From positions 1-63,600 of the forward strand of contig CAJQPO010000025.1 in assembly GCA_905480225.1 (NCBI GenBank): 63,600 nt of DNA, given 5' to 3'. Origin of the DNA: an uncultured Flavobacteriales bacterium. GTDB taxonomy: Bacteria; Bacteroidota; Bacteroidia; Flavobacteriales_D; Parvicellaceae. Below are positions 1 through 63,600 of this stretch, piece by piece; within the stretch, counting starts at the first letter, position 1; the number at the start of each line of letters is the position of its first letter. Under the pieces are notes generated by a model. It was not told the DNA's origin. It saw only the letters and a program-made list of their open reading frames with translations, and did not search any database. Both the position numbers and the translations under genes were made by a program.

Positions 1-2834
1 CTTCATTTAGCGCATTGGGCAGACAAAAACTAGCGGATGGCGATATCGATTTTCATTTTTCAAATGCAGAATCGAAAGGATACATCGATTCTTTAGATTT
101 TCATGTTGATGGGGTAAAAGCACAATTTGAATATCACAAGAGCCACCTAGACATCGGTTATCTTATTTTAAATACACCTGTTTTAGCTGGGGGAAAAGTT
201 ATGATTACCACGCCGTTTCGGGTTAAAATTCCCGATGCAGCATTTTCTCGACTTGGACATGTTGGTGAATCATATATGATTACGCAATGGTTTCCTAAGC
301 CTGCCGTCTATGATCGAAAAGGTTGGCATCCGATGCCGTACTTGAATCAAGGAGAATTTTATTCTGAATTTGGAACATACGATGTTAGTATTTCAGTACC
401 TAAAAATTACGTGGTAGGTGCAACAGGTGACCTTCAAAATCAAGGCGAACTGGACTTCCTAAATCAGCTAGATGAGGACACTCGGGATAAAATCAAACAA
501 AAAAAGCTCACTAATAAGCGGCTTACTGAAAATGGGGATTCTACCTTTCCACCTTCTGCCAAGGTATTTAAAACTTTAAACTATACGCATAGAAACGTTC
601 ATGATTTTGCTTGGTTTGCAGATAAACGCTTTCATGTATTAAAAAGCGCGGTTCTATTACCAAAAAGCAAGCGCACAGTTACAACTTGGGCCCTTTTCAC
701 CGACCAGGAAGCTAGTTTGTGGGCCAATGCTAACGAATATTTAGATAGTGCCATCTACTATTATTCTTTATGGAATGGAGACTACCCCTATAACCAAGTA
801 ACAGCAGTAGATGGAACCATTGCAGCAGGCGGAGGAATGGAATATCCTAACGTAACGGTAATCGGACAAAGTGGAAGCGCAGAGAACTTGGAGATGGTCA
901 TTGTACACGAAGTTGGGCATAATTGGTTCTACGGAATATTAGGTTCAAACGAACGGGATCACCCATGGCTTGATGAAGGATTAAATTCATTCAATGATAC
1001 ACGGTATATCGAAAAAAAATACCCCGGAGCAAATTTATCTCTGATGTTTGGTGGAGTTGGACCCAAATTGATGAAATCATTTGGCTTAAATGATCTTAAT
1101 TACAGATCGATACACGAGTATAGTTACTTATTAAATGCCAGAAGAAATTTAGACCAACCAATAGAATTGAATTCTAAATCGTATACGCCTGCAAATTACG
1201 GGGCCATGGTTTACAATAAAACAGCACTTGTTTTTAATTACTTAAAAGCCTACTTAGGAGATTCTCTTTTTGACCACTGCATGCAAAGTTATTTTGAAAA
1301 GTGGAAATTCAAACACCCCCAACCAGAAGATCTAAGAGACCTGTTAAGTAAGAAATCGGGCAAAAACCTTGTTTGGTTGTTTGACGATTTAATAAAAACC
1401 ACTAAAAAAATTGATTATGCTATCACTGGATTTAAAAAAGAAGCTGGAAAAACATTCTTGAAAATAAAGAACAAAGGAGATGTCTCTTCTCCCTATTCTA
1501 TTTCTTTTTTAAAGGACACTGTCGTAAAAAACACGCGTTGGATTGACCAAGCTTCAGCTCCGCATGGCATAGACCAACACCATCAGCTGATCGAAGTGGA
1601 CCTTGAGGAAGTGGACCAAATTAAAATTGATTACGATTTAAACATGCCAGAAATTAATCGAACAAATAATTCGATTCGAACAACTGGTTTATTCAAAACT
1701 GCTGATCCCGTAAAATTCCAGTGGTTATTGGGTGTAGAAAAATCAAAAAAAAATGTACTCTACTATACACCGATAGTTGGATGGAATAAGTACGATGGAG
1801 CCATGGTAGGTTTATCGCTCTATAATCATACTTTTCCTGAAAAAAAGCTAGAGTATACACTCAATCCTTTCTTCGGTTTTGGATCATCACAAGCAGTCGG
1901 TTTTGGTGACATTCATTATCACCTATACCCATATGAGAAGAACCGCATTCAAAGGCTTACAATTGGCTCTAACTATTCCAGTTTTAACTACCGTGCCATT
2001 GAAAATGGTTTTGCCAGATATCAAAAGTTTTCGCCATATCTAGATATTGATTTTCAGAAGAAAAATAGAAGGTCAAAATGGAAACATAAATTATTTTTTG
2101 ACTATAATTTTATTTCAGAAAATAGTGAGAATCATCAAATGCAAGCCTTCAGAGCACATTATGAGCTTACAAACTCTCAAATTTTAAAACCTGCTAAAAT
2201 CAGAGTTGCCTACGAACAAGGGAATATAAGTCAGGTTAATGGCGCTTTTCAAGATTACATTAAAACCAGTATTACCGCAACATATCGATTCAATTATAAC
2301 TACCAATTAGATGGTATTTCTTTACGCCTATTTGCTGGTCACTTTTTCAGAAATAACACTTTTTCTAGTCGAATTAATTGGCAATTAGATGGTCAGAGCG
2401 GAGAGCAAGACTACCTTTACAATAATATCTTCTTCGGTAGAACTCAAGTTCAACCGGACTTTTTATCTCAACAGTTAAAAGAAAATCACGGGGGATTCAA
2501 AGCTCCCACTCTTCGCAGTTCATCCAGTTGGCTAGCAACGGCTAATTTAAAAATAGAGTTACCCATTAGGTTTTTGGGACTTTATGCTGATGGCGGAATT
2601 CATCCGGTATATGTTGTCAATTCACAGGAATTCGTTAATCATTACCTATATGAAATTGGGGGACACTTCTCTCTGATCAAAAATTTAGTTGATATTTACA
2701 TTCCGCTCCTAATGCATGAGGACTTAGAAAGCGAATTCGTCTTCCGGAAGGTTTCGTTTTTACAGCGCATTAGATTTACTGTCGATCTTAAATTATTGAA
2801 CCCTTTTAAAATATTGAAACAAATAGAACCGTAA
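1..2834 (+). CDS. M1 family metallopeptidase with C-terminal barrel-like region (5' partial)
   Basis: This is a zinc aminopeptidase-type protein of the gluzincin M1 family. The frame is open to the left edge, so the true start lies outside; the first possible internal start is TTG at 15, and residue numbers below count from there. The zinc site is HEVGH at 298-302 with a second Glu at 321 in WLDEG, the HExxH-x18-E spacing of M1. GGGMEYP near 275 matches the exopeptidase GxMEN loop. From about residue 570 to the end the sequence is rich in alternating aromatic and polar strands and resembles an outer-membrane beta-barrel rather than the helical M1 C-domain. The lpxH-like gene follows 11 nt downstream. 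The peptidase call is solid; the barrel is inferred from strand pattern only. Confidence 0.9.
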   Translation, partial: SFSALGRQKLADGDIDFHFSNAESKGYIDSLDFHVDGVKAQFEYHKSHLDIGYLILNTPVLAGGKVMITTPFRVKIPDAAFSRLGHVGESYMITQWFPKPAVYDRKGWHPMPYLNQGEFYSEFGTYDVSISVPKNYVVGATGDLQNQGELDFLNQLDEDTRDKIKQKKLTNKRLTENGDSTFPPSAKVFKTLNYTHRNVHDFAWFADKRFHVLKSAVLLPKSKRTVTTWALFTDQEASLWANANEYLDSAIYYYSLWNGDYPYNQVTAVDGTIAAGGGMEYPNVTVIGQSGSAENLEMVIVHEVGHNWFYGILGSNERDHPWLDEGLNSFNDTRYIEKKYPGANLSLMFGGVGPKLMKSFGLNDLNYRSIHEYSYLLNARRNLDQPIELNSKSYTPANYGAMVYNKTALVFNYLKAYLGDSLFDHCMQSYFEKWKFKHPQPEDLRDLLSKKSGKNLVWLFDDLIKTTKKIDYAITGFKKEAGKTFLKIKNKGDVSSPYSISFLKDTVVKNTRWIDQASAPHGIDQHHQLIEVDLEEVDQIKIDYDLNMPEINRTNNSIRTTGLFKTADPVKFQWLLGVEKSKKNVLYYTPIVGWNKYDGAMVGLSLYNHTFPEKKLEYTLNPFFGFGSSQAVGFGDIHYHLYPYEKNRIQRLTIGSNYSSFNYRAIENGFARYQKFSPYLDIDFQKKNRRSKWKHKLFFDYNFISENSENHQMQAFRAHYELTNSQILKPAKIRVAYEQGNISQVNGAFQDYIKTSITATYRFNYNYQLDGISLRLFAGHFFRNNTFSSRINWQLDGQSGEQDYLYNNIFFGRTQVQPDFLSQQLKENHGGFKAPTLRSSSSWLATANLKIELPIRFLGLYADGGIHPVYVVNSQEFVNHYLYEIGGHFSLIKNLVDIYIPLLMHEDLESEFVFRKVSFLQRIRFTVDLKLLNPFKILKQIEP

Positions 2835-2845
2835 ATTTAGATTAT

Positions 2846-3607
2846 TTGGAGAATAGACATAAAATATATTTTGCGTCAGACTTCCATTTGGGCGTTCCTG
2901 ATAAACCATCTAGTTTACAAAGAGAGAAGAAGCTGGTTAGGTGGTTAGAATTCGTTTCAAAAGATGCCCTTGAAATTCATTTATTAGGTGACTTATTTGA
3001 TTTTTGGTTCGAATTCAAAAAGGTAGTACCCCGAGGATTTGTTAGAGTTTTAGGAAAGATAGCTGAGTTAAGTGATCGTGGAATTATCATTAAATTATAT
3101 ACCGGGAACCACGACATGTGGATTTTTGACTACTTACCGGAAGAGCTAGGAGTTGAACTAATTCGGGAACCAATCATAAGAGAATTTGGCAACAAACGCT
3201 TTTTCCTTGGTCATGGCGATGGTTTGGGACCGGGTGATCACAGTTATAAATTCATCAAAAAGGTTTTCTCTTTTACATTTTTTCAATGGGTATTTGCAAG
3301 ATTCCATCCAAACTTTAGCGTCGGAATCGCCAACTATTTTAGTAGTAGAAGTAAAAAGAGTAACAAAAAAAATGCGAAAGAACCCAATCACTTTTTAGGA
3401 GTAGAACGCGAAATGTTAATTCAGTTTTGTTCGGATAAAATTAAACAAGAGCATTTTGATTATTTCATTTTTGGACACAGGCATTTATTAATTGATCACC
3501 CAATAAATGAGAAATGCCGGTACATTAATTTAGGTGATTGGTATACAAAATGTCATTATGCCGAATTTAATGGCGAAACTGTTCTAATTAAAGAATTTGA
3601 AGAGTAG
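2846..3607 (+). CDS. lpxH: UDP-2,3-diacylglucosamine diphosphatase family protein (LpxH-like)
   Basis: This is a calcineurin-like metallophosphoesterase that probably cleaves UDP-2,3-diacylglucosamine to lipid X in lipid A synthesis at the inner face of the inner membrane. The family signature is complete: SDFHLG at 11-16, GDLFDFW near 48-54, GNHD near 90, GHGDGLGPGDHSYK mid-protein and FGHRH near the C-terminus. The length of 253 aa is usual. The start is TTG at 2846; no ATG lies upstream in frame after the previous gene, and the TTG puts the first motif at the usual distance. It may be co-transcribed with the M1 peptidase gene. It ends 7 nt from the convergent gap gene. Other lipid A genes lie near 30 kb. 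Confidence 0.9.
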   Translation: MENRHKIYFASDFHLGVPDKPSSLQREKKLVRWLEFVSKDALEIHLLGDLFDFWFEFKKVVPRGFVRVLGKIAELSDRGIIIKLYTGNHDMWIFDYLPEELGVELIREPIIREFGNKRFFLGHGDGLGPGDHSYKFIKKVFSFTFFQWVFARFHPNFSVGIANYFSSRSKKSNKKNAKEPNHFLGVEREMLIQFCSDKIKQEHFDYFIFGHRHLLIDHPINEKCRYINLGDWYTKCHYAEFNGETVLIKEFEE

Positions 3608-3614
3608 AAATTGT

Positions 3615-4607
3615 TCAGTACATTTTTATCGCCAATTCCAATAATCTATTAGAATAGCCTACTTCATTATCGTACCATCCAGATATTTTCAAAAGATTGC
3701 CATTCACTATGGTCAAGCCTGCGTCAAAAATACAGGAGTGCACGTTTCCAATAATATCTGAAGACACAATGGGATCATCAGTGTATTCAAGTATGCCGGC
3801 ATACTCGTTCTCTGATTTTTGTTTGAACAAATTGTTTACCTCGCTTATCGTCAATTTACGTTCTATTTCAAAAGTCATTTCAGTAATACTCCCAACAGAA
3901 ACTGGAACCCTTATCGCACTACCAAATAAACAACCATGTAGATGTGGGAATAGTTGTACTAAAACATTTGTTGCTCCAGTACTTGTAGGGACAATGTTTT
4001 CAGCTCCAGCACGAGCTCTTCGTAAATCTTTATGTGGGCTATCGTGCAAACTTTGATCACCCGTATATGCATGTACAGTTGTCAAAAGCCCTTTTTTAAT
4101 TCCACAAGCTTCATCAATGATTTTAACCATTGGAGCGGCACAATTCGTTGTGCAAGATGCGTTAGAAATGATTTCTTCTTCCAATGAAAGGCTATTGTCG
4201 TTTATTCCCATAACAATGGTTGAAATTTCATCATTAACGGGTGCTGAAATAAGAACCTTTTTTGCGCCGGCTTTTAAGTGTCTGGAAGCACTTTCTTTTG
4301 TTCTAAAAATACCTGTACACTCTAGAACAACATCAATGTCTAATTCACCCCATGGCAAGTCTTCAGGATTCTTACAATTATACACGTAAACGATCTTGTC
4401 ATTAATCTCTAGACAGTTATCTTTGGCGGCTACTGTACCGTCTAGCCTACCATGAACTGAATCGTATTTTAACAGTACTGCTTGTTGATTCAAATCCATC
4501 AAATCATTTATAGCAACTAATTCAACATTCGAATTGTTTTGAAGTGCACGAGTTACAACTCTTCCAATCCGACCAAATCCATTTATTGCTATTCTTACTT
4601 TCTTCAT
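3615..4607 (-). CDS. gap: Type I glyceraldehyde-3-phosphate dehydrogenase
   Basis: This cytoplasmic glycolytic enzyme oxidises glyceraldehyde 3-phosphate to 1,3-bisphosphoglycerate with NAD(P). The N-terminal Rossmann motif INGFGRIGR lies at residues 8-16. The catalytic cysteine is C152 in SNASCTTNC, with the base H179 in TTVHAYTGDQ. The phosphate-binding segment RRARAGAENIVPTSTGA and the C-terminal WYDNEVGYSNR are present. At 330 aa it has family length. It starts with ATG at 4607, downstream of the terminator of the preceding gene on the same strand, so it probably has its own promoter, although I found no clean TAnnTTTG box in the short gap. Confidence 0.97.
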   Translation of the reverse strand: MKKVRIAINGFGRIGRVVTRALQNNSNVELVAINDLMDLNQQAVLLKYDSVHGRLDGTVAAKDNCLEINDKIVYVYNCKNPEDLPWGELDIDVVLECTGIFRTKESASRHLKAGAKKVLISAPVNDEISTIVMGINDNSLSLEEEIISNASCTTNCAAPMVKIIDEACGIKKGLLTTVHAYTGDQSLHDSPHKDLRRARAGAENIVPTSTGATNVLVQLFPHLHGCLFGSAIRVPVSVGSITEMTFEIERKLTISEVNNLFKQKSENEYAGILEYTDDPIVSSDIIGNVHSCIFDAGLTIVNGNLLKISGWYDNEVGYSNRLLELAIKMY

Positions 4608-4618
4608 AACCGTTTATT

Positions 4619-4650
4619 AAAAAACCCCAACTAAACAGTTGAGGCTTTTT
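4619..4650 (-). terminator. Rho-independent terminator after the Asp-box protein gene
   Basis: On the minus strand CCTCAACT and AGTTGGGG (forward 4625-4644) form an 8-bp stem with one G-U pair and a GTTT loop. An A-tract before it and a run of six T after it can extend the stem or serve as the U-tail. It lies just past the stop codon at 4673 and before the gap start at 4607, so it ends transcription of the 4673-7639 gene. In the plus direction the stem carries a C-A mismatch. Confidence 0.75.
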
Positions 4651-4672
4651 AAAATGTCTATCGATTAGTTCA

Positions 4673-7639
4673 TTATTTTAATTTAATGAACCTAGTAACA
4701 TCAGAAGTATTTCCAGCTTCTAATTGAACAATATAAGTGCCTTTTCCTGCTCCACTCATGTTTAAGTCCATTAGATGCTTTCCAGCAGCCATGTCCGACT
4801 TGTTCATGGTCTGAACAAGCTTACCGTTAACAGAATAAATATTGATCGTGACGTCTGTTCTTTGATTCAAAACAAAGGACAAACTACCAGCCTCATCCAT
4901 AGGATTCGGATAAACGGACAATCCAGTAGCAAACGCATCGGAATTAAAGTTAAGATGCTCAGCGCTTTCATTACTTAATATGGAACCAGAAGTCCACATT
5001 CCTCTGCCGTGTGTGCCAAGATAAATTTCTCCCGCTCTAGACGACTCCTGCCAACCTCTTTGTTGCTGTCTAACTGCAAAAATAGGGACAGGACCAATTT
5101 CATTGATACATTGTGTCCAAGAGCTTCCACCATCACTTGAAGCCCACGGTCCAAAATCAGAACCGCAAACTAATTTTTGAGGATCTCTGTAATCAATAAT
5201 TACATCAAGAATAGCCATTGAAGTTGGAATATTTCCTTGAACAGAAGTGGAAACCAGTGTTGCAGTACCTCCTGATTCGCAATTATCTAACTCCACGAGA
5301 CTATTACCGCCTGTTCCGCTTCTAGCTACAATCAGTCGTTCTGGATTATTTTTATCAATGGCAATTCCATTTACTGGCCTTGTCGGCGAAGAATATATTT
5401 TGTCCACTTGTATTGACGTAGCAATATCCGTAGCGGCATAAACACTATCTAGACCTTTAATTCTCCATAACCCATCGTATGTACCCACATATACAATATT
5501 TCCATCCCATGAAAACTCAAAACACAACGGAACGGTGTTAAAGCTCGAACCAGCAGTCAAATCCCACCATTCCGGTAACAAACCAAATCTTGCTGCGTCT
5601 CTTGTCATTACAACTTGATAAACACTTGTATTGGCCAAAGAAACCAACATTGTCTGAACCCGATCTTGCAACAAAACCGTATCCAAAGGATAATTCAGCT
5701 TAATATCATCTCCACCCATCCAAATGGTATCACCTGTTCCAGGGTGTAGTGCATAAAAATTTCCACTAGGTGCAGTACCGTCAGAAAATAATGTGTCTGC
5801 ATAATACAAGTCAGTGGTTAATGTGTGCGTAAGAATGTTCTCCGGAACATTAGAATTATAAGAATTACTATAATATGTTACCGTAGTACCTGCAGGTATG
5901 GTTGAATCAGTTGGGTAAAATTCTATATAATCCTGACTATCCATGTCATTAGGGTCTTCAAAAAATCTCAGCGGTGTATGAAAGACACCACAAGACTGTC
6001 CAATGATTCCACTACACGGTGGATCAATACCTTGCCAATTGTTTCCCCCATCTTCAGAACGAGAAATCGAGCTGTTATAAACGGTGGCAAACATTGCATC
6101 CGAATCATAATGAGAAATATCACAATCGAAACCATCACCCCCCATCACTTCTCGAAATTGTTGCGCAGAAGCCAAGGTATAATCATTATATAGCGTTCCA
6201 TTATCTTGAGCTCCACCCATTACTGCTCCATTTCTGTCATGAGCAACGCTGTAGAATTGCGTTACATTATACCCTTTATTAGATGGATAAAAACCGACAT
6301 TCTGAGAACCAACTCCTCCGTCGTTTCCATAGAAATATTGACCAATAGAATTGAATTTCATTTCATGGTTATCGGCATGAATGTAATTTGGTGAAAAAGG
6401 ATTTGCGGACCAAAGTGATATTTGTTGCCATCCACCCCAAGTTGGTGAGCTACCAGGATCTTTAAACCATTGGTATTGATCAATCCCTCCAATAATGCAA
6501 GTTTCTGGATTACCCGGCACATAAGAAATTACTTGATCATAATTTCCTTGAGAGCTTAAAGATGTAGAAAATGGACTAAAAGAAGCTGATCCACCAGGAC
6601 CAATATTAGTCCAAGTTAAACCGTGATCTTCAGATAAACGTACACTGTGCAATGTCCCTCCACCGGTAGATGCAGAGGCATAAATATTGTAAAAACCATC
6701 TTCGTTTTTCACATCTGTAACAGAACACTCTGCTCTTCCTATAGCGGTTGGTAAAGTGCCTGTGGGAAGTTGGCTAAAACTTCCACCAAAATCAGTTGAG
6801 ATGTAATATCTGAAAGAACCACCTACTCTAGCGCATATAAACACGATGGAACCATCACCAGATGCTTTCAAATCATAACCATTTCCAGTTACTCCAGTAA
6901 TTGCAGATGCCCCAGTCATTTTATCACTCGATACTAGGCATGTCGTACTACCAATATATATTTTATCAGACTGAGATGGATCACGCCAAATTTGCATGAT
7001 AGATCCCGAAGTACCCGGTAAACTTGTCCAATTTAAAAGTTCATTTGTTGTGGGGTCAGGAACACAGTAATACACCCCATTTGCCCCGGCTTGAACACCG
7101 CTGCTGCCAAAAGTGAGTCCTCCTTCAAATTGATCACCTCCAGTTCCTACATAAATCGTTCCATCCGAGGTTGTCTCAATGGAGGATATACACAAAGTAC
7201 CAACTTGCGCATCCCAACTTTCAACCCGAGTCCAATTGTTACCACGATCATTTGATTTGAAGAGGCCACCAGAAACAGATCCTGCATACATGATGTCATC
7301 ATTAGAACGGTCAATTCCAATCGCCCTTGTTCTTCCGCCTATATTGTCTGGCCCTCTATCTACAAATGACAAGGATAAAGACTTGTTTTCGTGAAAACTA
7401 AACTTTTTCATTGCTTCCCAAGAGTCTAATCGGTCTTGCGGCTCGATTTTACCTGTTTTCGAATTCGCCAATAAAATTTCGTAATATTTCTGCCGTTCTT
7501 CATGATTAGAATACGACGTTTTTTTCGCAGTTACCCTAGGTTGGTAATCCTTAGTGCATTTTACACTCTCGTTTTGTACAAAAAATCCTACTGTTAAAGC
7601 TAGAATTGTAAGTGATCCAAATAATAAACCTTTTTTCAT
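4673..7639 (-). CDS. Secreted Asp-box (BNR/sortilin-like) propeller protein with T9SS type A sorting domain
   Basis: This is a large exported protein of 988 aa. A signal peptide occupies about residues 1-22. Five Asp-box motifs of the S-x-D-x-G-x-x-W type lie at about 129-136, 281-288, 336-343, 528-535 and 834-841, as in sialidase/VPS10-like beta-propellers. The C-terminal 80 residues hold a T9SS type A domain: the VYPNPM strand, a KLVQTM-like segment, GTYIVQLEAG and a basic KLK end. The family is often annotated as a sortilin-like or glycosyl-hydrolase-related protein, but I see no clear catalytic residues, so enzymatic activity is not claimed. It is probably exposed on or released from the cell surface. 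It stands alone, with its own terminator downstream. Confidence 0.9.
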   Translation of the reverse strand: MKKGLLFGSLTILALTVGFFVQNESVKCTKDYQPRVTAKKTSYSNHEERQKYYEILLANSKTGKIEPQDRLDSWEAMKKFSFHENKSLSLSFVDRGPDNIGGRTRAIGIDRSNDDIMYAGSVSGGLFKSNDRGNNWTRVESWDAQVGTLCISSIETTSDGTIYVGTGGDQFEGGLTFGSSGVQAGANGVYYCVPDPTTNELLNWTSLPGTSGSIMQIWRDPSQSDKIYIGSTTCLVSSDKMTGASAITGVTGNGYDLKASGDGSIVFICARVGGSFRYYISTDFGGSFSQLPTGTLPTAIGRAECSVTDVKNEDGFYNIYASASTGGGTLHSVRLSEDHGLTWTNIGPGGSASFSPFSTSLSSQGNYDQVISYVPGNPETCIIGGIDQYQWFKDPGSSPTWGGWQQISLWSANPFSPNYIHADNHEMKFNSIGQYFYGNDGGVGSQNVGFYPSNKGYNVTQFYSVAHDRNGAVMGGAQDNGTLYNDYTLASAQQFREVMGGDGFDCDISHYDSDAMFATVYNSSISRSEDGGNNWQGIDPPCSGIIGQSCGVFHTPLRFFEDPNDMDSQDYIEFYPTDSTIPAGTTVTYYSNSYNSNVPENILTHTLTTDLYYADTLFSDGTAPSGNFYALHPGTGDTIWMGGDDIKLNYPLDTVLLQDRVQTMLVSLANTSVYQVVMTRDAARFGLLPEWWDLTAGSSFNTVPLCFEFSWDGNIVYVGTYDGLWRIKGLDSVYAATDIATSIQVDKIYSSPTRPVNGIAIDKNNPERLIVARSGTGGNSLVELDNCESGGTATLVSTSVQGNIPTSMAILDVIIDYRDPQKLVCGSDFGPWASSDGGSSWTQCINEIGPVPIFAVRQQQRGWQESSRAGEIYLGTHGRGMWTSGSILSNESAEHLNFNSDAFATGLSVYPNPMDEAGSLSFVLNQRTDVTINIYSVNGKLVQTMNKSDMAAGKHLMDLNMSGAGKGTYIVQLEAGNTSDVTRFIKLK

Positions 7640-7836
7640 AATTTAATAATCGTGAAATAAATAATTTCTTTAGTCTGCCGAATTTACAAAATAGATTATT
7701 ACAATCTTACAGGAATTAATAAATAGTTTTAATCTGACTTATTTAACGGCTACATACGCCCTTTTAAAGACAACTATTTGACCGTTATTGTTCATTTGTA
7801 ATGACTTAAAAACATTTTTGTTCTTAGATAAATCTG

Positions 7837-8742
7837 TTATAAATGATTTTCAGCGTGATAAGAAGACCTCACTAATGGACCACTTTCTACGTAATCAAAC
7901 CCCATTCTTAATCCTATTTGTTTGTACTCTGCAAATTTTTCAGGAGACACAAATTCTGCTACAGGCAAGTGCTTTGGTGTAGGTTGTAAATATTGTCCTA
8001 GAGTTACAACATCTACGTGTACTGACTTTAAGTCTTCTAAGGTCTCAATTATTTCTGTTCGGCTCTCACCTAAACCAAGCATTACTCCCGACTTTGTTCG
8101 CATACCACCTTTTTTTAACCTTCGCAGTGCTTCTAAACTACGATCGTATTTAGCCTGTATTCGAACTTCTTTCGTTAATCTCCTTACCGTTTCTAAATTG
8201 TGTGAAACTACTTCTGGAGCTACGTCAATTATACGTTGCATATTGTCCCACTTCCCCATGAAATCCGGAATAAGGGTTTCTAAAGTTGTATCCGGCGATT
8301 TTCTTCTAATCGCCCTAACGGTCATTGCCCATATTTCAGATCCACCATCAGGTAAGTCATCTCTATCTACAGAAGTGATTACGGCATGTTTCACACTCAT
8401 GAGTTTAATGCTCTGTGCCACTCTTGCCGGCTCAAAAAGATCTACCTCTGCTGGTTTTCCAGTAGATACGGCACAAAAACCACATGACCTTGTACAAACA
8501 TTACCTAGAATCATGAAAGTAGCTGTACCTGCGCCCCAGCATTCACCCATGTTAGGACAACTGCCCGACTCACAAATTGTATGCAGTTTATGCTCAGAAA
8601 CAATGTTTCTAACCTCTTTAAACGACTCACCTGTTGGCAATTTAACACGCAACCATTTGGGCTTTTTGATACCGGATTTCCCAGATTCATTAACTGTAAT
8701 TGCCGAATTTCGACTAGAAAGATTTTCCAAGGAATCGCTCAT
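7837..8742 (-). CDS. lipA: Lipoyl synthase
   Basis: This radical SAM enzyme inserts two sulfurs into protein-bound octanoyl groups to make lipoyl cofactors. Both iron-sulfur sites are visible: the auxiliary cluster cysteines C57, C62 and C68 ([12 protein letters not shown]) and the radical SAM CxxxCxxC at C83, C87 and C90. Later motifs such as [12 protein letters not shown] and VMLGLGE are typical. I chose the ATG at 8742, which gives 301 aa and lies 5 nt after the stop of the upstream gene. A TTG at 8778 would add 12 residues and overlap that gene. The two genes look like an operon, with the envelope protein gene first. Confidence 0.96.
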
Positions 8743-8747
8743 AATTT

Positions 8748-9503
8748 TTAGATATACTTCTTGCCGAATTGAAGGCAAAGATAAAATTCTGTAAAAATGA
8801 ATTTGTTGTCGACATTTGTCATAATCGGAATTCGTCTTGGGTAGATGTTAACCTTTGTGCCAATCTCTAGAGCTTTTAAACCATCTCGAATTGAGCTAAA
8901 TTCAAAATTAAATCCGCCTTTAAAAAAGGCTCCTGGAATAATCTTTAGTTCTAACAAACCTTTAGTGTTCGGCGCGCGTCCATATATGTTGTTTAAATTA
9001 TGTGATTCAGGATCATACTTTTCAACAGCAATTCCAGCAACTTGTAGCCCATCAAATTTTATAATTTCTAAATAAACCGGTTTTACAAATCCAGCTGAAA
9101 GGCCAACATTCCAGTTCATACTTAGTTGCACTCCTTTTTGACGAAGTTTCTCATGAATAATTATTTTATGTCCCGTTCCAAAATCCAATGTAGAAAAAGC
9201 ATTCATTTTACCGAAAACGTACCCCTTGCTGTTTTCATCTAAGGGATTGTAAATTTTGTACTCTTTTGGGTGTTTAACCACATCAAATTGTATCAAATAC
9301 AATCGTTTTATTTTTGCTGTTTTATGCTTTGAATAATAAAAAGAACATCCCCAACCGTTGGTATTAAAATTAAGTCCGCCAAATGCCTCCGTTCGAAACA
9401 TTGCATAACTCTTTTCAATTTCTGGTTTTTGAGCATGGCTCTCTGTTGCACCAAATAAGAGTGCTAATACAAGACCAAATACTATGTAATAACCTGAATT
9501 CAT
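8748..9503 (-). CDS. Conserved exported protein of unknown function, probable outer-membrane protein
   Basis: The 251-residue product begins with a signal peptide ending near residue 24 (SHAQ). The mature part is rich in alternating strands with many Tyr, Phe and Gly, and its last residues [15 protein letters not shown] look like a closing barrel strand plus a short tail. I do not recognise a functional domain. Proteins of this kind are common in Bacteroidota. It is 5 nt upstream of lipA on the same strand, so the two are probably co-transcribed, though nothing in the sequence ties it to lipoylation. A small outer-membrane barrel is the best structural guess. Confidence 0.75.
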
Positions 9504-9555
9504 TTATCTTATACGAATTTACAATATAATAACGAAAATAGTAACCGAAAAGTTC

Positions 9556-9966
9556 ATGAAAACGATAGAAATCTCCTACGAAAACAATCTCAGATCAAAA
9601 GCTACTCATTTAGCATCAGGAAGTACATTAGTAACAGATGCCCCAATAGATAACCACGGTAAAGGTGAAACGTATTCACCAACTGATTTATTATGCGCTT
9701 CCCTTGGCACGTGTATCACAACAATTATTGCCATTGAGGCAAACAGGTTAGCAATCGACATTCAAAACATGAAAGGAACAGTAAATAAAACCATGACAAC
9801 AAATCCAAGGCGAGTGGCGTCAATTGAAATTTGTTTGGTGTTGTATGGTGGCTTTTCAGAAAATGAACAAAAACAACTGTATAATGCCGCTGTAAATTGC
9901 CCTGTATCCTTAAGCCTGCATCCTGAAGTTAAGCATGAATTAAAACTGACATTCAGCGCTATTTAA
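9556..9966 (+). CDS. OsmC family protein
   Basis: The 136-aa product belongs to the OsmC/Ohr superfamily of small cytoplasmic dimeric proteins, many of which are thiol peroxidases that reduce organic hydroperoxides. The two conserved cysteines are visible: C53 in ASLGTC at the start of the central helix and C115 in NCPVS. The GETYSPTDLL segment before the first is typical. It is a stand-alone gene, divergent from the 8748-9503 gene. Its stop overlaps by 8 nt the end of the small convergent lipoprotein gene. Which subfamily it belongs to (Ohr, OsmC or YhfA-like) cannot be settled by eye. Confidence 0.9.
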   Translation: MKTIEISYENNLRSKATHLASGSTLVTDAPIDNHGKGETYSPTDLLCASLGTCITTIIAIEANRLAIDIQNMKGTVNKTMTTNPRRVASIEICLVLYGGFSENEQKQLYNAAVNCPVSLSLHPEVKHELKLTFSAI

Positions 9967-10129
9967 AATTGGAATCGCCTGTAGTAGACTCTACCGCAAT
10001 CGCATCATTCGGTAATACAGATCCTATATCTGTTTTATAAGCCGGGCATGTACTTCCTTTATGAGCACCACATGAGGCAAACATAAGACCCATCCCAACA
10101 ACTAAAAACATTACTTTATAAAACTTCAT
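9959..10129 (-). CDS. Very small lipoprotein with CPAY motif (56 aa)
   Basis: Translation from ATG at 10129 gives 56 residues: a hydrophobic signal, a lipobox FASC with lipidation Cys at 20, then GAHKGSTCPAYK and an acidic tail. It resembles the neighbouring 59-residue lipoprotein at 10276-10455 in length, lipobox and the CPAY motif, so the two are probably tandem paralogues. A promoter-like pair (TTG, 21-nt spacer, TAGTTTTG) lies about 40-70 nt upstream. The gene ends inside the last codons of the convergent OsmC gene. The function is unknown. The second Cys in CPAY could be redox-active or bind a metal, but that is a guess. Confidence 0.7.
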   Translation of the reverse strand: MKFYKVMFLVVGMGLMFASCGAHKGSTCPAYKTDIGSVLPNDAIAVESTTGDSNFK

Positions 10130-10166
10130 CCGTTCAAATATTAAAATTTAAGACCTCTTCTCGCGA

Positions 10167-10198
10167 CAAAACTAGGACAATCTAATTTTGATTTTCAA
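10167..10198 (-). promoter_or_regulatory. Candidate promoter for the 56-aa lipoprotein
   Basis: On the minus strand TTG (forward 10196-10198) and TAGTTTTG (forward 10167-10174) are 21 nt apart, matching the Bacteroidota -33/-7 pattern. The implied RNA start is about 30 nt before the ATG at 10129. Another perfect -7 box, TAACTTTG, lies at 10210-10217 but lacks a well-spaced -33. Confidence 0.5.
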
Positions 10199-10275
10199 GG
10201 AGCCCATTGCAAAGTTATTAACAACACTAAATCAAATACTTACAATAACGGATTAATACTAACTAATATTGCTGG

Positions 10276-10455
10276 CTACACAGACTCTTCGTCGCTAAAA
10301 ACCACCGTTACATCTAACGGAACTCCTACTTCATGCTGATCTGACTTATTTATGCCATATGCAGGACATCTTTCATGTTTTTTTTTGAATAAAAAACACG
10401 ACGTCATTAAAAACGTAATAGCAACCAGGAGAGAAACTAATTTTAATATTCTCAT
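10276..10455 (-). CDS. Very small lipoprotein with CPAY motif (59 aa)
   Basis: From ATG at 10455 the product is 59 residues: a basic N-terminus, a hydrophobic stretch, the lipobox MTSC, then FLFKKKHERCPAYG and an acidic C-terminus ending DEESV. A longer frame to 10509 would put 18 hydrophilic residues before the signal peptide and is unlikely. It shares length, lipobox and CPAY with the 56-aa gene at 9959-10129. A well-spaced promoter lies directly upstream. The protein should be anchored to a membrane through its first Cys. The function is unknown. Confidence 0.75.
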   Translation of the reverse strand: MRILKLVSLLVAITFLMTSCFLFKKKHERCPAYGINKSDQHEVGVPLDVTVVFSDEESV

Positions 10456-10478
10456 TTGAAAATAATTTTTATCTGTAT

Positions 10479-10510
10479 CAAATTTATAACTTCTTGCCAC
10501 ATTATGCAAA
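10479..10510 (-). promoter_or_regulatory. Promoter for the 59-aa lipoprotein
   Basis: On the minus strand TTTG (forward 10507-10510), a 20-nt spacer and TAAATTTG (forward 10479-10486) match the Bacteroidota consensus exactly. The implied RNA start is about 18 nt before the ATG at 10455. Confidence 0.65.
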
Positions 10511-10552
10511 AGTCGTTAAACTGAATTATGTCAATCAATGAAATAGTGCCGG

Positions 10553-11254
10553 ATGTCTGAGAAAAAATACGTTACCATAAAGCCGTTTAAAATTGAGAAA
10601 TCCTGGCTAACTGTTTTGCAAAAAGATTTTAGTCATTCTTATTTTTCAACACTGGTTAATAATCACCAGCAGGAAGAAAAAACACATACGATTTATCCTG
10701 ACAGCAGCCTTGTTTTCGAAGCTTTTAACCGAACACCCTTCGAAAAAGTGAAAGTAATTATAATTGGACAGGACCCTTACCATGGAGAAGGACAAGCAAA
10801 TGGATTGTGTTTTTCTGTAAATGATGGCTTAAAACACCCGCCAAGTTTAAAAAACCTACTTAAAGAATTATCATTAGACACAAAATGCTCTTACCCAAAA
10901 AGTGGAGATTTAGGTCCGTGGGCAGACCAAGGCGTATTGCTATTAAATGCCACGCTGACCGTTCGGAAAGGTGAAGCAAACTCTCATCGCGACCTTGGAT
11001 GGAAACGTTTTACGGATGGTATTATTGAGAAATTATCGACACAAAAAACGGGGCTAATTTTTCTTTTGTGGGGTGGTTTTGCACAACGAAAAGGAAATAA
11101 TATTGACTGCTCAAAACACCATATCTTGACTTCAGGACACCCTTCCCCACTGAGCGCTAATAGAGGCCATTGGTTTAATAATCGTCATTTTACAAAAACA
11201 AATACATTACTCATCGAACAAGGGAAAGAGCCCATAAACTGGAAATTAGTATAA
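10553..11254 (+). CDS. ung: Uracil-DNA glycosylase
   Basis: This is a family 1 uracil-DNA glycosylase, which removes uracil from DNA to start base excision repair. The water-activating loop GQDPYHG lies at 72-78 with catalytic D74, and the leucine loop motif HPSPLSA lies near the C-terminus. GLCFSV and LLLNATLTV, both typical of the fold, are present. At 233 aa the length is normal. The start is ATG at 10553. The Omp85-like gene follows after 31 nt on the same strand and may be read through. Confidence 0.97.
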   Translation: MSEKKYVTIKPFKIEKSWLTVLQKDFSHSYFSTLVNNHQQEEKTHTIYPDSSLVFEAFNRTPFEKVKVIIIGQDPYHGEGQANGLCFSVNDGLKHPPSLKNLLKELSLDTKCSYPKSGDLGPWADQGVLLLNATLTVRKGEANSHRDLGWKRFTDGIIEKLSTQKTGLIFLLWGGFAQRKGNNIDCSKHHILTSGHPSPLSANRGHWFNNRHFTKTNTLLIEQGKEPINWKLV

Positions 11255-11285
11255 CAGAAGTTTTGTTTTAACGTTTAGAAAACAA

Positions 11286-13010
11286 TTGAAAGCCTCAACA
11301 ATCATATTGCTTCTCGTATTACTGTCCTTAAAATGTGTTGGGCAATTTAACCTACATTTTATTGGAGTTGAGAAAGAAATTTTAAAAGAGATACAAGTAA
11401 TTGAAATAGCTAAAGATTCTTTATCTGCTTTACAAGAAGTAAATAGAATGGAAACTTACCTGTATTCCCAAGGTTATTTAACAGCCAATACAGATAGTAT
11501 TCGTTGGTTCCAAAACGATGCTAATATCTACTTCCATTTAGGAGAAACGTTTCATTGGGCATCAATTAAAAAAGGCAATGTCGCGGACATTGCACTTATA
11601 AAGTCTGGATACCGCTCACGCATTCTAGACCAAAAAGAAATAAATGCAACAAGCATAGCAAAATTGCATTACGCAATGATTAACTATTATGAGAACAACG
11701 GATTTCCATTTGCCTCAAGTACATTAACGAACATCAATTATAAAGATTCTCTCTCTCTGTCAGCCGAATTAAGAATTGACAAGGGTCCTTTAAAACGCAT
11801 TGATTCCATAATTGTAATTGGCACAGCTAAAATCTCTAAAATCTACCTGTCTAATTACATCGGAATTAAACAAGGATCTGTGTACAATCAATCCAAATTA
11901 TCTGAAATTGACTCCAAATTAAATGAGCTTGGATTCGTTAAAGCATCAAAGTCCGCACAAGTTAGCTTTACCAAAAAGTACACGAAACTCTATCTGTTCT
12001 TAGACCATGTGAACTCTAGCCAGTTTAATGGAATACTAGGTATTTTACCTGACAATATTACGGGTAAAGTAACCGTAACAGGCGACGCAAAAATTGTCTT
12101 AAAAAATGCATTTACAAAAGGAGAGCTGATTTCTTTAAACTGGAGAAAATTACAATCACTTACTCAAGACTTGGATATCAAGATTAATTACCCTTTTTTG
12201 TTTCAAGGTCCACTTGGTATCGATGGAAAATTAAAAGTATACAAAAGGGACACCTCCTATATCGAATTACAACAGAGACTTGGATTACAATACTTACTTA
12301 GTGGGGGCAATTACCTCATGGTTTTTTTTGATAATTACAGTAGCTCGCTATTGGATGCGAGTAAATACGCTTCAAGTTCCGTGCTTCCTCCGTTTGCTGA
12401 TGTAAAATTTAAACAATACGGCATTGCCATTAAACAATCTAGATTGGATTATTTAATTAACCCAAGAAAAGGAGTGAGTTTTGACTTTAAAGGATCAGCT
12501 GGAAACAAAATAATTACTAAAAATCCTGAACTAAACGAGATACTTTATGATAATATCCTATTGAATTCAATTCAATTAAAATTTGAAGCTACCTTAAATT
12601 ATTTCTTGGCCATTGGAAAACAAAGTACTGTATTATTCAAAGTCAGGTCAGGCCAAATTATTAACAAGCAAGTATTTTTCAATGAACTTTTCAGACTTGG
12701 AGGCCTAAGAACGTTACGTGGGTTTGACGAAGAAAGCATTAACGCTTCTTTATTTGGAATTGCTACTTTCGAGTACCGTTTTCTTTTAGAAAGGAACTCA
12801 AACCTCTATTTATTTGGAGATTATGCTTACTACGAAAGAAATGTGTTGAATGCACACTTTAGCGACCGACCCATTGGTTTTGGCGCTGGAATTAGGTTTC
12901 AAACAAAACCTGGGATTTTCAGCATTAATTATGCCCTTGGAAGTCAACAGGGAAATCCTGTGTTATTAAAATCAGCTAAAATTCACTTTGGATTTGTTAA
13001 TTACTTCTAA
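11286..13010 (+). CDS. Omp85 superfamily outer-membrane protein (BamA/TamA-like)
   Basis: The 574-aa protein has an N-terminal signal peptide (about 1-20), a region of roughly 200 residues compatible with POTRA-like repeats, and a C-terminal 16-strand-type barrel. The diagnostic sign is the RGF motif near residue 478 in LRTLRGFDEES, the conserved lid-loop motif of Omp85 proteins. It is shorter than BamA (about 800 aa), so it is more likely a paralogue used for a specific transport or insertion task. The start is TTG at 11286, 31 nt after ung. An L,D-transpeptidase gene follows after 18 nt, suggesting a shared transcript concerned with the envelope. Confidence 0.85.
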   Translation: MKASTIILLLVLLSLKCVGQFNLHFIGVEKEILKEIQVIEIAKDSLSALQEVNRMETYLYSQGYLTANTDSIRWFQNDANIYFHLGETFHWASIKKGNVADIALIKSGYRSRILDQKEINATSIAKLHYAMINYYENNGFPFASSTLTNINYKDSLSLSAELRIDKGPLKRIDSIIVIGTAKISKIYLSNYIGIKQGSVYNQSKLSEIDSKLNELGFVKASKSAQVSFTKKYTKLYLFLDHVNSSQFNGILGILPDNITGKVTVTGDAKIVLKNAFTKGELISLNWRKLQSLTQDLDIKINYPFLFQGPLGIDGKLKVYKRDTSYIELQQRLGLQYLLSGGNYLMVFFDNYSSSLLDASKYASSSVLPPFADVKFKQYGIAIKQSRLDYLINPRKGVSFDFKGSAGNKIITKNPELNEILYDNILLNSIQLKFEATLNYFLAIGKQSTVLFKVRSGQIINKQVFFNELFRLGGLRTLRGFDEESINASLFGIATFEYRFLLERNSNLYLFGDYAYYERNVLNAHFSDRPIGFGAGIRFQTKPGIFSINYALGSQQGNPVLLKSAKIHFGFVNYF

Positions 13011-13028
13011 TAACATATCTTGTGAAGG

Positions 13029-13685
13029 ATGATGCTTTCTACGTTTTCTCTGGCCTTCTGTATGTTGCTTTGTCCAGTCAGTTTAGATAAGATTTCAAAC
13101 TGTGATGAAATGGGTAGAAAAAGTTCTTCTAGCCCAAATGCTACCGTCGAATTTTTACTCGATTACTTAAGTGTTAGATATCCCAACGTGGATTTTGAAA
13201 ATCTTATTTATGTTGGCATCAAACGGCAAGAACTCTACTACATAAAAAAAGGGCAACTGGTTAAGTTATACCGTATATCTAGTTCTGCCGAAGGTGCAGG
13301 CAATGTGTTTGGAAGCAATAAGACACCGATAGGTCTGCATACTATTCAAAAAAAAATTGGACAAGACGTGCCAATTGGAGGAATTTTCGAAGGCAAAAAG
13401 TTTATTGGAAAAATAGCTGCCGTTACTGACAGTGCTCAATCATATTCCAAAAAAGATAAAATAGTTACGAGAATTTTAACACTTCAAGGCGAAGAGACAG
13501 GAATTAATAAAGGCAATAAAAATATTGATTCATATCACCGAAGAATCTACATTCACGGTACGCTGGAAGAACATTTAATCGGGCAACCAGCCTCTCACGG
13601 GTGTATCCGTATGAAAAGTCAGGAGGTAATAGAACTTTTTGACTTGGTAACCCTCGGGCTAAATGTGATTATACTGAATAATTAA
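13029..13685 (+). CDS. L,D-transpeptidase (YkuD) family protein
   Basis: This is a periplasmic YkuD-domain enzyme of 218 aa that likely makes 3-3 peptidoglycan crosslinks or attaches proteins to the wall. The active-site signature HGT...SHGCIRM is complete, with catalytic C192. A hydrophobic signal-like N-terminus covers about residues 1-18. ATG codons at 13029 and 13032 are adjacent; AAGGA lies immediately before them, which favours the second only slightly. It sits 18 nt behind the Omp85-like gene. A 145-nt gap with no gene or clear terminator follows. Confidence 0.9.
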   Translation: MMLSTFSLAFCMLLCPVSLDKISNCDEMGRKSSSSPNATVEFLLDYLSVRYPNVDFENLIYVGIKRQELYYIKKGQLVKLYRISSSAEGAGNVFGSNKTPIGLHTIQKKIGQDVPIGGIFEGKKFIGKIAAVTDSAQSYSKKDKIVTRILTLQGEETGINKGNKNIDSYHRRIYIHGTLEEHLIGQPASHGCIRMKSQEVIELFDLVTLGLNVIILNN

Positions 13686-13830
13686 TGCCTAAAGTTTGTC
13701 TGTTCACGCTGGCTATAATGTGAATTAACAAAGGATGTACTACTTTTACACACAGCCATTACAAATTAATTCTAATAGCATTGTTTAATTTTTATAAAAT
13801 GGTTAGTGTGCAATTTTATTAAAACCTTTA

Positions 13831-15102
13831 TTGTTGGTGAAGTTGTTTTTTTTATCCTGTTTTTTTTTAACGCTGCTTGGTTGCGCCGTATCGTCCACCA
13901 GTACCTACAACAACTATTCCTATTTGTATAGTCGCGGATCGATTATTAATCCTGAATTTAAAATTTACCACACCAACAATGATACTTCTGAGATTATTTT
14001 CAAAATCGAAAGTGCAGATCTCATATACAGCAGGTCTTCACCTGAATTTCCATACCAGTCAAAGTTTAAAATTAGCTATGCACTATATGAAGACCTTAAC
14101 TCTCGGCACATTGTGGATAGTCTCACGACACACTTTATTGATATCAACCCCACCAAAAAGCACAAGCTTATCTATGGTCGAATGAAATTTCCTTATGAAG
14201 CTGGCAGGTCTGGAACCATCAAGATTACAACATTCGATCAACAGCGCAATCAAGAGCATAAAACCATTAACAATATTCGTAAAAGCTCTTTCTCGAGTAA
14301 TCAAAATTTTCTTGCCATTGAGAATAATCGAAAAATGACAAGACCCTTTATCACTTCAGATGATTCCATCAAAATTCTTTCTGATCGGAATGCTGGAAGG
14401 CCATTTTATCTAAAATGTTTTAATGATAAATTTGGTATCGCAAGACCACCTTTTTCGTCCAGCGACATCATTGATTTTGACTTAATACCTAATGATACTT
14501 ATCAAGTTAATCTAAGTGCGGTTGGCCAAGCCTCAATATTATTACCCAAAAATGGACTTGTACTGATACAAACTGACTCTTCAAAGGCCGAAGGTTTAAC
14601 CCTCTTTCGTTTTGATAAAAATTATCCAAAAATTGCCAATGCTAATGGATTAGCTGAACCATTGCGGTATATCTGTAGCAATGACGAATACCAATCATTA
14701 ACAGAAAGTGATAATCAAAAACTTGCCGTCGAACAATTTTGGATTGAAAGATGTAAAAGCAAAGATCGAGCACGAGAAATTATTCAAGAATACTATACCA
14801 GAGTGAATGAGGCGAATACCTATTTTACCTCGTATATTGAAGGTTGGAAAACAGACCGAGGGATGATTGCAATCATTTATGGCAAACCCTTAAATATTGA
14901 AAAAAGGAACGATTACGAAGTTTGGAAGTACGGACAAGGTTCCAGTTATCAAGCGCCTTCCCTTTCTTTCACCTTTTACAAAAGACAAAATCCATTTACA
15001 GACAACGATTACACACTAAAAAGAGAATATTTTTTTAAACCTGGATGGTACAGAGCGCTGGATATTTGGCGAGCAGGAAGAATTTATAAGGCAGGGACAT
15101 GA
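13831..15102 (+). CDS. GWxTD domain lipoprotein
   Basis: The 423-aa protein begins with a lipoprotein signal ending LLGC, so it should be anchored in the envelope. Near residue 338 it has GWKTDRGMIAIIYGKP, the signature of the GWxTD domain found in Bacteroidota exported proteins of unknown role. The middle part looks like beta-sandwich material. No ATG precedes the signal peptide, so the start is TTG at 13831 or 13834. The signal-peptide codons contain a T8 run (13846-13853) and a T9 run (13860-13868). The stop overlaps the rlmB start in ATGA, so translation of the two is coupled. Confidence 0.85.
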   Translation: MLVKLFFLSCFFLTLLGCAVSSTSTYNNYSYLYSRGSIINPEFKIYHTNNDTSEIIFKIESADLIYSRSSPEFPYQSKFKISYALYEDLNSRHIVDSLTTHFIDINPTKKHKLIYGRMKFPYEAGRSGTIKITTFDQQRNQEHKTINNIRKSSFSSNQNFLAIENNRKMTRPFITSDDSIKILSDRNAGRPFYLKCFNDKFGIARPPFSSSDIIDFDLIPNDTYQVNLSAVGQASILLPKNGLVLIQTDSSKAEGLTLFRFDKNYPKIANANGLAEPLRYICSNDEYQSLTESDNQKLAVEQFWIERCKSKDRAREIIQEYYTRVNEANTYFTSYIEGWKTDRGMIAIIYGKPLNIEKRNDYEVWKYGQGSSYQAPSLSFTFYKRQNPFTDNDYTLKREYFFKPGWYRALDIWRAGRIYKAGT

Positions 15103-15836
15103 ATACAGACTACATCTACGGTATACGAGCCGTAATAGAAGCCATTAGCTCAGAAAAGGAAATCAATAAAATTTTGATACAACCGGGAATCCAAGGAGAT
15201 CTTTTCAACGAGTTAAAAAAACTATTGAAAGAAAGAGATATACCGGTACAAAATGTGCCATTTCAAAAATTGAATAAGCTTTCTAAAAATGGCAATCACC
15301 AAGGTGTAATTGCCCTTGTTTCGCCAATAACATATGGAAACCTTGAGGAAATTGTAGAACGGAAAATTCAAGAAGGACAGAAACTTTTATTATTAATATT
15401 GGATCGACTTACAGATGTAAGAAACTTGGGTTCTATTGCCCGGAGTGCCGAATGTTTAGGTGTAGATGCTATTATTATTCCTAAACACGGTGCAGCCCAA
15501 GTGACAGCTGACGCAGTTAAAACATCTGCCGGAGCATTGAATAAAATTACTGTATGTCGCGAGGAGAATCTCAGAGACACGTTAATACTTCTGCAACAAT
15601 TCGGAGTGATTGTGGCTGCATGTTCTGAGCAGGCAACCAGCAGCATAGATCGTGTAAATCTAAAAGTACCCTTAGCAATTGTAATGGGATCTGAAGAAAA
15701 TGGGGTTTCAAAAGAAATTTACAAGCGATGTGATATCCATTTCCAAATTCCAATGGTGGGGCAGATAAAATCCATGAATGTCTCCGTTTGCTGCGGAATC
15801 GCTTTGTATGAGGTAAATAGACAGCGAAATGCGTAG
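15099..15836 (+). CDS. rlmB: 23S rRNA (guanosine(2251)-2'-O)-methyltransferase RlmB family
   Basis: This SpoU/TrmH-type SPOUT enzyme methylates the ribose of a 23S rRNA guanosine (G2251 in E. coli). An N-terminal L30e-like substrate-binding domain (about 1-75) precedes the knotted catalytic domain. Motif 1 is DVRNLGSIARSA, motif 2 is VMGSEENGVS and motif 3 is IKSMNVSVCCGIALYE. At 245 aa it is of family length. It overlaps the GWxTD gene by 4 nt and the following glycosyltransferase gene by 8 nt, so it lies in the middle of a compact operon. A related SpoU methyltransferase with another RNA target cannot be excluded. Confidence 0.92.
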   Translation: MNTDYIYGIRAVIEAISSEKEINKILIQPGIQGDLFNELKKLLKERDIPVQNVPFQKLNKLSKNGNHQGVIALVSPITYGNLEEIVERKIQEGQKLLLLILDRLTDVRNLGSIARSAECLGVDAIIIPKHGAAQVTADAVKTSAGALNKITVCREENLRDTLILLQQFGVIVAACSEQATSSIDRVNLKVPLAIVMGSEENGVSKEIYKRCDIHFQIPMVGQIKSMNVSVCCGIALYEVNRQRNA

Positions 15837-17682
15837 TCCTATGCGTTTTAGCCTAGAAAATTACCTACTATTCGGAGTTTTGGTTTTTGCTGCCATAATG
15901 CGCTTGTGGAATATAGATCACTGGACATTTACCAACGATGAATTAAGCGCACTCAGCAGACTTCAATTTGACTCATGGACTGAAATCTTAGAACATGGCA
16001 TTAAAGCCAATGACGCTCATCCAGCGGGAACACAATTCTTTCTTTATGTTTGGACTTCTATATTTGGCACATCCGAAATAGCAGTAAGGCTTCCATTCGT
16101 GGCATTCGGACTTCTATCAACCTTTGGCATTTATCAGATTGGCAAAATTTGGGTCCATAAACATGCAGGAATTATAGCTGCGACCTTATTTGCAGGACTA
16201 GGATTTACCATAACATATTCCGTTTTAGCGCGACCTTATTCATTAGGAATATTGGGCGTAGTCTGGACACTTCTATTTTTATGCAAACTGGTTAAAACAT
16301 CTCCGAAAAATTCATTCTTAAACTATTTAGGATTAGGCATATCCCTTTCCCTGAGCGCATATACACATTATTTCGCCGGCGTAGTTGCCGTCACAATTTT
16401 CGCATTAGGATTCTACTTTATTAACAAAAAACAACTCAAACTCTATCTGAGTTCTGGACTTTTCGCTTTTGCGCTCTACATTCCTCACATCTCGGTGTTC
16501 TTACATCAATTCACTAAAGGTGGAGGAGGAACACCCTGGCTTGGTGCGCCAGAAAAAGACGCAATCGTAACTTTTCTTAATTATGCATTTAATGAAACTT
16601 GGATTATTTGGGGGGGGCTACTCCTGTTTCTTTTAGTACGGACCTTTTTATTTAAAGGTCATCGGATTACATCAATTGCCATTTTCGGGTTCATCCTATT
16701 TTCTTCAACATTTTGCTTTGCATATTTCTATTCCATTTTCCAAGCTCCAATTTTCCAATATTCTGTAATGGTATTCGGTTTTATAGGTTTACTCTTGTTC
16801 ATGGCAGACCTAACTTTTTTCCCAGAAATAAAAGCACATTTGGTTCAAACAATATTCTTGATGGGCATATTGGCATTAACAACTATCTATTGGAATGATT
16901 ACAGGATTGAATCCAGATTTGGCACCTTTGAAAAAATTGCTCAACATCTGGACGAATGGAGTGATGGTAAAAAAGACATTCGGCATTTAACTTCTATTAA
17001 CTCAACTCGTTATTTACAATATTATTTAGATAAACACGAAAGCCCTGTAGAATTTGAAAATTTTAAAGTCGGGTACAATCTGGCTGGTTCGGATGAATTA
17101 AAAGAATTGGTTAACATCATTAATAACCACAAAGGGGCATTCGTATCCTACTCCAAGTCAACATTTCCTTCCAGGTTAGAGGCTAAAGAAATTATAAAAT
17201 GTTCATTTCCCAAAGAAGTAGCTTATTTTAAAGGAGAGAATTGTGAATCCACACTATATTCAACTGGTGCTGACAATACACAATATAGCTATCAGAAAAA
17301 ATTATCAATCGATGGAGAAAGTAAGGATACATACCTTTTTAAAAACTCATTTTTATGGCAAGAATTTGGCATAATTAACGACGCTCAAAACTACAATCTA
17401 ATCGTTGTTGGACAAGCAAAACTTGCCTCTATACAAGAATCTGTAATTGTAATTGACATTAAACGGGATGGTAAAGCAATTCAATACCAAGGAGAAGTCT
17501 TCTGGAAAGGAAGTGACCTCAGGAATTTCATCTTAGAACCGAATACTTGGGGCTTCTGCACAGCTGTTGTGCAGCTACCAGAAACGCTTAAAAATGACGA
17601 TGAGATTTCCGTATATATTTACAACCCAAACAATGTATTAATTGGCTTACGTAATTATGAAATTAAGATATCTAGTAATTAG
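15829..17682 (+). CDS. GT39-like integral membrane glycosyltransferase
   Basis: This 617-aa protein of the GT-C fold has roughly ten membrane segments in the first 360 residues and a soluble C-terminal part of about 250 residues. The first periplasmic loop holds the acidic motif TNDELSA near residue 30 and NDAHPAG near 65, as in the PMT/ArnT-like GT39 group that uses polyprenyl-phosphate sugars. Substrate and acceptor are unknown. The start is ATG at 15829, overlapping rlmB; ATG at 15841 is also possible. A run of eight G (16610-16617) interrupts the AT-rich coding sequence. It overlaps the next lipoprotein gene by 26 nt. Confidence 0.85.
   Translation: MRSPMRFSLENYLLFGVLVFAAIMRLWNIDHWTFTNDELSALSRLQFDSWTEILEHGIKANDAHPAGTQFFLYVWTSIFGTSEIAVRLPFVAFGLLSTFGIYQIGKIWVHKHAGIIAATLFAGLGFTITYSVLARPYSLGILGVVWTLLFLCKLVKTSPKNSFLNYLGLGISLSLSAYTHYFAGVVAVTIFALGFYFINKKQLKLYLSSGLFAFALYIPHISVFLHQFTKGGGGTPWLGAPEKDAIVTFLNYAFNETWIIWGGLLLFLLVRTFLFKGHRITSIAIFGFILFSSTFCFAYFYSIFQAPIFQYSVMVFGFIGLLLFMADLTFFPEIKAHLVQTIFLMGILALTTIYWNDYRIESRFGTFEKIAQHLDEWSDGKKDIRHLTSINSTRYLQYYLDKHESPVEFENFKVGYNLAGSDELKELVNIINNHKGAFVSYSKSTFPSRLEAKEIIKCSFPKEVAYFKGENCESTLYSTGADNTQYSYQKKLSIDGESKDTYLFKNSFLWQEFGIINDAQNYNLIVVGQAKLASIQESVIVIDIKRDGKAIQYQGEVFWKGSDLRNFILEPNTWGFCTAVVQLPETLKNDDEISVYIYNPNNVLIGLRNYEIKISSN
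16610..16617 (+). repeat. G8 homopolymer inside the glycosyltransferase gene
   Basis: Eight consecutive G encode W-G-G around residues 261-263 of the GT39-like protein. It is the longest G run I noticed in this AT-rich window and is in frame as sequenced. Slippage by one base would truncate the protein inside its membrane domain. Confidence 0.8.
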
Positions 17683-18211
17683 TGCTTTTGCTTTGTGCTT
17701 TATGCATATTGGTTGCCAGCAAAAACAAGTAGAGGAAAACGAAGAAGTAGATCTAGAAGATTTATTCAACCCACAGCAAAAAAATCAAGTTGTTGATTTG
17801 GCAAAATTGAATTTGTCCTGGCTGGAAGGGAATTGGAAAGATTCAATTACCTGGGCTCATCGACAATCTCAAATTATAGAAATTTGGAGAATTGAAGACA
17901 GTGTGTTTTTAGGCACTGGTCTTCAAATCAAAAATACAAGGGATACCATGACTGCTGAAAACATAACAATAGACCTCAAACAAAATCCTGTTTATTTTAT
18001 TGCAGAAGTCGTCGGGAAAAATACTCAACAAACATTTAGATATCAACTTAAAAGTTTTGGTGTGGATTCTGTTTGTTTTGAAAATAAGGCTTTGCAATTT
18101 CCTCAAACTATCACTTATAAAAAATCAAATGACTACGCCATTCAAGCAACCGTTAGCGGAAATATTTCTGGTACATTGAGAAGGCAATCAACTTTTTTAA
18201 AAAGGTTTTAG
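17657..18211 (+). CDS. Small lipoprotein, DUF6265-like
   Basis: From ATG at 17657 the product is 184 aa, with a signal peptide and a lipobox-like MHIGC. A TTG at 17642 would only lengthen the N-terminus before the signal. The mature part contains LSWLEGNWKDS, EIWRIEDSVFLGTG and a run of beta strands, resembling the DUF6265/lipocalin-like proteins that open with a W-L-x-G-x-W motif. The function is unknown. It overlaps the glycosyltransferase gene by 26 nt, so it belongs to the same transcript. Its stop overlaps that of the convergent 18208-19746 gene by 4 nt. Confidence 0.8.
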   Translation: MKLRYLVISAFALCFMHIGCQQKQVEENEEVDLEDLFNPQQKNQVVDLAKLNLSWLEGNWKDSITWAHRQSQIIEIWRIEDSVFLGTGLQIKNTRDTMTAENITIDLKQNPVYFIAEVVGKNTQQTFRYQLKSFGVDSVCFENKALQFPQTITYKKSNDYAIQATVSGNISGTLRRQSTFLKRF

Positions 18212-19746
18212 CTTAATTGCGCTTGTTTAATCTGAACAGCTTCTGCAAAAGAAATCTCTTGTGCTTTGCACGCTGACCAAGATAAATAATCAAAATATTG
18301 AAGTACCACGCGTTCATTTGGGCTTTTAAAAGTTAATTTCAAATCACTATACATTTGATTGAAAATTGTCAATCGAACTTCTTTATCATCTGTTTTAATC
18401 AGCTTTTTCAGATACTTAATAATTAAAAATTCAACCTGATAATCTTTCTTTTGCTTTTTTAAATGTCTAGATGTTGATTTAATGATATACTCCAGCAAAT
18501 CGTAATTTTCAAGTTCAAAATGAATAATTAAATTGAACAATCGCGCAAAATTGTATATGTCCTGACGCAGCGTTTGTTCGTTGTCATTTAATAATTTATT
18601 CACCCACTTTAAGGCATTACTATACTGTTCACAGCCGAAATACACATACGTTAGATTATAGTAGAACACAATTTTCTGCTCTTTATTAATCTTTTCATTA
18701 TAAGAATCTATCCCCTTGATAATTTCTTCCGCAATTTTTAACGATTCATCGTATGTACCTTTGCGGTCACAAATCATTAATTCAGCAATATAACTAGAGG
18801 TGAAAATCTTTACCTTAACATCGATACTTTCAAATCCTTTTTCGTTCGGCAGTTCCCGCATCATTTGAATGGTCTCCGTAGCTCGATCCAATTCATTGTT
18901 GTCTATATAGCAATACAGGAGATTTTTTAGTGTTCTAACATACCGTTTAGCTAAATCACTTTTGAGCAGCGGATTCTTGTCTAATATTGTTTTTACTCTT
19001 AGAAATTTAAAAAAGCTTGTTTGGTAATCTCTGTTCGTTGCCGCGCAGAGTCCTTGGATGTAATAGCAGATGGTTGCTGCTCTCGATGATAGTGCTGTAT
19101 TTTTACCTTTTATTAACGGGTGCTGGGCAATTTCATCTACCTCTTTGCGCTCTTTTTCATTTTTTGAAAAACCACCCGATCGGTACAGAAAGTTTATTCT
19201 AGAATACAACATTTGGTACTCTGCCAAATTTCTAAGCTTATCAATTACTTCTTGTTCTTCTTCAATCAATTCATCCAAATTCCTATCAAAACGACCTGCT
19301 TCATAAGCCTCTTCTAATAATAACTTTTCCCAACCAAGCAATTCAAACCAATAGTAAAATTTCTCGTGCTGTATAGCTTGTTTCTTCGCTCTGGATACAA
19401 ATTTATTGCATTCAGAAAACAACGCTTTCCTATATAGAATTTCAACATTCTTAACTTCTTGTTTCAATACGGAACTAATTGTTTTATCCGAATGAAAGGA
19501 CCTTAGACTTTTAAGAATAAGCTTATATAAGTGGTTTTTTTCAGAAGGGAAGTGTTTAATAAACGTTTCTGTTTTAAATGATTGTTTTATATCCTCTTCA
19601 TCATAGCTTTTTTGTTTATCAATGCAATCGAAAATTTTAAGATAGTTTTTTTCACCGCTCTGTAATGATGATGATAATTTAAAGAATCGTTTTTCGCTTT
19701 TAGATAGCGATTTTACGAGGTCGAAAAGTTCTGTTGATGCCTTCAT
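18208..19746 (-). CDS. Large alpha-helical conserved protein of unknown function
   Basis: The 512-residue product has no signal peptide or membrane segment. It is almost entirely predicted-helix-like sequence: charged, Leu-rich, with few Gly or Pro, arranged in stretches that look like TPR-type repeats. The N-terminus, with LVKSLSKSEKRFFKL, is strongly conserved in Bacteroidota proteins of this length as I remember them, but I know of no assigned role. It ends against the convergent lipoprotein gene, sharing a 4-nt stop overlap. aroB lies upstream on the same strand across a 146-nt gap. A cytoplasmic scaffold or adaptor is the most one can infer. Confidence 0.8.
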   Translation of the reverse strand: MKASTELFDLVKSLSKSEKRFFKLSSSLQSGEKNYLKIFDCIDKQKSYDEEDIKQSFKTETFIKHFPSEKNHLYKLILKSLRSFHSDKTISSVLKQEVKNVEILYRKALFSECNKFVSRAKKQAIQHEKFYYWFELLGWEKLLLEEAYEAGRFDRNLDELIEEEQEVIDKLRNLAEYQMLYSRINFLYRSGGFSKNEKERKEVDEIAQHPLIKGKNTALSSRAATICYYIQGLCAATNRDYQTSFFKFLRVKTILDKNPLLKSDLAKRYVRTLKNLLYCYIDNNELDRATETIQMMRELPNEKGFESIDVKVKIFTSSYIAELMICDRKGTYDESLKIAEEIIKGIDSYNEKINKEQKIVFYYNLTYVYFGCEQYSNALKWVNKLLNDNEQTLRQDIYNFARLFNLIIHFELENYDLLEYIIKSTSRHLKKQKKDYQVEFLIIKYLKKLIKTDDKEVRLTIFNQMYSDLKLTFKSPNERVVLQYFDYLSWSACKAQEISFAEAVQIKQAQLS

Positions 19747-19892
19747 AGGAATACTATATAGTGCGGAAATGGGTTTTCGCTAATCTACGCAAATATTGTG
19801 TATTTAGCAATCCAATAATAATAACCTGGCGGTCACATTTAATTTAAATCGAATGGAATCTTCAATTAGGTTAATTCAATAATGCAGTTGGA

Positions 19893-20972
19893 TTAACCCG
19901 TTGCAATTGTATTCAAAAAATTTAGAGCCTCTCGAATTTGAATCTCACTTGCCGTTTGGTTGATTACAGAAACTCCCATCTCTTTTAAAAAAGTAAAATT
20001 AATGGTGCTACCCATATTCTTTTTATCATTTCTCATAATCTCGAGCAGTGCATCGTGTGTTTCACGTCCAATGTTTGGAATTTTATACGTTTTTAGAACC
20101 GTTTTTGTTAATCGCTTAAAACAAGCTTCTGACGTTATCCCTGTTTCTTTTCCAATCCAAGCCTCCGCAATCATACCAATAGCTACCGCTTCTCCATGAA
20201 GTAAGACCGTCGATGAATTCAGATAATGCGTTTCAATAGCATGGCCAATAGTATGTCCAAAATTCAGTTTCTTTCGGTCTTTTACATCTTCAAAATCAGT
20301 TAATACTAACCTGTTTTTTAACTCAACTGACCTAAAAACCAATGATTTAATGTGTTCAAGATCTAAGCATGAACTTTTGGTAGCTTCTTGCCAATAGGCA
20401 TTATCTAGAATCGCACCATGTTTTAATACTTCAGCAAAACCACATTTCATTTGAAGTTCAGGCAAACTTTTGAGAAAATGAACATCGATAATGACTAATT
20501 CTGGTGTTGAAAAACTGCCTATAACATTTTTTAATCCTACAAAATCTACACCTACTTTACCACCTATCGAAGCATCCACCATCGCTAATAATGATGTGGG
20601 AATCTGAATAAAAGGCACCCCTCTTTTAAATGTGCTGGCAACAAATCCTCCAAGATCAGTAACTACACCGCCGCCCAAATTGATGATGATATCATTCCGT
20701 GAAATTTTTAGATTGACTAATGATTCCCAAACCTCTTTACACCCTTCTATGTTCTTGTTTTCCTCACCACTCTTTATTTGAATAATCTTAGCTTGGTTAA
20801 GTCTCTCATTTGAACTAAGCAACATCGGCCAGCAATACTTGAGCGTATTTTCATCTGCGATCAAAACAGGGTTTTTTTCTGGATGTTGATCTAAATAGTT
20901 CGCGAGTATCTGTCCTGCACTTCCAAAAAGTATATCATGATCAAATGAGGCTAAACGATGACTTTCTTCCAT
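19893..20972 (-). CDS. aroB: 3-dehydroquinate synthase
   Basis: This is the second enzyme of the shikimate pathway, converting DAHP to 3-dehydroquinate with NAD and a divalent metal. The NAD-binding stretch LGGGVVTDLGGFVAS, the substrate segment QIPTSLLAMVDASIGGK and the metal-binding GHTIGHAIE with its upstream Glu and downstream His (LLHGEAVAIGM) are all present. At 359 aa the length is normal. The start is ATG at 20972. It is divergent from the proline dehydrogenase gene across 74 nt. No other shikimate gene is in the window. Confidence 0.96.
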   Translation of the reverse strand: MEESHRLASFDHDILFGSAGQILANYLDQHPEKNPVLIADENTLKYCWPMLLSSNERLNQAKIIQIKSGEENKNIEGCKEVWESLVNLKISRNDIIINLGGGVVTDLGGFVASTFKRGVPFIQIPTSLLAMVDASIGGKVGVDFVGLKNVIGSFSTPELVIIDVHFLKSLPELQMKCGFAEVLKHGAILDNAYWQEATKSSCLDLEHIKSLVFRSVELKNRLVLTDFEDVKDRKKLNFGHTIGHAIETHYLNSSTVLLHGEAVAIGMIAEAWIGKETGITSEACFKRLTKTVLKTYKIPNIGRETHDALLEIMRNDKKNMGSTINFTFLKEMGVSVINQTASEIQIREALNFLNTIATG

Positions 20973-21032
20973 AAAACAAAGAAAGAAAGAATAGAACAGA
21001 TACGGAAGGATATTTTAAATTGGTTGAATAAT

Positions 21033-21040
21033 TATATTTG
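21033..21040 (+). promoter_or_regulatory. Candidate -7 box before proline dehydrogenase
   Basis: TATATTTG matches TAnnTTTG and ends 6 nt before the ATG at 21047. TTG occurs upstream at 21020 and 21024, but closer than the usual 17-23 nt. If used, the transcript would start at or next to the ATG. Confidence 0.5.
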
Positions 21041-21046
21041 TGCCCG

Positions 21047-22213
21047 ATGATTTCATTTGACGACACAGAAACAGCCTTTAAAAGCAAAACAGATGCTGAA
21101 TTAAACAGGGCTTATAAACTGTTTAAATTAGTAGGCAGCAACACATTAGTGTCTTTTGGAAAGTGGGCTACTAATGTTGCCCTATTGCTGAAATTACCCA
21201 TAAAAGGCCCCGTAAAAGCGACCATTTTTAAACAATTTTGTGGTGGAGAAACCATCGCTGAATGTGACCCCACCATCCATAATCTTTGGAAATTTGGTAT
21301 TGGAACTATTCTAGACTATTCTGTTGAAGGTAAAGAGAGTGAAGCTGATTTTGAAAGAACTTGTTCAGAAATTTTACGAACTGTTCAGCGTTCAGATCAG
21401 GAAGAGTCTATTCCTTTTAGTGTATTTAAAGTAACGGGAATCACGACGTTTTCTCTACTCGAGAAATTGAGTTCAAACCAACAATTATCTGCAGAGGAAG
21501 ACAAAAAATACGATCAGTTTTACAATCGGATAGATCGCATTTGTGCAGCTGCTTTTAATGCGAATACACCTGTATTTATTGATGCGGAAGAAAGCTGGAT
21601 ACAAGAGGCCATTGATACAATTTGTACTGCAATGATGGCGAAATACAATAAGAAAAGTGCCATTGTGTATAACACTATACAATTGTATAGATGGGATCGA
21701 TTAGCTTACATTAAAAAGCTACACAGCCAGGCTAAACAAGAATCATTCTTTCTTGGCTTAAAATTAGTCCGTGGAGCCTATATGGAAAAAGAACGTGAAC
21801 GGGCTAAAGATCAAAACTACACCTCCCCAATACAAAAAGATAAACAAGCTACAGATCAAGATTATGACGATGCATTACAATATTGCATCGAAAACATTAA
21901 TACCATTGCCTTTTGCGCTGGAACCCATAATGAACACAGCACGCTTTATCTGACAGAGCTCATGAAAAAATATGGTGTAAAGAAAAACAACGCGCATATA
22001 TACTTTGCACAGTTATTAGGTATGAGCGACCACATCAGCTATAACCTATCTGATGCGGGTTATAATGTAGCTAAATATGTTCCTTACGGTCCGGTAAATG
22101 ATGTGCTGCCCTATTTATTGAGGAGAGCAGACGAAAATACATCAGTCGCAGGACAAACCTCACGAGAACTGGCTCTTATCATGAAAGAAAGAAAACGCAG
22201 AGGCGCTTGTTAA
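21047..22213 (+). CDS. Proline dehydrogenase family protein
   Basis: This is a monofunctional FAD-dependent proline dehydrogenase of the PutB/PRODH type, oxidising proline to pyrroline-5-carboxylate. The TIM-barrel strands include VFIDAEESW, LKLVRGAYMEKER and FCAGTHNEHS. The C-terminal LLRRADENTSV carries the Arg pair that binds the substrate carboxylate. I chose ATG at 21047 (388 aa); a TTG nine bases earlier is less likely because the promoter box occupies that space. There is no P5C dehydrogenase domain or gene next to it. It shares a 4-nt stop overlap with the convergent 22210-22914 gene. Confidence 0.93.
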   Translation: MISFDDTETAFKSKTDAELNRAYKLFKLVGSNTLVSFGKWATNVALLLKLPIKGPVKATIFKQFCGGETIAECDPTIHNLWKFGIGTILDYSVEGKESEADFERTCSEILRTVQRSDQEESIPFSVFKVTGITTFSLLEKLSSNQQLSAEEDKKYDQFYNRIDRICAAAFNANTPVFIDAEESWIQEAIDTICTAMMAKYNKKSAIVYNTIQLYRWDRLAYIKKLHSQAKQESFFLGLKLVRGAYMEKERERAKDQNYTSPIQKDKQATDQDYDDALQYCIENINTIAFCAGTHNEHSTLYLTELMKKYGVKKNNAHIYFAQLLGMSDHISYNLSDAGYNVAKYVPYGPVNDVLPYLLRRADENTSVAGQTSRELALIMKERKRRGAC

Positions 22214-22914
22214 TTGCAGGGGCAAATGCCTACACTATCCTTTCTCGTAACTTCTAGTATTCTAGTTCTTAGCCCTTTTTCTACTAGAAAATATAAATTT
22301 TCTCTATCGCTTTGACTCAATTCAATCCTATAAATAGGATTAGGGTGCTGTCTAGGATAGCTCTGTTCATGAATTACTTTACCATCTTTGAAAATGCTTA
22401 AAGCAGTTAGGCTGTCTATACCTACACATTCAAATTGACAAGAATTTGATTGAGTTAACTCAAACCCATTTTCAAACAGTTTTGACAAAATCATATTATT
22501 GGGCATAAATAACGGTAGTTGAACTGAATCACTTTGATTTCCACAAGCACATGTTTCATTAAAATCATGAAACCTTATAACCTGTGAAATTGAATCTACC
22601 GTATTTAAAGCAAAAGTTATTTTATACTTATCATCCGCAACAACATAGTTTTTTACAGATCCTGATGTTTCACTTTCTGAAAACAAAACACTACCCCGCT
22701 CCACTACATTGAAAACATCCTGGCTAGATAAGCCGTAGCAATCCATTTGACATGCTCTGAATTCTGAAATTACTAATTGACTATCTTCTATTGAGGAAAG
22801 AACACGTTTTCCCGGCATCCACTCGCAACCTCTGCCATTAAACATGAAATAAGTAGCAATTAATCCCATGCCTACACCTACTAAATATACACGTACTCTT
22901 CTTCCAATTTTCAT
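22210..22914 (-). CDS. Membrane-anchored Cys-rich protein with two DUF4258-like repeats
   Basis: The 234-aa product has one N-terminal membrane segment (about 9-27), then two tandem copies of a roughly 85-residue unit. Each copy begins with CQxxC (CQMDC, CQFEC), continues with a helix, a GxVL/GKVI turn and two to three strands, and ends with CxC (CACG, CPCN). The layout resembles the DUF4258 fold but adds two Cys pairs per copy, suggesting disulfides or a metal site outside the cytoplasm. The function is unknown. It is 66 nt downstream of ald on the same strand and may be read from that transcript or from the near-consensus box TACTTTCG just before its ATG. Confidence 0.7.
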   Translation of the reverse strand: MKIGRRVRVYLVGVGMGLIATYFMFNGRGCEWMPGKRVLSSIEDSQLVISEFRACQMDCYGLSSQDVFNVVERGSVLFSESETSGSVKNYVVADDKYKITFALNTVDSISQVIRFHDFNETCACGNQSDSVQLPLFMPNNMILSKLFENGFELTQSNSCQFECVGIDSLTALSIFKDGKVIHEQSYPRQHPNPIYRIELSQSDRENLYFLVEKGLRTRILEVTRKDSVGICPCN

Positions 22915-22980
22915 TCTTCGAAAGTACTCATTCTACTTCCAAATTTGTGAATCAGATAAAAAAATAAACCACAGAAAATG

Positions 22981-24198
22981 TTATCTGGCGGCCATTAATA
23001 AATTAAGATCTTGATAGGGTAATCCAAATGTTTCTCCCAAATAGGAGGAAGTTAACGACCCTCTGTACATATATACACCATGACGAAAACCTGGATTATC
23101 ATAGATTATTTTCTCCATTCCACCACCTTCTCCAATATCGATTATCAAAGGTGCAAAAATATTGCTCAAAGCAAAGGATGCAGTTCGGGGTACACTTGAG
23201 GCGATATTAGGTACACAATAGTGCACTATACCAAACTCTTTATAGATGGGGTCCTCATGAGATGTTACCCTTGATGTTTCAAAACAACCTCCTTGGTCAA
23301 TACTAACGTCAATGATCACAGAACCTTCTTTCATATTCTGAACCATTGTCTCGGTAACCACCATTGGTGTTCTGCCAGCTTGTGCACGCAAAGATCCTAT
23401 AGCCACATCAGCTCGTCGGAGTGCCTTAGCCAAGACTTTTGGAGTAATTACAGATGTATAAATCCGCTGCCCTAATGAATTCTGTAAACGCCTGAGCTTG
23501 TACGTAGAGTTATCAAATACTTTAACAATAGCACCCAAACCAAGCGCAGCTCTCGCAGCAAATTCTGCGACTGTTCCTGCTCCAATGATAACAACCTCAG
23601 CAGGTGCAATTCCAGCAACACCACCAAGCATCATTCCTCTGCCTGTGTCTTCACTTAAATAGCGTCCTGCAGTTAATATGGCCGTATTACCTGCAATCTC
23701 ACCCATGGATCGAATAACTGGAAAAATTCCCGAATTATCTTTCACATAATCCCAGGCAATTGCAGTAACCTTTTTCTCCATTAATTTCTTTAACGTGTTT
23801 TTAGGTTGAACAGCAAGTTGTAATGCAGAAAATAATGTCTGCTTCATTTGCATCATTTCGATTTCTGTATTAGTTGGAGGAGCAACCTTGAAAATCAAAT
23901 CTGCTTTAAATACTTCTTCTGTATCATACGCAATTCTTGCGCCTGCCTCACTGTAATCAGAATCCGTGAAATTAGCACCCGTTCCGGCCTTGGTTTCAAT
24001 CACTACAGTATGGCCATGAGCTGTCAGCAACCCAACCGCTTCGGGTGCCAAAGCCACCCGATTCTCCATAAATGATGTTTCTTTTGGAATTCCGATGTAG
24101 AGTTTCTTATTCTTTTTGCCAACCTCTAACATTTCTTCCTGAGGCATCAACGCTGCTTCTTGAGCAAGTGATTTCAGGGCATCGCCGGATACAATCAT
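22981..24198 (-). CDS. ald: Alanine dehydrogenase
   Basis: This is an NAD-dependent enzyme interconverting L-alanine with pyruvate and ammonia. The family N-terminus IGIPKET, the substrate loop ENRVALAPEAV, the NAD-binding VVIIGAGTVAEFAA and the DQGGCFETS segment are clear. At 405 aa it is about 30 residues longer than typical bacterial Ald because of an N-terminal extension, a form seen in Bacteroidota. PntA-type transhydrogenase subunits are related, but the length and end fit Ald better. Its ATG overlaps the tsaE stop in ATGA, so it is the third gene of the porX-tsaE-ald operon. Confidence 0.9.
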   Translation of the reverse strand: MIVSGDALKSLAQEAALMPQEEMLEVGKKNKKLYIGIPKETSFMENRVALAPEAVGLLTAHGHTVVIETKAGTGANFTDSDYSEAGARIAYDTEEVFKADLIFKVAPPTNTEIEMMQMKQTLFSALQLAVQPKNTLKKLMEKKVTAIAWDYVKDNSGIFPVIRSMGEIAGNTAILTAGRYLSEDTGRGMMLGGVAGIAPAEVVIIGAGTVAEFAARAALGLGAIVKVFDNSTYKLRRLQNSLGQRIYTSVITPKVLAKALRRADVAIGSLRAQAGRTPMVVTETMVQNMKEGSVIIDVSIDQGGCFETSRVTSHEDPIYKEFGIVHYCVPNIASSVPRTASFALSNIFAPLIIDIGEGGGMEKIIYDNPGFRHGVYMYRGSLTSSYLGETFGLPYQDLNLLMAAR

Positions 24199-24608
24199 TG
24201 ATTTATCGTTATTAACCGAATATTCTTCAGTTCTTGAACGATAATCCTTACGTAATTATCAGGTAAAAGTTTCTTGATTTTTTCTGACCACTCAACAAAA
24301 CAATACCCACTACCATCTAGATATTCTTCTATCCCGATATCATAAGCTTCTTCATCAGACTCAAAACGATAGCAATCAATGTGATAAATAGAACCATATA
24401 ATTCAGAATAATATTCATTCACAATAGAATATGTAGGACTGGAAGGTTCATCATCTATACCCAATTGTTTACAAAGCTCTGAAATCAATGTCGTCTTGCC
24501 AGCACCCATTTGGCCGTCTACCAAAATTAAACCCGGTGACAGTACCTTTAAAATTTTTGTTGCTGCTAACGGCAAACTATCTAGACTAGCAACACGTATC
24601 TCCATCAT
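24195..24608 (-). CDS. tsaE: tRNA threonylcarbamoyladenosine biosynthesis ATPase TsaE
   Basis: This 137-aa P-loop protein works with TsaB and TsaD to make the t6A modification at position 37 of ANN-decoding tRNAs. The Walker A motif GQMGAGKTT lies at 32-40, followed by the family motif SSPTYSIVNEY and, near the C-terminus, FVEWSEKI. It is of usual length. It overlaps porX upstream and ald downstream by 4 nt each, both as ATGA, indicating tight translational coupling in one operon. tsaB and tsaD are not in this window. Confidence 0.95.
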   Translation of the reverse strand: MMEIRVASLDSLPLAATKILKVLSPGLILVDGQMGAGKTTLISELCKQLGIDDEPSSPTYSIVNEYYSELYGSIYHIDCYRFESDEEAYDIGIEEYLDGSGYCFVEWSEKIKKLLPDNYVRIIVQELKNIRLITINQ

Positions 24609-26149
24609 TTTGCTTTTAGTTCTACATATGGTATAAGCACTTCTTCTAATGAAATGCCTCCATGTTGAAATGTGTTGTTATAAAATTTAACGTAATGATT
24701 GTAATTATTGGGGTAAACAAAAAAACTATCTTCCTTAGCAAATATAAATGAACTACTCATATTTTGCTGTGGCAAAAAACAGTCTCTTGGGTTTCTTACT
24801 TCAAAAACTTCATTCGCCTTGTAATTCAAGTTTTTACCTTGTTTATAACGAAGGTTCGCATTTGTATTTCTATCTCCAACTACTTTTATAGGGTCATTTA
24901 CTTTTATCATTCCATGATCTGTTGTTACCAACACACGCATCTTATTCTCTGCAGCTAGTTTAAACAAATCGAATAGTGGCGAATGTTCAAACCAACTTAA
25001 TGTTAAAGACCTGTAGGCAGATTCATCATCAGCTAACTCCCTGATTACCTCCATGTCTGTTCTGGCATGAGACAACATGTCAACGAAATTATAAACTACT
25101 ACATTCAATTTGTTCTGTAATAAATTAGAAAAATTATCTACTAACTTTTTACCTTTTTCCAAATTGGTAATTTTAGTGTACGAATGTTTAACGTCCTTGC
25201 CCAAACGCTTTAAATTGGCTGTTAGCAACTCGTTTTCATATAAATTCTTACCCCCTTCGTCTTGATCATTTTTCCACCATTGTGGATACTTTTTTTGAAT
25301 TTCTGTTGGCATCAACCCTGCGAATAAAGCATTTCTCGCATATTGCGTAGCAGTAGGTAAAATACTGTAGTACACTTCTTCTTTCTCCACCGTATAAAGG
25401 TCACTTAATGCTGACCTAAGTATCCGCCACTGATCGTACCGTAAATTATCAATAACAAAAAGCATAACAGGTTGATTACCGATTGCAGGGGCTATTTTTT
25501 TCTGCATCAAAGTATGCGACATCACGGGTGCCTCTTCCACGCCATTTAACCAAAAGGAGTAATTATTTGCTATGAATCTGCTAAAAAGTTGATTCGCTTC
25601 TTTTTTTTGCATTTCAAAAATTTCCAGCATACTTTCTTCATCGGAATTTTCTAACTCCAATTCCCAATGAACTAACTTTTGATAAAATTCTACCCACTCC
25701 TCGTAATTCATTCGATCTTGCAATTGCATGGAAATTTGTCGAAATTCACGTTGATAAGATGTAGTAGCCTTTTCACTCACTAATCTTTTGGACTCCAAAT
25801 TCTTCTTTAAGGACAAAAGTATTTGGTTAGGATTGACTGGTTTAATTAAATAGTCCGCAATTTTTCCACCAATGGCCCCTTCCATTATTGACTCCTCTTC
25901 ACTTTTAGTAATCATTACAATTGGAATAAATGGGTGCTTACTTTTAATTCTATCTAACGTTTCTAAGCCCGATAATCCAGGCATGTTCTCATCTAATAGA
26001 ACCAGATCAAAATGTTGCTCATCTATCTTGTCTATTGCGTCATCACCACTGTTGACGGTCTCTATTACATAGCCCTTACTCTCTAGAAATATGACATGTG
26101 GTTTCAACAAGTCTATTTCATCATCTGCCCAAAGAATTTTATTACTCAT
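24605..26149 (-). CDS. porX: T9SS response regulator with PglZ phosphodiesterase domain (PorX)
   Basis: This is a two-domain regulator. A CheY-like receiver occupies residues 1-120, with acidic D9 and D10, the phosphoacceptor D53 in LLDENMPG and K103. A PglZ/alkaline-phosphatase-fold domain follows, with metal-binding FVIDNLRYD (D234), the Thr-bearing PTATQYARN (265-273) and TTDHGMI. This architecture is that of PorX, which controls type IX secretion genes and has been reported to cleave oligonucleotides. T9SS sorting domains elsewhere in the window fit this role. I chose ATG at 26149 (514 aa); an earlier start would add 13 residues over the promoter. tsaE and ald overlap downstream. Confidence 0.92.
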   Translation of the reverse strand: MSNKILWADDEIDLLKPHVIFLESKGYVIETVNSGDDAIDKIDEQHFDLVLLDENMPGLSGLETLDRIKSKHPFIPIVMITKSEEESIMEGAIGGKIADYLIKPVNPNQILLSLKKNLESKRLVSEKATTSYQREFRQISMQLQDRMNYEEWVEFYQKLVHWELELENSDEESMLEIFEMQKKEANQLFSRFIANNYSFWLNGVEEAPVMSHTLMQKKIAPAIGNQPVMLFVIDNLRYDQWRILRSALSDLYTVEKEEVYYSILPTATQYARNALFAGLMPTEIQKKYPQWWKNDQDEGGKNLYENELLTANLKRLGKDVKHSYTKITNLEKGKKLVDNFSNLLQNKLNVVVYNFVDMLSHARTDMEVIRELADDESAYRSLTLSWFEHSPLFDLFKLAAENKMRVLVTTDHGMIKVNDPIKVVGDRNTNANLRYKQGKNLNYKANEVFEVRNPRDCFLPQQNMSSSFIFAKEDSFFVYPNNYNHYVKFYNNTFQHGGISLEEVLIPYVELKAK

Positions 26150-26170
26150 ACACTTCTGTCTAAAATTGAA

Positions 26171-26178
26171 TAGTTTTG
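26171..26178 (+). promoter_or_regulatory. Candidate -7 box for the HD hydrolase gene
   Basis: TAGTTTTG matches TAnnTTTG on the plus strand, 27 nt before the TTG start at 26206. No good -33 TTG is seen at the usual distance. It sits between the porX start and the porX -7 box. Confidence 0.4.
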
Positions 26179-26185
26179 CTCTGAA

Positions 26186-26219
26186 CAAATTTAAGATTCA
26201 GCGCATTGGTTAACAAAAA
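26186..26219 (-). promoter_or_regulatory. porX: Promoter of the porX-tsaE-ald operon
   Basis: On the minus strand TTTTTG (forward 26214-26219), a 20-nt spacer and TAAATTTG (forward 26186-26193) match the Bacteroidota consensus. The implied RNA start is about 30 nt before the porX ATG. The -33 element lies inside the first codons of the divergent HD gene. Confidence 0.65.
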
Positions 26220-27429
26220 GAAAATATTTAACGACCCAATCTATGGTTTTATTTCCATCCCGCACGAACTTATTTTGGACCTTATCGATCATCGATATTT
26301 TCAACGACTTAGAAGAATCAAGCAACTGGGCTTAACAGACTTCGTTTACCCCGGGGCATTGCACACCCGATTTCACCACGCGCTGGGGTGTACTTTTTTA
26401 ATGCAGCAAGCGATTGCCTCTCTACGTCAAAAAGGTCACGAAATAACGGAAACGGAAAATATAGGTGCAATAATAGCCATCCTTTTGCATGATATTGGAC
26501 ATGGCCCTTTTTCGCATGCCTTAGAGCATACTGTGGTACAAGGAATAAACCACGAAGAAATTTCTTTACTCTTTATGCAGCAATTGAATAAGGAGTTTGA
26601 CGGCCAATTAGATACCGCTATTGCCATTTTTAATGATTCTTACCCAAAGAAGTTTTTGCACCAATTGGTATCCAGCCAATTAGACATTGACCGATTAGAT
26701 TATTTAAAAAGAGATAGTTTTTATTCTGGCGTTTCAGAAGGAATTGTTAGCAGTGAGCGTATCATTGACATGCTTGATGTAGTCAATGATAGCTTGGTAA
26801 TTCAGCAAAAAGGGATTTATTCTGTTGAAAAATTTATTGTGGCTAGGAGGTTAATGTATTGGCAAGTTTATTTGCACAAAACAGTGATTTCTGCAGAATT
26901 TATGCTGGTGAAAATATTAGAGAGGGCTAAACTTTTAACAAGTCAAGGAGAAAATCTGTTTTGCTCAGAAGTTCTTAAGTTCTTTTTATGTAACCAAGTT
27001 GATAAAAAAGACTTTCAAGAAGGCAATGCGCTCGATCAATTTGCCAAATTGGATGACTATGATTTAATGGGGGCAATAAAAGTCTGGTCAGAGCATTCAG
27101 ACAAACTACTTCGGTTTCTTTGTAAAGCCATTGTCAATCGAACCTTGTTTAAAGTGATTATCAGTAAGGAACCCTTTGATGATGAAATTGAAAACAAAAT
27201 AGTTCAGCAAGTTATGGATACTTATGGGATGAATAGAGCAGAAGCCGCCTCCATAATTATTAACGAAGAAGTCGCCAACAATGCCTATAACTCAGCGTAT
27301 GATTCAATTAATGTTCTTTTTAAAAATGGTGAAGTAAAGGACATTGCGGATGCATCTGACAACCTCAACATTCAAACACTTGCTTCGCCTGTTAGAAAGT
27401 ATTTTATGTGCCACCCCTTATTGAACTGA
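26206..27429 (+). CDS. HD domain phosphohydrolase (dNTPase/SAMHD1-like group)
   Basis: This is a 407-aa cytoplasmic metal-dependent HD protein of the group that includes YdhJ-like proteins and SAMHD1-type dNTP triphosphohydrolases. The metal-binding residues are visible: HTRFHHALG (H53), the HD pair H95-D96 in LLHDIGHGPFSH, and the downstream Asp in SQLDIDRLDYLKRD. The actual substrate is not established. The start is TTG at 26206; no ATG precedes the conserved FNDPIYGFI. It is divergent from porX with interleaved promoters. Its TGA overlaps the ATG of the TonB receptor gene. Confidence 0.9.
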   Translation: MVNKKKIFNDPIYGFISIPHELILDLIDHRYFQRLRRIKQLGLTDFVYPGALHTRFHHALGCTFLMQQAIASLRQKGHEITETENIGAIIAILLHDIGHGPFSHALEHTVVQGINHEEISLLFMQQLNKEFDGQLDTAIAIFNDSYPKKFLHQLVSSQLDIDRLDYLKRDSFYSGVSEGIVSSERIIDMLDVVNDSLVIQQKGIYSVEKFIVARRLMYWQVYLHKTVISAEFMLVKILERAKLLTSQGENLFCSEVLKFFLCNQVDKKDFQEGNALDQFAKLDDYDLMGAIKVWSEHSDKLLRFLCKAIVNRTLFKVIISKEPFDDEIENKIVQQVMDTYGMNRAEAASIIINEEVANNAYNSAYDSINVLFKNGEVKDIADASDNLNIQTLASPVRKYFMCHPLLN

Positions 27430-29825
27430 TGAAACTATTCTGTTCTATATTGTTGGTTTTAAGCTGTTTAATGTCTTTTTCGCAAAGTCAAAATAAGCAA
27501 TCCCCTATTGGAGAAATTTTTGGTAATGTCCAGGACTCTATTGATAATTCATCGCTTAGCTATATCACCATTCGGGTGTTTACCGAGAAAGATAAAAAAC
27601 TAGTGGGCGGATCAGTATCCTCCGAGAACGGTACTTTTTCAATTTCCAATTTACCTTTTGGCTCCTATTTCATCGACGTTAGTTTTGCTGGATATCAGAC
27701 CAAATTATTTGAAAACATCAATCTTAGCAAAAACGAATCAACCCATCAACTTAAAAATATTTTAATGGCTCCATTGATGCTTGATGAAGTGGAAATTAGT
27801 AGTAGCCGACCACTAATTAATTATGAAATAGACAAGAAAATAATCAATGTGGAAGACCAGATTAATACCGACGGTCAAAGTGCAATAGAAATCCTGGAAA
27901 ACATCCCATCCATTACTATCAGCGCCGAAGGTACCGTAAGTCTAAGAGGGAGCTCTAGTTTTACATTACTAATCGATGGAATTCCCACAATCATGGATGC
28001 TAGCGATTACCTTGCGAGCATTCCCGCGAGTACCGTTAAAGAAATTGAAGTAATTACAAACCCGTCCGCTAAATACGATGCGGAAGGGACAAGTGGGGTT
28101 TTAAATATTGTAACAAAAAAAAATAAGCTTGAAGGATTGAGCTTACTAATTAACGGTCAATTAGGCCTATACAAAAACAACAGCTCCAATATTTCTCTTA
28201 GCTCAAAACGAAAAAAATCTTCTTTTGACCTTAATGCAAGTTTTCGCATGAGAAGTAATCCAAATGAGCAAATAAACAATCGAATCACAACCTACGACAC
28301 CGTTATTAATAGACTTTACAGTTCTGGAGATAAAAATTGGAGGCGAACAAATTTCGGGATTAATGGCAGCTACAGCTGGAAACCAAACAATTCACATATT
28401 CTCTTGCTATCCGGTAAGCTAAAGTCCAATTTAATGAACCCTTACAACAACCTCCAGTACACAAATTATAGCAATGCTGTTGTAACGGATGAATTCAGGA
28501 CAACTGCACATAATTATATTCAATTCATGAATAATTCCTTTAGCTTAAATTATCAATATAATTTCAAACGCAATAAAGAGCATAATTTAAGTTTCAAGGC
28601 AATTGCTAACTTCTCAGGAGCAAATCAACAAGACACCACATTAACTTATGATACTGAAGGAAGAATAATAAGTGGAAATCTATACACTGAAACCGGCCCT
28701 TCAAACTCCAATCGCTATAAAGTAGACTATACCAGGCCCATGAAGAATATGAAATTACAATCCGGTATTCAATCTCAATTTGGTAATAGTGGTGATGTCG
28801 GTAAAAACTATACTTTGGACACCATAACAGACACTTTTATTTTTGATTCTATATATAGCTCAGACGTAGACTATGTTCGAGATATTCATGCTGCCTACGT
28901 TATGTTAGGGGGAAAACAAAAGCAATTTGGCTACCAAATTGGGTTAAGAGCCGAGTATACGTTTCGCAGTATTTCTTCTTCTAATTCAATAAAATTTAAT
29001 GACATCAATCGATTAGACTGGTTCCCTTCAGGGCATTTCTCGTACAATTTAAAAAAAGGAGGTCAGCTCATGGCTAGTTATTCCCAAAGGATTCAACGAC
29101 CAAGAAGTTATTACTTTGAGCCTTTCATTACTTGGACTGGCCCCTTTAATGTAAGAAGTGGCAACCCTAATTTACAGCCTACTTATATTGATGTATTCGA
29201 GCTTAATTACTTACATCCTCTATCAAAAAACAATTTTTTTAGTATTGAAGGTTATGCCCGAAAAAACAAAGGCATAATACAACGTTTATCTACTGTTTAC
29301 GCACAAGATATCTTAATAACTCGTCCAGAAAATATTGGAAATTCAGCAGCTTATGGACTAGAAGCTTCTATTGATTATCAAATGTTTAAATGGTGGAAAA
29401 TAAATACAGGTGGTAATGCCTTTTTATACCAGCTATCCGGTCAATTAGCAGAAGAGCTGTATTCGGCAGAATCCATTAACTATAATGTGCGGCTTACATC
29501 TACTTTTACCGTCCTTGAGAATTGGTTTGTACAGTTTATATCCCGATACCAAAGTGGATCCGTTACTGCACAAGGACTGGAATACAGCAATTTCACCCAA
29601 GATGTTTCTATTAAAACCAATCTTGCATCAAAAAAGATATCCATTACCCTTCAAGGCCGAAATGTTTTAAATACTGCAAGGCGTCAATCCATTTCAACCA
29701 TTGAAAATGTATTTTTATACAGTAGATCTATTCCGTATTACCCTCAACTCTTTCTTTCTTTGTCTGTTAAGCTGAACAACTATCAAAAAAAATACGAAGA
29801 CCAAGAAGAAATGGATGATTTTTAG
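27429..29825 (+). CDS. TonB-dependent receptor-type outer-membrane protein
   Basis: From ATG at 27429 the product is 798 aa. A signal peptide ends near FSQSQ. A carboxypeptidase-regulatory-like domain follows (about 25-115; GEIFGNVQDS and the YITIRVF and GYQTKLF strands), then a TonB plug-like region (about 120-230, with SAIEILENIPSITIS and GTSGVLNIVTKK) and a long barrel of the outer-membrane beta-barrel family. I see no clear TonB box. There is no SusD-type partner. The ligand is unknown. The start shares the last base of the HD gene's stop (TGATG), so expression is coupled. An A9 run occurs at 28115-28123. Confidence 0.9.
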   Translation: MKLFCSILLVLSCLMSFSQSQNKQSPIGEIFGNVQDSIDNSSLSYITIRVFTEKDKKLVGGSVSSENGTFSISNLPFGSYFIDVSFAGYQTKLFENINLSKNESTHQLKNILMAPLMLDEVEISSSRPLINYEIDKKIINVEDQINTDGQSAIEILENIPSITISAEGTVSLRGSSSFTLLIDGIPTIMDASDYLASIPASTVKEIEVITNPSAKYDAEGTSGVLNIVTKKNKLEGLSLLINGQLGLYKNNSSNISLSSKRKKSSFDLNASFRMRSNPNEQINNRITTYDTVINRLYSSGDKNWRRTNFGINGSYSWKPNNSHILLLSGKLKSNLMNPYNNLQYTNYSNAVVTDEFRTTAHNYIQFMNNSFSLNYQYNFKRNKEHNLSFKAIANFSGANQQDTTLTYDTEGRIISGNLYTETGPSNSNRYKVDYTRPMKNMKLQSGIQSQFGNSGDVGKNYTLDTITDTFIFDSIYSSDVDYVRDIHAAYVMLGGKQKQFGYQIGLRAEYTFRSISSSNSIKFNDINRLDWFPSGHFSYNLKKGGQLMASYSQRIQRPRSYYFEPFITWTGPFNVRSGNPNLQPTYIDVFELNYLHPLSKNNFFSIEGYARKNKGIIQRLSTVYAQDILITRPENIGNSAAYGLEASIDYQMFKWWKINTGGNAFLYQLSGQLAEELYSAESINYNVRLTSTFTVLENWFVQFISRYQSGSVTAQGLEYSNFTQDVSIKTNLASKKISITLQGRNVLNTARRQSISTIENVFLYSRSIPYYPQLFLSLSVKLNNYQKKYEDQEEMDDF

Positions 29826-29920
29826 TTATCACTTGCTTAAACTGAGAAGGAAAAAAAGTGATTTACCTACAATAACAATTTCATCTTGTTGTTAAATCGG
29901 AATTGCTGTTGTAATTTTTC

Positions 29921-29928
29921 TATTTTTG
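29921..29928 (+). promoter_or_regulatory. Candidate -7 box before lpxD
   Basis: TATTTTTG matches TAnnTTTG and ends 5 nt before the lpxD ATG at 29934. TTG occurs 15 nt upstream of it (29903-29905), slightly closer than usual. The transcript would begin at or beside the start codon. Confidence 0.5.
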
Positions 29929-29933
29929 GGACA

Positions 29934-30971
29934 ATGGAATTTTCAGCAAATCAAATCGCTCAATTACTCGATGGGACGGTTGAAGGAAATGGAGATATAA
30001 AAGTCAATAATCTTTCTAAAATTGAAGAAGGTGTTCCAAAGACACTTTCTTTTTTAGCTAACCCTAAATATGCTGCGTACATTTATTCCACCAAAGCATC
30101 CATTGTAATTGTTGCCCATTCATTTGTGCCGGAAAAAGCAATACCCTCAACTTGTGTATTGATTAGAGTAAAAGATCCATACAGTTGTTTTGCATTATTA
30201 CTAGAGAAGTATAACCAATCCAAAAGTAAAAAAGTCGGAATTTCGGAATCCGCTAAAATCGATTCGACGGCCTCTATCGGACCTGATTGTTATGTTGGTG
30301 ATTTTGTTTCAATTGGAATAAATACAACCATAGGCGAAAATGTGAGACTATACCCGGGGTGCATTATTGGTGATAATGTTACCATAGGCAGCAATTCCAT
30401 CATTTTCTCGAATTCTGTAATTTACAGTGATTGTGTATTGGGTGAGTCATGTACCATTCATTCGGGAGTTGTCATCGGGTCTGATGGATTTGGATTTGCA
30501 CCGAGCTCGGATCAAGAATACAATAAAGTTCCCCAAATTGGTAATGTCATTCTTGAAAACCAGGTAGAAATTGGAGCAAATACGTGTATTGATAGAGCAA
30601 CGCTTGGTTCGACCATTATTCGAAATGGAGTTAAACTCGATAACCTTATTCAAGTAGCTCATAATGTTGAGATTGGCGAACATACCGTTATTGCAGGTCA
30701 AACAGGAATCGCTGGTTCTACAAAAATTGGTTCCAATTGTTTAATCGGAGGGCAAGTCGGAATTGTTGGGCACATATCAATTGCCAATAACGTAAAAATC
30801 GCCGCTCAATCTGGCATTCAAAATAGTATTGATGTGGACGGAGCAGTTGTTCAGGGATCTCCAGCATTCGCAATTGGAGATTATAAAAGATCTTACGTAT
30901 TGTTTAGATCCTTACCAAGGATAAAATCTAAACTAGACAACATAGAAAAAGAAATAAAAAACTCGAAATAA
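29934..30971 (+). CDS. lpxD: UDP-3-O-(3-hydroxyacyl)glucosamine N-acyltransferase
   Basis: LpxD adds the N-linked hydroxyacyl chain in the third step of lipid A synthesis. An N-terminal uridine-binding domain (about 1-100) is followed by a left-handed beta-helix of hexapeptide repeats (about 100-290) and a helical tail. The catalytic His is H243 in QVAHNVEIG, matching H239 of the E. coli enzyme. I chose ATG at 29934 (345 aa) over an upstream frame extension to 29886 that would span the promoter box. It is followed after 6 nt by lpxC-fabZ and then lpxA, the usual Bacteroidota lipid A operon. A second LpxD-like gene lies at 38161. Confidence 0.94.
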
Positions 30972-30977
30972 GAAACA

Positions 30978-32372
30978 ATGAGCGAACAGCAAACAACGCT
31001 TAAAAAAGAAATTACCATGAGTGGTGTTGGTCTTCACACTGGCGAAACGGTTAACATTACCATTTTACCCGCCGTAGCTAATCATGGCTACAAATTTCAG
31101 CGCATGGACTTAAAAAATCAACCTGTTATTAAAGCGGATGCAGACCTGGTAATTAGTACCGAACGCGGAACCACACTGGAAAAAAATGGGGTACGGATTT
31201 ACACTACAGAACATTTGCTTGCTTCGTTGTACGGCATGCAAGTGGACAATGTTCTTATACAATTGGACGGACCAGAAATTCCTATCATGGACGGAAGTGC
31301 GATGCTTTTTGTCAATGCCATTGAGGAAGCAGGAATTGAGGAGTTAAAAGCAGAAAGAGATTATTTTGAATTTCAAATTAATCAACCATATGAAGACTTG
31401 GACAAAGGCATTGAAATGCTTGCTATTCCTTACCCTGAATTTAGGCTCACTGTAATGGTAGACTATGAATCCCCAGTTCTTGGGACTCAACATGCGAACA
31501 TCTATTCAATAGCCGACTTTAAAAAAGAAATAGCGCCGTGTCGAACATTTGTATTTTTACGAGAATTAGAAGCGTTGGCTAGAGCTGGATTGATCAAAGG
31601 TGGAGACATAGACAATGCGATTGTTTTAGTAGAGCGAGACGGAATACCCAAAGAAGAATTGGCAGAGCTTGCTACGTTATTAGGCAAAGAACACCTGGAA
31701 GTCGATATGAGAGGGATTGGCACATTAAATAATGCCGAATTGAAATTCATAAACGAACCTGCAAGGCATAAACTTTTGGACATTATTGGAGATTTGGCTC
31801 TAATTGGCAAACCAATTAAAGGACATATTTTAGCAGCAAGACCAGGTCATTCGGGTAATGTTTCTTTTGCCAAAATTATTAAACAGATAATGAATGAGCA
31901 GAAGGGAAAAAAGATCATTAATCTGAATGAAAAACCCTTGTATGACATCAATGATATTAAGCGAATGTTGCCACACAGGTATCCATTTCTTATGGTAGAC
32001 AAAATAATGTCAATAACTGATGATGCCATTATTGGTGTTAAGAATGTCACAGCTAATGAGCCCTTCTTTGAAGGCCATTTTCCGGATAACCCCGTAATGC
32101 CTGGTGTTCTTCAAATAGAGGCAATGGCTCAGGTTGGGGGGATTTTCGCGTTGAGTAAAGTTGATGAGCCAGAAAAATACATGACGTATTTCATGAAAAT
32201 TGACAACGTTCGATTTAAACGAAAAGTAATCCCTGGTGATGCGCTTGTTTTTGATTTAAAATTAATCACTCCTATCAGAAGAGGTATTGTTCACATGCGA
32301 GGAACGACATATGCTAATGGTGAGCCCGCATCTGAAGCTGAAATGATGGCTCAAATAATTAAAGAACAATAA
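30978..32372 (+). CDS. lpxC/fabZ: Fused UDP-3-O-acyl-GlcNAc deacetylase / 3-hydroxyacyl-ACP dehydratase
   Basis: This is a bifunctional 464-aa protein. Residues 1 to about 305 are LpxC, the zinc deacetylase committing to lipid A: zinc ligand H79 in TTEHLLAS, then HKLLDIIGD with the other His and Asp ligands, and the catalytic His in GHILAARPGHSGN. Residues about 315-464 are FabZ, which dehydrates 3-hydroxyacyl-ACP in fatty acid synthesis: HRYPFLMVD with the catalytic His and FEGHFPDNPVMPGVLQIEAM with the catalytic Glu. The fusion is a hallmark of Bacteroidota and some relatives and joins the two uses of hydroxyacyl-ACP. It is the second gene of the lpxD-lpxC/fabZ-lpxA operon. Confidence 0.97.
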   Translation: MSEQQTTLKKEITMSGVGLHTGETVNITILPAVANHGYKFQRMDLKNQPVIKADADLVISTERGTTLEKNGVRIYTTEHLLASLYGMQVDNVLIQLDGPEIPIMDGSAMLFVNAIEEAGIEELKAERDYFEFQINQPYEDLDKGIEMLAIPYPEFRLTVMVDYESPVLGTQHANIYSIADFKKEIAPCRTFVFLRELEALARAGLIKGGDIDNAIVLVERDGIPKEELAELATLLGKEHLEVDMRGIGTLNNAELKFINEPARHKLLDIIGDLALIGKPIKGHILAARPGHSGNVSFAKIIKQIMNEQKGKKIINLNEKPLYDINDIKRMLPHRYPFLMVDKIMSITDDAIIGVKNVTANEPFFEGHFPDNPVMPGVLQIEAMAQVGGIFALSKVDEPEKYMTYFMKIDNVRFKRKVIPGDALVFDLKLITPIRRGIVHMRGTTYANGEPASEAEMMAQIIKEQ

Positions 32373-32374
32373 TT

Positions 32375-33148
32375 ATGAGTGTTCAAGCAAATATTCATCC
32401 AGACGCGCAGATAGGCAAAGGCACTGTAATTGAAGCGTTTGCAACTGTACAAGGGGATGTCAAAATTGGAGAAAATTGCTGGATTGGTCCTGGTGCGTGC
32501 ATCATGGATGGCGCAAGAATTGGAAATAATGTGAAAATTTTTCCTGGAGCAATTATTTCCATTGTCTCACAAGATTTAAAATACAACGGAGAATACACCA
32601 CTACTCATATTGGAGACAACACTACAATTAGAGAATATGCCACTGTTCACAAGGGTACAACGGACAGGAATAAAACTGTAATCGGAAGTAACTGCTTACT
32701 AATGGCTTATGTTCATATTGCACATGATTGTATTTTGGGCGATCACGTAATTATTGCTAATTCGAGCCAGATAGCCGGGCATTGCAATATAGAGGATTGG
32801 GTAATTATTGAAGGGGTTGTGGCCGTTCAGCAATTTGTTACCATTGGAGAGCAAGCATTTATTGCTGGAGGTTCTTTAGTTCGAAAAAATGTTCCGCCTT
32901 ATGTTAAAGCTGCTAGAGAGCCTCTTTCCTATTGTGGGGTGAATGCCATTGGTCTAAGGAGGCGTGGGTTTACAGATACTCAAATTGCCAATATAGAAGA
33001 CGTCTATCGCGTGATTTACATCATGAATAGTAATATTTCAGAAGCCATAAAAATTGCGGACTTAGAGATTCCTAATTCTAATGAAAAAGACACGATATTA
33101 AAATTTATTCGAAACTCTAGTAAAGGAATAATGCGTGGAATTTCTTAA
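32375..33148 (+). CDS. lpxA: Acyl-ACP:UDP-N-acetylglucosamine O-acyltransferase
   Basis: LpxA catalyses the first step of lipid A synthesis, moving a hydroxyacyl chain from ACP to UDP-GlcNAc. The 257-residue protein is a beta-helix of hexapeptide repeats with the catalytic segment HIAHD (114-118) and the C-terminal helical domain. The GVNAIGLRRRGFT motif that marks LpxA is present. It starts 2 nt after lpxC-fabZ, and its TAA is immediately followed by the ATG of the next gene with no spacing, so the downstream kinase-like gene is very likely on the same transcript. Confidence 0.96.
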   Translation: MSVQANIHPDAQIGKGTVIEAFATVQGDVKIGENCWIGPGACIMDGARIGNNVKIFPGAIISIVSQDLKYNGEYTTTHIGDNTTIREYATVHKGTTDRNKTVIGSNCLLMAYVHIAHDCILGDHVIIANSSQIAGHCNIEDWVIIEGVVAVQQFVTIGEQAFIAGGSLVRKNVPPYVKAAREPLSYCGVNAIGLRRRGFTDTQIANIEDVYRVIYIMNSNISEAIKIADLEIPNSNEKDTILKFIRNSSKGIMRGIS

Positions 33149-34213
33149 ATGGATATTTCAAAGAAAAAAGAACTATACCCTATAAGTTCGGGACTTCGAA
33201 AGTACCTGAGAGAGTTCGATAGAGAAAAAAACATTCCTGTATCATATGGAGACTTACTGCGTTACAAAGACGGTTTTCCATTGTTCGATAAGACCGGGAA
33301 AGACACCTTGTGGGAAACGGTTATGTTCGATCCAGAATCGCAAGCTGAACTTAATTTTGGATTGACTTCTATATATGCCCTATTGAAAACCGACGGAGAC
33401 CTCTCTGTTATGGAGCACTTAATAGTCGATCGTATTGATTACTGCCAATTCGGAAATTCAAAACCATTTAGAGTTAGAATTGTTAACCAATTCAATGATA
33501 ATTATGACTATTTCTATGTTAAAACCGCAGATGCTTCAAGGGTATATGGATTAGAACTGGAACATATTTTATCACCCAACAGAATTAACTACTTAGTGAA
33601 TAAGAATTCGCTAATTGAAGAACACATTGCTGGAATTCCTGGCGATGCTTTCATTAATTACTACATCAACCTTCCTAATTTTAATAAAGTACGACTTGCC
33701 AAAGAATTTGTAAAATTCAATGAACGATGTTTTGTACGCTTACTCGGTGACATGCGTTCTTACAATTACGTAATTGATGTAACTCCTGATTTTGAAGAAG
33801 AACAATATCGTGTTCGAGCACTTGATTTTGATCAGCAGAGCTACGAAGGTCGGCTTAGAATGTACATGCCTCAGTACTTCAAGGAAAACAACAAGATTGT
33901 CAACTTTTGTATTGAAGTGATGAACCCCGAAACGGTTCGACAATATCAGTATGAGGAACGAACCTTGATGAAAAGAAGATACGAAGCCGCTAAAGAAAAA
34001 ATTGACAAATTAATGGCGTGTATGGTACTTGACGAGATATCAACTTCTGATAAAACAAAACGCATAATTAATGAGTTAAATGTCCATCACAAAACAACCG
34101 GCTTTAATAACTGTAAAAATATGGGTGAAGCTGTTCGTTTGCATTTACAAAAAATGCTAACTAAACCAAAACCTGAAAAACTCACAGGAAAGGCAAGCTT
34201 TAAGCTGAAATAA
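33149..34213 (+). CDS. Unknown protein with kinase-like (APH/HipA-type) signature, lpx operon
   Basis: I do not recognise a named family, but the 354-aa product can be read as a kinase-like fold. A lysine in a beta strand (K125 in FYVKTAD) is followed by an acidic helix-like stretch (E136, E138). A hinge-like EEHIAGIPG lies at 157-165. The catalytic-loop-like LLGDMRSYN has D201 and N206, exactly the D-x4-N spacing of protein and aminoglycoside kinases. RALDFD, with D226, resembles the DFG/DFD metal site. The N-terminal 80 residues hold no recognised domain. The C-terminal 90 residues are helical. There is no signal peptide. The gene abuts lpxA with no gap and precedes pheT by 30 nt. Function and substrate are unknown. 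Confidence 0.65.
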   Translation: MDISKKKELYPISSGLRKYLREFDREKNIPVSYGDLLRYKDGFPLFDKTGKDTLWETVMFDPESQAELNFGLTSIYALLKTDGDLSVMEHLIVDRIDYCQFGNSKPFRVRIVNQFNDNYDYFYVKTADASRVYGLELEHILSPNRINYLVNKNSLIEEHIAGIPGDAFINYYINLPNFNKVRLAKEFVKFNERCFVRLLGDMRSYNYVIDVTPDFEEEQYRVRALDFDQQSYEGRLRMYMPQYFKENNKIVNFCIEVMNPETVRQYQYEERTLMKRRYEAAKEKIDKLMACMVLDEISTSDKTKRIINELNVHHKTTGFNNCKNMGEAVRLHLQKMLTKPKPEKLTGKASFKLK

Positions 34214-34243
34214 ATAGTTAAATTTACTGCGAAATTTGGGAAT

Positions 34244-36688
34244 ATGAACATCTCCTATAAGTGGCTTAAGACCTATATCGACACCGACATTTCTGCAAAC
34301 GAAATGGCCAGAATTTTAACAGATACTGGTCTGGAAGTTGAAAAATCTCATGAAATTGAAGCAGTACCTGGTGGCCTTAAAGGATTAATGGTCGGCCTCG
34401 TTTTAAAAAAAGAAAAACACCCTGACGCCGACAGATTATCTGTTTGCACGGTGGATATTGGAGCGCTTGAGGCACTTCAAATTATTTGCGGCGCTCCTAA
34501 TGTAGCTGCGGGTCAAAAAGTAATTGTTGCTCCTGTGGGCATTCGTCTGCACCCTTTAAATGGGGAACCATTTAAAATCAAAAAATCAAAAATTAGAGGC
34601 TTGTCGTCTCATGGAATGATCTGTGCAGAAGATGAAATTGGTTTAGGAAAGGGGCACGAAGGGATAATGGTACTTGACCAAATTGCCGAAGTTGGCACAT
34701 TAGCATCGTCCTATTTCAACCTGGAAACAGACATTCAATTCGAAATTGGATTAACACCAAATCGTGCAGACGGAATGAGCCATATTGGAGTAGCGCGTGA
34801 TTTACTTTGTGCCCTTAAACATCAAAATGTAATCACCCAAAAGAGCTTTGTTAAATGGCCCAATATTGAAGATTTCAAAATAGACAATGACAATGTTAAA
34901 CTTGACATTACTGTTCAAGATACCGATGCGTGTCCACGATACGCAGGACTCGCGATTTCGGGAGTGTCAGTTGGTCCATCTCCGGACTGGTTGCAAGATA
35001 GACTAAGATCTATAGGCTGTAACCCCATCAATAATATTGTAGATGCCACTAATTTCGTTTTACATGAACTGGGTCAACCACTACATGCTTTTGATTTAGA
35101 AAAAATCAATGGCAATAAAGTAACCGTAAAAAAATTAGCAGCAAATACGAGCTTTACGACATTAGATGGGATTGAAAGAAAACTGGATGATCAAGACCTG
35201 ATGATATGTGATGATAAAGGAGGGATGTGTCTCGCTGGTGTATTTGGAGGGTTGAGCTCTGGTGTAACTGAAAGCACATCTTCAATTTTTCTAGAGAGTG
35301 CCTATTTTAACCCAGTATGTATTCGAAAATCTGCAAAACGGCATGGGCTTAACACTGATGCTTCATTTCGATTTGAACGAGGCATTGATCCTTCTAGGGT
35401 AGTTTTTGCTTTAAAAAGAGCTGCTTTGCTGATTAAAGAGATTGCTGGAGGGCATATTTCTTCCGAAATAACAGACATCTACCCAGAAGCGATTGCAGAT
35501 TTTACAGTCAATTTTAACACCAACCGTCTGAATGCCATTGCAGGAATTGCGATTGAACACGACACAGTAATCAACATTTTAACGAGTCTAGACATAGCGG
35601 TATTGAAAGTAAACGAAAGTATCTTGCAGCTTAGGGTCCCATCCTACCGGGTAGATGTCCAAAGAGAAATCGACGTTATAGAAGAAGTACTTCGAATCTA
35701 TGGATTCAACAACATCCCGATTTCCGAAAAAGTAAATTCTTCTTTATCCTACCGCAGCAATCCGGATCTTGAAAAGATGCAAAATATTGTATCTGATGTA
35801 CTGGCTTCAAATGGATTCGCAGAAACCATGTCGAACTCGTTAACTAAAAGTAGCTATGTTAATCAAGAAGAATTCAGGGGCATGAATGCTGATTGGAATG
35901 TATCCATGCTAAATCCATTAAGTAGTGATTTAAGCGTACTTCGTCAGTCGCTTGTATTTTCTGGATTAGAAACTATCGCTTATAATCAAAACAGACAGGA
36001 GCAAGACCTGAAACTTTTTGAGTTTGGTAAAGTGTACTTTTCTAGAGAGAAAAAGTACGATGAGCAAAAGCATTTGGCTATTTTTTTAACAGGAAAAAAA
36101 CAAACGGAGCAATGGTACTTAAAACCTCAAGATGTTTCATTTTATTCCATAACAGGTGCAGTCAATGCGGTTCTTTCGAGATTGGGGATTTTTAAAAATC
36201 AAAAGTCTACTCCTACTAAAAATGATTTATTTGCAGAAGGTATTACCATTAGTATAGGTAAGACAAAGGTCGCAGATCTAGGTAGAATTAAACCTGATTT
36301 ATTAAACAAAATGGGAGTTCATCAGGCGGTATTCTACGCTGAAATCAATTGGGATAATTTGATGGGACTCATGTCTATGAATAAGACCAAGTTTAAGCCA
36401 TTAACGAAATTTCCCACAGTACGTAGAGATCTTTCATTGCTTCTAGATGAAAAAATATCCTTTGCAGAAATTGAGTCTATTGCAAGAAATTCTGAAAAAT
36501 TACTTCTAAAAGAAGTAGGGTTGTTTGACGTCTACGATGGCAAAAACATTGCAGCAGGCAAAAAATCCTATGGTATAAAATTCATTATGCAAGATTCTGA
36601 AGGAACACTTGATGACAAAAGAATTTCTTCCATCATGTCTAAAATTAAATCCAAGCTAGAAGACCAGCTGGGAGCCGAATTAAGATGA
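34244..36688 (+). CDS. pheT: Phenylalanine--tRNA ligase beta subunit
   Basis: This is the large subunit of the alpha2-beta2 PheRS that charges tRNA-Phe. At 814 aa it has the full domain set: an N-terminal MNISYKWLKTYI segment, a tRNA-binding OB fold (about 40-150, with KHPDADRLSVC and CGAPNVAAGQ), the B3/B4 editing domain (about 210-400), B5, a catalytic-like domain, and the C-terminal FDX-ACB anticodon-binding domain starting near KFPTVRRDLSLL. No truncation is seen. A near-consensus -7 box, GAAATTTG, ends 5 nt before the ATG. Its stop overlaps the next gene's start in ATGA. pheS is not in the window. Confidence 0.97.
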   Translation: MNISYKWLKTYIDTDISANEMARILTDTGLEVEKSHEIEAVPGGLKGLMVGLVLKKEKHPDADRLSVCTVDIGALEALQIICGAPNVAAGQKVIVAPVGIRLHPLNGEPFKIKKSKIRGLSSHGMICAEDEIGLGKGHEGIMVLDQIAEVGTLASSYFNLETDIQFEIGLTPNRADGMSHIGVARDLLCALKHQNVITQKSFVKWPNIEDFKIDNDNVKLDITVQDTDACPRYAGLAISGVSVGPSPDWLQDRLRSIGCNPINNIVDATNFVLHELGQPLHAFDLEKINGNKVTVKKLAANTSFTTLDGIERKLDDQDLMICDDKGGMCLAGVFGGLSSGVTESTSSIFLESAYFNPVCIRKSAKRHGLNTDASFRFERGIDPSRVVFALKRAALLIKEIAGGHISSEITDIYPEAIADFTVNFNTNRLNAIAGIAIEHDTVINILTSLDIAVLKVNESILQLRVPSYRVDVQREIDVIEEVLRIYGFNNIPISEKVNSSLSYRSNPDLEKMQNIVSDVLASNGFAETMSNSLTKSSYVNQEEFRGMNADWNVSMLNPLSSDLSVLRQSLVFSGLETIAYNQNRQEQDLKLFEFGKVYFSREKKYDEQKHLAIFLTGKKQTEQWYLKPQDVSFYSITGAVNAVLSRLGIFKNQKSTPTKNDLFAEGITISIGKTKVADLGRIKPDLLNKMGVHQAVFYAEINWDNLMGLMSMNKTKFKPLTKFPTVRRDLSLLLDEKISFAEIESIARNSEKLLLKEVGLFDVYDGKNIAAGKKSYGIKFIMQDSEGTLDDKRISSIMSKIKSKLEDQLGAELR

Positions 36689-38028
36689 TGGGTAAATGGT
36701 CACCAATTTATTTTGTCGCTAGATTGATTGTGACATTTGGTTCAATGGGATTCTATAAAAAGTTCGAAGCAAACGGACAATTGAATATTCCTAAAGATAA
36801 ACCCATCATCTATGCTCCCAACCACCAAAGTGGTTTCATGGACCCTATCTTGATTGCTTCTTTGCGAAAAAAACAAACTCATTTTCTAGTACGTGCGGAT
36901 GTATTCCGATCGAAGTTCATCATTACTGTTTTTAAATGGCTTAAAATGATGCCGGTTTACCGACAAAGGGACGGCAAAAGTGGTTTGGAAAAAAATCAAG
37001 CAATTTTTAACCAATGCTATCGCATCCTTAAAAAGAAAAATGGGTTAATCATTTTTCCAGAAGGCAATCAGCTAAATAAAAAATCTCTACGAAGCCTAAA
37101 AAAAGGAATTGGCCGAATTGCTTTGGGAGCGGAGACCAAATACAATTTTGATCTAGATGTAAATATAATTCCAGTAGGTATTAATTATGGTCACCATACC
37201 AAAATGCAAAGCACCGTTCTGATTAATTACGGGCAACCCATTCCTATTAGTAAATACAAAAGTCTGAACCAAATCAGTGAGGCAAAAGCCATAAACGAAA
37301 TACGAAAAGATGTTGAAAAAGGATTAAAGCCGCTGATCATCAATATTACGAATGATGAATATTACGATACCATTGAAGAAATTAGATTAATCTTCCCAGA
37401 ATTGGTTCACCAAAAAGCCGAAGAATTTGTTTCTAACCTGTATACAGAATTAAAATCCGGACAACAGTTAATAGCAGCCATTGAACCCTGGATTACCACT
37501 CATGAAGATGAAGCTAAAAACCTAAAGCTGATTGTGAGCGCAATTAAGACAGATACCGCAGCACTAAAATTGAAATATCATCTCCTTATTAATCGTAAAC
37601 ATTCCGTTTTTGGAAGTGTTGCTTTTTTACTCCTGGGTTTGCCACTTCACATTGTTGGAGTAGTCATGAATTATCTTCCCTATAAGTTGCCAGAATGGTT
37701 CGTAAATAAAAAAATAAAAGATCCCCACTTCCACAGTTCCATAAAAATGATTGGTGGTTCTGTGGCTATTTTCACCTATGGCCTCATTAGTTCCATTATA
37801 TTCGGATTGATATTAGGCTGGAATTACGGAGTAATTTACTTTTTTTGCTCTCCATTCTTAGGACTTTTCAGCCTAAAATATTGGGTGCTTTATTTGAAAA
37901 CACGAGGAAGAATTCGATACAATTTACTACGCAAAAAGAAAGACAAAAAGCTGACTGAACTATTACAATTGAAAGAGGAACTACTTATTGTTTTAGAAGA
38001 TGTTTTCAGAAATAATTTGACCCCATAA
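36685..38028 (+). CDS. PlsC-like 1-acyl-glycerol-3-phosphate acyltransferase with C-terminal membrane region
   Basis: Residues about 20-220 form a lysophospholipid acyltransferase domain: the catalytic NHQSGFMD (NHx4D) near 50, a middle YRQRDGKSG block, FPEGNQ near 115 and IPVGINYGHH. The remaining 220 residues contain two or three hydrophobic segments (near 310-335 and 355-395) and a basic tail, an extension absent from short PlsC proteins. It probably acylates a glycerolipid or ornithine-type lipid at the membrane; the acceptor is not determined. It overlaps pheT by 4 nt. A 132-nt gap follows, containing a box-like TACCTTTA just before the LpxD-like gene. Confidence 0.88.
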   Translation: MMGKWSPIYFVARLIVTFGSMGFYKKFEANGQLNIPKDKPIIYAPNHQSGFMDPILIASLRKKQTHFLVRADVFRSKFIITVFKWLKMMPVYRQRDGKSGLEKNQAIFNQCYRILKKKNGLIIFPEGNQLNKKSLRSLKKGIGRIALGAETKYNFDLDVNIIPVGINYGHHTKMQSTVLINYGQPIPISKYKSLNQISEAKAINEIRKDVEKGLKPLIINITNDEYYDTIEEIRLIFPELVHQKAEEFVSNLYTELKSGQQLIAAIEPWITTHEDEAKNLKLIVSAIKTDTAALKLKYHLLINRKHSVFGSVAFLLLGLPLHIVGVVMNYLPYKLPEWFVNKKIKDPHFHSSIKMIGGSVAIFTYGLISSIIFGLILGWNYGVIYFFCSPFLGLFSLKYWVLYLKTRGRIRYNLLRKKKDKKLTELLQLKEELLIVLEDVFRNNLTP

Positions 38029-38160
38029 TTATTTCATTTATTCCTGAACGCTTGGCCTAAACTGTCAAAATGTGCATTAATTACTTTCTATCGAGTTAAT
38101 GTTGAAATAAGAGTGAAATACAAACGAAACGATTCCTAATAATAACTACCTTTAACCCTA

Positions 38161-39087
38161 ATGAAATTCGAAGAATCTAAGACACTTAAAGAGATAGCTG
38201 ACTTCTTGGGTTGTGAGTTCGAAGGTTCAGAGAGTCATTTGATTCATGGAGTAAACGAAATTCATCGTGTAAGCAATGGAGACATTGTCTTTGTTGATCA
38301 CCCGAAGTATTATGACAAAGCACTTAATTCTGCCGCAACCACCATTCTAATTGATAAGCGAGTAGCTTGTCCGGATGGCAAAGCACTCCTCATATCAAAA
38401 AATCCATTCAACGATTTCAACACGTTAACAAAACATTACCGCCCATATAGCCATTGGACCAAAGCCATTAGTGACAGTGCGGTAATTGGCGAGAACACAA
38501 TGATTCATCCTAATGTTTCCATTGGACACCACGTTACAATTGGCGATAATTGCATTATCCATGCTGGCGTTGTCCTAATGGATAGATGTCAAATAGGCAA
38601 TAACGTAATCATTCAATCCAATACAACTATTGGAACAAGTGCTTTTTATTATCAAAAAAAGGATTCTACTTACAATAGATTGCACACCTGTGGTTCTGTC
38701 ATTATTGAAGATTTTGTAGAAATTGGGGCATTGTGTTCTATCGATGCCGGAGTTACCGCCACCACAGTTATTGGTGCTGGCAGTAAATTAGATAATCAAG
38801 TGCATATTGGTCACGATACCAGAATTGGAAAAAATTGCCTTTTTGCCGCCCAAGTTGGAGTGGCTGGATGTGTTGAAATTGAAGACAATGTAACTTTATG
38901 GGGACAAGTAGGAGTTCCGGCTAACAGAAAAATTGGAGAAGGTGTTACTGTTCTAGGTCAATCTGGCGTCTTAAAAGATTTGGAAAGTGGAAAAACTTAT
39001 TTTGGAAGTCCTGCTGACGAAGCAAGAATAAAATACCGAGAGCTTGCTTTGCTGAAGAAATTACCCACTATTATTGAAAATCTGTAA
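38161..39087 (+). CDS. Second LpxD-like acyltransferase
   Basis: The 308-aa paralogue of LpxD has an N-terminal domain of about 90 residues and a hexapeptide-repeat beta-helix. The catalytic-type His is kept in VHIGHD (H215 and H218), the latter aligning with H243 of the lpxD product at 29934. It lacks the longer helical tail of LpxD1. In Bacteroidota such second copies are common; whether it acylates the lipid A precursor or another sugar is open. It stands outside the lpx operon and is directly joined (stop next to start) to the SpoIIE-type phosphatase gene. Confidence 0.85.
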   Translation: MKFEESKTLKEIADFLGCEFEGSESHLIHGVNEIHRVSNGDIVFVDHPKYYDKALNSAATTILIDKRVACPDGKALLISKNPFNDFNTLTKHYRPYSHWTKAISDSAVIGENTMIHPNVSIGHHVTIGDNCIIHAGVVLMDRCQIGNNVIIQSNTTIGTSAFYYQKKDSTYNRLHTCGSVIIEDFVEIGALCSIDAGVTATTVIGAGSKLDNQVHIGHDTRIGKNCLFAAQVGVAGCVEIEDNVTLWGQVGVPANRKIGEGVTVLGQSGVLKDLESGKTYFGSPADEARIKYRELALLKKLPTIIENL

Positions 39088-40323
39088 ATGGCTCGAGCTA
39101 AATTTAATAGACTTCATGAAAAACTTCAGCTGAAAGAATTCAAGCTGAATTCATTACTTGAGATTACCAAAGCAATTAATGAAAATTATTCCATTGATCG
39201 CATTCTAAATATTTACGAATACATTTTAAGAGAGCAATTGGGCATAAGTAAGCTAATGCTTTACAGTAAACAAAGTGAATGGTGTTGCTTACTTAAATAT
39301 GGTGTCCGTGGAGAGGCGAAAAAGATAAATGCAGAAAAAGACATTACACACATCAAAGACATAACGGTTATAGAATCTTCTTCTGTTTCTTCACTTAATT
39401 CTTTTGATGTTGTTATTCCCGTTCATCACAAGGACCGACCTCTAGCCTATTTGCTTATTGGCGACTTAAATGAAGATGAAATCCGGATTAGTCCAACCAT
39501 CAAACACATGCCTTTTATTCAGACTCTTACTAATATTATTATAGTAGCGATTGAAAATAAAAGACTTGCCAAAGAAAGTTTAGAACAAGAAGTTGCCAAA
39601 AAAGAACTTGAAGTAGCCCGACAAATGCAAGCGCTTCTTTTCCCTCAAAATCTCCCGTCCAATAACAGACTTGACGTTGCGGCTAAGTACGAAACCAAAC
39701 AAATGGTTGGGGGCGATTACTATGATTTCTTCAAATTGAACAATGAAGAATATTGTTTGTGCATTGCGGATGTTTCTGGTAAAGGTGTCTCAGCAGCACT
39801 GATAATGAGTAATTTCCAAGCCAATCTCAGAGCCCACATCAAATACCACAAAGAACTGACGATTAAAGACATGATTCACCAGTTAAATACTGATGTTATG
39901 AATGCGGCTGATGGAGAAAAATTTATCACCTTTTTCTTTGCCTACTACAATTGTACTAGTAAGACATTAAAATATTGCAACGCTGGACACAACTATCCTA
40001 TTTTAACTAATGGAAAAAAAGCCATTCAATTAGACAAAGGGTGTATCGGGCTGGGAATGCTCGATGAAATTCCTTCCATTTCAGTAGAAACACTGCCTAT
40101 CGAATCTCAAATGACACTGTTTTGTTATACTGACGGACTTGTTGAACTTGAAAATGATCGAGAGGAAGCCTTCGAAACCGAACGGTTACTAAAAATTATT
40201 CATAACAACTACGACTTAAGTATGACTGATCTATCAGAAATGATATTCTCAGAACTTGATCGATACAAAGGCGACCTTGAATTTTTAGATGATACCGCAA
40301 TATTAGGTTGTCGTTTCTTTTAA
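39088..40323 (+). CDS. PP2C-like SpoIIE family phosphatase with GAF-like sensor
   Basis: The 411-aa product combines a GAF-like N-terminal region (about 25-160), a short coiled helix (about 160-185; KKELEVARQMQALLFP) and a SpoIIE/RsbU serine phosphatase domain (about 195-411). The manganese-binding motifs are present: GGDYYDFF, IADVSGKGVSAALIMS, YCNAGHN and a late TDGLVE with further Asp residues (FLDDTAI). Such phosphatases usually dephosphorylate anti-sigma antagonists in partner-switching pathways. No kinase or antagonist gene is adjacent. It begins directly after the LpxD-like stop, so the two are co-expressed. Its 3' end overlaps the convergent ligase gene by 21 nt. Confidence 0.92.
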   Translation: MARAKFNRLHEKLQLKEFKLNSLLEITKAINENYSIDRILNIYEYILREQLGISKLMLYSKQSEWCCLLKYGVRGEAKKINAEKDITHIKDITVIESSSVSSLNSFDVVIPVHHKDRPLAYLLIGDLNEDEIRISPTIKHMPFIQTLTNIIIVAIENKRLAKESLEQEVAKKELEVARQMQALLFPQNLPSNNRLDVAAKYETKQMVGGDYYDFFKLNNEEYCLCIADVSGKGVSAALIMSNFQANLRAHIKYHKELTIKDMIHQLNTDVMNAADGEKFITFFFAYYNCTSKTLKYCNAGHNYPILTNGKKAIQLDKGCIGLGMLDEIPSISVETLPIESQMTLFCYTDGLVELENDREEAFETERLLKIIHNNYDLSMTDLSEMIFSELDRYKGDLEFLDDTAILGCRFF

Positions 40324-41745
40324 TTTTTTCTGCTTGAATTTGTATTCAATTGCTATTAGTATTGCAGCAAATCCCCAAACTGGAACAGAAGCCTTATCTG
40401 TATCCAAATAATTATTCAATATCCCATGCGTAAAATAGGTAAACAGACCTAAAATACAAGAAATAGAAATTGTTTTAAGCCAAGGATCATCTAGCTTGTA
40501 ATACAGTTTAATTCCAGTGTAAAAAATCGAAATTACAACCAAAATAATTGCAACCATTCCTAGTAAACCACTTTCAGACAAAGGTCCTAAATACTCACTA
40601 TGAGCATTACCCGCGTCACCAAAATTAGTACTGATAATCGTTAAATCTTCATGATGTTGGAAAGGCGCGTATTGGAAAGCATAGGTGCCGGGTCCAAAGC
40701 CAAACAATGGTCGTTCTTTAAACATTTCAACTGCACAAGACCATCGGTTTAATCGCTCCAGGTTTGAAGCATCCGAAGAAACATTAGACATCGATTGTAA
40801 TCGCTCACTAAATTCCTCGGTTGTATGTTCCACTTTGTTCTTTTTTAAATCCATCCAAATACGATCCCAATTTAAAATGGTCAGTGACCCAAAAATCACA
40901 CCCACCAGTAAGATGTAATTCAATTTTATTCTGTACTTAATGAGAAAATATAAAAGCAAGGCTCCAGCCAGACTCAAATATGAAGCCCGGGTATATGAAA
41001 AAAATATGCCTATAGAAAAAAGAGCAATCAATAAGCCTAACAAACTCCTTTCCACTCCATCTTTAGCCAATGTGAAAAGCCCACAAATTACAGGGAATAC
41101 CAATGCTAAAACAGCACCGTAAGAAGTATGATCTTTAAAAAAGGGCGTCATTACCCAATGCCCCTGGTCCTCTCCAAAGTTATTCATCCCGTGCCTGATC
41201 AGCGTATACAGAATAATTATTGAAAGAGATACAATATAAATCCAGACAAACCTTTTAATTTTTTTGGTGTTTTGAAAATAAACTAATCCAAAATAAAAAA
41301 CAGGTAAGATGAACCACAATTTAGATAAAAAGAACTTTAAAGAAACAACGATATCAGTACTGGTTAAACACGTAATAAATGTCCAAGAAAGATAAAATAA
41401 TATCGCCATGCTGACTGGGTGAGAAAGTAGGCTTACTGGTAACCTGTTTTTTACTAACGTTCTAATAATAATCAGTCCAGTGACACATAGTAATAAGGGC
41501 TCAGTTGGCAAATAAAAACCTATGTTTCCGTAATCGCCTAATTTTTCAAAATTGATAGATAAGGGTGTACAAAAGACAATGAATTCAAAAACGTAATCCA
41601 AATGAAATATGACAAAATAAATAGTGGCTAGAGCAATAGGTAAAATAATCAATAAAGGGAAGTCAAAAAACAAAGAAGTAGTCACTGCACAGAATGACAA
41701 TACCGTAAAATAAAAAAATACCAATTGATACTTTCCTGCTATCAT
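40303..41745 (-). CDS. O-antigen ligase (WaaL/Wzy-C) family membrane protein
   Basis: This 480-aa integral membrane protein has about 10-12 hydrophobic segments. Between later segments it has the large periplasmic loop typical of O-antigen ligases and polymerases, including LFGFGPGTYAF and NAHSEYLGPLSESGL, with the conserved His of the family. It probably joins or polymerises polysaccharide on the periplasmic face. It starts at ATG 41745, sharing one base with the stop of the chain-length gene (TAATG), so the two are coupled. Whether it is a ligase or a polymerase cannot be read from sequence alone. Confidence 0.85.
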   Translation of the reverse strand: MIAGKYQLVFFYFTVLSFCAVTTSLFFDFPLLIILPIALATIYFVIFHLDYVFEFIVFCTPLSINFEKLGDYGNIGFYLPTEPLLLCVTGLIIIRTLVKNRLPVSLLSHPVSMAILFYLSWTFITCLTSTDIVVSLKFFLSKLWFILPVFYFGLVYFQNTKKIKRFVWIYIVSLSIIILYTLIRHGMNNFGEDQGHWVMTPFFKDHTSYGAVLALVFPVICGLFTLAKDGVERSLLGLLIALFSIGIFFSYTRASYLSLAGALLLYFLIKYRIKLNYILLVGVIFGSLTILNWDRIWMDLKKNKVEHTTEEFSERLQSMSNVSSDASNLERLNRWSCAVEMFKERPLFGFGPGTYAFQYAPFQHHEDLTIISTNFGDAGNAHSEYLGPLSESGLLGMVAIILVVISIFYTGIKLYYKLDDPWLKTISISCILGLFTYFTHGILNNYLDTDKASVPVWGFAAILIAIEYKFKQKKLKETTT

Positions 41746-42734
41746 TAGGCTTTTCTTATCGACTTAATCTTTTCGAAGAGTAGTATTAAAATTAGACCAA
41801 GTACAAATGAAACCAAAGTGGACACCGAAACGATTATCCACCGGACTGGACGAGCCTTCCTATCTGTTGCATATGCTTCCTCAACAACGAACTTATGTGT
41901 GTAATTTAAGTTCGCATTAGCCTCTGCTTGTTCGAATGCTTCCTCCACATCTGCAAGCCTTTCATGCTTTAATTTAAGCTCGTGGCTAAAGGAAGCCAGC
42001 GTACTGCCAAATCGATCATTCATGGCAATTTTATTTCGAATTTCTTCTCTTGTAATTTTATCTGTTGCATTCGCTAATGCTTCCATTAACGAGGCCCTAA
42101 TCTGTCCACTACCCACGCCCATCTCATTGAGCACTTTTAACGTATCGACGATTAGCTCTACCTCTTTTTCAACCGCTTCTTTTTTCTTTTTTGTGATTTC
42201 ATACTCATATCTAGCCCGATCACGAATCATTCTGTTCTTGGTAGAATCCAAAAGCATGGATAAATCATTGGCCATGTTTTTAGCTCTATTTGGATCCTCA
42301 TCATATACCTTGATTAGCACTGAGCCAAACCTTGTTCTTTCTGCTGAAACATGACTTTTGTATTTTTCAAAGAGATCATTCATCCTCGTAGGAGATGATT
42401 CCTTAATCTCATAAACTGAATCTAGGCTGTATTTCTCTATTATTCTGCTTCTAATCTCAGCTGAACTTAAAATCTGAATCGCTTGTTCTGATTCCTCCTC
42501 TTCTCCAAATTGCGTCGAAGATTGATTTGGATGTGATCGCACATCAAAAGTAACGGTATTCGACTTTGCAGGATATATGGTTACACTTGATAGATACTCC
42601 TCCTTCATAGTAAGAGAAACTATGCTGGATATAAGTGTAGCTAAGACAAATACAATTAACAAATGCTCCTTCCATTTCCAGATTACAGATATTAAATCAA
42701 AAGACTCAAAATTATGTGGATTCTGCTCAGACAT
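41745..42734 (-). CDS. Polysaccharide chain-length determinant (Wzz-type)
   Basis: This 329-aa inner-membrane polysaccharide co-polymerase has one membrane segment near residues 25-45, a long periplasmic coiled, helix-rich domain, and a second membrane segment near 300-322 followed by a short basic tail. There is no C-terminal tyrosine kinase domain, so it is of the short Wzz type. Such proteins set the length of surface polysaccharides. It is coupled by TAATG to the O-antigen ligase-like gene and lies 52 nt downstream of the flippase gene, forming a polysaccharide operon on the minus strand. Confidence 0.88.
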   Translation of the reverse strand: MSEQNPHNFESFDLISVIWKWKEHLLIVFVLATLISSIVSLTMKEEYLSSVTIYPAKSNTVTFDVRSHPNQSSTQFGEEEESEQAIQILSSAEIRSRIIEKYSLDSVYEIKESSPTRMNDLFEKYKSHVSAERTRFGSVLIKVYDEDPNRAKNMANDLSMLLDSTKNRMIRDRARYEYEITKKKKEAVEKEVELIVDTLKVLNEMGVGSGQIRASLMEALANATDKITREEIRNKIAMNDRFGSTLASFSHELKLKHERLADVEEAFEQAEANANLNYTHKFVVEEAYATDRKARPVRWIIVSVSTLVSFVLGLILILLFEKIKSIRKA

Positions 42735-42786
42735 AGTTGTAATAAATTAATGTGGCAAATGTAGCAAATTGCAATAACACTAGATT

Positions 42787-44235
42787 CTAAAATTTATTGT
42801 CCCTGGTCCTAATAATTTCAATCATTTGCATTGGGTTAAGCATTCCCGTCGCTAAGCAGCTAAGTAACAAAGCACCTATCATGATTAAATACTCATAACT
42901 CCAAGGTAATTGAACATAATCGAAGAGTATAAAGCCAAGTAAAAACGCAATGGCAATCAATGATAGGACTTTGATTAAAAGACCAAGATTTAATCGAAAT
43001 TGAAAATGTTTTTTGACAATAATCACCTGAGCGATTCCGGCAAGACCTTGGGTGGAGACACTTGCTATAGCTGCACCGTATGCACCATATTGAGGAATCA
43101 ACAAAAAATTCAATACAATATTCAAAATTAATCCTACCGCCGATGTTAGATTTAAGACTTTTAGTTTCCCAGCTGCAGTAAGTAGTGTGCTAAAAAGAAA
43201 GGTAGCACTAATCACAAAAAAACTCAGCATGAGCATACCAAAAGCGTTATCTGCTACTAACGACGTCCCCTCATATCTAAAATCCAACAAATGAGCTCTA
43301 TAAAAATATGACGAAACGCCTACGATCAATCCTCCAGCAAATAGCATTCTTACGGCCAAAAAGAAAATATTACGAATGTCTTCATTGCGCTTGAGCATCT
43401 TTGAAAAAATAGGTAAAAGCAAACTCGCGAACATAAATATTACCATATTAAGTGCCTCAAACAGTCTGAAGCCTTGCGCATATCGTCCGGCTTCTGCTCC
43501 ATCATCATCCATCATTTTTTCTAACATGACACTGTCTGAACGATTATAAAATGTCATTAATATGATCAATAAGGCAAAAGGCAAACTTTTTCTTAAGATC
43601 ACAAGAGCAAAAGGAATATTGAATTTGAGCTTCAAACTCTTCACATTGGGAAGAATAAATATAAATGCGATTAAAGCACTAATTCCATAACAAATGGTCT
43701 GCGTGTATACAAACCACTCTATTTGAAATTCTTGCTCGGTTACCCCACCCCAGAGTAAAATAGAACAGGTAATAATCAGTAATATTCTATCTAATACAGA
43801 AACAAAACTGTCTTTTGCGAACAACAACATTCCATTTAATACAGACCTGAAATAAAGTATGAACGCAATAATAATCTGATTGAAAATCAGCCAAGGAAGA
43901 ATTCCTGTTAAGTCGTAATCTAGGATATAGGCCCCAAGCCAACAACAAGCAGTATAAGGTACTATAAGCAAAAGTCTTAAGGTGAAAATTCCCGAAAATT
44001 GCTTTTTTATTAATTGAGAATGCCTTGCCAGATTTCTGGTATTAAAGTTAACAATACCTAAGTCCAGTATTATGTTAAATAAAATGGTAAAAGCCAGTAT
44101 TGCAAAGTACTTACCGTAAGCGCTTTCTCCAACCCGATCTAATATCTCAGCATCAATTCCAATAATATAGAAAGGCTTTACTAAAAAATTTAGTAGTAAT
44201 AGCAGTATAAGATTCAGAATAAATTTTCGTTGCAT
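42787..44235 (-). CDS. Polysaccharide flippase (Wzx-type, MATE-like fold)
   Basis: The 482-aa protein is made of about 12-14 hydrophobic segments with short loops, as in the Wzx/MurJ exporters that flip undecaprenyl-linked sugars. The segment ILDLGIVNFNTRNLA near residue 60 and KRNEDIRNIFFLAVRMLFAGG mid-protein are typical of this group. It heads the flippase, chain-length and ligase operon. The divergent GT4 gene starts 62 nt away. The identity of the flipped oligosaccharide is unknown. Confidence 0.87.
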   Translation of the reverse strand: MQRKFILNLILLLLLNFLVKPFYIIGIDAEILDRVGESAYGKYFAILAFTILFNIILDLGIVNFNTRNLARHSQLIKKQFSGIFTLRLLLIVPYTACCWLGAYILDYDLTGILPWLIFNQIIIAFILYFRSVLNGMLLFAKDSFVSVLDRILLIITCSILLWGGVTEQEFQIEWFVYTQTICYGISALIAFIFILPNVKSLKLKFNIPFALVILRKSLPFALLIILMTFYNRSDSVMLEKMMDDDGAEAGRYAQGFRLFEALNMVIFMFASLLLPIFSKMLKRNEDIRNIFFLAVRMLFAGGLIVGVSSYFYRAHLLDFRYEGTSLVADNAFGMLMLSFFVISATFLFSTLLTAAGKLKVLNLTSAVGLILNIVLNFLLIPQYGAYGAAIASVSTQGLAGIAQVIIVKKHFQFRLNLGLLIKVLSLIAIAFLLGFILFDYVQLPWSYEYLIMIGALLLSCLATGMLNPMQMIEIIRTRDNKF

Positions 44236-44296
44236 TTAACTGGTTAACCCATTTACAGGCTAAAATATTATAAATTCACAACTTAAGATTGAGATA

Positions 44297-45439
44297 TTGA
44301 GAATAGGTGTAAATACAAGGTTATTAATTAAGGACAAACTGGATGGAATTGGATGGCACCAATACGAAGTTCTTAAACGAATATGCAAGAATCATCCTGA
44401 ACACCATTTTTTTTTCTTTTTTGATCGACCATTCGATCCTACTTTTGTATTTGCCAAAAACATAACACCGGTTATCTTACGACCACAAGCTAGGCACCCC
44501 ATACTTTTCAAAATATGGTTTAATCGATCCATAAAAAGAGCTTTGGTTAAATATCATATCGATTTATTTTATTCTCCGGATGGATACCTCAGCTTAACCT
44601 CTAAAGTAAGACAAATTGGTACTTTTCATGATTTGAATTTTGAGCATTACCCACAAGATTTACGGCCGTCTCATGCAAAATACTATCGAGTTCAATTTCC
44701 CCAATTTTCAAAAAAGGCAAGCCACATTATAACCGTTTCAGAATTTTCAAAAACTGACATTATAGAGAAATATAAAGTTGACTCAAAAAAGATCTCGGTT
44801 ATTTACAATGGTGTTAATACGGATTATCGCCCCCTTTCACAGCAAGAAAAGGAGGATTGTAGAGAAAGATTTACCGGTGGTGCCGCCTATTTCCTGCATG
44901 TTGGCTCTTTACATCCAAGAAAAAATATAAGTCGATTAATTTCAGCTTTTGATTTATTTAAAAAAACAACCCAATCTAACATTAAGCTAGTTTTAGCTGG
45001 CAATAGATACGACTGGACCAAAGAAATGGAAAATGCCTTTCAACAATGCAGCAGTAATTCCGATATCGTATTCACTGAAAGACTCTTACAAAAAGACATG
45101 ATTCAACTAATGGGTAGTGCTATTTGCCTGACTTATGTTTCGTACTTTGAAGGTTTTGGAATGCCAATAATTGAAGCCATGAGAAGTGGCACTCCTGTAA
45201 TCACTTCTAATTGTACGGCAATTCCTGAAATTGCAGGAAACGCTGCGCTATTAATTGATCCATTTAATACCCTTGATATTAAGAATGGAATGGTCAGTAT
45301 ATATGCAAAAAAGGAATTGCGCGAAGAACTAATTAACAAAGGGATTAATCAGGCAGCTAAATTTGATTGGGATAAAACTGCTGAACGGACTTGGGAAGTG
45401 ATACAAAATACCATTACAGATGCTTCTTCCGTATCTTGA
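44297..45439 (+). CDS. Glycosyltransferase family 4 protein
   Basis: This is a GT-B fold glycosyltransferase of 380 aa. The C-terminal donor-binding half shows [10 protein letters not shown] near 215 and the E-x7-E-type motif [15 protein letters not shown] near 290. The N-terminal half has [13 protein letters not shown]. It likely adds a sugar to a lipid-linked oligosaccharide feeding the neighbouring flippase, chain-length and ligase genes; donor and acceptor are unknown. The start is TTG at 44297; no ATG is available before the conserved [11 protein letters not shown]9 run (44407-44415) lies early in the gene. It overlaps rnhB by 20 nt. Confidence 0.9.
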
Positions 45440-45998
45440 TAAAACTAAGATAGAAGCAGGCTGTGATGAAGCCGGGAGAGGCTGTCTCGCAGGACCAGTT
45501 GCCGCCGCAGCGGTTATTCTTCCTCATGACTTTAATCACCCTTTACTCAATGACTCTAAAAAATTAACAGAAAAGCAGCGGCAATTATTGCGACCAATTA
45601 TTGTAGATGAAGCGATTGCTTGGGAAGTCAGCTTTGTTGATCACATTAAAATTGATGAAATCAACATACTAAATGCTTCCTTTTTAGCAATGCATTTAGC
45701 TGTTGATGCTTTAAAAACTACCCCAGAACTACTCCTTATTGATGGTAATCGATTTATAAACCATGTAATACCACATCAATGCATAGTTAAAGGAGATGGA
45801 AAAATCAAATCTATAGCAGCAGCATCGATTTTAGCCAAAACATTTAGAGATGATTTCATGTGTCAATTAGCTATAGAGTACCCTGCTTATCAATGGAACA
45901 AAAATAAAGGCTATCCAACAAGCGCGCATCGAGATAGTATTCGGGCCCACGGTCCAACACCCTATCACAGAAAAACCTTTCAGCTACTGCCTCGCTAA
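45420..45998 (+). CDS. rnhB: Ribonuclease HII
   Basis: RNase HII cuts RNA in RNA-DNA hybrids and excises single ribonucleotides from DNA. The family signature [13 protein letters not shown] begins at residue 14, with metal ligands D16 and E17; further acidic residues lie in LLIDGNRF and in the DDFMCQ segment. At 192 aa the length is normal for Bacteroidota. The start is ATG at 45420, inside the 3' end of the glycosyltransferase gene (20-nt overlap), so it is probably translated from the same RNA. Confidence 0.96.
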
Positions 45999-46029
45999 TT
46001 GACATCAGACTTTTAGTCAATTCACAAAA

Positions 46030-46071
46030 TTCTGTTTATACATTGCCAATTATTTTGGAGTTCTGTTTATA
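46030..46071. repeat. Direct repeat TTCTGTTTATA flanking a promoter
   Basis: The 11-mer TTCTGTTTATA occurs at 46030-46040 and again at 46061-46071, 31 bp apart start to start, about three helical turns. The copies bracket the -33 element of the 46093 gene and the second lies in the spacer to the -7 box. This is a plausible paired operator. Confidence 0.6.
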
Positions 46072-46087
46072 AGTTAGGATAACTTTG
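46053..46087 (+). promoter_or_regulatory. Promoter of the 46093 gene
   Basis: TTTTG (46053-46057), a 22-nt spacer and TAACTTTG (46080-46087) fit the Bacteroidota pattern. The -7 box ends 5 nt before the ATG at 46093, so the RNA may be leaderless. Confidence 0.6.
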
Positions 46088-46092
46088 AGCAG

Positions 46093-48747
46093 ATGAAAAA
46101 AGTACTCTTTGTAATCCTACTCACAACATTTGGCTTTGCCTTCCTTTGGAGTTATGAAAGATTCAATAGAGACTCAATCGCTACAGTTCATCCGCTAAAA
46201 ACAATTCCTTCAACGGCCAATCTTATTTTAGAAATTAATGAGCTGACCGCATTTTGGCATCATTTTTCTGAAACAAATATCCCCTGGCAAGCTTTGAAAA
46301 ATGATCCGGATTTTAGTGAATTAGATGACTTTCTAAATCAATTTGTTGACAGTATAGCCCTTTTTCCAAATCTGGATAGCCGTTTAAATAGCACGCCAGT
46401 ATGCATTGGTTTTTTTAGCCAGACAGATGCTAAGACCGATTGCCTTTTCAGTAGTAATTTTTCTAATAAATCATTAGCAGATGCATGGAATAAACTATTG
46501 GTTTTACTCCATTTTAAGGAAAACAATGTCAGTCAATACGAAGGGGTTGAAATTAAAATTTGGGAGCAAAATGACGAAAAATATTATTGTGCTTATGCCC
46601 ACGAAATACTTCATTTTTCATCTTCACTACCCATCATTCAAAGTGCTATATTAAAAAGTAAAAAGCCCCATCAATTTAAGAATGCATTCAAAAAAGTTTA
46701 TAAAACTGCATCAAAAAATCAACGTGTAAAAATATTACTCCAACCTAATTTGTTAGTCAAATTAGCAAACAACAATACAAGTAAATTATCTACGGAATGG
46801 TTACTCGAACAAGCCAATATCGGCAACTGGACTGAGCTGGACTTCCAATCAAGTTCCAACGCTTTTAATCTGTGTGGTTTTACTTCGGTAGACCATGGTT
46901 CATATTTCAATTCAATGGCTAAATCCGAACCTATTTACAACGCATGTTTACAAGGTGTTCCAAATTATGTTTCTTCTTTTAAATGGTGGGGATTCCAAAA
47001 CTATTCCAGCTTTTTAAATGAAATACACATGAACAAAAACACCTTAAATGACATCCATTTGATGAGTAGTTTATTAGACAAAGATATTCCTAATCATGTG
47101 ACCGGTTGGATAGACAACCAATTCGCATCGTTCCTCACCCACAATCAAGAAGTAGCCATAATTTGCAGAACCAATGGAAGTGTCGATCCTGTTAGTAAAA
47201 TACACGACTATTCAATCCATGACTCAACGGACGTTTCTTACAATGGAATAACCATTTTCCAGCTAAACCCAGATTTTAAGCCCGCCCTATTATTTAAAGA
47301 GCGATACGCCTCATTAAATTATAGTTTTTCGATTGGGGACTTTGTTTATTTTACGCACTCAATATTATCCAGTAAGCGAATAATTAATGCATTCCAAACG
47401 AATCAGGTTATTACGGAAGATGCTGGTTTCGCTGAATTTTTCAAAGACAAATTCAGCGAAAAATCAAATTTCATGTATTACTGTAATTTACCTTTTGACG
47501 ACAACGGTCTTTTTAGATTTATGCACCCTTCAGTAATAAAAGCCGTCAACGCAAATGCCGCAGCATATAAGGGATTTAATAGACTGGGTTGGCAAATTTC
47601 GGGGAATGAAAATGAGCTTGTTTATCACAATTTAAGTGTTAGCTGTAATTCTGGCAATAATCATCTATTGGCTAACAATGAACTGTGGCAAGTGGAGTTA
47701 GATACTAACTTAACACGAAATCCGCAGTTATTGAAAAACCACAGAACTGGAACGGAAGAGGTACTCGTACAAGATGCGAAAAACACTATTTATTTAATTA
47801 GCTCTGCTGGTCAAGTCAAGTGGAAGAAGCAAATAGATGATAGCATCATTGGAGAGATTAAACAAATTGATGTTTATGGTAATGGCAAATTTCAAATGCT
47901 ATTCAACACAAAAAACAAAATCTATTTATTAGATATTAATGGCCAGAATGTACGTGGGTTCCCCGTTAATTTGCCATCCTTTGCTTCTAACAGCTTAAGT
48001 GTATTTGATTATCAAAACAATCATGACTACAGAATCTTAATTGCAACAAAATCTGGTCATGTCTATAATTTTGATAAAGCGGGTAGCTTAGTTAAAGGTT
48101 GGGAATTTCAAAAAGCCTTGAGCCAAATTGAATCTCCAATTCAGCATTTTGTCATTGCTAATAAAGACTTCATATGTTTTCATGATAGTAGCGGTCAATT
48201 ATATGCATTAGACAGAAGAGGTAAACCACGATTTATAATCGACACTAAAATTCCCCAAACGGCATTAGCAACGAGGCAAATTGTTAAAGGTAGGAGCATT
48301 GCTACGACCAAATGCCTCTATGTGGATAGTACAGGTTCCTTAATAGAACAATTGTTTGACGGAACATCCAAAAAAATCAAGACCGATACTTCAGGTAGGT
48401 CAATAAAATATTCGACCATTGATTTAGAAAACGACGGCTATACCGATTATTTAATATCCAACGAGTCTTCTCTCGAAGTGTTAGGACCAGATATGTCATT
48501 GGTGAAATACTTGCAATTCAACACGAAATTTACGACTGCTCTAAATCACTTGTTTTTTGGACAAAAGGACTATTTCTATTCGATAGAGAATGGTGATTTA
48601 AGTGTTTTCAATGATGTTGGCGAGTTGCTATCGGAGTTTCCAAAAAAATCCGGCTTCAAACCGGCTATTTCTGACATGAATAAAGACGGAAAAGTAAATC
48701 TCGTTTTTATTTCTGGAAAAAAAGTAGTGGCGCAGTTATTAAGATAA
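46093..48747 (+). CDS. Large envelope protein of unknown function with C-terminal propeller-like region
   Basis: The 884-aa product has an N-terminal hydrophobic signal or anchor (about 3-20). Residues about 35-520 resemble DUF3352-type proteins, with repeated long strands and helices and the opening PSTANLILEIN. Residues about 540-884 look like a beta-propeller of PQQ/FG-GAP type, with repeated strands such as VKWKKQIDDS and GKFQMLFNTKN. Two Asp-rich calcium-like loops occur at DLENDGYTD and DMNKDGKVN. No catalytic motif is recognised. It is probably periplasmic or membrane-anchored. It is transcribed alone from a promoter framed by a direct repeat. Confidence 0.75.
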   Translation: MKKVLFVILLTTFGFAFLWSYERFNRDSIATVHPLKTIPSTANLILEINELTAFWHHFSETNIPWQALKNDPDFSELDDFLNQFVDSIALFPNLDSRLNSTPVCIGFFSQTDAKTDCLFSSNFSNKSLADAWNKLLVLLHFKENNVSQYEGVEIKIWEQNDEKYYCAYAHEILHFSSSLPIIQSAILKSKKPHQFKNAFKKVYKTASKNQRVKILLQPNLLVKLANNNTSKLSTEWLLEQANIGNWTELDFQSSSNAFNLCGFTSVDHGSYFNSMAKSEPIYNACLQGVPNYVSSFKWWGFQNYSSFLNEIHMNKNTLNDIHLMSSLLDKDIPNHVTGWIDNQFASFLTHNQEVAIICRTNGSVDPVSKIHDYSIHDSTDVSYNGITIFQLNPDFKPALLFKERYASLNYSFSIGDFVYFTHSILSSKRIINAFQTNQVITEDAGFAEFFKDKFSEKSNFMYYCNLPFDDNGLFRFMHPSVIKAVNANAAAYKGFNRLGWQISGNENELVYHNLSVSCNSGNNHLLANNELWQVELDTNLTRNPQLLKNHRTGTEEVLVQDAKNTIYLISSAGQVKWKKQIDDSIIGEIKQIDVYGNGKFQMLFNTKNKIYLLDINGQNVRGFPVNLPSFASNSLSVFDYQNNHDYRILIATKSGHVYNFDKAGSLVKGWEFQKALSQIESPIQHFVIANKDFICFHDSSGQLYALDRRGKPRFIIDTKIPQTALATRQIVKGRSIATTKCLYVDSTGSLIEQLFDGTSKKIKTDTSGRSIKYSTIDLENDGYTDYLISNESSLEVLGPDMSLVKYLQFNTKFTTALNHLFFGQKDYFYSIENGDLSVFNDVGELLSEFPKKSGFKPAISDMNKDGKVNLVFISGKKVVAQLLR

Positions 48748-48787
48748 ATTACTATATATAATAGCATAAACCGAAATACAGGAACTT

Positions 48788-48820
48788 AAAAAAGAAAAGC
48801 CCCTCGAGTTAACGAGGGGC
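48788..48820 (-). terminator. Strong terminator after the LysM glucosaminidase gene
   Basis: GCCCCTCG and CGAGGGGC (48799-48820) form a perfect 8-bp GC-rich stem with a 6-nt loop. On the minus strand it is followed by TTTTCTTTTTT (forward 48788-48798). It lies about 40 nt past the stop at 48859. In the plus direction no T-run follows, so it does not look like a terminator for the 46093 gene. Confidence 0.9.
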
Positions 48821-48858
48821 CAGTCTCTTATAAACAAACAACAACAAGCTTTCACTTG

Positions 48859-49779
48859 TCATTTGAGGCTCAGAAAGGTCCCCACCTTCAGCTCTGAGCC
48901 GTATTCTAAATGATTTTTCTTACGGAGTGCTTTTAACTTTATTCCATAGTCTTGTGAAACACTTCTCAATGTATCTCCATTTTTAATTCGATATTTTTTT
49001 GACTTTCCTCTTCTGCGTTTCGGTTGTAGAAATACAATATCACCAGATTGGAGAATGTCATTTTTCCCAAGGTCATTGTACTTATACAATTGCCACAATC
49101 CCATATCAAACTCTTTGGCAATCTTCCAAAACGTATCTCCTGTTGAAACGACTATGTATTTAATTTTATTTTCATGAACCCCAACACGATGCTTGTTGGG
49201 TTCTCGTTTAACTTCTCTTTCTATGGACAATAAGGTCGGCTTCGTAGTAGGAAGACCCTCTACCTTATCGTAGATATACAAATGATGCTTTTCAATTAAA
49301 TCAATCAGCAGATGAGCGTACCTGGGATTAGTCGCATAACCTGCTTTTTTAAGTCCCTTGGCCCATCCTTTGTAATCCGTTGATTTAAGTTCAAACAAAA
49401 AGGCATATCTACCTCGCTTGGTTAAAAATTCTGAATGATCTTTAAAGGATTCTGACGCTGAAGCATAAACTCGAAAGCAATCATCCGTGTGGTCATCATC
49501 TTTGAACATTGTAGGCCCATCCCATACATGACATTTAATCCCAAAATGATTATTGCCATACTTGGCCAATTCAGAATTGCCATATGCACTTTCTAAGATT
49601 CCTTGCGCTAAGGTGATACTTGCTGGAATACCATTTTGATGCATCTGAAAAATAGCCTCTTCTTTCCAATTAGAAATGTACTGGCTTTTGCTTATTCTTC
49701 TTTCAGATGGCTGAGCAAAGACACCCATTGCAAGGAAAAGGAGAAGGGTACTGACGGGTATTTGTTTGTTTACTTTCAT
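48859..49779 (-). CDS. Glucosaminidase with two LysM domains
   Basis: This exported peptidoglycan hydrolase has 306 aa from ATG at 49779; a longer frame to 49821 would put 14 residues before the signal peptide. The signal peptide ends near VFAQ. A glucosaminidase (FlgJ/LytG-like) domain spans about 30-175, with the catalytic-type Glu in AQGILESAYG and NNHFGIKCH. Two LysM repeats follow: one around YIVVSTGDTFWKIA and one around YRIKNGDTLRSVS, which bind the glycan strands. It probably cleaves between N-acetylglucosamine and N-acetylmuramic acid during growth or division. A strong terminator follows. Confidence 0.93.
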   Translation of the reverse strand: MKVNKQIPVSTLLLFLAMGVFAQPSERRISKSQYISNWKEEAIFQMHQNGIPASITLAQGILESAYGNSELAKYGNNHFGIKCHVWDGPTMFKDDDHTDDCFRVYASASESFKDHSEFLTKRGRYAFLFELKSTDYKGWAKGLKKAGYATNPRYAHLLIDLIEKHHLYIYDKVEGLPTTKPTLLSIEREVKREPNKHRVGVHENKIKYIVVSTGDTFWKIAKEFDMGLWQLYKYNDLGKNDILQSGDIVFLQPKRRRGKSKKYRIKNGDTLRSVSQDYGIKLKALRKKNHLEYGSELKVGTFLSLK

Positions 49780-49866
49780 AATTCTCAATCGAGAACACAA
49801 CTTACGTGAGGTTATTAACAATTGTTTCGTTAAATGTTAATAAGTTGGTGATTTCGTATTTGAAAA

Positions 49867-51056
<1,190 letters not shown>

Positions 51057-51170
51057 AAAGATTAATCGCGTTGTTTCTAAATGGCATTTCGTTCGTATAA
51101 TGAGACGTATGATTACGATTTCACAAAAAATTCTTGTGACAGATTCGACGTGTTTATCACCCCAATTCGC

Positions 51171-51178
51171 TAGCTTTG
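51171..51178 (+). promoter_or_regulatory. Candidate -7 box for hutU
   Basis: TAGCTTTG matches TAnnTTTG. It ends 19 nt before the ATG at 51198, leaving a short leader with the purine-rich AAAGAA beside the start. The -33 region is weak. Confidence 0.45.
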
Positions 51179-51197
51179 TTATCTTGAATTTAAAGAA

Positions 51198-53213
51198 ATG
51201 AAAACAACAGCGTCCACTACATTTCATGATGAGATTCTAGAAGGAATTCCATCGGTTATTCCTGCTAGGAAAGAATACGATACCACAGTTAGTCATGCCC
51301 CAAAGCGAAAGGACATCCTTTCTACTTCAGAAAAGAAGCTGGCCTTAAAAAATGCATTAAGATATTTTCCAACTGATCAACACGCTGAGCTTGCGCCCGA
51401 ATTTGCAAATGAGCTAAAAGAGTACGGAAGAATCTACATGTACAGATACCGACCGGATTATAAAATGTATGCTCGTCCAATACAAGATTATCCGGGAAAA
51501 AGCGAACAGGCCAAGGCCATCATGCTTATGATCCAGAACAACCTGGATTATGCCATCGCTCAGCACCCACATGAATTGATTACTTACGGTGGAAATGGAG
51601 GTGTGTTTTCTAACTGGGCTCAGTACAGACTTACCATGAAGTATTTAGCTGAGATGACTGACGAACAAACGCTTGTTATGTACTCTGGTCATCCACATGG
51701 ATTATTCCCTTCGCACGCAGAGGCGCCTAGAGTTGTAGTTACTAATGGCATGATGATTCCTAACTATTCATCGCAAGATGATTGGGAGAAATTCAATGCC
51801 TTAGGGGTAACTCAATATGGTCAAATGACCGCAGGTTCATACATGTATATCGGTCCACAAGGAATTGTGCATGGGACAACCATCACCGTTTTAAACGGTG
51901 GAAGAAAAGTATCTAAGAATGGAGAAGGATTAGCTGGAAAAATATTTCTAACATCTGGACTTGGTGGGATGAGTGGTGCTCAACCAAAGGCAGGAAATAT
52001 TGCTGGATGCATTACCATTTGCGGAGAAGTAAATTCAAAAGCAACCTATAAAAGACATGAACAGGGTTGGGTTGACGAAGTATTTAATGACCTGAACGAA
52101 CTTTGTGACCGGGTTCGGAAAGCTCAAGAAAGGAAAGAGGTTGTCTCTATTGCCTATGATGGAAACATCGTGGAAGTTTGGGAGAAATTTGATGAAGAAA
52201 ATATTTATGTTGATTTAGGTTCAGATCAAACTTCATTGCACAATCCATGGGCTGGAGGATACTATCCTGTAGGACTTACATATGAAGCTTCTAATGAGAT
52301 GATGGCCAACCAACCTGAGCAATTCAAAGAGAAAGTACAAGAGTCTCTGAGAAGACATGCCTCTGCTGTTAATAAGCACACGGCAAAAGGAACTTACTTC
52401 TTCGATTACGGAAACGCTTTCTTATTAGAAGCATCTAGAGCAGGTGGAGATGTAATGGCAAGTGATGGTATCACCTTTAAATATCCTTCCTATGTTCAAG
52501 ACATAATGGGGCCTATGTGTTTCGACTTTGGTTTCGGACCGTTTAGATGGGTTTGTGCTACTGGAAAAGCAGAAGACCTCGAGACAACAGATAGAATCGC
52601 TTGTGAAATTCTCGAAAAAATCAGAACGAATTCGCCTGTTGAAATTCAGCAACAGATGGCCGATAACATTCAATGGATCCAAGGTGCTAAAGCAAATAAC
52701 CTAGTTGTAGGCTCCCAAGCAAGAATCCTATATGCTGATGCCGAAGGAAGAGCTAAAATTGCTGAGGCTTTTAATAATGCAATAGCAAACGGTGAAATCG
52801 GACCAGTCGTATTAGGAAGAGACCATCACGATGTATCTGGAACCGATTCACCTTATAGAGAAACATCTAATATTTATGACGGGTCTCAATTTACGGCTGA
52901 TATGGCGGTTCAAAACTTTGTTGGCGATAGCTTTAGAGGAGCTACGTGGATTTCTCTTCACAATGGCGGCGGAGTTGGATGGGGTGAAGTAATTAACGGT
53001 GGTTTCGGAATGCTTTTAGATGGCTCTCCAGAAGCGGATAGAAGACTTAAAATGATGCTTCATTGGGATGTCAATAACGGTATTGCCCGAAGAAGTTGGG
53101 CTCGAAATGAAGAAGCCATTTTTGCAATCAAAAGAGAAATGGAACGCACACCAACCTTGAAAGTTACGCTTCCAAATATTGCTGACGATGAAATTTTGAA
53201 CGGTCTTCTTTAA
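51198..53213 (+). CDS. hutU: Urocanate hydratase (long form)
   Basis: This second enzyme of histidine breakdown converts urocanate to imidazolone propionate with tightly bound NAD as electrophile. The NAD-binding GGMSGAQPKAGNIAG, the YGGNGGVFSNW start of the core, MYSGHPHGLFPS and the late HNGGGVGWGEVINGG are well conserved. At 671 aa it is about 115 residues longer than the 555-aa proteobacterial and Bacillus enzymes, mainly through an N-terminal extension and internal inserts, resembling the long form seen in animals and Bacteroidota. No hutH, hutI or hutG gene is in the window. Confidence 0.95.
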   Translation: MKTTASTTFHDEILEGIPSVIPARKEYDTTVSHAPKRKDILSTSEKKLALKNALRYFPTDQHAELAPEFANELKEYGRIYMYRYRPDYKMYARPIQDYPGKSEQAKAIMLMIQNNLDYAIAQHPHELITYGGNGGVFSNWAQYRLTMKYLAEMTDEQTLVMYSGHPHGLFPSHAEAPRVVVTNGMMIPNYSSQDDWEKFNALGVTQYGQMTAGSYMYIGPQGIVHGTTITVLNGGRKVSKNGEGLAGKIFLTSGLGGMSGAQPKAGNIAGCITICGEVNSKATYKRHEQGWVDEVFNDLNELCDRVRKAQERKEVVSIAYDGNIVEVWEKFDEENIYVDLGSDQTSLHNPWAGGYYPVGLTYEASNEMMANQPEQFKEKVQESLRRHASAVNKHTAKGTYFFDYGNAFLLEASRAGGDVMASDGITFKYPSYVQDIMGPMCFDFGFGPFRWVCATGKAEDLETTDRIACEILEKIRTNSPVEIQQQMADNIQWIQGAKANNLVVGSQARILYADAEGRAKIAEAFNNAIANGEIGPVVLGRDHHDVSGTDSPYRETSNIYDGSQFTADMAVQNFVGDSFRGATWISLHNGGGVGWGEVINGGFGMLLDGSPEADRRLKMMLHWDVNNGIARRSWARNEEAIFAIKREMERTPTLKVTLPNIADDEILNGLL

Positions 53214-53320
53214 ATATTGATAGCCGCAATTGGAAGTTTACTTTTTGCTGTCAGATTTTTAAAAATACAATAGTTAAGCACAATTGAGCGAACCGAGCAT
53301 ATTCTTATTAATTTTCAGTC

Positions 53321-55117
53321 TTGTCTTTGGAAAGTCTTGAAATATTAAAATCCTCTTTTGGGTACGACACCTTTCGGCCGTTGCAACACGAGGCAATTAA
53401 TGCCGTGTTGTCTGGAAAAGACACATTTGTAGTAATGCCCACGGGAGGAGGAAAATCCATTTGTTTTCAAGTGCCTGCTCTTATTCTCCCACATCTTACC
53501 GTAGTAATTTCACCACTTATTTCGCTGATGCAAGACCAAGTTGAAACGCTTAACGAGAATGGAATTGAAGCCGCCTTCTACAATAGCACCCTTTCTTCAG
53601 CGCAAAAAAACAAACTCATTCAGCAATGTTTAAATGGAAATTTAAAATTGCTTTATATGGCTCCTGAAACTTTTCTTCCTGCTATTGATTCGTGGCTAAA
53701 AGATGCCCGTATTTCATTATTGGCAATTGATGAGGCACATTGTGTCTCTACTTGGGGACATGATTTCAGACCCGAATATTCTCAATTAGGTGCGGCTAGA
53801 CACGCTTTACCTGAAGTCCCTTGCATTGCGCTGACAGCTACTGCTGATGTGGTTACTAGAAAAGACATCGTAAGACAGCTTCATTTACAAACCGATCAAC
53901 TTTTCATATCCTCTTTTGATCGTCCTAATCTTGAATTAATAGTAAAAGGAAACATAAAGAAAAAAGAGAAGATTAAACAGATTCTAGGATTTATTGAAAA
54001 GCAAAATGAAAATGCTGGAATTATTTATTGCTTTTCTAGAAAGGAAGCAGACGAGTGGACCGTAATTTTAAATAAAGAAGGATATCGTGCAAGTGCATAT
54101 CACGCAGGTTTGAAAGCGCAAGACAGATCGACTGCACAACAACAATTCATTCACGACGAAACTCAGATCATATGCGCTACCATTGCCTTTGGTATGGGTA
54201 TAGACAAATCCAATGTTCGTTGGATTATTCATAATAATTTACCTAAAAACATCGAAAGTTATTACCAAGAAATTGGTCGTGCAGGTAGAGATGGGCTGCC
54301 CGCACAAGTACTATTGTATTATACACTCAAGGATGTCGTTATGCAAGCTAACTTCATAAAAGACAGCGAAAAGCCTATTGTTGGAACCAAAAAGCTCCAA
54401 CGCATGCTCCAGTTTGCTGAAGCTACTTCTTGCCGACGAAAGATATTACTCAATTATTTTAACGAACAACAGGAGCAAGATTGTGGTAATTGCGATATCT
54501 GCATGCATCCTCCGGACTTTGTTAATGGAACAAGGATTGCCCAAATGGCACTTTCCGGAATTAAAAGAACCCAAGAACGGGTTGCTACAACTTTGCTCAT
54601 CAAAATTTTAAGAGGCGCTGAGTCCAGTGATGTTACGAATCGCGGTTTCCATCAATTGAAGACGCACGGTGTCGGTGCAGCATATTCGGAATACGAATGG
54701 CAGCATTACATCGCTCAACTTATTAATTTAGGTCTCATTGAAATTGCTTACGACGAATATTTAAGTCTAAAAATTACCCGTGCTGGAAACAAAGTTCTAT
54801 TTGGTAAAAGCGAGATTAACGTAACGGTTCCTCCACAAAAAGCTTTGAGGTCAACTAGAAAAAAAAACAAACCCAAAGTTGAATTCAATAAGGAAGTAGA
54901 CCCAACACTTTTTGACATATTAAGAACAAAACGTACGGAAATTGCAAAGAAACAAGGAGTCCCACCATATATTGTATTTAATGACGCTACGTTAACTCAG
55001 ATGGCATCCAGCAAACCAATAACATTAAACCAAATGGCAGATATTTCGGGTGTAGGAGATGCGAAACTAATTAAATATGGACCAATCTTTTTGGAGCTTA
55101 TTAAGAATAATAATTAA
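53321..55117 (+). CDS. recQ: ATP-dependent DNA helicase RecQ
   Basis: This is a 3'-5' superfamily 2 helicase of 598 aa acting in recombination and fork repair. Walker A is MPTGGGKS (K45), with DEAH in AIDEAHCVSTWGHDF, motif VI in QEIGRAGRDG, and the zinc-binding cysteines of the RQC region in SCRRKILLNYF and DCGNCDIC. The winged-helix part is followed by an HRDC domain (about 530-598). All standard RecQ parts are present. The start is TTG at 53321; no ATG precedes the conserved LKSSFGYDTFRPLQ. The 107 nt before it show no clear hutU terminator. Confidence 0.95.
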   Translation: MSLESLEILKSSFGYDTFRPLQHEAINAVLSGKDTFVVMPTGGGKSICFQVPALILPHLTVVISPLISLMQDQVETLNENGIEAAFYNSTLSSAQKNKLIQQCLNGNLKLLYMAPETFLPAIDSWLKDARISLLAIDEAHCVSTWGHDFRPEYSQLGAARHALPEVPCIALTATADVVTRKDIVRQLHLQTDQLFISSFDRPNLELIVKGNIKKKEKIKQILGFIEKQNENAGIIYCFSRKEADEWTVILNKEGYRASAYHAGLKAQDRSTAQQQFIHDETQIICATIAFGMGIDKSNVRWIIHNNLPKNIESYYQEIGRAGRDGLPAQVLLYYTLKDVVMQANFIKDSEKPIVGTKKLQRMLQFAEATSCRRKILLNYFNEQQEQDCGNCDICMHPPDFVNGTRIAQMALSGIKRTQERVATTLLIKILRGAESSDVTNRGFHQLKTHGVGAAYSEYEWQHYIAQLINLGLIEIAYDEYLSLKITRAGNKVLFGKSEINVTVPPQKALRSTRKKNKPKVEFNKEVDPTLFDILRTKRTEIAKKQGVPPYIVFNDATLTQMASSKPITLNQMADISGVGDAKLIKYGPIFLELIKNNN

Positions 55118-55164
55118 TCTTAATATCGGTAAAACAAATTTTATTATTTCAACAGGTAACTGCA

Positions 55165-55172
55165 TACCTTTG
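55165..55172 (+). promoter_or_regulatory. Candidate -7 box before proC
   Basis: TACCTTTG matches TAnnTTTG and ends 4 nt before the proC ATG at 55177. I see no TTG at the -33 distance. Confidence 0.45.
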
Positions 55173-55176
55173 CAAT

Positions 55177-56034
55177 ATGAATGCATCGCAACAAACCGTT
55201 AATTTGGGTGTGCCAAATCTAACTTCTGCAAAAATTGCCATTATTGGCGGTGGTAATATTGGAGTGGCACTGGCTCTTGGCCTGGCTCGATCAGGTAAAT
55301 ACGAGGAGAAAGAAATAGTTATAACCAGGAGAAGGCCTCAAAAATTACAAAAATTAGGTTCAGATGGTTTTTTAATTACCCCGAACAATAAGATAGCTGT
55401 TTCTAATACGAATGTTGTTGTTCTTGCCGTTTTACCACAGCAAATTAATGAGGTCATTGAAGAAATAAAAGACGTTTTAACCGAATCACATGTGCTTGTT
55501 TCAGCGGTCTCTGGAGTTTCTATTCAAAACCTCATGGATCTTATTGGAAAGCAGGTACATATTGTAAGAGCCATGCCCAATACGGCCATCTCCATCGGTG
55601 AATCAATGACTTGCATCGCCGCACTACAGAGAAGTTCAGATAAAATAACCGATGTACGAGAACTTTTTGATACGGTTGGCATCACTATGGTAATAAATGA
55701 AGCTCAAATGACTTCGGCTACTGCTTTATGTGCTTGTGGTATTGCCTTTTTTTTACGCGCAATCCGCGCTGCTTCGCAAGGAGGAACTGAAATAGAGTTT
55801 CATGCGACAGAAGCCTTAAAAATGGCTGCTCAGACTGCAAAAGGAGCGGCAGGTTTGTTACTAGCCAATAATACACACCCAGAAGATAAAATAGATAAAG
55901 TAACTTCGCCGAAAGGATGTACAATTGCAGGATTGAACCAAATGGAACACCACGGATTCAGTTCTGCATTTATAAAAGGAATAACTACTTCAGCAATTAA
56001 AGCTAACGGACTCTACGAACATGAAGAATCTTGA
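55177..56034 (+). CDS. proC: Pyrroline-5-carboxylate reductase
   Basis: This enzyme makes the final step of proline synthesis, reducing P5C with NAD(P)H. The N-terminal Rossmann motif IIGGGNIGVALA lies at 22-33, with MPNTAISIGESM in the centre. The helical dimerisation domain contains AAQTAKGAAGLL and VTSPKGCTIAGLNQMEHHGF, the family's substrate-binding block. At 285 aa it is slightly longer than average. It overlaps the following SDR gene by 14 nt. A proline dehydrogenase for the reverse direction lies at 21047. Confidence 0.94.
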   Translation: MNASQQTVNLGVPNLTSAKIAIIGGGNIGVALALGLARSGKYEEKEIVITRRRPQKLQKLGSDGFLITPNNKIAVSNTNVVVLAVLPQQINEVIEEIKDVLTESHVLVSAVSGVSIQNLMDLIGKQVHIVRAMPNTAISIGESMTCIAALQRSSDKITDVRELFDTVGITMVINEAQMTSATALCACGIAFFLRAIRAASQGGTEIEFHATEALKMAAQTAKGAAGLLLANNTHPEDKIDKVTSPKGCTIAGLNQMEHHGFSSAFIKGITTSAIKANGLYEHEES

Positions 56035-56815
56035 GAATAAAATAGTTTGGATTACAGGCGCTTCATCCGGAATAGGATTGGCAGTCGCTAAATTATTTAA
56101 CGCACATGGTGCTATAGTGATTCTTTCAGCCAGAAAAAAAGAGACGCTGGAAAAGACACAAAAAACACTATCAAATCCAGAAAAATCTTTTGTACTTCCT
56201 TTAGACTTGACAAAACCTGAACAATTCGTAATGTCTACCAAACAGGTAATTGATAGATACAACGACATTGATGTATTGGTTAACAACGGCGGAATTAGTC
56301 AACGATCCCTCGCTTCAGAAACACCTATTGATATTGACCGAACCATTATGGAGGTGAATTATTTTGGTCACGTTGGTTTAACAAAAGCTGTTTTGCCTTT
56401 TATGCATACTCAAAAGGAAGCATACATCATTACAATTAGTAGCCTATCGGGTAAATTCGGCTTTTTTCAAAGGTCTGCCTACGCTGCAAGCAAGCATGCA
56501 CTTCAAGGGTTTTTCGAATCTCTTAGATTAGAAGAAGAAAAAAACAATATCAAAGTACTTTTAGCCTATCCTGGCTATGTAAATACGCAAATATCTCAAA
56601 ACGCATTAAAATCAGATGGAACCGCACACGGGGATCACGATCAAAATCAATCAAATGGAATTTCTCCTGAAGAATGTGCTGAAAAGATCCTTAGTGCAAT
56701 GAGAAAAAATAAATTAGAAGTATTTCCTGGAGGTCGAGAAATTAATGCCGCAAAATTAAAAAGGTTTGCGCCAAAAACTTTTCATAAAGTAATTAAAAAA
56801 CAAAAACCAACATAA
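56021..56815 (+). CDS. SDR family oxidoreductase
   Basis: This is a classical short-chain dehydrogenase of 264 aa. The cofactor motif TGASSGIG lies at 12-19, NNGG near 88 and the catalytic Ser-Tyr-Lys set in ISSLSGKFGFFQRSAYAASK. The end LKRFAPKTFHKVIKKQ is basic. The group containing DHRS7-like lipid or steroid-type reductases fits best, but the substrate is unknown. It overlaps proC by 14 nt and is probably translated with it. The convergent VOC gene ends 17 nt downstream. Confidence 0.92.
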   Translation: MKNLENKIVWITGASSGIGLAVAKLFNAHGAIVILSARKKETLEKTQKTLSNPEKSFVLPLDLTKPEQFVMSTKQVIDRYNDIDVLVNNGGISQRSLASETPIDIDRTIMEVNYFGHVGLTKAVLPFMHTQKEAYIITISSLSGKFGFFQRSAYAASKHALQGFFESLRLEEEKNNIKVLLAYPGYVNTQISQNALKSDGTAHGDHDQNQSNGISPEECAEKILSAMRKNKLEVFPGGREINAAKLKRFAPKTFHKVIKKQKPT

Positions 56816-56832
56816 CTAAACTACTGAGAGCC

Positions 56833-57894
56833 CTAATCTTTAATTCTCATAAACTTTAAAGCTTTCAGCATTGCATCCGGTAACGGTTTTTCTGGACTGC
56901 GCTTCTCCACATTTAAGTAAATTCCCAACTTTTCCAAAATAGGAATTTTATAAACCTCTATTAATTCAATTAATGTTCCGTCTGGATCCTCAATGTAGGT
57001 GCAATGTACTTTAGTTGATTCCCCCATACTCAATACTTCATTCGTATCGCATGTAAACCCGAAACCTGATTCAGCTAACGTTTCTCCAAGTGCTTTCATA
57101 TTTCGCACATCAAACCCAAGGTGAACAAACCCAATATCACCCCACATTCGATTTTCATAGATTTTATTTTTCTTTCGGTCTGATAAATCTTGAATTAATT
57201 CTATTTGAGTTTGCCCGCTGAGCCTGTTAAACCCGCCTTTACAAGGTTTAGTCCGTCCTAGAAGTACTCTTCTAAATCTTTTGGATCCGCCTGGCAAACC
57301 TGTCCAGTCCTCAAATACACCAGACTCGTCATAAATTACCTTATCATACCCCAATATGTCTGAGTATAACTTTCTTGACTCCACTATGTTTGAGCACCCA
57401 ATGGTGCAACCTATATTACCACCCATTGGGTGTTTATAAGAAGTAAACCACTCTTTTGATTCTAGAACTTGTAATAGCAAGCCATTAGGATCTTTCACGT
57501 AAAAGGTCTCTTTATTGTCAGGTGTACTTCCTTCAAAAACCAGTTCCTGGCCATTACTTGTAAAATGCTTCTTTGCCAAATTCAAATCAGGCGTTTTGAA
57601 AGTGCCTATGAAAATACCCAAATCACCTAGTTCAAAAGCAATATCCGCATTAGTTGCCTGAAAACTGGTCGGTTGAACTATTTCCATCGCACAGCCACCT
57701 TTTAGGTTCATCACCATTGCAGCTCGCTTATTGATTACTTCCCCTTTCGTGTAGATGGTCATAAGCGGTGCCAATGCCTCTGCATTAAAGAAGGGCACAT
57801 CCATGCCAAAAAATTTGCGGTACCACTTCCAAGCAATTTCATGGTTATCTACTCCGATTCCTAAGTGCTGGATTCCTTGTACTACACCTTCCAT
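56833..57894 (-). CDS. Two-domain VOC (glyoxalase/dioxygenase-fold) protein
   Basis: The 353-aa product contains two vicinal-oxygen-chelate modules, about 5-145 and 150-320. Likely metal ligands include the His in GIQHLGIGVDN, the His in FVHLGFDV and the Glu in GTLIELIEVYK. The split into paired modules resembles extradiol dioxygenase or 4-hydroxyphenylpyruvate dioxygenase-type proteins, but I see no definite match, so the substrate is left open. It begins 1 nt after the efp stop and must be translated from the efp transcript unless it has an internal promoter. Confidence 0.85.
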   Translation of the reverse strand: MEGVVQGIQHLGIGVDNHEIAWKWYRKFFGMDVPFFNAEALAPLMTIYTKGEVINKRAAMVMNLKGGCAMEIVQPTSFQATNADIAFELGDLGIFIGTFKTPDLNLAKKHFTSNGQELVFEGSTPDNKETFYVKDPNGLLLQVLESKEWFTSYKHPMGGNIGCTIGCSNIVESRKLYSDILGYDKVIYDESGVFEDWTGLPGGSKRFRRVLLGRTKPCKGGFNRLSGQTQIELIQDLSDRKKNKIYENRMWGDIGFVHLGFDVRNMKALGETLAESGFGFTCDTNEVLSMGESTKVHCTYIEDPDGTLIELIEVYKIPILEKLGIYLNVEKRSPEKPLPDAMLKALKFMRIKD

Positions 57895-57895
57895 A

Positions 57896-58462
57896 TTAAT
57901 TTTTCAATCGTTCAACATATGTACCACTTTTCGTATCTACTTTTATTCGATCTCCTTCACTAATAAAAAGTGGAACCCTTATTTCTGCACCGGTTTCAAT
58001 AGTTGCTGGTTTGGTTGCATTGGTTGCAGTATCTCCTTTTAGTCCTGGTTCTGTATAAGTAATCTCAACTTCAATAAATTGAGGAAGCTCAACGACTAAT
58101 GGAGCTTCTTCTTCTGCATGGTAAATAATGGTACAGATATCGCCTTCTTTTAAAAATTCAGATTTTTCTACCATGTGTTTCTCAATAAAAACTTGGTCGT
58201 AACTCTCTTGGTTCATAAAATGAAACCCTTCTGCTTCTGCATACAGATATTGATAAGAGCGATTCTCAATTCTAACGACTTCAATTTTATGACCAGACGA
58301 AAAAGTATTATCTACTACTTTTCCAGTTTCAATGTTTTTCAATTTTGTCCGAACAAATGCAGGCCCCTTACCAGGTTTTACGTGTTGGAATTCTACAATT
58401 GTTACTAATTTCCCATTGTAATTAATACAAAGGCCATTTTTAATATCTGCGGTTGTCGCCAT
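57896..58462 (-). CDS. efp: Elongation factor P
   Basis: EF-P relieves ribosome stalling at proline stretches. The 188-aa protein has the KOW-like N-domain with the tip loop KPGKGPAF, where K32 is the position modified in many bacteria, followed by the two OB domains and the C-terminal GDRIKVDTKSGTYVER signature. A near-consensus -7 box, TAACTTTA, lies upstream on the minus strand. It is followed after 1 nt by the VOC-fold gene. No EpmA or EpmB modification gene is near. Confidence 0.96.
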   Translation of the reverse strand: MATTADIKNGLCINYNGKLVTIVEFQHVKPGKGPAFVRTKLKNIETGKVVDNTFSSGHKIEVVRIENRSYQYLYAEAEGFHFMNQESYDQVFIEKHMVEKSEFLKEGDICTIIYHAEEEAPLVVELPQFIEVEITYTEPGLKGDTATNATKPATIETGAEIRVPLFISEGDRIKVDTKSGTYVERLKN

Positions 58463-58529
58463 TTTGTTTAAGAATATTTATTCGGCTAAAGTTACATTTT
58501 CCACATGAATTCAAAAATTTAATCTTAGA

Positions 58530-60629
58530 TCAGCTAATACGACTCCAATTAGGCCTGTTTCTAACAATGTTTACCAATTCCTGCCGAATACGCACATTTT
58601 CTGGATTCTTTAAATCTGGATCCTCGGAGACCAAATCAAACGCCGCATTTCTTGCGTATTGCAATAGCTGACCGTCTTTTGCTAAATCAGCAATTTTCAA
58701 ATCGAGCAACCCACTTTGTTGGGTCCCCATAATATCACCTGGGCCGCGCAGCTTGAGATCAACTTCTGCAATTTCAAAACCATCATTGGTGCGAACCATG
58801 GTATCCAAACGTTTTTTAGCATCTTCAGTAAGTTTGTAGCTCGTCATTAAAATACAATAAGATTGATCCGCGCCACGTCCTACTCTGCCCCTCAATTGAT
58901 GCAGCTGAGACAATCCAAACTTTTCTGCACTCTCAATAACCATTATGGAAGCGTTAGGAATATTTACGCCAACTTCTATAACCGTAGTTGCCACCATAAT
59001 TTGACTTATTCCTGATACAAATCGCTGCATTTCCATCTCTTTATCCGCGGGCTTCATTTTACCATGCACTATGCTAACTTGATACGCTGGTTTTGGAAAT
59101 CTTCTGGTAATACTTTCGTAACCGTCCATCAAATCTTTGTAATCTAGTTTCTCAGATTCTTGAATCAATGGATAAACAATATAAACTTGTCCTCCCTTTT
59201 TTATTTCTTGCTCTATGAATCCAAAAACAGTAAGACGTGCTGAATCAAATCGATGCTGCGTTACGACTTGTTTTCGACCAGGTGGTAATTCATCAATAAC
59301 AGATACATCAAGATCTCCATAGAAAGTCATTGCTAGCGTCCTTGGTATAGGAGTTGCGGTCATCACAAGAATATGTGGAGGTATTTTATTTTTTCTCCAA
59401 AGCTTCGCTCTTTGAGCAACACCAAACCGATGCTGTTCATCAATTACAGACAAACCTAAATTCTTAAACTTTACTTTATCCTCTATAAGCGCATGTGTTC
59501 CAATAAGCAAATGAAGTGCTCCATTTTCAAGACGTTCATGAATTATTCTTCTTTCAGCTACTTTAGTGCTTCCTGTAAGTAATGAAACTTCTATCGGTAA
59601 TTTCTCGACAAATTCTTTAATGGTTTGAAAATGTTGTTTAGCCAATATTTCTGTAGGTGCCATTAATGCCGTTTGAAAACCATTGTCAATCGCCATCAAG
59701 AGTGTAAAAAATGCCACCAACGTCTTTCCTGAACCGACATCTCCTTGAAGAAGGCGATTCATTTGAATTCCGGAACGCAAATCACCTCTAATCTCTTTTA
59801 ATACCTTCTTTTGGGCACCCGTTAATTCAAAAGGCAAATGCTCATTGTAAAATGCATTGAACAAATCGCCGACCACTTTAAACACATGGCCACGCGACTT
59901 GCGCTGTGCTATTTGTTTTTGCTTTACAAGCAAGAGTTGTAAAAAAAACAATTCTTCAAATTTAAGCCTCATTTGAGCACTCCTAACCTCATAAAAATCA
60001 AGCGGTTTATGAACTTGTAAAAGTGCTTTTGCCTTAGAAATCAAATTAAATTTGGATAACAATTCAGGTGATAAATTTTCCTGTATTAATCCTTCAATTT
60101 GAGGCAATAGGTTTTTAATGATATTTTCTAACCCTTTACTATTCAGCCCCTTATTACTCAGTTTGTCTCCCGAATGATATACCGGTTGCAATCCTCCAAT
60201 TAACGGTTTATTCGACTCTACTTTTTCCAGATCCGGATGGGCAATATTGTATTTTCGACCAAATTTAGTTGGCTTTCCAAATACAATGTATTTCGCACCT
60301 ATTTGCAAAGTAGGTTTCACCCATTTTATTCCTTTAAACCAAACCAGTTCTATTTGGCCAGTGCTATCCTCAATGATAGCTACCAATCTCTTCGCCCGTT
60401 TGGCACCTACTTCTTGAATCGACTTAATTCTTCCATTAATCTGGACTGCATTGTCGGTCTCTGTAATTGACTCGATTAAAATAAATTTTGACCTATCTAT
60501 ATAGCGAAATGGGAAAAAGTTTAGCAGGTCCCAATAGGTATATATTCCCGCCTCTTGCTTAAGAGTGTCAGCCCTCTTAGGTCCGACTCCTTTCAGATAT
60601 TCTATTGGAGTTAACAGCAAGTTATTCAC
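58530..60629 (-). CDS. recG: ATP-dependent DNA helicase RecG
   Basis: This branch-migration helicase remodels stalled replication forks and Holliday junctions. An N-terminal wedge/OB domain with TPIEYLKGVGPKRAD precedes the helicase core: Walker A in LQGDVGSGKT, DEQH in VIDEQHRFG, the TATPIPRT motif and the late QLRGRVGRG. All RecG parts are present. I favour GTG at 60629 (699 aa), which leaves the expected short N-terminus; the frame continues to a GTG at 60680 (716 aa), only 5 nt from the divergent 60686 gene, so the start is uncertain. Confidence 0.93.
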   Translation of the reverse strand: MNNLLLTPIEYLKGVGPKRADTLKQEAGIYTYWDLLNFFPFRYIDRSKFILIESITETDNAVQINGRIKSIQEVGAKRAKRLVAIIEDSTGQIELVWFKGIKWVKPTLQIGAKYIVFGKPTKFGRKYNIAHPDLEKVESNKPLIGGLQPVYHSGDKLSNKGLNSKGLENIIKNLLPQIEGLIQENLSPELLSKFNLISKAKALLQVHKPLDFYEVRSAQMRLKFEELFFLQLLLVKQKQIAQRKSRGHVFKVVGDLFNAFYNEHLPFELTGAQKKVLKEIRGDLRSGIQMNRLLQGDVGSGKTLVAFFTLLMAIDNGFQTALMAPTEILAKQHFQTIKEFVEKLPIEVSLLTGSTKVAERRIIHERLENGALHLLIGTHALIEDKVKFKNLGLSVIDEQHRFGVAQRAKLWRKNKIPPHILVMTATPIPRTLAMTFYGDLDVSVIDELPPGRKQVVTQHRFDSARLTVFGFIEQEIKKGGQVYIVYPLIQESEKLDYKDLMDGYESITRRFPKPAYQVSIVHGKMKPADKEMEMQRFVSGISQIMVATTVIEVGVNIPNASIMVIESAEKFGLSQLHQLRGRVGRGADQSYCILMTSYKLTEDAKKRLDTMVRTNDGFEIAEVDLKLRGPGDIMGTQQSGLLDLKIADLAKDGQLLQYARNAAFDLVSEDPDLKNPENVRIRQELVNIVRNRPNWSRIS

Positions 60630-60685
60630 GTCAATTGTTATTCTTATTTTGAAGTTATAAATTGTAGTGAGTTTATCCACGGTAA

Positions 60686-61426
60686 ATGAAAAGAATCGTC
60701 CAATTGACTGTTTTATTAGAAGTATTTATTTCATGCAGCACTGAACAACAGCGTGAAATTACTACCATTACTATCATTACTGATTCGTTAAGTACTAATC
60801 GAAACTCAACAGACAACTTTCATCAAGGATTCTGGGTACATGAAAAGAGCTTACAGGTTTTATCGGATGGCGATCTCAATTATAATTTTGAATGGAATTC
60901 CATAAAAACATTCCAAGAGAAAGGAAAACCCATGCTCGTAATCAATGATCCTTTGGGTGCTGATACATTTGAGCTTCAAAGTTCTGACTCGCACTCTCAT
61001 TTTACACTTTTGGATGTCCCTTTTTCGGAGATTGACTCCATTAAATTTATCACAGAAGACAGTCTAATTAGTATAAGCGATTACGAATCAAAAAAATACG
61101 CATCCATTGATTCAGCAAGAGTTATTTATGAATATTTTTTTGCTGGTAATTACCATGTTCATCACTTAAATACGGCTACCAAAATAACATTGGAAGCTAA
61201 TGGAAATGTTATCGGTTGGCAAGGTGTAACCAATTACTCGTCTCATTCTGATTTAGAAAAACCAACTTTCTCTTTATCAAACAAAGACTCAGTTGTTCAT
61301 GTATATTACATTCAAGATAATCCTTTGGGATTTGATTTATTTGAAATCATTGATTGTGAAAATCACAACTGGCAAAAGGAAACAATTAAAATCGGGACGT
61401 TGTCCTATCAATTTAAAAAATCGTGA
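60686..61426 (+). CDS. Small lipoprotein of unknown function
   Basis: The 246-aa product starts with a short signal and a probable lipobox EVFISC, with lipidation Cys near residue 17. The mature part is polar and strand-rich, with no motif that I recognise; it contains two similar stretches with D-S-L-I-S and SKYA-like ends. It diverges from recG by only a few bases. It overlaps the next gene by 4 nt (GTGA), so lipoprotein and barrel protein are made together. Confidence 0.75.
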   Translation: MKRIVQLTVLLEVFISCSTEQQREITTITIITDSLSTNRNSTDNFHQGFWVHEKSLQVLSDGDLNYNFEWNSIKTFQEKGKPMLVINDPLGADTFELQSSDSHSHFTLLDVPFSEIDSIKFITEDSLISISDYESKKYASIDSARVIYEYFFAGNYHVHHLNTATKITLEANGNVIGWQGVTNYSSHSDLEKPTFSLSNKDSVVHVYYIQDNPLGFDLFEIIDCENHNWQKETIKIGTLSYQFKKS

Positions 61427-61875
61427 AAAATATCTTTTTTCTATTCATCGTCTTTTTCAGCTTAACGGCTTTTTGTCAGGAAAAAAAGTGGACAGCTGGC
61501 CTAAATATTCATAAACTGGGTATTCGAGTGCCCAAATATTTAACCAATGAAAATATTCGAGTTGGTTATTGGTTACAAGACTATCATCAAGCAGGTGTCG
61601 AAATTGGGATGTATAGAGATGCCACCCAATCCTATCCGACAGGAGGCATTTATTATCGATTTCAACCCTTGACAAGTAAGTTCAGGCCTTTTTTTGAGGG
61701 GCGAGCTAAAACCATGTTGATACGAAATGTTTTCTCGGGTAATCAAACGTCTTTTATCTGGAGCATTTATTCTGGGCTATCATTTGAACTTTCACAACAA
61801 TTCAGCCTTGAAATAGGTATCGGTAAATCAAAGATCGATTGGGATCAATTTATAGGTTTTAATGTCAAATTTTAA
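61423..61875 (+). CDS. Small exported beta-barrel-like protein
   Basis: This is a 150-aa protein starting with GTG at 61423. A clean signal peptide ends at FCQ. The mature region consists of short amphipathic strands, such as IRVGYWLQDYHQAGVEIGMYRD and GGIYYRFQP, and ends with a Phe (FIGFNVKF), as outer-membrane barrel proteins often do. It would form an eight-strand-type barrel. It overlaps the lipoprotein gene upstream by 4 nt and is followed within 2 nt by the tag glycosylase gene. The function is unknown. Confidence 0.75.
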   Translation: MKNIFFLFIVFFSLTAFCQEKKWTAGLNIHKLGIRVPKYLTNENIRVGYWLQDYHQAGVEIGMYRDATQSYPTGGIYYRFQPLTSKFRPFFEGRAKTMLIRNVFSGNQTSFIWSIYSGLSFELSQQFSLEIGIGKSKIDWDQFIGFNVKF

Positions 61876-61876
61876 T

Positions 61877-62437
61877 ATGACTAAGAAGCGATGTGAATGG
61901 TGTTTGAAGGATGAAATTTATATGAAATATCATGATGAAAGCTGGGGGATACCTATTCATGATGACAATAAACACTTTGAATATCTTGCACTCGAAGCGG
62001 CTCAAGCAGGCTTAAGTTGGTACACAATACTTATTCGTTTGGAAGGATATCGTACAGCATTTGCTGACTGGAATCTGGATGAAATAAAAAATTTCAATGA
62101 AGAAGATATACGGAACTTGCTCCAATTCAAAGGAATTATTCGAAATCGTAAAAAAATTGAAGCCGTTATAAACAATGTGAAACCATTCAAAGAAATTCAA
62201 GATGAATTTGGGAGCTTTGACAATTACATCTGGAATTATGTTAATGGCGAACCGATTCGCAATATTATCCTTAACAAAGCCGACTACGTAGCGACATCAC
62301 CGTTATCTGATAAAGTAAGTTTAGACCTAAAGAAAAGAGGATTTAAATTCATAGGCTCAACAACCATATATGCTTATTTACAAGCAGCAGGTATCGTAAA
62401 TGATCATGCTGAATATTGCTGGCGGAAACAGCCGTGA
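61877..62437 (+). CDS. tag: DNA-3-methyladenine glycosylase I
   Basis: Tag removes 3-methyladenine from alkylated DNA. Zinc-binding residues C6 in KRCEWC and the C-terminal HAEYCW fit the family's Cys/His pattern, together with WGIP, the catalytic-region AGLSWYTIL and LQFKGIIRNRKKI. At 186 aa from ATG at 61877 it is typical; ATG at 61862 would add five residues and overlap the barrel gene. It is the last gene of the 60686-62437 set. The convergent T9SS cargo gene ends 46 nt downstream. Confidence 0.93.
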   Translation: MTKKRCEWCLKDEIYMKYHDESWGIPIHDDNKHFEYLALEAAQAGLSWYTILIRLEGYRTAFADWNLDEIKNFNEEDIRNLLQFKGIIRNRKKIEAVINNVKPFKEIQDEFGSFDNYIWNYVNGEPIRNIILNKADYVATSPLSDKVSLDLKKRGFKFIGSTTIYAYLQAAGIVNDHAEYCWRKQP

Positions 62438-62483
62438 GTTTCATTTGATTCATTTATTTCAGGCTGTTCTAAAATCCTTCAAA

Positions 62484-63600
62484 CTATCTCTCAAGTAAAA
62501 AATGACCGGTTTCAGAAAATACTTGTTTATCTAGTCCCAAACCAGAAATAACAAAATAATAGGTTCCATCCTGAACCAACTCACCTGCTGAATTTCGCCC
62601 ATCCCAACCGTGATTAGATTGTTCAATACTAACGACCAATTGACCCCAACGATTATAAATAAGTAATTCATATTCATCAATACCTTGAGATATTGGTAAA
62701 AACAAATCATTTTGACCATCTCCATTTGGCGTAAAAATATTAGGGACCAACAGCTCTGAATCACCAAATACCGAAACGATCAAGAAAGCCGTATCTGTAC
62801 ATATACCATTACTGGCCACCAACATAACTGAATACTCACCTTCTGTTGTATAAACTTCCTCAACATTTAAATCTGTACTAGTTGATAAATCAGTATTCCA
62901 TAAATACGAAACTGCATCGGTAGATGTATTAGTAAAATCAACATTTAACGGGGCAGAACCTGAAGTTACCGAGGCACTAAAATCCGCTATTGGATTAAGT
63001 ACATCCACCGAAATAATAGCCGTATCATTAAGACAAACACCACTACTTAAAACAACATACATGTAATCTCCTGAGCCATTACTGCCAGGATTAAAAGCTC
63101 CATAGAATCCATCACTAAGAATAGATGGACCTGACCAGCTGCCGCTATTTTCAATAGTGCCTAAGTACCCAAATAAAGAATCAATAGCACCCGACTCACA
63201 AAAAGAGACGGTACTATTTTGCCCTGCATAAACGGAATCATAAACGGTAACAGAAATTGTAGTATCTGAAAAACATATGCCTGCTGTTATGTATTGTATA
63301 GAATAAGTTGTCGATCCAACGCCACTTAATATTTCTCCTGTACTGGAAATCAAAGTAGCACCATCACCTAAATCAGGATTAAAACTGAATACTCCTCCAG
63401 CGGTAGCAATACCCGTAGCTGAATTAGCGCTTCCCTCACAGTAATCCGTTAAGATAAACGCTGGGTCGTCTGTCGCAATTACCTCGATACTTGCACTTGA
63501 ATTGGCAGCAGCACATCCGCCAGATGCTGCGATGTCATTCATAACCGTATAAATCCCTGAAACACTGCCTGAAAGATCAACTTCTCCTGTCGATGGATTG
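62484..63600 (-). CDS. Large surface protein with PKD-like domain and T9SS type B sorting domain (5' partial)
   Basis: The frame is open to the right edge, so only the C-terminal part of about 370 residues is visible; the ATG at 63542 is internal. Repeated units of Ser-, Gly- and Asp-rich sequence, each with paired cysteines such as CEGSANSATG and CESGAIDSL, are followed by a PKD-like domain (PIADFSASVTSGSAPLNVDF). The last 85 residues are a gliding-motility-associated T9SS type B domain: VPNIFTPNGDGQND, LLIYNRWGQLV, WDGR and GTYYFVISG. It is probably a long adhesin or motility-related surface protein exported by the T9SS under PorX control. Confidence 0.92.
   Translation of the reverse strand, partial: NPSTGEVDLSGSVSGIYTVMNDIAASGGCAAANSSASIEVIATDDPAFILTDYCEGSANSATGIATAGGVFSFNPDLGDGATLISSTGEILSGVGSTTYSIQYITAGICFSDTTISVTVYDSVYAGQNSTVSFCESGAIDSLFGYLGTIENSGSWSGPSILSDGFYGAFNPGSNGSGDYMYVVLSSGVCLNDTAIISVDVLNPIADFSASVTSGSAPLNVDFTNTSTDAVSYLWNTDLSTSTDLNVEEVYTTEGEYSVMLVASNGICTDTAFLIVSVFGDSELLVPNIFTPNGDGQNDLFLPISQGIDEYELLIYNRWGQLVVSIEQSNHGWDGRNSAGELVQDGTYYFVISGLGLDKQVFSETGHFLLER

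Follow-up and report, generated by a model that had tools for sequence, protein, structure and literature searches.

Organization of the locus

The window, a 63,600-nucleotide stretch of DNA from an uncultured Flavobacteriales bacterium, contains on its forward strand a gene (positions 33149–34213) for a protein of 354 amino acids which, based on its open reading frame and translation, AlphaFold2 modeling and fold matches in the PDB, we annotate as a putative PKL-fold kinase of PI3K/PIKK-like architecture. Its neighbors on the same strand are lpxA upstream (32375–33148; Pfam Hexapep and Acetyltransf_11) and pheT downstream (34244–36688; Pfam B3_4, B5 and tRNA_bind). Both provide context only, and synteny analysis indicated that the position next to lpxA is not conserved. 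The ATG of the kinase gene abuts the TAA of lpxA, so the spacing between the two genes is zero. An earlier note on this DNA had described this arrangement, and the ORF coordinates confirm it for the window, although it is not a family-wide property. As read from the sequence, the gene order is lpxD, lpxC/fabZ, lpxA, the kinase gene, pheT, a PlsC-like acyltransferase gene, a second lpxD-like gene and an RsbU-like gene, with lpxA and pheT being confirmed by Pfam. The second LpxD-like hexapeptide acyltransferase gene (38161–39087) has zero spacing to the RsbU/SpoIIE-like phosphatase gene (39088–40323). A consensus scan for promoters and terminators separating lpxA from the kinase gene did not outscore shuffled sequences.

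Conserved catalytic motifs

The earlier note had pointed to LLGDMRSYN (D201 and N206), RALDFD (D226), K125, E136, E138 and a hinge-like EEHIAGIPG, and all of these are located at the residues that it named. Their conservation was analyzed in an alignment of 133 homologues that reaches down to ∼42% identity with the window protein. The N-lobe sheet (33419–33526, + strand; assigned from DSSP of the model and conservation) comprises strands 91–99, 107–113 and 118–126, and contains the P-loop-like sequence CQFGNSKPFR, of which C99, N103, P106 and R108 are found in 133/133 homologues, and K125, the predicted ATP-binding lysine. The following K125-T-A-D128-A-S-R131 motif and helix C with E136/E138 (residues 129–141; 33521–33571, + strand) were delineated from conservation, PI3K sequences and the model. 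K125, D128, R131 and E138 are invariant, and position 136 is E in 130/133 homologues and E or D in 132/133. Strand 5 and the hinge (LIEEHIAGIPG; 33611–33643, + strand), assigned from the model and conservation, contain the invariant residues E157, H159, G162 and P164.

In the catalytic loop (LLGDMRSYN; 33740–33766, + strand), G200, D201, M202 and N206 are present in 133/133 homologues, and residue 203 varies, being R in 103 of them and H in the other 30. The DFD motif, predicted to bind metal and equivalent to DFG (ALDFDQQ region; 33815–33838, + strand; assigned from conservation), has D226, F227, D228 and Q229 invariant. The distance between D201 and D226 is 25 in 132/133 homologues and is thus a family feature. 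The earlier note had attributed this long stretch to an insert around residues 212–220, which agrees with a modeled strand-turn-strand (207–213 and 218–224). In distant relatives the loop has the form classic for the kinase superfamily, GDMH[SA]GN: at eight loci outside the class of the window organism, which form one fully supported group in the tree, LLGDMH[S/A/T]GN is followed by [P]IDFDQQ.

The conservation of the residues named in the earlier note is far beyond chance, and poor conservation of D201, N206 and D226, the outcome that would have spoken against a kinase, is contradicted by their invariance. The ATP lysine, helix C glutamate, catalytic aspartate, loop asparagine and metal aspartate of the PKL superfamily are all matched (K125, E138, D201, N206 and D226, respectively). 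The catalytic ones among the ten key residues listed for the kinase superfamily (PMC1821047) have clear equivalents in the window protein.

Predicted structure

An AlphaFold2 model of the window protein, obtained with an alignment of 45 homologues, had a pLDDT of 93.1 and a pTM of 0.90. A second model, of a distant member of the GDMHSGN type and from a different alignment, had a pLDDT of 92.1 and the same order of elements. Both models are two-lobed, with an antiparallel N-lobe sheet and helix C and a helical C-lobe, which is the arrangement of the PKL fold. In the window model, the three N-lobe strands and helix C are followed by strands 148–151 and 154–158, helices 165–171 and 180–197, the loop with D201 and N206, the two strands of the strand-turn-strand, the DFD motif and helices that extend to residue 337. 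From the fold and the positions of the secondary structure elements, K125, D201, N206 and D226 are expected to converge in one pocket.

Foldseek searches of the PDB with both models gave Vps34, Rio2, SMG1 and many protein kinases as leading matches. When the best 1000 Foldseek matches were re-ranked with VIA-align, the best 50 of the 1000 entries were all PI3K, PI4K or PIKK for both models. The top entry for the window model was mTOR (9ed4; Z of 13.9, rmsd of 4.6, 278 residues aligned), and that for the second model was Vps34 (8rxr; Z of 13.6, rmsd of 4.5, 269 residues aligned). Hundreds of kinase chains had a Z of at least 8. The structural match spans residues 13–343, well past the core two lobes. 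The Z values are high without being decisive, the identity is ∼10%, and likeness of predicted folds does not prove function. HipA and APH structures were not among the fold matches listed, which is no test of either kinship. The kinase fold that the earlier note had proposed was supported: the AlphaFold2 models of two distant members are bilobal and their best PDB matches are kinases.

Relationship to known kinases

Single-sequence and profile searches found no relatives in Pfam, NCBIfam, PADLOC or among PDB sequences, so the earlier description of the gene as hidden was apt. None of 45 members had a Pfam match at an E-value of 1, and none of eight distant members had a kinase Pfam match even at an E-value of 10. 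No match to PF00454 was listed for either set at these E-values, and the window genome had none. The HipA, APH and RIO Pfam models also did not match family members, no sequence bridge from the family to known kinases was found, and our literature search found no paper on it. In hhalign comparisons with four PI3K/PIKK sequences, checked against the PDB, P was 0.27–0.59, which is not significant; the catalytic loop and DF[D/G] were nonetheless in register, with the GD-x-x-x-x-N loop and DFD placed on GDRHxxN and DFG of PI3K. Since the comparison at the sequence level gives no significant link to PI3Ks, the case for kinship is built on the fold and the motifs.

The family is alike in overall fold to PI3K, PI4K and PIKK enzymes (PF00454; Vps34, PI3K gamma, PI4KIII beta, mTOR, ATM/Tel1 and SMG1). 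A GD-x-[H/R]-x-x-N loop and a DF[D/G] motif are common to both groups, and the KHGDDLR sequence of Vps34 and PI3K gamma has the same spacing as K125-x-x-D128-x-x-R131 of the window protein, after the third strand. In contrast, the window family shares ∼10% identity with these enzymes, lacks a significant profile match to them, is a bacterial stand-alone domain without helical or FAT regions, and contains DM[R/H]xxN and DFD in place of DRHxxN and DFG. Its spacing of 25 residues from loop to DFD is a further difference. The loop is GDRHPSN in mTOR and KDRHNGN in PI4K beta (PDB sequences). A D-x-H-x-x-N loop is common to APH, RIO and PI3K-type kinases, and RIO/APH/ABC1-type atypical kinases resemble the distant family members in their GDMH[SA]GN loop, with Rio2 among the top Foldseek matches; the family differs from them in having no Pfam match to their models, and VIA-align places PI3K/PIKK above them. 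HipA and HipA-like proteins are bacterial kinases of the same superfamily, but the window family has no match to the HipA Pfam model. The Lani_1194/NoeA kinase-methyltransferase, a recently described PKL family that also occurs in Flavobacteriales, differs in that the lysine is replaced by R and a methyltransferase is fused to the kinase (PMC9758233); the window family has K and no second domain.

Taken together, fold and motifs suggest that the window protein works like a kinase and most resembles the PI3K/PIKK branch. It belongs to a real, undescribed family of predicted kinases, widespread and unnamed, which is a new family of a known superfamily. The fuller proposal, that it represents a bacterial branch of PI3K/PIKK kinases, widespread in Bacteroidota, unrecognized by family databases and phosphorylating a conserved bacterial substrate, is one that we put forward tentatively, at somewhat less than even odds.

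Distribution and probable gene transfer

The kinase gene is present in 38/100 close genomes and in 99/395 sampled Bacteroidota genomes (about a quarter), almost always in one copy, and no paralogues were found in the window genome. The GTDB collection contains at least 587 loci, mostly in Bacteroidota and in a few MAGs labeled Verrucomicrobiota or Fibrobacterota. Relatives in such MAGs (L084, L104, L106, L110 and L080) have 55–59% identity and reflect either transfer or mislabeled contigs. The dN/dS value between L001 and L002 is 0.018, and the gene is under strong purifying selection. Copies from the taxonomic family of the window organism (L001–L007 with L011; L026; L021 with L028) are scattered over the tree, a quick one in which the deep forks are weak. 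This pattern fits gene transfer with random landing, and the gene would be partly horizontally spread. No plasmid, phage or viral-contig relatives were found, and a mobile-element or phage gene was rejected on this basis; a defense system was rejected because there was no PADLOC match.

One genome (G188) has two copies, L162 and L165, of which L165 has 42% identity, a very long branch and an LpxD-like gene a few genes upstream of it. In another (G346:C1:3158148-3158407), two short adjoining kinase-gene fragments with stops are apparently a decayed copy.

Genomic context and lipid A synthesis

The earlier note had suggested a role in envelope lipid or protein phosphorylation and a synteny check of how often the gene follows lpxA. 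It does so in only 4 of ∼133 loci (some of which are near-duplicates): L001, L002 and L003 from the window genus and L006 from the same taxonomic family. These four copies form one tree group, with a reported support of 93 and a value of 89 at the drawn fork. Elsewhere the upstream genes encode a LytTR regulator (Pontibacter), a DUF3817 protein (Cyclobacteriaceae), a PEP-utilizing enzyme, a carboxylase, a PPIase, bestrophin, a glycosyltransferase and more, and a Pfam scan of upstream and downstream neighbors revealed no common partner gene. LpxK (PF02606), the lipid A 4′-kinase, shares with the window protein only the proposed role and is separately present in 27/30 relatives, among them the two other genomes of the window genus, which carry the lpxA-kinase pair. 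It was not found in the window assembly (96% complete, 129 contigs), probably owing to an assembly gap. The PF02606 search did not report the kinase gene, and no LpxK or LPS-kinase Pfam match was obtained.

A kinase of lipid A or an LPS precursor, acting with LpxA, LpxC and LpxD, would agree with the zero gap after lpxA, the position between lpxD-lpxC/fabZ-lpxA and the PlsC-like acyltransferase gene, and the second LpxD-like gene nearby. However, the lpxA position is confined to one small clade, LpxK already exists in the genus, and relatives adjoin bshA, LytTR regulators, DUF3817, PEP-utilizing enzymes and others, so we rejected this reading on synteny and LpxK presence and regard it as very improbable. 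The link to lipid A was not supported. The location of the gene within this operon reflects a recent, local accident and gives no clue to function; in the lpxA-adjacent clade it is probably co-transcribed with lpxA while playing no part in making lipid A.

A bshA-like glycosyltransferase gene, named by sequence reading, lies directly upstream at five loci outside the window's class (L153, L155, L158, L159 and L161; gaps of −4 to 86 nt), which is the only context common to several families. A bacillithiol link was also considered and rejected: BshC is present in 384/395 genomes, so its co-occurrence with the kinase gene says nothing.

Proposed mechanism and substrate

The intact frame, purifying selection, invariant catalytic set and high-confidence bilobal model together make it quite probable that the window protein is a cytosolic, catalytically competent PKL-fold kinase, with an architecture nearest to PI3K/PI4K/PIKK, encoded by a stand-alone accessory gene that has moved between lineages. 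In such an enzyme, K125, paired with E136 or E138, would hold the ATP phosphates, D201 would be the catalytic base, and N206 and D226 would hold Mg2+. The gamma phosphate would then be transferred to an acceptor bound by the conserved DFDQQxYEG...YxPQxFKEN segment together with the C-terminal helices. The gene itself, transferred between lineages, would have landed behind lpxA in one clade. The high conservation of the segment after DFD suggests one conserved acceptor. No partner gene indicating a metabolite or protein substrate was found among the neighbors. By judgement, a protein ranks first, since the match to the PIKK group is as good as that to the lipid kinases, though our confidence in it is a little under even; a small molecule is a less likely acceptor, and a lipid is less likely again.

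A small-molecule phosphotransferase of the aminoglycoside or metabolite kinase type would be in line with the APH/RIO-type GDMH[SA]GN loop of distant members and with an accessory, partly transferred gene, but with no APH Pfam match, no copies on plasmids or phages, and best folds among PI3K/PIKK, it seems rather doubtful. A phosphoinositide or other phospholipid kinase, the bacterial counterpart of PI3K/PI4K, draws on the presence of Vps34, PI3K gamma and PI4KIII beta among the best fold matches, yet the PIKK protein kinases mTOR, Tel1, ATM and SMG1 match equally well. Co-occurrence with INO1, considered as a pointer to phosphoinositides, gave no association: inositol-1-phosphate synthase is missing from 83/99 carriers, including the window genome, and both genes occur in 16 genomes versus 15.5 expected (Fisher p of 0.87). 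This null result for de novo inositol synthesis makes a phosphoinositide substrate less likely, and we consider a phospholipid kinase unlikely. A protein that retains the kinase fold but has lost phosphorylation, either a pseudokinase or an enzyme of another transfer such as AMPylation or glutamylation, is more improbable still; it would suit the replacement of DFG by DFD and the R that most members have where the loop usually has histidine, but pseudokinases rarely keep the full K, E, D, N, D set, which is fully invariant here, and DFD retains the metal aspartate.

If the predicted enzyme is an active kinase, Bacteroidota gain a phosphorylation activity that is unstudied and easily tested, in a strongly constrained family encoded by at least 587 loci and unnamed in every library searched. 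The main microbial kinome survey, from 2007, places PI3K among eukaryote-specific families (PMC1821047). If the window family is active and its nearest folds are those of PI3K/PIKK, it is relevant to whether a branch so listed has bacterial relatives, and if it is a true bacterial branch of these kinases, it would be a prokaryotic relative of that branch.

Other proteins account for the weak PF00454 matches in Bacteroidota genomes, and some of these are HipA-like by eye. L127, L132 and L142 represent a separate family in Bacteroidota, ∼265 aa long and weakly similar to PF00454, with the signature N[VM]DRTxRNTNML...LIDHGAxLYFH, which is HipA-like by eye.
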